The notes beneath the pieces were generated by a model. It searched no databases. It was not told the origin of the DNA and was given only the letters and a program-made list of their open reading frames with translations. From Pseudomonadales bacterium (lineage in GTDB: Bacteria; Pseudomonadota; Gammaproteobacteria; Pseudomonadales; Pseudohongiellaceae): a DNA stretch of 42,026 nucleotides. Numbering within the stretch: position 1 is the stretch's first letter; the number at the start of each line of letters is the position of its first letter. Location: positions 1 through 42,026 of the forward strand of contig JANQSV010000347.1 of NCBI GenBank assembly GCA_028279115.1, read 5' to 3'. Of the stretch, positions 1 through 42,026 are shown one piece after another. Position numbers and translations under genes: made by a program.

Positions 1-936
1 GACGAAATCGTCTGGACCTTGCGCACCCAGGGTCAGACCAATCGCGCCTACGGCCCGCTCAAGCCCGACTACCGCATCGACCCGCGGGTAATCTCAACCG
101 AAGTCGGCGGGGCTTTCGGCAGCCTGGACGACGCCTTGCGCACCAATATCCCGCCCGAACTCGAAGTCCAGGGCGACAATTTCCGCCGCGCAGTGGTGGG
201 GGAACCGATTTCCCTCGAGGTTTACGCCAACGATCCCGACAATCTGCCCGCCCGCGCCGACCGCCCGATTCCAAGCGCGCCCGATCAAATTTACCGCACG
301 CCGTCTTCCATCGTGGTCGCATCCGGGCCGGGCGGGACGCGGGAGCTCTACTTCGCGGACGTCGAAGGCCTGATCTACCATCTTTCCTCGCCCATGGACT
401 GCGGCGGCGACGGCGTCCTCGGCGATGTCTGCAATGCGATCGAACCGGTCCCCTCGACGGGGATGTTCCAACTCGTCGATTGCAACCACTTTACGAATTT
501 CACCGCCAACCGCGGCCGCGCCAACGATTTCCACCAGCAGGTCTTCGGCAAGGAGTTCCAGGCCTACCAGGGCCCAAACGCGCCGGTGGTCGGCGTCGGC
601 GACGGTTTCCAGTTCCTGATGTATGCCGGCGCCAGCGAGGAAGGTCCGCCGCAGAATCCCGCGCTTATCCACCATGTCTGTTTCAGCATGAACAATTTCG
701 ATGTCGGCGACATACTCAATCAACTCACGGATTACGGGCTGAGTGCGCGCAGCGATCCGGCGGACACGCAGCCGCTGATGCATTGGGTCAGCATGCGCAT
801 GCCCGACCGGGGAGGATTTGAGACCGGCACGCCGGAAGTGTACTTTTCCGATCCGGACGGCATTTTCATACAATTGCAGGATCCGTCCTATTGCGGTGGC
901 GGTTATCTCGGAGAAGATTGTCCGCCACTGGACTGA
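1..936 (+). CDS. VOC (glyoxalase/dioxygenase-fold) family protein, 5'-truncated by window edge
   Basis: Frame open from base 1 (DEIVWTLRTQ...) to stop at 936; motifs such as LIHHVCFSMNNFDV and GTPEVYFSDPDGIFIQLQDPSY typical of VOC domains. Confidence 0.75.
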   Translation, partial: DEIVWTLRTQGQTNRAYGPLKPDYRIDPRVISTEVGGAFGSLDDALRTNIPPELEVQGDNFRRAVVGEPISLEVYANDPDNLPARADRPIPSAPDQIYRTPSSIVVASGPGGTRELYFADVEGLIYHLSSPMDCGGDGVLGDVCNAIEPVPSTGMFQLVDCNHFTNFTANRGRANDFHQQVFGKEFQAYQGPNAPVVGVGDGFQFLMYAGASEEGPPQNPALIHHVCFSMNNFDVGDILNQLTDYGLSARSDPADTQPLMHWVSMRMPDRGGFETGTPEVYFSDPDGIFIQLQDPSYCGGGYLGEDCPPLD

Positions 937-976
937 TCAAGAATGCGTCTTTGAATCTATAACTTAAGGAAACGAC

Positions 977-1993
977 ATGGAATACAGATACGTTGGCCGG
1001 AGCGGCCTGCGGGTGACGCCCATTTGCATGGGCACAATGAGTTTCGGAACCTGGAGCGACAAGGCCGAGTCATTTCGAATTCTCGACAAGTCCTTTGACA
1101 GGGGGATCAACTTTTTCGATACGGCGGAAACCTATCCGGTGCCGCCGACGGCCGAACTCGCCGGCCGCACCGAAGAGATATTCGGCGAGTGGCTGAAGCG
1201 GAAGCCGCGGGACGCCGTGATCGTCGCCACCAAGGTCGCCGGCGCGGCGGGCGGCTGGTTCGTGCCGCCGATCCGTCACGGCCTGACCGCCGTCGACCGC
1301 CATCACATCGAATGCGCCGTGGAGGGCAGCCTGCGCCGCATGGGCGTCGATTACATCGATCTCTACCAGGTGCATTGGCCCGACCCCATCGTGCCGATGG
1401 AAGAATCCATGGCCGCTCTCGACCGCCTCGTCGATTCGGGCAAGGTGCGCTACCTGGGCACATCGAACGAAACGAGTTACGGCTTGACCAAAAGCAACAT
1501 GATCGCCGAATACGAAGGCCTCGCCCGATTCGAATCGATCCAGAACAACTTTTCGCTGCTGCATCGCCGTTTTCTCGACGAACTGGCCCAGGTCTGCCGC
1601 AACGAGAAGATCTCGCTGCTGCCTTATTCGCCGATCGGCGGCGGCGTGCTCAGCGGCAAATACAACGACGGCAAGTCGCCGCCGAACACGCGATTCGGCG
1701 ATTATCAGAGCAGTAATCCGCGCCAGCAGGCGATGGCGCGGCGCTTCGTCAACGAGGGCACGCTGGCCTCGACCGCGAAATACGTCGAGATCGCCCGGCA
1801 GGCGGGCATGTCGCCGGTGACGCTGGCGACGCGCTGGAGCATGGAGTTCGACTTCGTCGCGTCCACGATCATCGGCGCGCGCGCCGCGGATCAGCTGGAC
1901 GAATCCCTGGCGGCCCTCGACATCGAACTCTCGACCGAAGTCAAAGCCGCCTGCGATGAAGTGCACAAGCAATTTCCATACCCTATGGGGTAA
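977..1993 (+). CDS. aldo/keto reductase
   Basis: MEYRYVGRSGLRVTPICMGTMSFG, FFDTAETYP, DYIDLYQVHWPDP, GTSNETSYGL: canonical AKR motifs. Confidence 0.93.
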   Translation: MEYRYVGRSGLRVTPICMGTMSFGTWSDKAESFRILDKSFDRGINFFDTAETYPVPPTAELAGRTEEIFGEWLKRKPRDAVIVATKVAGAAGGWFVPPIRHGLTAVDRHHIECAVEGSLRRMGVDYIDLYQVHWPDPIVPMEESMAALDRLVDSGKVRYLGTSNETSYGLTKSNMIAEYEGLARFESIQNNFSLLHRRFLDELAQVCRNEKISLLPYSPIGGGVLSGKYNDGKSPPNTRFGDYQSSNPRQQAMARRFVNEGTLASTAKYVEIARQAGMSPVTLATRWSMEFDFVASTIIGARAADQLDESLAALDIELSTEVKAACDEVHKQFPYPMG

Positions 1994-2004
1994 AGTCAGA
2001 GTGA

Positions 2005-2253
2005 GTCGCCGTCGGCCTGGGGCGCATGCAGCGGGTGTGCGAGGGTGGGGCCCGGTTGGCATAGCCGATAAGAAGCGCAGCTTCTTGAGGGTCGAATGAG
2101 GTGGTCCTGATTCGCAGGACAGTCCGAAGGCCGTGCCGCCGCCGCGACCCTCCGATGCGCCGAGGCGCTCGACCTAGCGGAACCGATCCACCAGTACCGG
2201 GACGACCAAACGAACCGAGCAATCGTTATCGGTTGCCACTTCTGCGAAGTGGC
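2005..2253. repeat. Intergenic mosaic of palindromic repeat units (family A copy 2005-2034; family B hairpin 2070-2086; hairpins 2104-2120 and 2235-2253)
   Basis: GTCGCCGTCGGCCTGGGGCGCATGCAGCGG matches 4884-4913 in reverse complement (28/30); AAGAAGC-GCA-GCTTCTT; GTCCTG-ATTCG-CAGGAC; GCCACTTC-TGC-GAAGTGGC. Confidence 0.7.
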
Positions 2254-2499
2254 GCTTGATTGACGCGCCAGAGACACGAACCCGCTTGACAACCACAAAT
2301 CACTTTGGTTGGCGTTCTGCCTTGCAAACGATGTGCATTGCCCGGAAGCCGAGTTGCTCGCTCAATACAACAGCTCTTGAATGGGGTGGATTAGCTTCTC
2401 GACCCGGCGAATAGGCGAGAATTTCACGTTATGCGTGTCATTTGCAACGACTCGGCACCACTTTGCCGGAAACATATTGCAAACGAAGACAAACGCACA

Positions 2500-3189
2500 A
2501 TGAAGCATCATCATATTATATTCGCGGCAACCGCCGCAAAACGGGCCTTACGGCTATCGCCTTTTGCATTAGTGGCGGCAGCATTGCTTTCTATAGCAGT
2601 ATCAACATTCAGCCAAAACAGGTATACATTTTTTCCCACTTCGCCTGACTCATACCACAATACCAGTGGTTGGAATTACTGTGTTCAAACCGCTGTTAAA
2701 CAAGCTAATTAAGCAGTACAGGCAATCGAATCATGGAGAGTGGGCGCACTTAATAACGCGTATCATAATATGAGCATCATTGACACTGTTGCAGATAATT
2801 TTGAAAATAATTTACTTGAGACAATTGAAGATATTGACATGCTACCCACAAGCCTTAGAGAATTAAGAAGAGTCTCAGCTTGGATTGTAGGAGAAACATT
2901 GCTCAAAGCAATCTGGGATACCGTAAAAGATTACAATCCAAAAACAGTCGAAGCAAACATAAATAGCAACTTCGATAATATGTTGGCAAGGCGGGATATC
3001 ACTCTGAAAGACCAAACCCTATTATGCAGTCAATCACACAATGACTATATGCGCGATCTAGACGCGAGACATGGAACGAGTGAACAATATGATGTTACCT
3101 ACGGTTTTGAAATTCATCCTCGCGATATTTGGCTATTCGTTCCGACAAGAATTGTCAGGACCAAGACATGGGGTTATCATGTCAACTGA
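2500..3189 (+). pseudogene. Small secreted/membrane hypothetical protein interrupted by in-frame TAA (2710-2712)
   Basis: ORFs 2431-2712 and 2740-3189 share one frame, separated only by TAA and a sense stretch (AVQAIESWR); N-terminus has a hydrophobic signal-like segment (LSPFALVAAALLSIAVSTFS). Confidence 0.55.
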
Positions 3190-3219
3190 TCGGATTACAT
3201 ATATAGAGGAGATGCCAGC

Positions 3220-4428
3220 ATGAAACTTGACAATACGAATCTCAAGGCAAAATTACTAGCGACGCTCCCTGTTATTGTTTTGATAGCCGCCGCAGTACTC
3301 ATGCGGGAAGGTTTCGAACCTGCCAGAAACGCCGATTCGATCGGCAATCGGGAAATCCCGGCACCTGAAACAACGGATTTGAGAAACAGCCCTCTCGCTC
3401 CACAAAATACGCTGACTGTTGAGGAAAACGTCCAATTGGTCGAACTTCAGCAAAGATACAGCTTCGATGAATTGAAGGATTATTTCAATCCGCCAACATA
3501 CGACGAGCGAGAATCAACCTTTTCGGAAATTCTTCTAAATCCCTACGATAACGCCAACTTTCAATTTGATCTGGATTGGGCTGAATTCATATACAATCTA
3601 GATCTAAGCTCGGAAGATATCCGGCTTGTAAGGGATGTTTGGGTTGAATCGAGGGCCAGATTCTTCGAACTGGCCATAGCCGGGGGAAACGGCACACTTG
3701 ATGAAACAGTGACAAGCCTCGGCGAAGCGCAAGAAGAAGTTAACAACCGGCTTTATTCAAGACTCCGCGAAATTCTGTCGCCGGAACAAATGACTGCATT
3801 CCTGGATCACGAGAAACGCCTGCGCACCGAAAAACTCGCGGATCTCTACGTATTCCAGGAAGAACTTGTCGACATGGGATATTCCAACCTGATTTCGGCC
3901 GCGCAAGAAAACGACTTGCCCACCGTGCAAGCCTATCTGGCTTCCGGGGCCGATCCAAACCGTTTAACCTCGGACGGAGGAAGCGCATTGCGTCAAGCCG
4001 CATCCAACAACAACCCGGAAATGGTGCGGGCACTGATCAACGCGGGCGCGGATGTCAATCTGACCATGCCCGGAAACCATAGCGCGATGACGGACGCGGT
4101 AATGTACGGCAGTACGGACGCGGCGCGGGTGCTTCTCGAACACGGAGCCGATCCGAACTATCGAACCGACCCGGAAAATCCATTCAGCGGCATGCTGACG
4201 AATGCCGCGCGGAACGGACATACTGAAATGGTGCGCCTGTTGCTGGACGCGGGCGCGGATGCCACTGGCGTAGTTGGAGAATTCGCGCTTGAGGATGCTA
4301 TTGAATTCGACGACCGTGAAATGGAGCGGATGCTGATTGACGCCGGCGCGAACGCAAACGCACCTCGAGTCAACGAAAGACGAAGCCTATTCGACTTGGG
4401 GCGCAGACCGGGATTGATAGACGACTGA
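3220..4428 (+). CDS. Membrane-anchored ankyrin-repeat protein
   Basis: N-terminal TM (LLATLPVIVLIAAAVLM); repeated ankyrin motifs: NPEMVRALINAGADVNLT, STDAARVLLEHGADPNYRT, HTEMVRLLLDAGADAT. Confidence 0.9.
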   Translation: MKLDNTNLKAKLLATLPVIVLIAAAVLMREGFEPARNADSIGNREIPAPETTDLRNSPLAPQNTLTVEENVQLVELQQRYSFDELKDYFNPPTYDERESTFSEILLNPYDNANFQFDLDWAEFIYNLDLSSEDIRLVRDVWVESRARFFELAIAGGNGTLDETVTSLGEAQEEVNNRLYSRLREILSPEQMTAFLDHEKRLRTEKLADLYVFQEELVDMGYSNLISAAQENDLPTVQAYLASGADPNRLTSDGGSALRQAASNNNPEMVRALINAGADVNLTMPGNHSAMTDAVMYGSTDAARVLLEHGADPNYRTDPENPFSGMLTNAARNGHTEMVRLLLDAGADATGVVGEFALEDAIEFDDREMERMLIDAGANANAPRVNERRSLFDLGRRPGLIDD

Positions 4429-4456
4429 CAAACCGCAAGCGCGCAAGCAATAATTG

Positions 4457-4480
4457 GGGAGTCTTCGGACTCCCTTTTTT
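4457..4480 (+). terminator. Rho-independent terminator
   Basis: GGGAGTC-TTCG-GACTCCC perfect stem with TTCG tetraloop followed by TTTTTT, 29 nt after ankyrin gene stop. Confidence 0.92.
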
Positions 4481-4846
4481 GCGCTACAAACAACCATAAA
4501 CAGCAACTACCGATGAAAAGTCAAAGTCAAAAGTTGAAAACCGCCCTCGCCGGGCAGGGAACAGGTTATTAAGTAGATGCGATATAAAGCAGAATAGTGG
4601 TCTCCACGCCTGACGGCGCGGACCCTCCGCGATTCGGCTTGACATCGCGGAGAGATCACAGACAACACAAGACAGCGTGCCGCAGAGAGACCAGAGCCCG
4701 GAGAGATCGACGAACCGAAACGCCAGCAAAGACTGGCATATAATGGCAAAAAAGGGGCTTGCATCGAATAGTTGGCGCGAAGGCGGTTGACCCGATCACG
4801 GGTTGGGCATGCCCAGCTCCTACAGTTTCATGCGGTTCGGTCGTAG

Positions 4847-4926
4847 GGGCGAGGCATGCCTCGCCCGCCTGGATTCACGACGTCCGCTGCATGCGCCCCA
4901 GGCTGGCGGCGACGGATCGAAGCCAC
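4847..4926. repeat. Palindrome plus family A repeat copy upstream of the ATP-grasp gene
   Basis: GGGCGAGGCATGCCTCGCCC is a perfect 20-bp palindrome (4847-4866); GGCGACGGATCGAAGCCAC (4908-4926) is identical to 16956-16974. Confidence 0.75.
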
Positions 4927-4962
4927 TGACGTTGCGGCAGGTATGAACTGAAGGAGTTTTCC

Positions 4963-6402
4963 TTGCAGATCGACTGGCAGACATATGATCCCGGAGCCTT
5001 TCACGATGAAATGATCGAGCGGCCGGGCGCGCCCCGGCCGACGGCGCGGCAACTTGCCGCCTACCTGGAGTCACTCGACCGCAAGGATCTCGACGAAAAG
5101 AAGCTGGCCTCCCGGCTCGCCATCAAGACCATGGGCATTTCCTTCACGGTCTACAGCGACGGCCAGAATATCGACCGGGAGTGGCCCTTCGATCTCATAC
5201 CGCGGGTGATTCCGGCCCCGGAGTGGGAAACGACCCGCCGCGGCCTGGAACAGCGCGTGCGCGCGTTGAACTGTTTCATCAACGATGTCTACAACGGGCA
5301 GAAGGTCTTCAAGGACAAGATCATCGACCCGGAACTGATCCTCGATTCGGTCAATTTCCGGCCCCAATGCCTCGGCATCGAGCCGCGTTACGGCGTCTGG
5401 GCGCATATCTGCGGCACCGACCTGATCCGCGACGAGCATGGCCGCTTCATGGTGCTCGAAGACAACTTGCGGGTGCCTTCGGGCGTGTCCTACATGCTCG
5501 AGAACCGCCGCGTCACCAAACGCGTCTTTCCCGAATTGTTCGAGAATTACGACATCCAGCCCGTGACCGAATACCCGCAGGAACTGTTCGACATGCTTGC
5601 TTCGCTGTCGCCGCGCCGGCAGGCTTTTCCCGAAATCGTGGTGCTGACGCCGGGAATTTACAATTCCGCCTATTTCGAACATTCGTATCTCGCCCAGCGC
5701 ATGGGCGCAGAACTCGTCGAAGGCAGCGATCTGGTCGTCGAGAACGACCGCGTCCACATGCGCAACATCGGCGGCCTGTCCCAGGTCGACGTGATCTATC
5801 GGCGCATCGACGACATGTTCCTCGACCCGGCCGTGTTCAATCCCGAATCGATGCTCGGCGTGCCCGGCCTGTTCAAGGCCTGGGTCAAGGGCAACGTCTC
5901 TCTCGCGAACGCGCCGGGGGCGGGCGTGGCCGACGACAAGATCGTTTATACCTATGTGCCCGAATTCATCAAGTATTACCTCGACGAGGATCCGATTCTG
6001 CCCAATGTGCCGAGTTACCGCTGTTTCAAGGACAAGGAAAGACAGCACGTGCTCGCCAACCTCGACAAGCTCGTCGTCAAGCCCGCCAACGAATCGGGCG
6101 GCTACGGCATGTTGATGGGTCCCCAGGCCAGTGCGGCCGAACGCGAGGAGTTCGCGCGGCGGATCAAGGACAATCCGCGCAATTATCTCGGCCAGCCGCT
6201 GATTTCGCTTTCCACGGTGCCGATTCTCGGCGAGAAAGCCGCGGAACCGCGGCATGTCGATCTGCGCCCGTTTATTTTGCAGGCGGCGGACAGCTATGTG
6301 ACTCCCGGCGGCCTGACCCGGGTGGCGCTGGTGAAAGGCAGCTATGTGGTCAACTCCTCCCAGGGCGGCGGCAGCAAGGACACCTGGGTGGTAATGGGCT
6401 AG
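4963..6402 (+). CDS. Circularly permuted type 2 ATP-grasp protein (DUF404/DUF407-like)
   Basis: TTG start after AAGGAG; GIEPRYGVWAHICGTDLIRDEHGRFMVLEDNLRVPSGVSYMLENR, VVLTPGIYNSAYFEHSYLAQRMGAELVEGSDL, KPANESGGYGMLMGP. Confidence 0.93.
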   Translation: MQIDWQTYDPGAFHDEMIERPGAPRPTARQLAAYLESLDRKDLDEKKLASRLAIKTMGISFTVYSDGQNIDREWPFDLIPRVIPAPEWETTRRGLEQRVRALNCFINDVYNGQKVFKDKIIDPELILDSVNFRPQCLGIEPRYGVWAHICGTDLIRDEHGRFMVLEDNLRVPSGVSYMLENRRVTKRVFPELFENYDIQPVTEYPQELFDMLASLSPRRQAFPEIVVLTPGIYNSAYFEHSYLAQRMGAELVEGSDLVVENDRVHMRNIGGLSQVDVIYRRIDDMFLDPAVFNPESMLGVPGLFKAWVKGNVSLANAPGAGVADDKIVYTYVPEFIKYYLDEDPILPNVPSYRCFKDKERQHVLANLDKLVVKPANESGGYGMLMGPQASAAEREEFARRIKDNPRNYLGQPLISLSTVPILGEKAAEPRHVDLRPFILQAADSYVTPGGLTRVALVKGSYVVNSSQGGGSKDTWVVMG

Positions 6403-6406
6403 GGCG

Positions 6407-7354
6407 ATGCTTTCAAGGGTAGCGGAACGGATTTACTGGCAGGCGCGCTATCTGGAGCGGGTGGAAAATACCGCGCGCCTGCTCAACGTGTTCTCGAACC
6501 TGCTGCTCGACCTGCCGGGACGAACCAAGCTCGGCTGGCGGGCCCTGGTGCGCATTACCGGCACCACGGAACTGTTCGCCACGCGCTACAACATCGCCAC
6601 GGAAAGCAATCTGGCGCAATTCCTCATCGCCGACGATTGCGACGCATCGATTTGCGGCATGTTGTCGATGGCGCGGGAAAACGCCCGCACGACCCGTGAA
6701 GTCATGCCCACCGAAACCTTCGAACGCATCAACGATTTGTACTATTACACCCGGTCCGCCGCCGGCAGCGCCGCGGTCCGCAGCGCGCGCAACGAGATGC
6801 TCGAACACATGATCGAAAGCGTCCAGCAGATTTTCGGCATGCTGGCGGGCGCCATGAGCCGGGACTCCGGTTACGCCTTCGTGCGCATGGGCCGGGCGCT
6901 CGAACGCGCGGACATGGTGACGCGCATCGTCGACGTCGGCGCCCGCAAATTGTTCACGCATCCGGGCAAGGGCTCGGTCGCGCCGAGATTTCCCGAACCC
7001 TATGAAGGCATTCTCTGGATGAGTGTGCTGCGTTCGCAAAGCGCTTACCAGATGTATCGACAGCATGTGCGCCGGCGCGTCAACGGCGAGGACGTGGTTC
7101 GCTTTCTCTTGCGGGACGAGGAGTTTCCCCGGGCGGCAATTCATAATCTGACCACGATCAGCAAGGTCTTGTCGAAATTGCCGAAGAACGACGAGGCCGC
7201 CGCCCTGGTCGATGAAGCGCGTCGGCACGTGATGCAATCCCAGGTGGCCGACCTGATCGAAGAAGGGCTGACAGACTATATCGACCGGCTCCAGATCAAG
7301 TTCGCCGCGATCCACAACGCCATCACGCAAACCTGGTTCTCGCCACGGTGCTGA
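6407..7354 (+). CDS. alpha-E domain-containing protein (DUF403-like)
   Basis: MLSRVAERIYWQARYLERVENTARLLNVFSNLLLDLP; 4 bp after the ATP-grasp gene, its usual partner. Confidence 0.92.
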   Translation: MLSRVAERIYWQARYLERVENTARLLNVFSNLLLDLPGRTKLGWRALVRITGTTELFATRYNIATESNLAQFLIADDCDASICGMLSMARENARTTREVMPTETFERINDLYYYTRSAAGSAAVRSARNEMLEHMIESVQQIFGMLAGAMSRDSGYAFVRMGRALERADMVTRIVDVGARKLFTHPGKGSVAPRFPEPYEGILWMSVLRSQSAYQMYRQHVRRRVNGEDVVRFLLRDEEFPRAAIHNLTTISKVLSKLPKNDEAAALVDEARRHVMQSQVADLIEEGLTDYIDRLQIKFAAIHNAITQTWFSPRC

Positions 7355-7424
7355 GTTTTCACCATTCTTGCGCCGCAGGGAAGCTCGGACTTGATCGGAG
7401 CTTCCCTGAAGCGGGAATCCGGAC

Positions 7425-8489
7425 ATGATCGATTTCGAATGCGGTTGCGGCCAGACGCTGTTCTTCGAGAACACCACCTGCCTGAGGTGCGGCGGCCGGC
7501 TCGGTTACGATCCGCGGTCGCGCCGGATGCTGCGCCTGAGCACGGCGGTGGAACCGGGGTCGCAAAAAGAAGCACCGCAAAGCGAAGCCGGCCCCCTGTG
7601 CCGCAACGGTGTCGATTTCGGCGTCTGCAACTGGATCGCGGGCGATGCCGGCAAGGAGTTCTGCCTTTCCTGCAGCCTGAACCAGACAATCCCCAACCTC
7701 GTCGACAGCGACCGCCTGCATTGGTGGAAACAACTCGAACACGCCAAGCGGCGCCTGATCTTCGGACTTCTGCAATTGAACCTGCCCGTAACCGGCAAGC
7801 ACGAATCCGAAGACGGGCTCGCCTTCCGCTTCATCGAAGACAGGCGCTCCAATCCCAATGTGGCCGAAGAACACGTCTATACCGGCCATAGCGAGGGAGT
7901 GGTGACCATAAACGTGACGGAAGCCGACGATATGCGGCGCGAAATGGCGCGCCGGCATGCCGGCGAGTTGTATCGCACGCTGCTCGGGCATTTCCGGCAC
8001 GAAAGCGGGCATTATTATTTCTCTCTGCTGATCGATAGCGGACAGCTTCTCGCGCGGCTTCGAAATCTGTTTGGCGACGAGAGGCGGGATTATGACGCCG
8101 CGCTTGAGCGCTACTATTCAGGACCCCGGATACGCGACCCGAACTTCATCAGCGCCTACGCCCAGTCGCATCCGCTTGAGGACTGGGCCGAAATCTGGGC
8201 GCATTACCTGCACATGACCGACACTCTCGAGACGGCGGGATTCTACGGCCTGCCCCAGGGCTCGTATCGCTTCGACAGTCTTGAGGAGCTGCTGCAAAAA
8301 TGGTCGAAACTGACGATTCTGCTCAATTCGCTGAATCGCAGCATGGGGCTGGAAGACGCTTATCCCTTTGTGCTTTCGGAAGCGACTATCGGGAAGCTTC
8401 AATTTGTTCATGAACTGGTCGTTCATGGCCCGGGTTGTCCCAGTTCGCCGCCCAGCTCAGGGGCGGCATCTGCCGGAACGCGTTCTTGA
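7425..8489 (+). CDS. Putative zinc-ribbon/zinc-binding metallopeptidase (DUF2248-like)
   Basis: N-terminal CGCGQTLFFENTTCLRCGGRLGYD zinc ribbon; FRHESGHYYF (HExxH); DWAEIWAHYLHMTDTLETA. Confidence 0.9.
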   Translation: MIDFECGCGQTLFFENTTCLRCGGRLGYDPRSRRMLRLSTAVEPGSQKEAPQSEAGPLCRNGVDFGVCNWIAGDAGKEFCLSCSLNQTIPNLVDSDRLHWWKQLEHAKRRLIFGLLQLNLPVTGKHESEDGLAFRFIEDRRSNPNVAEEHVYTGHSEGVVTINVTEADDMRREMARRHAGELYRTLLGHFRHESGHYYFSLLIDSGQLLARLRNLFGDERRDYDAALERYYSGPRIRDPNFISAYAQSHPLEDWAEIWAHYLHMTDTLETAGFYGLPQGSYRFDSLEELLQKWSKLTILLNSLNRSMGLEDAYPFVLSEATIGKLQFVHELVVHGPGCPSSPPSSGAASAGTRS

Positions 8490-9162
8490 GGGCATTGTCC
8501 CAGCCCTGGCGCAGGTCGCGCAGAAAATCGCTTTCGGGCTCGAAACGGTGATGATGGTCGAGCGACAGGCTGTCCTTGCGATAGAGCAGCAACTCGATCG
8601 GCGGTCCCACGCCGCGATTGCTCTTCATGGTGGAATCCATCGAAATCAGCAGGCATTGCGCCGCCGTGGCCAGATCGAGCGCGGGATTCAGAATGCGGTC
8701 GAGGATCGGTTTGCCGTACTTGCTTTCGCCGATCTGCAGATAGGGCGTGTCCTTTGAAGTGGTGATGTGATTGCCTTCCGGGTAGACCAGAATGACGCGG
8801 TGCTTCCCGCCCCTGATCTGCCCGCCGAGAATGAAACTCGCTTCGAAGTTGACCCCCTCGGTCTTGCGCCTTTCCTGCTGTTCGAGGCTGACGTCGCCGA
8901 GATAATCCGCCGCCTCGGTGACGCTGTTCACGCTGTCGAGCGTGATGCCGGCGCCCTTGCGGATATCGGCCTTGAGTTTTGCCATGACGCCTTGGCTGGT
9001 CGCCAGATTGCCGGCGCTCAGGATGACGAATTGCCTTTCGCCCTTGACGCCGTGGCAGAACATCTTGCTATAGGTGGAAACCTGGTCGATGCCCGCGTGG
9101 GTCAGCGAATCGGAGCAGAATGCCATTCCGGAGTCCAGCGAAACGGCGACACAATAAGTCAT
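8386..9162 (-). CDS. Proteasome-type protease, Anbu/BPH family
   Basis: MTYCVAVSLDSGMAFCSDSLTHAGIDQVSTYSKMF; Ntn-hydrolase fold signature; neighbourhood with ATP-grasp/alpha-E genes. Confidence 0.92.
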   Translation of the reverse strand: MTYCVAVSLDSGMAFCSDSLTHAGIDQVSTYSKMFCHGVKGERQFVILSAGNLATSQGVMAKLKADIRKGAGITLDSVNSVTEAADYLGDVSLEQQERRKTEGVNFEASFILGGQIRGGKHRVILVYPEGNHITTSKDTPYLQIGESKYGKPILDRILNPALDLATAAQCLLISMDSTMKSNRGVGPPIELLLYRKDSLSLDHHHRFEPESDFLRDLRQGWDNALKNAFRQMPPLSWAANWDNPGHERPVHEQIEASR

Positions 9163-9163
9163 G

Positions 9164-9364
9164 CTACTGAATCGACTCGTCGTCGAGATAGTCGGAACCG
9201 TATTCCATTTCGATGCGCTTGCTGTCCAGCCGTTCTTCCAGCCGCCGGCGCAATTCCAGAATGCGCACCTTGTCGCGGGCCGAGGACCTGGAGGCCGTCT
9301 CCGCTATCGGCTGTTGTTCGACCGGCTCAAGGCTGTCGTTGTCTTCCCATTCAGGTGTCTGCAT
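9164..9364 (-). CDS. Small acidic/charged protein immediately upstream of the Anbu gene
   Basis: 66 aa; stop codon 1 nt from the Anbu ATG; RRRLEERLDSKRIEMEYGSDYLDD helical tail, possibly PA3496-like (unverified). Confidence 0.6.
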   Translation of the reverse strand: MQTPEWEDNDSLEPVEQQPIAETASRSSARDKVRILELRRRLEERLDSKRIEMEYGSDYLDDESIQ

Positions 9365-9435
9365 GATTTGCCCCCCAAATCACCCAGGATCGTTCTCCTT
9401 TCCCCCTATATCGTGCCGTTGCGGGAAAAAATCAA

Positions 9436-11184
9436 CTATTTTGGTGACGAAATCGCGAGCCGGCGCAATTCGCGTTTGGCGATCTTGCCGGTGCCGGTGC
9501 GAGGCAATTGCTCGTGCTGGAAGCGAACAGCGCGCGGAATCTTGAATGCGGCGAGCCGTTCGGCGAGGAATTCGCCCAGTTGCGCCGTGTCGAGTTCCCG
9601 GTCCGGCTTGAGCATGACGGTGGCCGCGGGAACTTCGCCGAGGCGGTCGTCGGGAATGCCGTACACCGAGACTTCGTTCACCGCGGGATGTTCGCTGATT
9701 GCATATTCGACTTCCATGCAGGCGATGTTTTCGCCGCCGCGGATGACGATGTCCTTGGCCCGGTCCATGATGACCAGGAAGCCCAGCGGATCGAGTCTGC
9801 CGATATCGCCGGTGCGGAACCAGCCGTCCCGCAGGACCTCGGCGGTGGCTTCGGGCTGATTCCAGTAGCCCTTCATGACCGAGGGACCCTTGATGCAGAT
9901 CTCGCCGACCTCGTTCGTTCCGAGTTCGCGGCCTTCCCCGTCGACGATGCGCAGATCGGTGACCGGCGGAGTGGGACGGCCGGTGCTTTCGGGCCTGGAA
10001 GCGTAAAACTTGTAGCTGATGATCGCGCCGATGGCATTGGTTTCGGTGAGGCCGTAGCCAAGGCCGGCAATCGCCTCGGGCGGGAACTTCTCCAGCATCA
10101 TCGCCAGATGTTCCGGCGGCCGCGGCGCGCCGCCGCTTTGCACGCCGCGCAGACTGCTCAGGTCCGTGCGTTCGAAGTTTTCCGACACCATGATTTCCCA
10201 GGTCATGGTCGGCACGCCGTGAAATATAGAAATGCGCTCCCGCTCGATCAATTGCAGGGCCACTTCCGGGTCCCATTTGTACATCATCACGAACTTGCGC
10301 GGAGAGACGAAACTGATCAGGAACTGGGCGTGGCTCCCGGTCACGTGGAACAGGGGAACGTTGGCGAGGATGGCGGGCTGCCAATTCTCTCTGACCAGTT
10401 CGGTGTACAGGGTTTCGTTGGCCCCACGCACGAACATCCAGGTGTAAAGCGCGCTGATCACGGCGCGATGGCTCGAAAGCACGCCCTTGGGGTTGCCCGT
10501 CGAGCCCGAGGTATACATGAGCGTGGCGTCGTCCTCCGGCTGCACGTCGAATTCGCGCAACTCCGCGTCGCTGAGCGGCTCGTAACGCCGGAGCAACTCC
10601 TGGGTCTCACAAAAGCTTTCACAAGAGCTTTCACAAGAGTTTTCGGGCAGGCCGCTGCCGTCTTCGGGCTTGATCACGACGACATCGAGATTCGCGGCGG
10701 CCTCGCCGAGCAATTTCAGCCGCGGCGGGTCGACGAAGATCAGCTTGCTGCCGCTGTCGGAGATGAGGAATTCGAGTTCCCGCGCCGTGGACCAGGAATT
10801 GAGCGGGGCCGTGATCGCCCCGATCATGGTCGTCGCCATGTAGGCCAGGCACCATTCCGGGGAATTACGGGCGCAGATCGCGACCCGGTCGCCCTTGCCC
10901 ACCCGGTATTCCTCGCGCAACGCCCGCGCCAGCCGACGCGCCATGTCGAAGGTTTCGGCGAAGGTGTAGCGCTCGTCCAGATAGACGAGAAAGGTCTCGT
11001 CGGGCACCTGGCGGCTCAATTCGTATATTTCGCCGAGATTGCGCGGCGCCTTGCGGAAAACACGCAATTCGACGCCGTCGATTTCCTTCGTTTCAATTGC
11101 GAAAGGCGACTCGGGCGCCAGCATGCCCGCGGCGATTTCCTTCAGTTTTTCGAGGTCGGCGGCGATTTCCCGGTCGGTCAGCAT
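9436..11184 (-). CDS. Class I adenylate-forming enzyme / acyl-CoA synthetase
   Basis: LMYTSGSTGNPKGVLSSHRA (A3 motif), GYGLTETNAIG, GWFRTGDIGRLDPLGFLVIMDRAKDIVIRGGENI, LPRTGTGKIAKRELR. Confidence 0.95.
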   Translation of the reverse strand: MLTDREIAADLEKLKEIAAGMLAPESPFAIETKEIDGVELRVFRKAPRNLGEIYELSRQVPDETFLVYLDERYTFAETFDMARRLARALREEYRVGKGDRVAICARNSPEWCLAYMATTMIGAITAPLNSWSTARELEFLISDSGSKLIFVDPPRLKLLGEAAANLDVVVIKPEDGSGLPENSCESSCESFCETQELLRRYEPLSDAELREFDVQPEDDATLMYTSGSTGNPKGVLSSHRAVISALYTWMFVRGANETLYTELVRENWQPAILANVPLFHVTGSHAQFLISFVSPRKFVMMYKWDPEVALQLIERERISIFHGVPTMTWEIMVSENFERTDLSSLRGVQSGGAPRPPEHLAMMLEKFPPEAIAGLGYGLTETNAIGAIISYKFYASRPESTGRPTPPVTDLRIVDGEGRELGTNEVGEICIKGPSVMKGYWNQPEATAEVLRDGWFRTGDIGRLDPLGFLVIMDRAKDIVIRGGENIACMEVEYAISEHPAVNEVSVYGIPDDRLGEVPAATVMLKPDRELDTAQLGEFLAERLAAFKIPRAVRFQHEQLPRTGTGKIAKRELRRLAISSPK

Positions 11185-11190
11185 GGCGCT

Positions 11191-12186
11191 TCATTCGCTC
11201 TTCATTTCGAGAATCACCTTGCCGAGCGCGCGGCGTTCGGTAAACACGTTGAATGCCGAGACGTAATCCCGAAGCGGGTAGCGCTGGGTGATCAGCGGCT
11301 TGATCTTGCCTTGCCCGTACATGTCGAGCAGTTCGCGGAAGTTCCGTTCGTAGGTTTCAGGCTCTTCCTGGCGGAAACGGCCGAGGAAAACGCCGACCAT
11401 CGACGAACCCTTGAGCAGGGCCAGATTGGCCTTGTAGGCGGGAATCCGGCCGCTGGTGAAGCCGATCACGAGCAGGCGGCCGTTCCAGTTGATGCAGCGG
11501 CAACATTGGTCGAACAGGTCGCCACCGACCGGATCGTAGATGACATCCGCTCCCGCGCCGCCGGTCAGTTCCTTGACTTTCTCCTTGAATTCGCCGTCGC
11601 CACAGCCGTCACCATAGTTGACCAGTTCATCGGCGCCCAGTTTTTGCGCGAAGGCGAGTTTTTCCTCCGAGCCGGCAGCGGCGATCACCCTGGCGCCCAT
11701 GATCTTGCCGAGTTCCACCGCCGCCATGCCCACGCCGCCGCCGGCGCCGAGCACGAGCAGGGTTTCGCCGGGCTGCAATTGCGCGCGCTGCTTCAGCGCG
11801 TAATACGAAGTCGTGTAGACCATGGGAAAGGCCGCGGCGGTGGGGAAGTCCATATTGTCCGGAATCTTGCGCAGGCCTCGCGCCGGAACCGCGGCGAACT
11901 CGGCGAAGGCGCCGAGCCCGGGAGTCGCCATGACCCGGTCGCCGGCCTGGAATCCCGCGAGGCCCGCGCCGACTTCCCGGACGATGCCGGCGGCTTCCGA
12001 GCCGGGAATGAAGGGCATGTCCGGCTGGAACTGATACTTGCCGCGAATCTGCAGACTGTCGGGAAAGTTCAGCGAAGCGGCGTATATCTCTACCAGAGCC
12101 TCTTTTTCGCCTGCCGCAGGCTTGTCGATATCATTCAGCCTGAGGTTTTCAGGCGATCCGTGCGAATGACAGCGGACGGCAAGCAT
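11191..12186 (-). CDS. NADPH:quinone oxidoreductase family (zinc-independent MDR)
   Basis: FIPGSEAAGIVREVGAG, ETLLVLGAGGGVGMAAVELGKIMGARVIAAAGSEEKLAFAQKLGAD. Confidence 0.92.
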   Translation of the reverse strand: MLAVRCHSHGSPENLRLNDIDKPAAGEKEALVEIYAASLNFPDSLQIRGKYQFQPDMPFIPGSEAAGIVREVGAGLAGFQAGDRVMATPGLGAFAEFAAVPARGLRKIPDNMDFPTAAAFPMVYTTSYYALKQRAQLQPGETLLVLGAGGGVGMAAVELGKIMGARVIAAAGSEEKLAFAQKLGADELVNYGDGCGDGEFKEKVKELTGGAGADVIYDPVGGDLFDQCCRCINWNGRLLVIGFTSGRIPAYKANLALLKGSSMVGVFLGRFRQEEPETYERNFRELLDMYGQGKIKPLITQRYPLRDYVSAFNVFTERRALGKVILEMKSE

Positions 12187-12335
12187 GGCGGATCTCCGAC
12201 AAAAACTCGTGCGGATTCAAGCATGAATGAAGGGCAACTTCAAACCGTGGTCGGGTCGCTTGCGAAAACGCTGGAACAAGGGTTATTTTCCCAACCCGGA
12301 CTTCCGCGGGACTTGCCGATGATGGCGGCGCGCAC

Positions 12336-13028
12336 ATGAATGAAACAGCAAAAACCGCGAAAGAGAATCGGCGGCGGGAATACTTGACGCTGATGGGAAT
12401 ACAGCCCTGGTACGCCAAAGTGGTGTTTGAAAACGCCAGACTTTCACCGGTTTATCCGGAATTATCCGAAACCGGGGCGCCGGAGCAGCCAACGTCTGTG
12501 GAGGAAGGCGAGCCACCACCGGTGCGGGAAGCGGCTCCGGAGTCGAAATCCAAGCCGACGCCGGTACGGGAATCTGCGACCGCTGTCGTGCGCAAGCCGC
12601 TGCATTATCTGCGCGTCGACGATTCACTGGCCCTGCTTACGGAAGACGGATGGGACGGCGCGGACGGCGCGGAATGCCGCGAGTTGCTGGCGAATATTTT
12701 GAAGGCGCTGGGCAAGGCGCTCGACGGCGCCGCCGCGGGTGAACTTGCGCACCTGAATCGCGAGTCCCTTGCTGCGAACGCGGGGCGGAGCGGCTTGCTG
12801 CAAGATCTGTGCGAGCGCGACGGCTGCGGGAATCTGCTGGTTTTCGCGTTTAACGGCAACGAGCTCTTCCCCGATGTTTCCGCGTCAGTCGCGGACTTCG
12901 CCGCCAGGATCGGCGGAATTTCCTTGCGCGTCACCGTAACTCGCGGCTTGCGCGAAATGCTCGCCTTTCCAGACCTGAAAAAGTACTGCTGGCGGGATTT
13001 GCAGCGCTTGCGGAAGCGGCTGCGCTGA
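12336..13028 (+). CDS. Hypothetical protein; N-terminus possibly HolD (DNA pol III psi)-like
   Basis: REYLTLMGIQPWYAKVVFENARLSP N-terminal segment followed by a low-complexity Pro/Glu linker and a globular C-terminus; family call tentative. Confidence 0.6.
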   Translation: MNETAKTAKENRRREYLTLMGIQPWYAKVVFENARLSPVYPELSETGAPEQPTSVEEGEPPPVREAAPESKSKPTPVRESATAVVRKPLHYLRVDDSLALLTEDGWDGADGAECRELLANILKALGKALDGAAAGELAHLNRESLAANAGRSGLLQDLCERDGCGNLLVFAFNGNELFPDVSASVADFAARIGGISLRVTVTRGLREMLAFPDLKKYCWRDLQRLRKRLR

Positions 13029-13031
13029 CTG

Positions 13032-13277
13032 TCAGGACCGCAGATGCCTGATGAGGCGTATCGCCACGGCGATCAGCAACTTGCACAAGGCCACGGCGCA
13101 GAAAGCGACGAGGGCGAGCCCGGCGAGCATGACGAGCACGGCGAGCAGGAGGCGCAGCAATTCGCCGGTGGAAATCTCCTGCCACATCGACAGACCCCAC
13201 AGGCTCGCGGCGCCGATGGCTATGCCGGCAAGAGCGGCGGAAATCTTCTTGTTGATCTTGAGCAGCGAGAAGATCAT
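13032..13277 (-). CDS. Small two-TM membrane protein, overlapping hisC stop
   Basis: 81 aa with two hydrophobic segments; start overlaps hisC end by 4 bp (translationally coupled arrangement). Confidence 0.65.
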   Translation of the reverse strand: MIFSLLKINKKISAALAGIAIGAASLWGLSMWQEISTGELLRLLLAVLVMLAGLALVAFCAVALCKLLIAVAIRLIRHLRS

Positions 13278-14356
13278 TGCAGGATGTCCCGCAGTTTATC
13301 GATGAGAATTTCGTTGTCGGTTTCACTGCCGACGGTGATCCGCAGCCGGTTGTCGAGCCGGGGCTGGTCGAAGTGGCGGACGAGAACTCCGCGCTCCTTC
13401 AGGGCCTGGTAAAGATCCACCGCGCCGATGGCGGCGGGAATCGCAGCCAGCAGGAAATTGCTCTGGCTGGGCAGGGTATCGATTCCCAATCCGGCAAGTT
13501 CGCCGCGCAGCCATTCGCGGGACCGCCGGACCCGCGCCCAGGTCTGCGCGGCTGCGTCCCGCGATTCCAGCGCCGCCCTGGCCAGCTGCTGGGAAATATG
13601 GTCGGTGTTGTAACTGTCCCTGGTCTTGGCGGCCATCGGATGGATCAGGTCGGGTGGGCCGATGCCGTAGCCGAAGCGCAATCCGGCGAGAGAATATCCC
13701 TTGCTCAAGGTGCGCAGGATCAGCACGTTGTCGAGTTCGCGCGCGAGCGGCATCGAGTCGTATGCCAATTCGGGATCGATGAAATCGGCATAGGCTTCGT
13801 CGAGCACCAGTATGCCTTCGAATTCCCGCGCCAGACCGCGCAGCCAGTCCGCCGGCAGCAAGCCGCCGGTCGGCGCGTGCGGATTGACGAGAACGAGCAT
13901 TTTCACGGCTTCTTCGCGCAATATGGCCGGCATGTCGTCCGGCATCTCCCAGGCGCCGTTCAGGGGTATTTCCAGCAGCTTGCAGCCGGCGATCTCGGCG
14001 AGTACGGGATAGAGTGAATAACTCGGCTGCATTACCGCCAGCGTTTCGCTGGAATCGACGAAGGTGGTGAGCAGCAGGCGCAGGAGTTCGTCGCCGCCGT
14101 TTACGGCGAGAATGCTCTCGGGGTCGAGGCCGTGGATCAGTCCGGCGAGGGTGCGGAAATCGTCGGCCAGGGGAGAGGGGTAACGCCGCAGATCGGCGCC
14201 TTTGATGGCGCGCAGGGCTTCGGTGACGGCGGTCGGCGGCGGGTAGGGGTTCTCGTTGGTATTGAGCTTGACGATTTCCGGTGAATCCGGCTGTTCGCCC
14301 GGGGTGTAGCCCCGCATTCGCGAGATGTTTTTTCGTTCGAATGACATGAGGTTCAT
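13274..14356 (-). CDS. hisC: Histidinol-phosphate aminotransferase
   Basis: VKLNTNENPYPPP, RYPSPLADDFRTL, NGGDELLRLLL, VLDEAYADFID, LRTLSKGYSLAGLRFGY. Confidence 0.93.
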   Translation of the reverse strand: MNLMSFERKNISRMRGYTPGEQPDSPEIVKLNTNENPYPPPTAVTEALRAIKGADLRRYPSPLADDFRTLAGLIHGLDPESILAVNGGDELLRLLLTTFVDSSETLAVMQPSYSLYPVLAEIAGCKLLEIPLNGAWEMPDDMPAILREEAVKMLVLVNPHAPTGGLLPADWLRGLAREFEGILVLDEAYADFIDPELAYDSMPLARELDNVLILRTLSKGYSLAGLRFGYGIGPPDLIHPMAAKTRDSYNTDHISQQLARAALESRDAAAQTWARVRRSREWLRGELAGLGIDTLPSQSNFLLAAIPAAIGAVDLYQALKERGVLVRHFDQPRLDNRLRITVGSETDNEILIDKLRDILQ

Positions 14357-14467
14357 CGTATCCCGATATTACTGCAAGAATGATCGGTTCGTTATGACTG
14401 GAAAATTCCAATAAAAACAGGAGGCAACAAGGGCCACTATTCGACAAGTTCGCTCAAAGACGGAAAT

Positions 14468-14680
14468 TTATGCACAAAAATTACGCGCCGGTCACAAAAC
14501 ACTGACAATAGCAGTTTTATTTTTTTTCTTGATCGGTTCAGAAGATTTAAGTTTTTGAAAAATATGGACATTTCATGTTGATCAAATTTTGAGCAATTTC
14601 ATGCGAATTCCCATTCCTACAGCATTCCCGGCCCGCCGCCTGAAATTATTCACCGAGTTATCCACAGATTCTGTGAATAA
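14468..14680. promoter_or_regulatory. DnaA-box cluster flanking an AT-rich segment
   Basis: TTATGCACA (14468-14476), TTATTCACC (14646-14654, 1 mismatch to TTWTNCACA), TTATCCACA (14658-14666), TGTGAATAA (14672-14680, reverse TTATTCACA); 14511-14600 about 27% GC by manual count. Confidence 0.6.
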
Positions 14681-14809
14681 GGCTCGAACCGGACAGCAGC
14701 TTAACTATAGTGTTCCAGAGCTCATCTGGCCAGCGGCGGACGGGGCGCTCAAGCGGGCCGGGGGCGTTTTGTGGTATCTTTGCGCCTCCACGTCACCAAA
14801 AGGTCGCCG

Positions 14810-15445
14810 ATGATCGAACTGACAGGAGAAGTGCCTTTCCTGTGGCGACTTTGCGCGAACGAGGACAAGGGATCGTATTCGGTCGCCATGGTAGTGCCCG
14901 GCCCCGATGATTCCGAATCCTTCGATCTCACCATAGAAACGGGCATCCTCAGACTCACCGCCGACCCGGACGTCTCAGGCAACGAAGAGATTCTGGAGTG
15001 GAACCAGAACGATCTCGATCTGTTCCTGCGTCTGATCAATCAGCGCAAGATCGGCCGCATCACCGACCAGCCCGATACCGTGCGCCTGGACCTGACCGAT
15101 CCTGAAGTCATCGAGATCATACACATCGTCGCCGCCGCGGGATTCGGATTCCCTTACCTGCCTGTCGGCGTGCTCAAGGACGCCACCGGGGAGTTTCCGC
15201 GCTTCGAGGCCGTGGTCGGCAGTCTCGCCTCGCTCAACACCGTCAGCGGCTTCAAATCCTGCGTCGTCGTCGAAGCCGCCGAGGAGGAAGTCGCCTGCGT
15301 ACTGCTCGACGATCTGCCGGTCGGAGGCGGGGAGGGCGAGGAAAGCCTGTGCCGCAACGACCTGCTCGTGGTGGGGCGCACGGATCTGCTGCACCCCTCG
15401 TTCGCCCAGACGGAAGTCCGGCCGGAATCGGCAACGATTCACTGA
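14810..15445 (+). CDS. Conserved hypothetical protein
   Basis: ORF open from 14771; ATG at 14810 in frame gives 211 aa (MIELTGEVPFLWRLCANEDKGSYSVAMVV...). Confidence 0.65.
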   Translation: MIELTGEVPFLWRLCANEDKGSYSVAMVVPGPDDSESFDLTIETGILRLTADPDVSGNEEILEWNQNDLDLFLRLINQRKIGRITDQPDTVRLDLTDPEVIEIIHIVAAAGFGFPYLPVGVLKDATGEFPRFEAVVGSLASLNTVSGFKSCVVVEAAEEEVACVLLDDLPVGGGEGEESLCRNDLLVVGRTDLLHPSFAQTEVRPESATIH

Positions 15446-15456
15446 TTTTCCCGCTT

Positions 15457-16620
15457 TCAGCTTCGCTGGTTGAAACGGCGTCCCACCAGGGCGGATGCGA
15501 TGTTTATTTTCTGGATATCGATGGCGCCGCCCGCGATGCCCCAGCCCCAGCCGTCGCGCAATTTCTGTTCGATGGGAAACTCCCGCGAATAGCCGTAGCC
15601 CCCCATCAATTGCATCGCCTTGCCCGTTACTTCCCGCACGGCCTCGTTGGCGAAGCATTTGGCGATGGAACTGTCGGCCAGTGAGGGCAGCTTGCTTTCG
15701 GCGCCGGTGACGGCGCGATAGAGCAGCAGGCGCGCAGCATCAAGTTTCATCTTCATTTCCGCAAGATGGATCTGTACCGCCTGGAAGTCGACCAGCGGCT
15801 TGCCGAACTGTTCGCGCTGCTGGCAGTAATCGAGCACGTAGTCGAACGCCGATTGCCCCACGGCGAGCGACATCGTGGTATTGCCGCAGCGTTCCAGATC
15901 AAAGGCTTCCATGAGCCGGCGAAAACCGCCGGCGGGAACAAGCACATCGGCCGGGTCGATCCCGACCTCATCGAAATGCATGTCCGCGCTATATACGCCG
16001 CGAAAGCCGAGATGGTGGTCGCGCTTGCCGAATCCGAAGCCGGGCGCGCCCTTGTGTACTAGAACCGCGCCGATGCCGCGGGCGCCGGGTTCGTCCGACA
16101 TACGGCAATAAACGAGGTAGACGTCGGCATGCCCGGCCCCCGAACACCAGCGTTTCGTGCCGTTGAGAAGCAACTTCCCGTCCTTTTCGCGCAGCCGCGT
16201 GTTCAGATCGGTGAGCGCCGAGCCGGCATCGGGCTCGGACATTGAAACCGCAACGACGATCTCCCCGGAACAAACCCGCGGCAGCACCTGCCGCCGCATC
16301 TCCTCACTCCCGAAATGCGCAATGGCAAGCGTCGGCCCAAAACAGGATTCAAAGATTGGAAAGGCAACTGCAATGGAAACACTGGCAATCTCCTCCAGCA
16401 CCAGCACCGCGTCAAGATGACTGAGCCCGGCCCCACCGTATTCCTTCCCGAGGTTCACCCCAAGATAACCAAGTTCGGCAAACCGCCTCCGCAACTCGAC
16501 ACCCGGCGGCTCATCGCTACGCTCAATCTCCGCCGCAATCTCAGGCAACTCCCCCCGCGCAAACCGCCGCACCGATTTCTGCAGCGCCAACTGCTCCTCA
16601 CTCAACCGAAAATCCACCAC
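15457..16620 (-). CDS. Acyl-CoA dehydrogenase
   Basis: EIVVAVSMSEPDAGSALTDLNT, KRWCSGAGHADVYLVYCR, QREQFGKPLVDFQAVQIHLAEM, QLMGGYGYSREFPIEQKLRD. Confidence 0.95.
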   Translation of the reverse strand: MVDFRLSEEQLALQKSVRRFARGELPEIAAEIERSDEPPGVELRRRFAELGYLGVNLGKEYGGAGLSHLDAVLVLEEIASVSIAVAFPIFESCFGPTLAIAHFGSEEMRRQVLPRVCSGEIVVAVSMSEPDAGSALTDLNTRLREKDGKLLLNGTKRWCSGAGHADVYLVYCRMSDEPGARGIGAVLVHKGAPGFGFGKRDHHLGFRGVYSADMHFDEVGIDPADVLVPAGGFRRLMEAFDLERCGNTTMSLAVGQSAFDYVLDYCQQREQFGKPLVDFQAVQIHLAEMKMKLDAARLLLYRAVTGAESKLPSLADSSIAKCFANEAVREVTGKAMQLMGGYGYSREFPIEQKLRDGWGWGIAGGAIDIQKINIASALVGRRFNQRS

Positions 16621-16724
16621 CAGCCTCCCGCAGCATCTACGAACTCCGCGATTCTATCAGGCTCTCCCAAGAACAATGTGCCGTCGGCCCCGCACAACGT
16701 TAGTCCTAAAAACCAAATCCAACG

Positions 16725-16974
16725 AGATTCTGCGACTCCGCTTCGCTCCGCGCAGAATGACAACTCTGCGTGCCGCACAATGTGAGTCGCCGACGGGCGG
16801 GGTGTGGGTTTTGCGGGCGTGCGAGGCAGGACGGTTTATGGGGTTCCGTAGAGTAGTAACGGGTCGGGGTTTTGCGGGCGTGCGAGGCAGGACGCCGAGC
16901 CCGAAGCCTCCAGGGATGGATTTACGGCGTCCGCAAAACCCACACCCCGCCCGTCGGCGACGGATCGAAGCCAC
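16725..16974. repeat. Repeat mosaic upstream of prfC: family C head (16725-16762) plus large family A inverted repeat (arms 16786-16819 / 16928-16961) with internal 28-bp direct repeat
   Basis: Arms GTCGCCGACGGGCGGGGTGTGGGTTTTGCGGGCG and CGTCCGCAAAACCCACACCCCGCCCGTCGGCGAC complementary at 33/34; GGGTTTTGCGGGCGTGCGAGGCAGGACG at 16806-16833 and 16867-16894. Confidence 0.88.
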
Positions 16975-16979
16975 CACAC

Positions 16980-16988
16980 TGCTATAAT
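16980..16988 (+). promoter_or_regulatory. Candidate extended -10 promoter for prfC
   Basis: TGCTATAAT (TGnTATAAT) 32 nt before the prfC ATG; no convincing -35 box. Confidence 0.4.
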
Positions 16989-17020
16989 CCCGCGCCTGAC
17001 GATCCAGTCCCCACCCGCAT

Positions 17021-19718
<2,698 letters not shown>

Positions 19719-19750
19719 ATTCCCGCACAATGACCCAGCTTCGCCATAGA

Positions 19751-19882
19751 GATTCTGCGACAAAATGGCAGGATTGCCATTTTGGACGGCGCGCAGCGCT
19801 GCCCCGCAGGGGCGAAGGGCATGGATGCCCTGAGTCACTCCGCTTCGCTCCGCGCCAGCCGGCGGTGACGGATCGAGGCCAC
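19751..19882. repeat. Family C mosaic repeat followed by family A motif, between tgt and yajC
   Basis: AAAATGGCA-GGAT-TGCCATTTT hairpin (19762-19783), GCCCC-GCA-GGGGC, GGGCAT-GG-ATGCCC, then GGTGACGGATCGAGGCCAC (19864-19882); reverse complement matches 38011-38114. Confidence 0.8.
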
Positions 19883-19966
19883 GTATCCCGACTCCCGCAC
19901 TTGAGAAATTGCCCTTTGAAACATAACATTCCCCACTGACTAGGAAATCGACCGAGAGTTATTCCG

Positions 19967-20293
19967 ATGAACCTGCTTTTCAGCACCGCCCACGCCCAGG
20001 AAGCGGCGCAACAACCCTCCATGACCTTCAACTTCATCCTGTTCGGCGGCATGATCCTGCTGTTCTGGCTGTTTCTGATCCGGCCCCAGTCGAAGCGCGC
20101 GAAAGAACATCGCGAACTCGTCGCGAGCATTTCCAAGGGTGACGAGGTGATGACCTCCGGCGGTCTGCTCGGCAAAGTCACCAAGGTAAGCGGCGACTAT
20201 ATGGCGATTCAGGTGGCGGACGGCGTGGAGATCAAGTTGCAAAAGTCATCGGTCGCCGCCACATTGCCTAAAGGCACACTTGAGCAGATTTGA
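19967..20293 (+). CDS. yajC: Preprotein translocase subunit YajC
   Basis: FILFGGMILLFWLFLIRPQSKRAKEHRELVASISKGDEVMTSGGLLGKV. Confidence 0.95.
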   Translation: MNLLFSTAHAQEAAQQPSMTFNFILFGGMILLFWLFLIRPQSKRAKEHRELVASISKGDEVMTSGGLLGKVTKVSGDYMAIQVADGVEIKLQKSSVAATLPKGTLEQI

Positions 20294-20336
20294 TGATCGA
20301 CGCTGAATCCGGAGACTCAAGGGGAACATACTCATC

Positions 20337-22229
20337 ATGCTGAACCGGTATCCGGCGTGGAAGAATCTCCTCGTCCTGCTCGCAGTGGCGCTCGGCATTC
20401 TCTACTCGGTGCCGAACCTGTATCCGGACGACGAGGCGCTCCAGGTCACGCACGAAAGCCGTGAACTCATCCAGCCCGATCTCGACAATATCACCACGGC
20501 GCTCGAAGCCGCCCAATTGCGAACGCTCGCCTCGGAAATCAACGACAGCGGCATTCTCCTGCGCTTCGATACCGTGGAAGAGCAACTGCGCGGCAAGACC
20601 GCCATCGAGGACGCGCTGACCGACGATTACATCGTCGCCCTCAATCTCGCGCCGACCACCCCCGGCTGGATGCAGGCCATCGGCGCCGGCAAGATGAACC
20701 TCGGGCTCGACCTGCAAGGCGGTGTGCATTTCCTGATGGAAGTGGACATCGAGGCCGCGGTGACCAGCCGCATGGAAGACAATCTGAGCAATGTGCGCAG
20801 CATATTGCGCGAATTGCGCATCCGCACCCGCGGCCTGAACATGATCGACTACTCCCATATCGAAGTGCGCTTCGCCAGCGCCAACGACCGGTCCCGGGCG
20901 CGCTCGGAACTGATCGACAATTTCCCCGAACTGCAATTCCAGAATCGCGAGGCCGGCGATGTCTACATCCTCGACCTGCGCATGACCGACGACACCCAGT
21001 TGCAGATCCAGCGCGACACCTTGCAGGCCAACCGCACGACCTTGCTGAACCGGGTCGACGCCCTCGGCGTTGCCGAGCCGACGGTGCAGCAGCAAGGCGC
21101 GAACCGCATCGTCGTCGAATTGCCCGGGGTACAGGATCCAGCCCAGGCGATCCGCATCCTGCAACGCATCGCCACGCTGGAGTTCCATCTCGAAGCGGCG
21201 CTCGGCGCGCCCCGCTCGAGTTACGAAACCTACGATTACGTGGCCCCCGAAGGCGTGTTTCCGGTCAACGTCGACAACGACGTGATCCTGCAGGGCGACC
21301 GCATCAGCAACGTGCGGCCCTCGCTCGACCAGAACGGGCTGCCCCAGGTGCAGATCAGCCTCGACGCCCAGGGCGGCAACCAGATCAACCGGGTCACGCG
21401 CGACAACGTCGGCCGCATGATGGACATCCTGCTGATCGAGACGCGCTCGCGCACCAACCTCGTCATCGACGAGAACGGCCAGGAGGTGGAAGAGGTCGAG
21501 TTCTACGAGGACCGCCGCCTGATCAGCCACGCCCGCATCAATTCGGCCCTCGGCCGGCAGTTCGTGATCACCGGCCTGACCCAGCGCGAGGCCATGGACC
21601 TGTCGCTGCTGATCAGTTCGGGCTCGCTCGCGGCGCCGATGACCATCGTCGAACAATCGGTGATCGGTCCCACCATGGGCCGGGAGAACCTCGAACAGGG
21701 CATTCGCGGTGTGCAGATCGCAGCCATCCTCGTCGTGATTTTCATGCTGCTCTACTACCGGCTATTCGGGCTCGCCGCCAATGTCGCCCTGATCATGAAC
21801 ATCGTGCTGATCTTCGCCGTGTTGTCCTCGGTGCTGCCGGCGACGCTGACCTTGCCCGGAATCGTCGGCATCGTGCTCACCGTCGGCATGGCGGTGGACG
21901 CGAACGTGCTGATATTCACGCGGATCAAGGAAGAGCTGCGCAACGGGCTGCCGCCGCAACAGGCGATCAGCGCCGGTTACGACCGGGCCTTCACGACGAT
22001 TCTCGACGCCAATCTGACGACCTTCCTCGTGGCCGTGGTGCTCTTCACCATCGGCACGGGGCCGGTAAAGGGATTCTCGGTGACGCTGATGATCGGCATC
22101 ATGACCTCGATGTTTACCGCAATCGTCGGCACGCGGGCGCTGGTGAACCTGATCTACGGTGGTCGCCGTGACTTGCGCAGCCTCTCGATCGGCATACTTC
22201 CGATCAAGCCGGCCGGCGGCAAGAGCTGA
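20337..22229 (+). CDS. secD: Protein translocase subunit SecD
   Basis: MLNRYPAWKNLLVLLAVALGILYSVPNLYPDDEALQV; GLDLQGGVHFLMEVD; AVDANVLIFTRIKEELRNG. Confidence 0.97.
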   Translation: MLNRYPAWKNLLVLLAVALGILYSVPNLYPDDEALQVTHESRELIQPDLDNITTALEAAQLRTLASEINDSGILLRFDTVEEQLRGKTAIEDALTDDYIVALNLAPTTPGWMQAIGAGKMNLGLDLQGGVHFLMEVDIEAAVTSRMEDNLSNVRSILRELRIRTRGLNMIDYSHIEVRFASANDRSRARSELIDNFPELQFQNREAGDVYILDLRMTDDTQLQIQRDTLQANRTTLLNRVDALGVAEPTVQQQGANRIVVELPGVQDPAQAIRILQRIATLEFHLEAALGAPRSSYETYDYVAPEGVFPVNVDNDVILQGDRISNVRPSLDQNGLPQVQISLDAQGGNQINRVTRDNVGRMMDILLIETRSRTNLVIDENGQEVEEVEFYEDRRLISHARINSALGRQFVITGLTQREAMDLSLLISSGSLAAPMTIVEQSVIGPTMGRENLEQGIRGVQIAAILVVIFMLLYYRLFGLAANVALIMNIVLIFAVLSSVLPATLTLPGIVGIVLTVGMAVDANVLIFTRIKEELRNGLPPQQAISAGYDRAFTTILDANLTTFLVAVVLFTIGTGPVKGFSVTLMIGIMTSMFTAIVGTRALVNLIYGGRRDLRSLSIGILPIKPAGGKS

Positions 22230-22232
22230 GCT

Positions 22233-23180
22233 ATGGCTGCGCCGCAATTCAAGATCGACTTCATGGGCTTTCGCAAGCCCGCCGCGATCCTGTCCATCTG
22301 CGTGGTGCTGATCTCGCTGGGTTCGCTGGCGGTGAGCGGACTCCAGTTCGGCCTCGATTTCACCAGCGGCACTTCCGTTCGGCTGAATTTCGCCGAGAGC
22401 GCGCAACTCGACGAAGTCGGCGCGCAACTCGAAGAGGCGGGCTACGATGACGCCGTGGTCGTCAATTTCGGCTCCGACCGCGATATTCGCGTACTGCTGC
22501 CGCTCGACCCCAACGCCGAAGTCGCCACCGAGGCGGAACAGGCGGCGCTTACCGGCGAGGCCATTGCAGCTTACCTGCAGGAGCGCAGCGACACCGAGAT
22601 CACCTTGCAGGGCTCGGACTACGTCAGCGCAAAGGTAGGCGAGGAACTCGCCGAACAGGGGGGGCTCGGCATGCTGGTGGCGCTCGGCATCATCATGGTC
22701 TACATCGCCGTGCGCTTCCAGTTCAAGTTTTCCGTCGGCGCCGTAACGGCACTGGCCCATGACCTCATCATCACCCTCGGCATCTTTTCGCTCACGGGCA
22801 TGGAATTCAATCTCAACACCCTGGCGGCGCTGCTCGCCATCATCGGCTACTCGCTCAACGACACCATCGTCGTTTCGGACCGCATCCGCGAGAATTTCCG
22901 CATGTTGCGCAAGACCGAGCCGATCGACACGGTGAATATCTCGCTCAATCAGACCCTGGGCCGAACGCTGATCACCTCATTCACGACCCTGCTCGTGCTG
23001 TTCTCGATCCTGCTGATCGGCGGCGAATCGACCCAGGGATTCGCCATCGCCCTGATCATCGGCGTGATCGTCGGAACCTACTCTTCAATTTACGTCGCAT
23101 CGAACGTTATTATCCTCATGAACGTTACCCGGGAGGATTTGCTTGTTCCCGTCAAGGAAGGCGCGGAAGCGGACGGGTGA
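22233..23180 (+). CDS. secF: Protein translocase subunit SecF
   Basis: GLDFTSGTSVRLNF; IGYSLNDTIVVSDRIRENFR; directly follows secD. Confidence 0.97.
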   Translation: MAAPQFKIDFMGFRKPAAILSICVVLISLGSLAVSGLQFGLDFTSGTSVRLNFAESAQLDEVGAQLEEAGYDDAVVVNFGSDRDIRVLLPLDPNAEVATEAEQAALTGEAIAAYLQERSDTEITLQGSDYVSAKVGEELAEQGGLGMLVALGIIMVYIAVRFQFKFSVGAVTALAHDLIITLGIFSLTGMEFNLNTLAALLAIIGYSLNDTIVVSDRIRENFRMLRKTEPIDTVNISLNQTLGRTLITSFTTLLVLFSILLIGGESTQGFAIALIIGVIVGTYSSIYVASNVIILMNVTREDLLVPVKEGAEADG

Positions 23181-23310
23181 GGCCCGTTCGGCGCAGCCGA
23201 CGAAAAGCGCAGCTTTTCGAGGGCTGAACGGCTCGACAAGGGTGAAGACAAGCGTTTGCGAAGCGCAGCTTCGCGCGCAGGCTGAACGACGCCAAGCTGT
23301 GCTTGGCGGC
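23181..23310. repeat. Array of GCA/TGT-loop hairpins (family B) between secF and mltD
   Basis: CGAAAAGC-GCA-GCTTTTCG (23201-23219), GCGAAGC-GCA-GCTTCGC (23258-23274), GCCAAGC-TGT-GCTTGGC (23291-23307). Confidence 0.85.
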
Positions 23311-23419
23311 TGGACCGTCGAGACTGGGGTTGGTCGAAGCTGAAAGAGTCGCGCCAGGGATGGCATGCATTGCCTGAGATGGAAAAACTGGGTTCTCCAA
23401 TGGAAATCAGGAATTTTCA

Positions 23420-25414
23420 ATGACATCTGAATCAAGCACTGGAGGCTGTCGCGGCTTCCGACTCGTCGCGATTCTGCTCTTCGCCTTGCTTGGCCTGCCG
23501 GTGGCGACCCGGCTACAGGCCAACGACCTGTTCCCCCGACCGCCGGAAATCGAGCCGGCGGTGAATTTCTGGCTCAAGGTCTACACCGAAATCAATACCC
23601 GCAACGGCTATATCCACGACGCCCGGGACTTGTCCGTCATCTACGAGACCGTGGCGTACAACCAGCGCGCCATAAGCAACGCCAGGAACCGGGTCCGCGA
23701 CAACCTGCGCGTGCTCGGCGGCGGCAAACGCGCGGGGCTTACCGCCGGCCAGCGGGAAATCCTCGCGCTGTTTCCGGAAGGCGTGAGCAACCGGACCTTG
23801 AACGCCGCCGCTTCCAACATACGCTTCCAGCTCGGCCAGTCCGACCGCTTTCTCGGCGGCCTGCGGCGTTCGGGCGCTTATCAGGAGCATATCCGCCAGG
23901 TCATCGAGGAAAAGGGCCTGCCGCTGGAACTCGGCATCCTTCCCCACGTCGAGTCATCGTTCAATCCCGGCGCGGTTTCCAGCGCTTCCGCCGCCGGCAT
24001 GTGGCAGTTCGGACGCGCCACCGGCCAGCGTTTCATGCGTATCGACCACATCGTCGACGAGCGCATGGATCCGTATATCGCAACCTATGCGGCGATGAGC
24101 CTGCTCGAATACAACTACAGTATTCTCGGCACCTGGCCGCTTGCGCTGACCGCCTACAATCACGGCGCGGGCGGCATGCGCCGGGCGGTGCGGGAGACTG
24201 GAACGACCGACATCGAAACCATCATCGCCAACTATCGGGGCCGGCTGTTCGGCTTCGCATCGCGCAACTTTTATGCCCAGTTCCTCGCTGTATTGCAGAC
24301 CGAGAACGATCTGGACCGCTATTTCGAGGGCTACAACTTCGATCCCGCGCCGGAGTTTCGCGAAGTTCGGGTCGACGGGTTCGTCGATGCCCAAGTGCTG
24401 GCCGATGCTGTCGGCATCGACCTGGAACAGTTGCGGTCCGACAACCCGGCCTTGCGATCGGCGGTCTGGGAAGGCAACAAACGCATCCCGAGCGGTTTTC
24501 CGGTCAAGCTCAGAGTCGGCCAGGTTCCCCCCGGCGACCTGCTCGCGCTGGTTCCGGGCGATCTGAAATTCGCGGCTCAGACTCCCGATGTCGCCTACGT
24601 GGTGGAGCGCGGGGACAGCCTTTCGTACATCGCGCAACGCTTCGACACCAGCGTTTCGAGACTGGTGGCGCTGAATCAATTGCCCAACCGGCACAGAATC
24701 CAGATCGGCCAGCGGCTGCTGCTGCCCCAGGACAGTCAGGCCGCGGCCGCGGCGGATACCGCCGGCTCCGCTCCGGCGCCTGTCGAACTCGCGATGGAAC
24801 CCGTGCAAGTCGCGAGCAACGAGCCGGTTCGGATCGAAGAGCCGATCCTGCCCCCCGCGGCCGTACTGCCGGACGACCAGGAACTCGACGCGCCGGTTAC
24901 CGACGAGGAAGAACGGGCGGTGGCCATCGATCCGGCGGTGGACGTGGCGCGAAGCAATCGGATCGTGAGCGCGGAACTGGCTGCGGATCCGTCGGACTAC
25001 AGCGTCGACAGCCGCAACACCGTCGAGGTGCAAGCTTCCGAGACGCTCGGCCATTATGCCGAATGGCTGGGTATCACTGCCTGGGACATCCGCCGCCTCA
25101 ACAATATGGCGTTCACGGATCCGGTTATCGTCGGCGAGCGGTTGCAGCTCGATTTCTCCCGCGCGAATATAGCCGCGTTCGAACTCGCGCGGCGCGAGTA
25201 CCACGCGGATCTGCAACAGGAGTTCTTCAGCAACTACCATATCGAGGGTGTGATCAATCACCGGGTGGCGCCCAACGAAAACATCAGCACGCTTGCCAGC
25301 AACCGCTACCTGACGCCGATCTGGCTATTGCGACAATACAATCCCGGGCTCGACATGAACCGCTTGCAAATCGGTCAGGAAATCGTCTTCCCGCAGCTGC
25401 ATCCCGTGCAATAA
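23420..25414 (+). CDS. mltD: Membrane-bound lytic murein transglycosylase D-like (SLT plus LysM repeats)
   Basis: LPHVESSFNPGAVSSASAAGMWQFGRATGQRF (SLT); LALTAYNHGAGGMRRAV; LysM YVVERGDSLSYIAQRFDTSVSRLVALNQL. Confidence 0.93.
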   Translation: MTSESSTGGCRGFRLVAILLFALLGLPVATRLQANDLFPRPPEIEPAVNFWLKVYTEINTRNGYIHDARDLSVIYETVAYNQRAISNARNRVRDNLRVLGGGKRAGLTAGQREILALFPEGVSNRTLNAAASNIRFQLGQSDRFLGGLRRSGAYQEHIRQVIEEKGLPLELGILPHVESSFNPGAVSSASAAGMWQFGRATGQRFMRIDHIVDERMDPYIATYAAMSLLEYNYSILGTWPLALTAYNHGAGGMRRAVRETGTTDIETIIANYRGRLFGFASRNFYAQFLAVLQTENDLDRYFEGYNFDPAPEFREVRVDGFVDAQVLADAVGIDLEQLRSDNPALRSAVWEGNKRIPSGFPVKLRVGQVPPGDLLALVPGDLKFAAQTPDVAYVVERGDSLSYIAQRFDTSVSRLVALNQLPNRHRIQIGQRLLLPQDSQAAAAADTAGSAPAPVELAMEPVQVASNEPVRIEEPILPPAAVLPDDQELDAPVTDEEERAVAIDPAVDVARSNRIVSAELAADPSDYSVDSRNTVEVQASETLGHYAEWLGITAWDIRRLNNMAFTDPVIVGERLQLDFSRANIAAFELARREYHADLQQEFFSNYHIEGVINHRVAPNENISTLASNRYLTPIWLLRQYNPGLDMNRLQIGQEIVFPQLHPVQ

Positions 25415-25484
25415 TCCGCCTCGAGTCATCCGCGGCCAGCCCGGCGCACGCCGCCGCGGCTTTCCCACAAGCAGGAAAAACGAA

Positions 25485-26111
25485 GTGAGCATCAAACTTT
25501 ACGGTATCAATCTGAGCAATTATTACTGCATCCTGAAAGCGATCATGCTGGAAAAGGGGATCGCTTTCGAGGAAGTGGAAGTCAGTCCGAACCAGGATCC
25601 CGATTATCTGACCCGCAGCCCGATGGGCAAGGTGCCCTGTATCGAAACCGACCAGGGATTCCTGACCGAAACCGGCGTCATCATCGACTACCTCGAAGCG
25701 CTGGGCGAGGGGCCGAGCTTTTATCCGGACGACCCTTTCGCCAAGGCCAAGGTGCGGGAACTGATGCGCCACATCGAGTTGTATATCGAATTACCCGCCC
25801 GGCGCCTGTATGGCGAAGTTTTCTTCAACCGCCCCCCGCAGGCGGAGGAAAGAGAGGCTGTACGCAAATTGCTCAAGCGGGGATTCGCCAGCCTCGGAAC
25901 CTTGGCCAGCTTCGATCCCTGGCTCGCCGGTGGCGAGATCACCTGCGCCGACTTTTATTTTCGCTTTACCGCAAGTCTCGCGACCATAGTCTGCCGCAAG
26001 GCGCTGGACTGGGACGCTTACAACGATGTGCCGAACGTCAGGGCGCTGATCGAGCGGCTCAACCAGCGCGAATCGATTCGGCGGGTGATGGCGGATCAGG
26101 GGGCCACCTGA
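25485..26111 (+). CDS. Glutathione S-transferase family protein
   Basis: MSIKLYGINLSNYYCILKAIMLEKGIAFEEVEV; SPMGKVPCIETDQGFLTETGVIIDYLE. Confidence 0.9.
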   Translation: MSIKLYGINLSNYYCILKAIMLEKGIAFEEVEVSPNQDPDYLTRSPMGKVPCIETDQGFLTETGVIIDYLEALGEGPSFYPDDPFAKAKVRELMRHIELYIELPARRLYGEVFFNRPPQAEEREAVRKLLKRGFASLGTLASFDPWLAGGEITCADFYFRFTASLATIVCRKALDWDAYNDVPNVRALIERLNQRESIRRVMADQGAT

Positions 26112-26127
26112 GACCCGGCCCCAACAA

Positions 26128-26763
26128 GTGGAAAGCAATCGGCGGATGCGGCAACAGCAGAACGCTCCGGTGCGGGAGCCGGTCCCGGCCGCCACCGTGG
26201 TGCTTGCCCGGCAGGCGGATTCCGGCGTCGGCATCGAAGTGCTGCTGCTGCGGCGCAGCGCCCGGCTGGTATTTCATGGCGGCCATTGGGTTTTTCCCGG
26301 CGGTCGCATCGATACGGATGATTTCGGCGGCGAGGCGCAGGCCGACCGACTGTATTCCGCCGCGCGCAAGGCCGCCATACGCGAAACCCGCGAGGAAACC
26401 GGACTGGAAATCGACGCCGGCCAATTGATCCATGTGGGCCACTGGACGACGCCGCCGGGCCTGCCGCGCAGATTTTCCACCTGGTTCTTCGTCTGTCCCG
26501 TTTCCCGGCGGACCCGGGTGAAAATCGACCAGGAAGAAATCACCGACTATCGCTGGCTTTCGCCGCGTCAGGCCCTGCAGGATGCCCGCGCGGAAAAGCT
26601 GGTGCTGCCGCGGCCGACCCGAGTCACCTTGTCCGATATCGGCGTCTACGACAACCTCGCCGATCTTGAGCAGGGTCTGAGAAATTGCCGGATCCGGGTT
26701 TTTCCGCCCGATTCCGATCACTATCGTCCCGCCGAAATGGGCTGCCCGGTCAGGACCGGCTGA
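26128..26763 (+). CDS. NUDIX hydrolase
   Basis: GTG start; VFPGGRIDTDDF; AAIRETREETGLEID NUDIX box. Confidence 0.9.
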   Translation: MESNRRMRQQQNAPVREPVPAATVVLARQADSGVGIEVLLLRRSARLVFHGGHWVFPGGRIDTDDFGGEAQADRLYSAARKAAIRETREETGLEIDAGQLIHVGHWTTPPGLPRRFSTWFFVCPVSRRTRVKIDQEEITDYRWLSPRQALQDARAEKLVLPRPTRVTLSDIGVYDNLADLEQGLRNCRIRVFPPDSDHYRPAEMGCPVRTG

Positions 26764-26780
26764 GCCCGAGGAGGAGTCCG

Positions 26781-27365
26781 ATGCCCCAGCCTTCACACGT
26801 CATGGCGCTGGCTGTCCGAAGCCTGGAACAGCTCGAAGCGCAACTCGACGAGGAGATGAGGGAGTATTTCGCGCTATGCAGGGAAAAACTGGGCTTCGTG
26901 CCAAACGTGCTGCTTTCCTACGCGTCGCGGCCGGAAAAGCTGAAGAATTTCGTCGCTTTCTATAACGAATTGATGCTGGGCGAAAGCGGTCTGAGCAAGC
27001 TCGAGCGCGAGATGATCGCCGTCGTCGTTTCGTCCACGAACCATTGCTACTATTGCGTCGTCGCCCACGGGCAGGCGGTGCGGAAACTTTCCGGCGACCC
27101 GGAACTCGGCGAAATGCTCGTCACGAACTATCGCGTCGCCGAACTTTCGCAGCGGCATCGCGCCATGCTCGATTTCGCCCACAAACTTACGACTTCCCCG
27201 AACCTGATCGGCGACCGGGACCGCGCCGCCTTGCGCGAAGCGGGATTCAGCGACGACGAGATATTCGATATCGCGGACACGGCGGGCTTCTTCAACATGT
27301 CCAACCGCGTGGCAAGCGGCATCGACATGATCCCCAACCCGGAATACCACCGCCTCAACCGCTAG
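26781..27365 (+). CDS. Peroxidase-related / AhpD-like (carboxymuconolactone decarboxylase) protein
   Basis: ATG after GAGGAG; LGFVPNVLLSYASRPEKLKNFVAFYNELM; TNHCYYCVVAHGQAVRKLSGD (CxxC..H). Confidence 0.9.
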   Translation: MPQPSHVMALAVRSLEQLEAQLDEEMREYFALCREKLGFVPNVLLSYASRPEKLKNFVAFYNELMLGESGLSKLEREMIAVVVSSTNHCYYCVVAHGQAVRKLSGDPELGEMLVTNYRVAELSQRHRAMLDFAHKLTTSPNLIGDRDRAALREAGFSDDEIFDIADTAGFFNMSNRVASGIDMIPNPEYHRLNR

Positions 27366-27523
27366 TCGTGTTCCCGATAAGCCAATTAGCGACAAAAAAC
27401 ATAGACATGAATGTTAATCAAATAACTTTCGTGTCAATTGAGGATTCTCCGGGCGCCTGCTGGGAAGGGGAAAACTGATAGAATGCATTCGCCCCATGGT
27501 GTCGCATGTAACTTGACGCTTCG

Positions 27524-27536
27524 CTCAAAATTTGAG
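27524..27536. promoter_or_regulatory. Candidate HigA operator palindrome upstream of higB
   Basis: CTCAAA-A-TTTGAG located between TTGACG (27513-27518) and the higB GTG (27548). Confidence 0.45.
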
Positions 27537-27547
27537 ACAGTCGCGGA

Positions 27548-27823
27548 GTGAGAATCAGACGCAAGGCGTTACGGAGGTTCGCCGCCACGGGCGACCCGCG
27601 AGGGCTGCCCGCCGCCAGCGTGGCAAAGTTGGCCCGTATCCTTCATGTGCTGGCCGATGCGCGAACGCCGGAAGACGCGCATCTGCCTGGATTCCGGCTG
27701 CATTCCCTTACCGGCGGGCGTCTGGCCGGAATGTGGAGCATCCGGGTAACGGCGAATTGGCGGATTGTGTTCCGGCTCGAGGGTGGCGAAGCTGTCGATA
27801 TAGACTTGGTGGATTATCACTGA
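27548..27823 (+). CDS. higB: HigB-type toxin (RelE superfamily)
   Basis: LRRFAATGDPRGLPAASVAKLARILHVLADARTPEDAHLPGFRLHSLTGGRLAGMWSIRVTANWRIVFRLEGGEAVDIDLVDYH. Confidence 0.93.
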   Translation: MRIRRKALRRFAATGDPRGLPAASVAKLARILHVLADARTPEDAHLPGFRLHSLTGGRLAGMWSIRVTANWRIVFRLEGGEAVDIDLVDYH

Positions 27824-27837
27824 CGGAGGGCGAAAAG

Positions 27838-28137
27838 ATGTCCAGGACAGGCGATGCGGGCGAGCGCGTGCAACTGCATGATTCCCTCCGGAGGCATCCG
27901 GGGGAATTCCTGCGCCATGAATGCATCCGGGCCGCCGGCCTGACCGTGAAGGAAACGGCGCAACGCTTGGGGATTTCCCGCGCCGGCCTGAATCGCATCC
28001 TTGCCGGCGAAGGTCGGATTACGGCGCGCCTGGCGCTAAGCCTCGAAAACGATTTCGGCTGGAGCACGGCGGAGATGTGGCTGCAGATGCAAGTTGCCTA
28101 TGATCTGGCGCAAGAGCGCATACGGCAAGCAGCATAG
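27838..28137 (+). CDS. higA: HigA-type HTH (XRE) antitoxin
   Basis: HPGEFLRHECIRAAGLTVKETAQRLGISRAGLNRILAGEGRITARLALSLENDFGWSTAEMWLQMQVAYDLA; adjacent to HigB. Confidence 0.93.
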   Translation: MSRTGDAGERVQLHDSLRRHPGEFLRHECIRAAGLTVKETAQRLGISRAGLNRILAGEGRITARLALSLENDFGWSTAEMWLQMQVAYDLAQERIRQAA

Positions 28138-28211
28138 CTTGCGGGCGGCGCTTGCAATCACCGCTGCATAGGTGGGATATTTGGGCTTGGTCGGGGCCGC
28201 GCGGAGTCTTC

Positions 28212-31200
28212 ATGACACATCCCACATTCGCCAGCTTGCACGTCATCCTCGACGAACTGCGCCGGCGCCGCAGCACATTCTTCGTATTGCGCCAACTCAG
28301 CCTGTTTTGCGCCGCGAGCGCTTTGCTGATTTTCGGCTTCGCCCTGCTGTTCAACTCACTGCAGCCCGGACCCGTTGTCAGTCTGCTTCTGCTCGCCGTT
28401 CTGGGCGCTGGAATCGGGCTGCTCTGCTGGCGCCTGATCGGAGTGCTGCGCAACCGTCACGCCACCTTTCAGCGCCTGGCGCATTATGTCGAAGACCATA
28501 TTCCCGACCTCGAACAACGCCTGCTGACCTCGCTCGAATTCACCGAAGACGAACTCCGGTTCGGCCGCCGCGGCGTGTCCCGGCAGTTTATCGCGCAATT
28601 GTGGCGGGACGCGGAACGGCACATGGTGCGCCAGCAGGAGGAAATGGAGGCGATAACGCCGGTGGGACGCTCCCGGGTGGGACTTGCGTCCGGATTTGCC
28701 GCCGTGCTGGCGGTTTCGGTAGTGCTGTTTACTTCGGATTCGCTCAAGGACTCCCTGGGCAACCTGCTCTGGCCGTTCGAGGACGCCGAGATCATCGTCG
28801 TCGGCGAACCGCCGCCGAACATTGAGATTTCCCTGGAGCCGGGGGACGTGCAATTGCAGCGCGGCGACGGCCTCACCGTGGCGGCGCGAGTGACCGGCGC
28901 CGCTCCGGAAGCGCTCACCTTGCGCTTGCAGGACGACAACGTCAACTGGCGCGACATGCCCATGCGACAGGACGGGCGCGGCAGCGACAGCGCCTCTTTC
29001 AGTTATTTCATTCCGAGCCTGCGCGAAGACACGGTCTACTATGTCACCTTCAACCAGGCCGGGTCTCAGGGAAGCGCGCGCAATTCGCAGCAATTCCGCA
29101 TCAGCGTGTACGACCTGCCTCGGGTAGAACAGATCGACGTCGCTTTCGACTATCCGGAGTACACCGGAATGGAAGATTTCGTCGATGAAGACGGCGGCGA
29201 CCTGATCGCGCCGGTGGGCACCGCAGTCGAAGTCAGCGTGACTTTCAACAAGGCCATCGCCGAGGCGCGCCTCGAATTTGCCCAGGCTTTTGAAGAGAGC
29301 GCGGGCGAGGACGCGGCCGGTGAAATCGAGGCCATGCCCGACCTGCCGCTCGCGATCGACGGCAGCGTGGGAACGGCCAGTTTCACGATCGGCCGGGACG
29401 GCGTTTATCGCGTCCAGGCCACCGATAATTCCGATCTTTCCAGCCTCGACCCGCTCGACTACTACATCCGGGCCATCGTCGACCAGCCGCCCGAACTCGC
29501 ATTGCGGCGGCCCGGCCGCGACCAGGACGTCATGCCGCTGGAAGAAGTCATTCTCGAAATCGACGCCAGCGACGATTACGGGCTGACGCGGTTCGACCTC
29601 AATTACAGCGTAGTCGGCCAGGACGAGGTCGTGGTCGATTTCCTGCCGGATGAACGCGTGCGCGACGTTTCCGGCGAACAATTGATCTATCTCGAGGATC
29701 TCGAAGTCGAACCCGGGGATTTCGTCAGCTACTACCTGACCCTGGCCGACAACAACGGCCTTGCGGGTCCCAGCGAAATCATCTCCGACATTTACTTCCT
29801 GCAGGTTATTCCCACCGACCAGGAATTCCGCCGCGGCCAGGGCGGTGGAGGCGGCGGTGGCGGAGGCCAGGGCGGCGACAGCAGCGCGCTCGTCACAATC
29901 CAGAAGGACATCATCGCCGCCACTTGGAAACTGAAGAACCGGGAAAATCAGGCTTCTCCCGAAGACTTCGCCGCGGACGCCGGGATCATTTCCGAATCGC
30001 AGAAGGAAGCAACCGGCCGGGCGCGCATGTCGATCGACCGGCTCTCCGAAAGGCTCAATTTCTCCGACGATTCCTACGATCAGGCGGTGCAGAATCTTTC
30101 GCTGGCGATCGAACAGATGAACCTCGCGGCCCAGGAACTCGACCTCCTGCAGGTCACCAGCGCCTTGCAGCCTGAACAGGCGGCGCTGCAATACATACTG
30201 AGGGCCGAGGCGAGCATCAATCGCACCGAGATCGGCATGCAACAGGGAGGCGGTGGAGGCGGCGGCTCGGCAGCCAGGCAGGAACGCGAGGATCTGCGCG
30301 AGCTGTTCGAGATGGAACTCGGGCAACTCGAAAACCGGTACGAGAATCCAAACAGCCGGGGACAGAGCGCGCAACAGCAGGAAGAAGCGAACAAGCTCGA
30401 AGAACTCGCCCGGCGCCAGGAAGGCCTGACCCGCGCCCAGCGCAATCTCGCCCGCCGCGCCGACCAGTTGACCGAGGAGCAGAAACGCCGCGAACTCGAA
30501 CGCCTGATGCGGCAACAGGAACAATTGAGCCAGGAAGTGCAGCAATTGGCCCAGCAGATGTCACGCGGCCAGCAGTCGTCCAGTTCCGCACAGGGGCAGA
30601 ATTCGCAGAACCCGAGCGGTTCCCCCGAAGCCAGTCCCCAAACCTCGGCCTTGCGCCAGGCCGCCCAGCAAATGCAGGAGGCCGCCGAGAGCGATTCACC
30701 GTCCATAGCCGCCGCGCGCAGCCAGAAGGCGCTGGAGAACCTGCGCCGCCAGCAGCAGCAACTCGGCGAACAGGCCGACCGTTCGGTAAACCAGTTGGCG
30801 CGCAATCTCGGCCAGCGCGGCCAGCAACTGCTCGATCAGCAACGCGAACTGCGCGAGGCCATTGAAGAGGCGGGCCGCGAGATGGGGCTCGGCCAGACCC
30901 GCCAGTCGGTGCGCAACGACGAGGACCTGCAGGAACTGATCGAAGGCCAGCAGCGGCAGCAACAGGATCTCGAGGAAATCGAAGACATGTTGCGCGCCGT
31001 GATCGCGCGCGGCAGCAACGAGGATCAGCGCCTGCTGTCCCAGGTCCAGGAAGCGACGCGCGAGTTGCGTCCCATCCAGGAAGAAATGCAGACCAGCAAC
31101 CGGATTCTCCGCAACGGCATGGTCAATCTCGCGGTCGATATCGAACAGACCATTGAGGAACAGTTGGAAGGGCTGGCGCGCAGTCTCGCGGCGCTCGACT

Positions 31201-31559
31201 CCGAACGCGCCGGCGGCAACCCCTTGCAGCAGGCCGCCAGGAACGCCGAGGAATTGCGCGAACGGCTCGAGGATCTCGAAAGGCAGATCCTTGCCCTCAA
31301 TGAGAATGGAAACGAGCCGGGGACCGGAATGCCTTCAGTCGGGGAGTTGCGCGAGCAATTGCAGCGCTCGCGGCAACTCGCACAGCAGATCAACCAGCAG
31401 ATGCAGCAGCAGGCCCAGCAAGGCGGTAACGCCCCGGGGGTTCACGACAAGCCGGCCAGCGTGGCGGCCAGCGCCAGCTCGGCGCCGACCGATACGGCCC
31501 GGGAGGCGAGATTCGCACTGACGGCGGCAATCTGCCCTGGGGCGATGCGCGCTCGGTAA
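28212..31559 (+). CDS. DUF4175-like large membrane/coiled-coil protein (frame-truncated)
   Basis: TM-rich N-terminus; long Gln/Arg coiled coil; Gly-rich linkers (GGGGGGGGGQGG); in-frame continuation lost near 31431-31440. ORF track starts at TTG 28152; ATG 28212 preferred. Confidence 0.8.
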   Translation: MTHPTFASLHVILDELRRRRSTFFVLRQLSLFCAASALLIFGFALLFNSLQPGPVVSLLLLAVLGAGIGLLCWRLIGVLRNRHATFQRLAHYVEDHIPDLEQRLLTSLEFTEDELRFGRRGVSRQFIAQLWRDAERHMVRQQEEMEAITPVGRSRVGLASGFAAVLAVSVVLFTSDSLKDSLGNLLWPFEDAEIIVVGEPPPNIEISLEPGDVQLQRGDGLTVAARVTGAAPEALTLRLQDDNVNWRDMPMRQDGRGSDSASFSYFIPSLREDTVYYVTFNQAGSQGSARNSQQFRISVYDLPRVEQIDVAFDYPEYTGMEDFVDEDGGDLIAPVGTAVEVSVTFNKAIAEARLEFAQAFEESAGEDAAGEIEAMPDLPLAIDGSVGTASFTIGRDGVYRVQATDNSDLSSLDPLDYYIRAIVDQPPELALRRPGRDQDVMPLEEVILEIDASDDYGLTRFDLNYSVVGQDEVVVDFLPDERVRDVSGEQLIYLEDLEVEPGDFVSYYLTLADNNGLAGPSEIISDIYFLQVIPTDQEFRRGQGGGGGGGGGQGGDSSALVTIQKDIIAATWKLKNRENQASPEDFAADAGIISESQKEATGRARMSIDRLSERLNFSDDSYDQAVQNLSLAIEQMNLAAQELDLLQVTSALQPEQAALQYILRAEASINRTEIGMQQGGGGGGGSAARQEREDLRELFEMELGQLENRYENPNSRGQSAQQQEEANKLEELARRQEGLTRAQRNLARRADQLTEEQKRRELERLMRQQEQLSQEVQQLAQQMSRGQQSSSSAQGQNSQNPSGSPEASPQTSALRQAAQQMQEAAESDSPSIAAARSQKALENLRRQQQQLGEQADRSVNQLARNLGQRGQQLLDQQRELREAIEEAGREMGLGQTRQSVRNDEDLQELIEGQQRQQQDLEEIEDMLRAVIARGSNEDQRLLSQVQEATRELRPIQEEMQTSNRILRNGMVNLAVDIEQTIEEQLEGLARSLAALDSERAGGNPLQQAARNAEELRERLEDLERQILALNENGNEPGTGMPSVGELREQLQRSRQLAQQINQQMQQQAQQGGNAPGVHDKPASVAASASSAPTDTAREARFALTAAICPGAMRAR

Positions 31560-31801
31560 CCCAGCAGATCACGCGCCGGGATATCGAGGACTTTCTCAAT
31601 CAGCCGGAACTTTTCCGGGCCTTGCTGCAGCCGGTGATCGAGCTCGAAGGCGCCTTGCGCGCCCAGGCTGAACTCGAGCAGATCAACGAGCGACTGTACG
31701 CCACCATCGAGGAGGACATACCCGACGAGTATCGCGATCTGGTGCAGGAATATTATCGCGTGTTGTCGGAACAGCAAGGTACGGACGATCCGTCTCGCTG
31801 A
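31439..31801 (+). pseudogene. C-terminal part of the DUF4175-like protein in the -1 frame (not in ORF track)
   Basis: Translation from 31439: GSRQAGQRGGQRQLGADRYGPGGEIRTDGGNLPWGDARSVTQQITRRDIEDFLNQPELFRALLQPVIELEGALRAQAELEQINERLYATIEEDIPDEYRDLVQEYYRVLSEQQGTDDPSR*; stop 2 nt before the next ATG. Confidence 0.8.
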
Positions 31802-31803
31802 GA

Positions 31804-34137
31804 ATGCAGATAACCGAGCCCACCCTTTTTTCCGCTCTAGAACAAGGCACGCTGAGCTTTGCCTACGGCGTCGGCCCTGAACTGTTCGGGCTGTTCGCGC
31901 TGCTGATCGTCGCCGCGGTCTGGCTGAGTTACTACCGCACCACCCGGCCCCTGTCGCCGGGCTGGAAAGCCTGGTTCATCGGCCTGCGCTCGGCGGTGCT
32001 CATTCTGATCCTGTTCTGCCTGTTGCGTCCGGTAGTGAACATCCAGCAGGTCTCGCCCCAGGACACCTACCTCGCCGTACTGCTCGACAATTCCCAGAGC
32101 ATGAGCATCGCCGATGCCGGCGGCCGCACCCGCCTTGATGCGGTAACCGAGGAAATTCTCGACGGATCGGTGCTCGAAGAACTCGCGGAATCCTTCCAGT
32201 TGCGAACCTTCGCGTTCGATCAGAACACGCGGCGCGTCGGCCAGGGAGGCGGGTTGGGCGAAAGAGCCGGCGGGTTGGGCGAAAGAGCAAGCGAACTGGG
32301 CGAATCCGGCACCGGCAGCGCCATTGGCCAGGCGCTCGAGGCGGTCGCGGACCAACTCGACGGGTTGCCGCTCGGCGGCCTCGTACTCGTCAGCGACGGC
32401 GCCGACAACAGCAATGTGGACCCGCTGATCGCGGCGCAGGAATTCGGCGATCGCCGGATTCCGGTATTTACCGTGGGAGTAGGGCAGGAGGACATTCCGC
32501 TCGACATCGGCATCGTCGACGTCAGCGCCGCCCGCACCGTACTCGAAGGCTCGGTGTTCACCGTCAGCGCTGCCTTGCGCCACCAGGGCTTCGCCGGTCA
32601 GGAAGTGGAAGTCGCGGTGATGGACGGCGGATCCTCCGTCAGCAGCGACGTAGTCACTCTCGGCGCCGAAGGCGTGTCCCAGCGCGTCAGCCTCGAAGTC
32701 GAGCCCGAGCGCGCCGAACGCATCGTCTACGATCTGCGGGTGGAAGTGCAGCCCGGCGAAATCATCGAGCAGAACAACAGTTACAGCTTCCTGGTGGACA
32801 ATACCGACAAGCCGCCGCTAGACGTCCTGTATATCGAAGGCCATCCGCGCAACGAATACAAGTTCATTCGGCGCGCCCTCGAAGACGACGAATCCCTGCG
32901 GCTGGCGACCTATCTGCAGACCGGCCCCGAAAAATTTTATCGCCAGGGTATCGAGTCGCCTACCGAACTCGCCGAGGGCTTTCCCCGCGGCAAGGACGTG
33001 CTGTACGAATACGAGGCTATCATCCTCGGCGACATCGAGCAGGAATTCTTCAATGACGACCAGTTGCAGATGATCGAGGGATTCGTCGCCGAACGCGGCG
33101 GCGGCCTGCTCAAGAGCGGCATGGTCGACGAGGAGTTCATCGGCACGCCGCTGGTAGACATTCTCCCGGTTACCCTTGTCGAGGAGGGTTTCCTGCCGAC
33201 CCGTTTGCGCGGAGGCATTCGGCGCGGCGACCATCCCACGGGCAACCTGTTCCGGCCGCGGCTGACGCGCAATGGGGAATTCTCGCCGCTGTTGCGTCTG
33301 GCCGGAGAGGATTCCGACAATCTGTTCGCCTGGTCGCAATTGCCCGACCTGCAAGGCGTTTATGTCACCGGCCGCATCAAGCCGGGCGCCGAAGTGTTGC
33401 TCGAACATCCCGCGCTGCAATTCCAGAACCAGGCCCTGCCCGTGATCGTCACCCAGCGTTACGGCAGCGGCCGGGTAATTTCGCTGACCACCGCGAGTAC
33501 CTGGCGCTGGCAGATGATGATGCATTCGGAAGACCAGTCCCACGAGACACTCTGGCGGCAAATGCTGCGCTGGCTGGCGGTCTCGGCCCCGGATCGGGTG
33601 ACCCTGGAATTCGACCGCGAGTTCTACAATATCGGCGACGAAGTGCAGGTGACCGCGCGCGTGCTCGACGAACAATACGAACCCGATAACGACGCCACCT
33701 TGTGGATCCAGACGACCAATCCTCTCGATGAGGTCACCGATACGCCGATGGAATGGAATATCGAGGAAGATGGCGTTTACCGTTCTTCCTTCGTCGCCGA
33801 CCAGGAAGGCGTCTTCAACCTGCTGGTCGACGTCACCAGCGCGGCGGGCGAGGAAGGCGCCGAAAAACAGGCGGCGATCGTCGTTACGCCTTCCTTGCGC
33901 GAATACAACAACGCCGGCATGGACCGCGGCCTGCTCGGCCGCATGGCGGCGGCGGGCGGAGGCAGTTACTTCGACATCGATGATGTCGGCGGATTGCCGG
34001 AATCGATCGAATTCACTCCCAACGCCTATTCCCGGGAAGTGCAGATCGACCTCTGGGACGAGCCCTGGCTGCTTGCCCTTATCATCGGCCTGCTGTGCCT
34101 TGACTGGATGACGCGCCGCCTGCGGGGGCTGTCATGA
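31804..34137 (+). CDS. Membrane VWA-domain protein (BatB/glutamine amidotransferase-like)
   Basis: YLAVLLDNSQSMSIADAGG (MIDAS-type), LVLVSDGADNSN, terminal TM segment LLALIIGLLCLDWMTRRLRG. Confidence 0.85.
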   Translation: MQITEPTLFSALEQGTLSFAYGVGPELFGLFALLIVAAVWLSYYRTTRPLSPGWKAWFIGLRSAVLILILFCLLRPVVNIQQVSPQDTYLAVLLDNSQSMSIADAGGRTRLDAVTEEILDGSVLEELAESFQLRTFAFDQNTRRVGQGGGLGERAGGLGERASELGESGTGSAIGQALEAVADQLDGLPLGGLVLVSDGADNSNVDPLIAAQEFGDRRIPVFTVGVGQEDIPLDIGIVDVSAARTVLEGSVFTVSAALRHQGFAGQEVEVAVMDGGSSVSSDVVTLGAEGVSQRVSLEVEPERAERIVYDLRVEVQPGEIIEQNNSYSFLVDNTDKPPLDVLYIEGHPRNEYKFIRRALEDDESLRLATYLQTGPEKFYRQGIESPTELAEGFPRGKDVLYEYEAIILGDIEQEFFNDDQLQMIEGFVAERGGGLLKSGMVDEEFIGTPLVDILPVTLVEEGFLPTRLRGGIRRGDHPTGNLFRPRLTRNGEFSPLLRLAGEDSDNLFAWSQLPDLQGVYVTGRIKPGAEVLLEHPALQFQNQALPVIVTQRYGSGRVISLTTASTWRWQMMMHSEDQSHETLWRQMLRWLAVSAPDRVTLEFDREFYNIGDEVQVTARVLDEQYEPDNDATLWIQTTNPLDEVTDTPMEWNIEEDGVYRSSFVADQEGVFNLLVDVTSAAGEEGAEKQAAIVVTPSLREYNNAGMDRGLLGRMAAAGGGSYFDIDDVGGLPESIEFTPNAYSREVQIDLWDEPWLLALIIGLLCLDWMTRRLRGLS

Positions 34138-35258
34138 GCGTCCACAGAATCCTGCTGGCGGGCGCCGCGCTGACATGCGCGCTTGCCGCCTTGCCCGCGC
34201 AAGCCCAGCTACCCAGAGTGCTTTTGTTCCTGGCATTTTTGGCGGTCCAGCCCGTACTGGCGCAATTGCCGTTGGAAAGCGACTACTTCCTCGAAGCGCC
34301 GGACTCGGTCAAACATGCGGTAATCGTGGTCGGACCTTCGGTGGGCGAGGAAAACATCTCCCAATTCCGGCAATGGGGTTATTCGCTGCACGATATCCTC
34401 GTGCGCGACTACGGCTATTCGACCGATACGATCACGCTTCTGCACGACCCTGACGAGGCCGGCCCCAATCCCGGCAACCGGCTTGACGGGACCAGCGATC
34501 GCGCCGGTATCGAGGAGGCCTTTGCAGCTTTGCTCTCCCGCGTAAGCGATGGCGACCAGGTAACGGTGTACCTGATCGGTCACGGTTCGGGCGAAGGCGA
34601 GGAAGCCAAGTTCAACATCATCGGCCCCGACATGACCGGCGCCGAATTTCGCGAAATCCTCGACCGGTTCGAGCGCCAGGACATGGTCGTGATCAATACC
34701 ACGAGCGCCAGTTACGGCTTTTCGACCTTCCTGTCGAGTGAAGGGCGCGTAGTGATCTCGGCCACGCGCTCGCCCTCGGAAAAATTCGATCCGGTGTTTT
34801 CCCGCTATTTCATCGAAGCTCTCGACGGCCGCGCCGGCGACCTCGACAAGAACAACCGCGTGTCCATGCTCGAAGCCTTCAATTACGCCAAGGCCAATGT
34901 CGAGCAATGGTACGAGGAGCAGGGCAGACTGGCCTCCGAACACGCCGGCCTTGACGATAACGGCGACTCCCGGTTCAGCCTCGGCCCGGGCATGGACGAC
35001 CCCGACGGGCGCCTGGCGGAAATCGCCTATATCGATGCCGCGGCGCCCGGGGTTGCAAACGGGACCGAAAATCTGAGCGGCCAAGCGCTGGAACTGAAGA
35101 CACGCATGCAGCAACTCGAACGCTCGGTTTTCATCCTGCGCGGGCGCAAGAGCGACTATCTCGAGCAGGACTACTGGCGCCGGATGGAGGAATTGCTGGT
35201 CGATCTGGCGCGCACCACGGCGCGACTAATCGAATTGAACCCCGAGTTGAACCCATGA
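34134..35258 (+). CDS. Secreted caspase/C13 (legumain)-like fold protein, probably catalytically degenerate
   Basis: KHAVIVVGPSVGEENISQFRQWGYSLHDILVRDYG; VTVYLIGHGSGEGEEAKFNIIGPDM; Cys position reads VVINTTSASYGFSTFL. Confidence 0.7.
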   Translation: MSVHRILLAGAALTCALAALPAQAQLPRVLLFLAFLAVQPVLAQLPLESDYFLEAPDSVKHAVIVVGPSVGEENISQFRQWGYSLHDILVRDYGYSTDTITLLHDPDEAGPNPGNRLDGTSDRAGIEEAFAALLSRVSDGDQVTVYLIGHGSGEGEEAKFNIIGPDMTGAEFREILDRFERQDMVVINTTSASYGFSTFLSSEGRVVISATRSPSEKFDPVFSRYFIEALDGRAGDLDKNNRVSMLEAFNYAKANVEQWYEEQGRLASEHAGLDDNGDSRFSLGPGMDDPDGRLAEIAYIDAAAPGVANGTENLSGQALELKTRMQQLERSVFILRGRKSDYLEQDYWRRMEELLVDLARTTARLIELNPELNP

Positions 35259-37996
35259 CGAATTTGCTGACGAGATCCATGCTGCTGACGCTGGCGCTGA
35301 TGTTGCCGCTGCTCTTGTCGACTGGGGCCGCGCTTGCCCAGTTCGACGATCCCGCGCCCGGCCTGGACCCTGCAAGCGCTTCGCCGTTGTATCGCGGCGA
35401 AGAACTGTTGCAGACCGGCTCCTATGCCGCTGCCGCCGAGATTTTCCAGCAGGCCGACGGGCTCGACCGCAACCCGGGCGTGATCGGTGCGAGCAGGGCC
35501 TTGGCCGCCATGGGCAATTTGCAGGAGGCGATGCGCGTCTGCGAAAACCTGATTGACGATGAACACGCCGATTTTCCGCTGGTCAGCACCCAGTTGGCCG
35601 AGGTCAAGCGCATGGCCGGAGAATCGGCGGAAGCGCTGGCGATACTCGAATCGGTCATCGACGGCCTCGGCGCCCGTGGTACACCAGAGCGCGCCCCGGT
35701 GCGCACCCTGGTGCAATACGCCGGCCTGTTGCAATTCGTCGGCCGCAAGCCGGAAAGTTATGTCTTGCTGCGCGAAGCCGTCGACCGTTACGACAACGGC
35801 CTGGTATTCAGTTCGCAGGATGTAGCCATGGTGGCGCTGGCGAGCTGGATGCTCGATCGCTTCCACGACGCCAACAGCCTGTTCCAGGAAGCGACCCGCG
35901 CCGATCCGCGAAATCTCGAAGCTCATGTGCTCTGGGGCGACCTGTTTCTTGAGAAGTACAACGAAGGCGAGGCGGAACGTTCCTACGCGGACGCGCTCGA
36001 GATCAACGGCCGCTATACGCCCGCCCTGGTCGGCATGGCGAAGATCACCGGCGACGAACGCGCCTTGCAGCGCGCCCTGGCCATCAACCCGAATTCGGTT
36101 CCGGCGATGGAAATCCTTGGCCGCATCCTGCAACGCAGCGGCCGTGAGGAGGAAGCCGCCGGCCATTTCTCCCGCGCGCTCAATCTGAACCCTGAAGCAC
36201 TCGGCGTACTCAGCGCCCTGGCTTCCGAGGCGGCGATGGAAGAACGCATGACCGACTATGCATTGCATGCCGCCCAGGTTGAGGCGTTCAGCCCGAACAA
36301 TCCGATATTTCTGGCGGATGTCGCGGAGCATTTCGGCGGCAATTACCGCTTTACCGAAGCCGTGGAATACGCTCGCGCTTCTATCGAGGCCGATCCGCAA
36401 TACTGGCGCGGCTATACCTTGCTCGGCAGCAATCTGATCCGCCTCGGCGAAGAGGCCGAAGGCCGGGCAAATCTCGAGATCGGTTTCGAGAACGATCCCT
36501 TCAACGTGCTCTCGTCGAACCTGCTGACCGTGTTCGACACACTGGAGGAATACGCCACGCTGGAAAGCGAGCATTTCCTGGTACACATGTCCCCGCGCGA
36601 CGCCCGGATTCTCTGGCCCTATATGGAGGTCATGCTCGAGGAAGCCTGGGACAGGCTGGTGGCAAAGTGGGATTTTGAACCTGAATATCCGGTGCTGATC
36701 GAAGTGTTCGAAAACACCCAGGATTTCGCCGTGCGCTCGGTAGGACTGCCTGACATCGGGCCTCTGGTGGGAATCTGCTTCGGCAAGGTGATAACCCTGA
36801 TCTCCCCCGACACCTTGAGCGCCAACTGGCAGGAAATCGCCTGGCACGAGTTTTCCCACGTCATCACCTTGCAGATGACCCGCAATCGCATTCCGCGCTG
36901 GCTGTCCGAGGGCATTTCGGTCTGGGAAGAGCGGGAAGGAAGGCCCTATTGGGGACGCCGGCAGGGGCTCGACCTCGTGCGCGCGGCCCAGAACAACCAG
37001 TATCTGCCAATTTCGGAGTTGAACGCGGCCTTCAGCGGGGCGCGCAGCAATGCCGACCTGGGATTCGCCTATTTTCAGTCCTACCTCGTAGTCGACTATA
37101 TCGAGGAAACCTACGGTTTCGAGAAGCTGCGCGAACTCGTTGTGCAATATGGCCTGATCAAGGAAGACAGCGAGCGTTTCCGTAAAGTCTTCGATGTGTC
37201 GATGAATCAGTTCGACGCCGGTTTTCGCAACTGGATCGACCGGCGCGTGGCGGAGATCAACGTCCACGTGCACCAGGAAGACCTGCCCGATGAAGGCGAA
37301 GGCCACGGCCACGGCATTCGCGAGAATTCGAGCGCGATCCTTTCCGAGCTTTACAACAACGCTTCGCTGAAACAGTACATGCGCACGCGGCTCGAGCAGA
37401 ACCCGCGCGATTTCATGGCGCATCTGCAACTCGGCATCGTGCTGTTCAAGGAGGAGAGCTTCTTCGAGGCCAGGGCAGCGCTCGAGGCCGCTCACAAATT
37501 GCTGCCGAGCTATTCGGGCTATCCAAGCCCGGCGCTGGTGATGTCCCAGATTTACGAGCGCGAAGGAAACCGCGAGGAACAGCACAGATGGTTGGAGATT
37601 CTGCTCGAGAATCTCCAGCACGACGACCAGTCGGCGCTGATCCTGGCCGAGGCGGCGCTTGAGCGGACCGATTTCGAACGCGCCGAATACTATATCGACC
37701 GGGCGCTGCAAGTTGACCCCTACGAAAGCGATGTCCATGCCTTGCGCGCCCGGCTGGCGGACGAGACCGGGAATTCCCCGCTGGCCGTTACCGAATACGA
37801 GATTCTGCTCGAGCTCGAGGTTTCCGATCCGGTGGAAGCCAGGACCAGCCTGGCCGAAGCGTACATGCGCAACGACCAGCCGGCCGCGGCGAAACAGCAG
37901 GTGCTGGAAGCGCTGGAGACCGCGCCGAGTTATCTGCGGGCGCAACAGGTGCTGTTGCAATCGCTGGAGGGAAGCCCCGCCAGTGAAGAGAACTAG
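35255..37996 (+). CDS. TPR-repeat protein with embedded gluzincin-type metallopeptidase motif
   Basis: TPR-like repeats at both ends; IAWHEFSHVITLQMTRNRIPRWLSEGISVWEE (HExxH...E). Confidence 0.85.
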   Translation: MTNLLTRSMLLTLALMLPLLLSTGAALAQFDDPAPGLDPASASPLYRGEELLQTGSYAAAAEIFQQADGLDRNPGVIGASRALAAMGNLQEAMRVCENLIDDEHADFPLVSTQLAEVKRMAGESAEALAILESVIDGLGARGTPERAPVRTLVQYAGLLQFVGRKPESYVLLREAVDRYDNGLVFSSQDVAMVALASWMLDRFHDANSLFQEATRADPRNLEAHVLWGDLFLEKYNEGEAERSYADALEINGRYTPALVGMAKITGDERALQRALAINPNSVPAMEILGRILQRSGREEEAAGHFSRALNLNPEALGVLSALASEAAMEERMTDYALHAAQVEAFSPNNPIFLADVAEHFGGNYRFTEAVEYARASIEADPQYWRGYTLLGSNLIRLGEEAEGRANLEIGFENDPFNVLSSNLLTVFDTLEEYATLESEHFLVHMSPRDARILWPYMEVMLEEAWDRLVAKWDFEPEYPVLIEVFENTQDFAVRSVGLPDIGPLVGICFGKVITLISPDTLSANWQEIAWHEFSHVITLQMTRNRIPRWLSEGISVWEEREGRPYWGRRQGLDLVRAAQNNQYLPISELNAAFSGARSNADLGFAYFQSYLVVDYIEETYGFEKLRELVVQYGLIKEDSERFRKVFDVSMNQFDAGFRNWIDRRVAEINVHVHQEDLPDEGEGHGHGIRENSSAILSELYNNASLKQYMRTRLEQNPRDFMAHLQLGIVLFKEESFFEARAALEAAHKLLPSYSGYPSPALVMSQIYEREGNREEQHRWLEILLENLQHDDQSALILAEAALERTDFERAEYYIDRALQVDPYESDVHALRARLADETGNSPLAVTEYEILLELEVSDPVEARTSLAEAYMRNDQPAAAKQQVLEALETAPSYLRAQQVLLQSLEGSPASEEN

Positions 37997-38009
37997 GGGC
38001 ATTCCCACC

Positions 38010-38921
38010 ATGTCATTCCGCCCGGAGCGAAGCGGATTGATTCGGGGCATCCATGCCCCTCACCCTTCGGGCGGTGCTGCGCACCGTCCAAAATGGCAAT
38101 CCTGCCATTTTGTCTCCGGAATGCTGGCGCTGTTCGCGCTGGCGTCAACGGCCGCCGAGGCCCAGCAATTGCGATTTGAAGATCTGGAAGATCTTTCGAT
38201 CTACGGCGAGGACATCACCGAATTCACCTGGGTGCGCGGCCAATACACGAATCACGGCGGCGCCGGATTTTCCTATCGCCGCCGCGGCGGCTGGTGGGAC
38301 ACCGACTATCCCGATTCCGACGAGAACTTCCTGCGCGGGGTGCAACGCTACACCAACATCGACACCAATCCGCGTAACCACACCTACCTGCAATTGACCG
38401 ATCCGCGCATCTTCGAACACATCTTCCTCTACATGAACTGGAAACGGGTGCCGATCGGTTCGAGCTACAGCGGCCCGAACTTTACCGCCGAGGAAATCGA
38501 GGCGCTGCGCGAGTTCATGTTGCGGGGCGGCTTCGTCATGGTCGACGATTTCTGGGGCCAGCCGCACCTCGACGACATGTATGTGGAGATCGGCAAGATC
38601 TTCCCTGAACGGGAAATCGTCAAACTCGACACCAGCCACGAGATTTTCCACGTATTCTTCGATATCGACGAAGTGGCCCAGGTGCCCGGACGCATGGTGA
38701 CCTGGGATTTCGGCGGCTACATGAGCCTCGACGATCCGAGCTATCCGCCGGAGGTCTACGCGGTTCTCGACGACGACGGCCGCGTCATGATGCTGGCGAA
38801 CTACAATACGGACCTCGGCGACGGCTGGGAGCACACGTTTTACGCGGGTTATCCGACGCGCTATACGAACGAGGCCTACAAGATCGGTATAAACTTCCTG
38901 ATCTACGCGTTCAGTCACTAG
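38010..38921 (+). CDS. DUF4159-like domain protein; N-terminal ~37 codons overlap a repeat element (alternative start 38121)
   Basis: TNIDTNPRNHTYLQLTDPRIFEHIFLYMNWKRVPIGSSYSGPNFTAEEIEALREFMLRGGFVMVDDFWG. Confidence 0.85.
   Translation: MSFRPERSGLIRGIHAPHPSGGAAHRPKWQSCHFVSGMLALFALASTAAEAQQLRFEDLEDLSIYGEDITEFTWVRGQYTNHGGAGFSYRRRGGWWDTDYPDSDENFLRGVQRYTNIDTNPRNHTYLQLTDPRIFEHIFLYMNWKRVPIGSSYSGPNFTAEEIEALREFMLRGGFVMVDDFWGQPHLDDMYVEIGKIFPEREIVKLDTSHEIFHVFFDIDEVAQVPGRMVTWDFGGYMSLDDPSYPPEVYAVLDDDGRVMMLANYNTDLGDGWEHTFYAGYPTRYTNEAYKIGINFLIYAFSH
38011..38114. repeat. Family C mosaic hairpin repeat inserted at the DUF4159 gene 5' end
   Basis: GGGGCATCCATGCCCC; AAAATGGCA-ATCC-TGCCATTTT (38090-38111); aligns to reverse complement of 19751-19858. 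Confidence 0.85.
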
Positions 38922-39062
38922 AATAACCTCTGATGTAATCAGAGGTTATTCGCGGCACAGGGAAGTGCCGCCGGATTCGATGGCGTAAGCCATTGAATCC
39001 GTGAGCAAAATAAAACCACGCTTTTGTTTTGCGTAGATGAAAATTCCATGGATGGAATTTTC
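38921..39062. ncRNA. Train of five consecutive stem-loops between the DUF4159 gene and moxR (structured RNA or DNA palindrome array)
   Basis: H1 38921-38951, H2 38952-38971, H3 38972-39001, H4 39005-39032, H5 39039-39062; stems 14, 7, 13, 11 and 11 bp with only two G-T wobbles. Confidence 0.75.
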
Positions 39063-39133
39063 GGGGTAAATAGCAAGGCGAAAACTTTATATTCAATAAT
39101 CCGGGGAATCCCCACAACTACGGGAAACAAGGC

Positions 39134-40165
<1,032 letters not shown>

Positions 40166-40170
40166 GTTCG

Positions 40171-41064
40171 ATGTCGGAATCCCTCAACTTTCTCGATCCA
40201 TCCGTCCTGGCGGGGCTTTCCAACCTGGAAATGCGCGCCCGGGTGGCCGTGGAGGGTTTCCTGTCCGGCTTGCACAAGAGCCCCGACCGGGGTTTCAGCG
40301 TCGAATTCAACGATTACCGCCATTACTATCCCGGCGACGACATGCGCCATGTCGACTGGCGGCTCTACGCGCGCAGCGACAAGTTCTACGTCAAGCAGTA
40401 CGAGGACGAGACCAATGTGCGCTGCGTCATCCTGCTCGATTCCAGCGCCTCCATGGCGTACGGAACCGGCTCGTTCACAAAGTTGCAATACGGCATAACC
40501 CTGGCCTCGGCGCTGGCGTATTTCATCATGCGCCAGCGCGACGCCGTGGGATTGATCGTCTTCGACGAGGAAATCCGCGAATTCATCCCGCCCAAGTGCC
40601 GGCAGATGCACCTGATGCGCATCCTGCGCTCGCTCGCAAAGGTCGAAAACGGCGCCGGCACCGATGTCGTCAAGCCGCTAACCGATCTGGCGATGTCGCT
40701 CTACAGGAAGAGCTTCGTGATTCTCATCACCGACATGCTCGATGACGAGGAACGCGTGATCCGCACGCTGCAGAACCTGCGCGCCATGGGCCACGACGTG
40801 ATCGCTTTCCAGATCATGGACCATGCCGAACTCGACTTCCCGTTCACCGAGGCGACCGAGTTCATCGACATGGAAAACAGCGAGAGCTTCATCACCTCGC
40901 CGGTGGCGATCCGCAAGTCCTATTTGCAGCATGTCAACGAGTTCCTGGATTTCTGCCGCAAGAAATGCCAGGGCAGCGGCGTCGACTATTGCCTGATGGA
41001 CACCGCCCAGCCCCTCGACCAGGCCCTTTCGGCCTATATGCTGAGAAGGGCGAGAAGCTTCTGA
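40171..41064 (+). CDS. DUF58 domain-containing protein
   Basis: SVEFNDYRHYYPGDDMRHVDWRLYARSDKFYVKQYEDETNVRCVILLDSSASM. Confidence 0.94.
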   Translation: MSESLNFLDPSVLAGLSNLEMRARVAVEGFLSGLHKSPDRGFSVEFNDYRHYYPGDDMRHVDWRLYARSDKFYVKQYEDETNVRCVILLDSSASMAYGTGSFTKLQYGITLASALAYFIMRQRDAVGLIVFDEEIREFIPPKCRQMHLMRILRSLAKVENGAGTDVVKPLTDLAMSLYRKSFVILITDMLDDEERVIRTLQNLRAMGHDVIAFQIMDHAELDFPFTEATEFIDMENSESFITSPVAIRKSYLQHVNEFLDFCRKKCQGSGVDYCLMDTAQPLDQALSAYMLRRARSF

Positions 41065-42026
41065 TGGTATTCCTGACGCCGCTGTTCCTGCTCGGATTGT
41101 TCGCCGCGCTCATACCCGTGGCGATCCATCTGATTCGCAGGGAAAAGCCGCCGAAGATGATGTTCAGCACCGTGCGCTTTCTCAAGAAAACCTCGCGCAA
41201 GCTCGTGCTGTTCCAGCATTTGCGGCAATTGCTGTTGCTGGCCCTGCGCGCGGGATTGATCGCCTTGCTGGTCTTCGCCTTCGCCCGCCCGCTGCTCGAC
41301 CAGTCGGTGGCGCGGTTGCTCGATTCGGACCCGCAATCCGCGGTGCTGCTGCTCGACGTGTCGATGAGCATGCGCTACGAGGACGTGTTCGAGGAAGCCC
41401 GGGACGAGGCGCTCGATCTGCTCGACGATCTCAACGCGGGTGACGAAGTGGCCCTGGTAACTTTCGACGAAAGCGTGGGCATGGTGCGCGAGTTCAATAC
41501 CGATCTCGACAACGTCGGTTCGTTGCTGCGGGAAGTCGAGCCGGGCTATGGCGCGACGAATTTCATGCCGGCGCTGCGCCTGGCGAACCAGTTGCTGGAG
41601 TCTTCTCGCTTCGAGAATCGCGCGCTGTACCTGATTTCGGATTTCCAGGAAGGCGGCATGGCAAACGTCGAGGAGAACTGGAAACTGGCGCCGGGAATCC
41701 GTTTCAGCGGCATCGACGTCGGCGTGCCCGAATCGGTCAATCTCACGCTTACCGACGTTCGCTCACCCGAACAATTGCTCGAAGACGAACTTCAGCAGCA
41801 GATCCTGGCCCGGGTCCGCTCGACCGGCTCGCTGTTCCGTGAACGCGCCGACCTCAGCCTGTTCATCGACGGGCAGGTCGTCGACAGCCGGTCGGTGGAA
41901 CTCGACGATCGTTCCGAGCGGGTGGTGAGCTTCAATGCGAGTTTCCCCGAACAGGGCAGCCATGTCGGCCGCATCGAACTCGCCGGTGACGACTTCTTCG
42001 CCGACAATTCCTGGTATTTCACGGTC
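41064..42026 (+). CDS. BatA/VWA-domain membrane protein, 3'-truncated by window edge (not in ORF track)
   Basis: ATG overlaps the DUF58 gene TGA; MVFLTPLFLLGLFAALIPVAIHLIRREKPPKMMFSTVRFLKKTSRK; VLLLDVSMSMRYEDVFEEARDEALDLLDDL; open to end. Confidence 0.92.
   Translation, partial: MVFLTPLFLLGLFAALIPVAIHLIRREKPPKMMFSTVRFLKKTSRKLVLFQHLRQLLLLALRAGLIALLVFAFARPLLDQSVARLLDSDPQSAVLLLDVSMSMRYEDVFEEARDEALDLLDDLNAGDEVALVTFDESVGMVREFNTDLDNVGSLLREVEPGYGATNFMPALRLANQLLESSRFENRALYLISDFQEGGMANVEENWKLAPGIRFSGIDVGVPESVNLTLTDVRSPEQLLEDELQQQILARVRSTGSLFRERADLSLFIDGQVVDSRSVELDDRSERVVSFNASFPEQGSHVGRIELAGDDFFADNSWYFTV

Follow-up and report, generated by a model that had tools for sequence, protein, structure and literature searches.

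A MITE with IS5-type ends carries a conserved train of RNA hairpins with candidate CsrA/RsmA sites

What is a train of five hairpins doing between a DUF4159 protein gene and the moxR gene that follows it? The locus lies near the end of the window, by which we mean the whole 42,026-nucleotide stretch of DNA analysed here (contig JANQSV010000347.1 of a Pseudomonadales bacterium). An initial annotation of this DNA had described five stem-loops upstream of moxR, the first starting at the final base of the DUF4159 stop, and had offered a structured regulatory RNA and a composite mobile repeat among the possible readings. All five hairpins are present at those positions, and the start of H1 is confirmed. 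For H5, a 9-bp stem closed by the hexaloop ATGGAT is a better reading than the one noted earlier, and the true unit is a mobile element bounded by two target copies. The features of the locus, all on the + strand, are as follows.

38121-38921, +: upstream gene for a DUF4159 protein (PF13709)
38918-38921, +: left target copy CTAG, enclosing the DUF4159 gene stop TAG (38919-38921)
38922-39069, +: mobile element (MITE) with five hairpins; covariance model R2 matches 38920-39072, E 3.9e-36
38921-38951, +: H1, a palindrome enclosing the transposon left end
38952-38971, +: H2, GCGGCAC-AGGGAA-GTGCCGC, with hexaloop AGGGAA (ANGGAN) at 38959-38964; candidate site of the CsrA/RsmA type
38972-39001, +: H3, a 13-bp stem with one G-U pair and a GTAA loop of the GNRA type
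39005-39032, +: H4, an 11-bp stem including a G-U pair, with loop CCACGC (YCRCRY class-wide)
39039-39062, +: H5, a 9-bp stem with loop ATGGAT at 39048-39053; second candidate site of the CsrA/RsmA type
39070-39073, +: right target copy, degenerate ATAG, a decayed duplicate of the left CTAG
39134-40165, +: downstream gene for a MoxR-type AAA ATPase (PF07726)

The folding of 38900-39133 is far beyond chance: its energy of -95.6 kcal/mol compares with -56.5 +/- 4.45 kcal/mol for dinucleotide shuffles (z = -8.8), and none of 200 shuffles was as good. In the window copy the H2 hexaloop and the GGA of the H5 loop have a predicted unpaired probability of 1.0. The absence of a terminator-type T-tract, reported at the outset, also holds, as no T-run follows any of H1-H5 in the window or H5 in the aligned copies, and the train does not read as an intrinsic terminator. 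The outer stem of H1 in the window copy departs from the family consensus in matched fashion on both arms, including an indel, and the arms look as if one had been copied onto the other. Immediately after the stop (CTAG) of a TPR gene, and before the DUF4159 gene, the window holds another hairpin-rich stretch (37997-38118; fold z = -4.0). Its length exceeds that of the corresponding gap in the related genome G073 by about 95 bp, and it probably represents a further palindromic insert, unlike this element in type.

A BLAST search with 38915-39070 revealed that the element is dispersed: its own genome (G000) holds about 39 matches, of which about 16 are near full length at 81-89% identity. The element was found in 10 of 84 genomes of the same genus, and the closed genome G104 contains about 22 full copies. 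Alignment of 58 near full-length copies with their flanks defined a non-coding element of about 150 bp that has sharp ends and, in many copies, a 4-bp target duplication of the form YTAR/CWAR (CTAG, TTAG, CTAA, CAAG, TAAG). A DNA pattern derived from H4 also matches an uncultured Pseudohongiella chromosome as well as MAGs from Pseudomonadales and other gammaproteobacteria, which, to judge from the names of the isolates, may be sponge symbionts. Plasmid and phage collections yielded no match to the element, which rules out a plasmid or phage element from those collections; only two viral contigs contain the H2 motif.

Comparison with close relatives exposes the site before insertion. In G073, whose flanks are 97% identical, the DUF4159-moxR junction runs uninterrupted through the point at which G000 carries an additional 149 bp, and the junction is likewise empty in G021, G104 and G029, the empty-site forms in relatives being CATTAG or CACTAG. 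G018 reads CTAG-element-CTAG against the empty CTAG of G029. G018 and G032 both possess an element at the same DUF4159 stop codon, G036 has a truncated copy in reverse at the junction, and G083 has a different palindromic insert there. That insert (locus L244) lies in the same CTAG target and has ends GGAGCCTGCGCCGCAGGAATTC, a sequence that recurs beside some type-A copies. It is nearly certain that 38922-39069 represents a single copy of a non-coding MITE with dispersed copies, which bears out the composite mobile repeat among the initial readings. The DUF4159-moxR junction is its target site rather than a conserved regulatory locus, and the insertion at moxR is probably incidental.

The ends of the element point to its probable mover. 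In G032, a decayed IS5-type transposase (L087) starts with the left end of the element and lies beside an element copy. A search with this decayed transposase led to L235 in G083, a genome of the same genus; L235 is an IS5-family element (NF033581, E 1.4e-56) with ends GGAACCTCTGATCAAGTC and GGAAGCTCTGATCAACTG and a perfect CTAG duplication; its transposase frame is interrupted by one stop codon, and the full element has these ends without the hairpin train. The IS5-type ends read GGAA(C/G)CTCTGAT, and the left end of our element equals the ends of L087 and L235. Copies from across the class have both terminal ends, and the right end of type A has diverged to AGAGAATAC, which is only partly like the IS5-type ends. 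Since ends and CTAG duplication are common to L235, the element is an IS5-type MITE, and on the strength of this common end and target it is very likely mobilised in trans by an IS5-type enzyme. Nearly all DDE_Tnp_1 loci had no ends matching the element, and the IS5-like transposases L083-L086 of G000, G029 and G032 were rejected as the mover for want of matching ends.

The internal cargo H2-H3-H4 occurs with three types of ends, GGAAGCTCTGA, CAGGTTGTTGAAAAA and GAGGGTGTCGCAAAA. The association of one cargo with three unrelated ends speaks against the hairpins belonging to any single transposon. At one locus (L364), a gap of 13 bp separates two oppositely oriented elements that differ in their terminal repeats but have the same cargo (1334-1487, - strand; 1501-1665, + strand).

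None of the 87 type-A copies that could be placed lies inside a gene called by a simple gene finder, and in approximately 41 of 86 copies the neighbouring stop codon falls within the duplicated target. Between same-strand neighbours, type-A copies in sense orientation number 35 and those in antisense orientation 17 (p = 0.018), a modest bias; the corresponding counts in other genera are 11 and 6, with one possible intragenic case. Insertion at a stop codon that is restored by the duplication would be nearly harmless and may explain the survival of the element.

The pairing of the hairpins is conserved. Double compensatory changes occur at 21 of 58 pairs among 104 type-A copies, against 6.3 in shuffles (maximum 12), and at 18 of 51 pairs, against 5.6, when the set is thinned to 37 copies of <92% identity. 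The loops are equally informative: ANGGAN is found at H2 in 98 of 103 type-A copies, A(N)GGA at H5 in about 100 of 104, GNRA at H3 in about 95 of 103, and CCACGC at H4 in 98 of 104. Four of the 12 positions in the H2 and H5 loops vary freely, and they coincide exactly with the positions given as N in the CsrA/RsmA hexaloop, four in all. As background, ANGGAN occurs on either strand in 7 of 396 other hexaloop hairpins of the same genomes. A long form of the element (L040, L041, L042, L045, L049, L082 and L087) has at the apex of H3 an extra GC-rich module of about 60-75 nt, GGCAAGCG..CGAAGC..GGAGC..GACTGGAG, and a similar module is fused into H5 of L035.

The fold extends well beyond the genus. 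A covariance model of type A recovered the same hairpin order, with different stem sequences, in other genera of the order, and a broader model detected the five-hairpin architecture in 73 of 369 genomes drawn evenly from the gammaproteobacteria, or 56 of 272 genera; 62 of the 73 carriers reach E <= 1e-8, and some weak matches (e.g. G086, 24 bits) look like chance. Many carriers have at least 8 copies, the most that the scoring counted, and E-values in genomes other than G000 reach 8e-32. In the window itself, the broad model weakly matches 18162-18296 (19.4 bits, E 1.1e-4), which may be chance. Among 32 class-wide copies, compensatory double changes occur at 42 of 49 pairs and 97.1% of cells are paired. 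The covariation score of 0.732 compares with 0.218 for shuffled and no more than 0.143 for slid alignments. The initial annotation had held that unconserved pairing, or the lack of a transcript together with a lack of dispersed copies, would argue against a functional element; on pairing and on dispersal the outcome was the opposite. G-U cells outnumber A-C cells 45 to 6 in this class-wide alignment, which was fitted to a + strand model, and by a weaker 53 to 33 in unfitted type-A copies, an excess that points to the + strand as RNA.

Across the class the loops stay fixed while the stem sequences differ. H2 reads CANGGANG (C-A-N-G-G-A-N-G) in 32 of 32 class-wide copies, and H5 reads C-A-(N)-G-G-A followed by T (24), C (4) or A (4) and then G, about 30 of the 32 H5 loops fitting the CsrA/RsmA motif. 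It is nearly certain that the element is a structured RNA as well as a MITE. The initial reading of a structured regulatory RNA survives in part: a conserved RNA fold with loops resembling protein sites is encoded by the element, and a role specific to moxR is not supported. The H4 loop, AAA-YCRCRY-UUU (39016-39021 in the window), is conserved as strongly as the GGA loops; we recognise no motif in it and, to our knowledge, it has no link to CsrA. Neither the window nor its relatives match any Rfam 15 family at gathering thresholds, and known families, CsrB/RsmZ included, were rejected on this basis; the best hit was RsmV (E 0.32), to H2 alone. At L391 9118-9522 of genome G485, the H2-H5 part alone is repeated, in three tandem units whose period is about 124 bp, and this array contains six GGA-type hairpins. 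Partial second copies are also found just upstream of L301 and L302.

Which factor might read these loops? The RsmE site is an ANGGAN loop, the CsrB repeat is CAGGA(U/A/C)G, and the site selected by SELEX is RUACARGGAUGU, in which AC and GU pair (PMC7652899). The H2 and H5 loops equal all three as described there. All 10 type-A genomes contain CsrA, and the CsrA of G000 is nearly identical to a solved homologue. Class-wide, csrA is found in 63 of 66 high-quality carriers and in 280 of 314 genomes overall (P = 0.044), a weakly informative comparison since CsrA is nearly universal; for the same reason co-occurrence was set aside as too weak for a decisive test. The three high-quality carriers without detectable csrA are fragmented assemblies. 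Several features count against binding by CsrA: the stems of the element (7-13 bp) are longer than those of most SELEX ligands, which have four contiguous pairs or fewer (PMC7652899), the putative sites of H2 and H5 are about 90 nt apart, and the presence of an equally conserved third loop, H4, counts against a reading by CsrA only. From the match of both loops, we consider it likely that H2 and H5 are bound by CsrA/RsmA.

The explanation that we favor, and hold to be reasonably probable as a whole, is that of an IS5-type MITE with a structured RNA payload offering CsrA/RsmA sites. The MITE would be moved in trans by an IS5-family DDE transposase. Its insertions lie at YTAR/CWAR, very often at the TAG or TAA stop of a gene, where the 4-bp duplication keeps the stop. 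The payload would then be co-transcribed from the host gene in front as + strand RNA, folding into five hairpins and presenting two candidate sites, the H2 and H5 loops, which a pair of rigid hairpins would hold apart. A CsrA/RsmA dimer could bind or bridge these loops, marking or protecting the inter-gene RNA locally, and dozens of copies together could act as a diffuse, transcription-dependent CsrA sink. Whether binding would result in a local mRNA tag, a collective CsrA sponge, or both can be suggested only tentatively. With about 80 nt between H5 and the moxR start in the window, the ribosome site of moxR is unlikely to be blocked directly; an influence on mRNA stability, or titration of CsrA, is more plausible. 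On a larger scale, the chances are roughly even that this is a class-wide MITE superfamily in which one RNA module is swapped among unrelated ends, spreading CsrA control sites or a distributed sponge. In that reading the module consists of a GNRA-type hairpin and a hairpin with a YCRCRY loop, flanked by two hairpins that would bind CsrA/RsmA.

Other explanations were weighed. The conserved RNA might be bound by a host factor other than CsrA, or might itself work as an RNase III or stability element, with the GGA loops recognised by something else. The H4 loop, for which CsrA provides no explanation, fits such a factor, and RNase III or IHF mediates the action of other bacterial MITEs (PMC10969869); however, two separate loops match the CsrA consensus, including the variation that it tolerates, in over 30 copies of diverse origin, and we judge this alternative unlikely. 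Rather less probable is a plain MITE whose hairpins are by-products of its ends and palindromes, kept in pair by arm correction at the DNA level (template switching), the RNA being functionless. The element clearly transposes, many pair changes in type A lack a single-sided intermediate, and the matched changes of H1 in the window are what arm-to-arm correction would give. Arm correction, however, is unable to fix loop letters, and the A/GGA and H4 loop letters are nearly invariant while their neighbours are free. In the 23 most diverged copies, A/GGA positions have changed at 2.8%, paired positions at 9.5% and other unpaired positions at 32%, indicating that the loops persist well beyond the point at which copies diverge. 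Loop constancy also spans families with different stems and ends, and the G-U wobbles are strand-asymmetric.

It is very unlikely that the role of the hairpins lies in transposition itself, with the transposase recognising them as cruciforms or as folded single-stranded DNA. H1 and H5 do contain or adjoin the terminal repeats, but the internal H2-H3-H4 is the same with three unrelated end types, the full IS5-type element of G083 has its ends without the train, and the excess of G-U over A-C fits an RNA read from one strand. Finally, a dedicated regulator of moxR or of the DUF4159-moxR operon, suggested by the position between two co-directional genes and by the elements of G018 and G032 at the same junction, is refuted as a conserved function because orthologous sites are empty, reversed or differently filled and the remaining copies lie at other genes, and it is scarcely credible except as a possible chance effect of the insertion on its surroundings in the present strain.

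Little is understood of the ways in which global RNA regulators acquire new targets or shed old ones. If the proposed reading is correct, a transposon that delivers hairpins of the CsrA/RsmA type beside stop codons would be a direct route to rewiring a post-transcriptional network, and would amount to mobile post-transcriptional wiring across gammaproteobacterial genomes, in parallel with the spread of transcription-factor sites by transposons in eukaryotes. A further gain is a structured RNA that has no entry in Rfam 15 and is found in 56 of the 272 genera sampled, along with another conserved loop (YCRCRY). Within the open literature, to which this search was confined, we found no paper joining CsrA and bacterial MITEs.

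The element resembles several known systems and differs from each. As in other bacterial MITEs (IS5-derived; Coxiella QMITE1/2, Correia, ERIC), it is short, non-coding, dispersed and intergenic, with terminal repeats and target duplications, and such MITEs give rise to stable stem-loop transcripts (PMC5896051, PMC10969869). Unlike them, it has a fixed train of five unrelated hairpins with compensatory stems and class-wide conserved loops, and a cargo common to different terminal repeats. With the IS5-family insertion sequences (NF033581) it has in common the ends and the 4-bp CTAG duplication, but it has no transposase gene, only the ends being held in common. REP/BIME sequences consist of one palindrome repeated; they are dispersed, intergenic, often located after genes, and fold in mRNA. 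The element is similarly dispersed and similarly placed, but has 4-bp target duplications, IS5-type ends and five different hairpins in a fixed order. Finally, like the sponge RNAs CsrB/CsrC and RsmX/Y/Z/V, it presents multiple hairpins with ANGGAN or CAGGA(U/A/C)G loops; whereas those are single-copy sRNA genes, the element is dispersed and transposed, lies without a terminator within host transcripts, and offers only two sites per unit.
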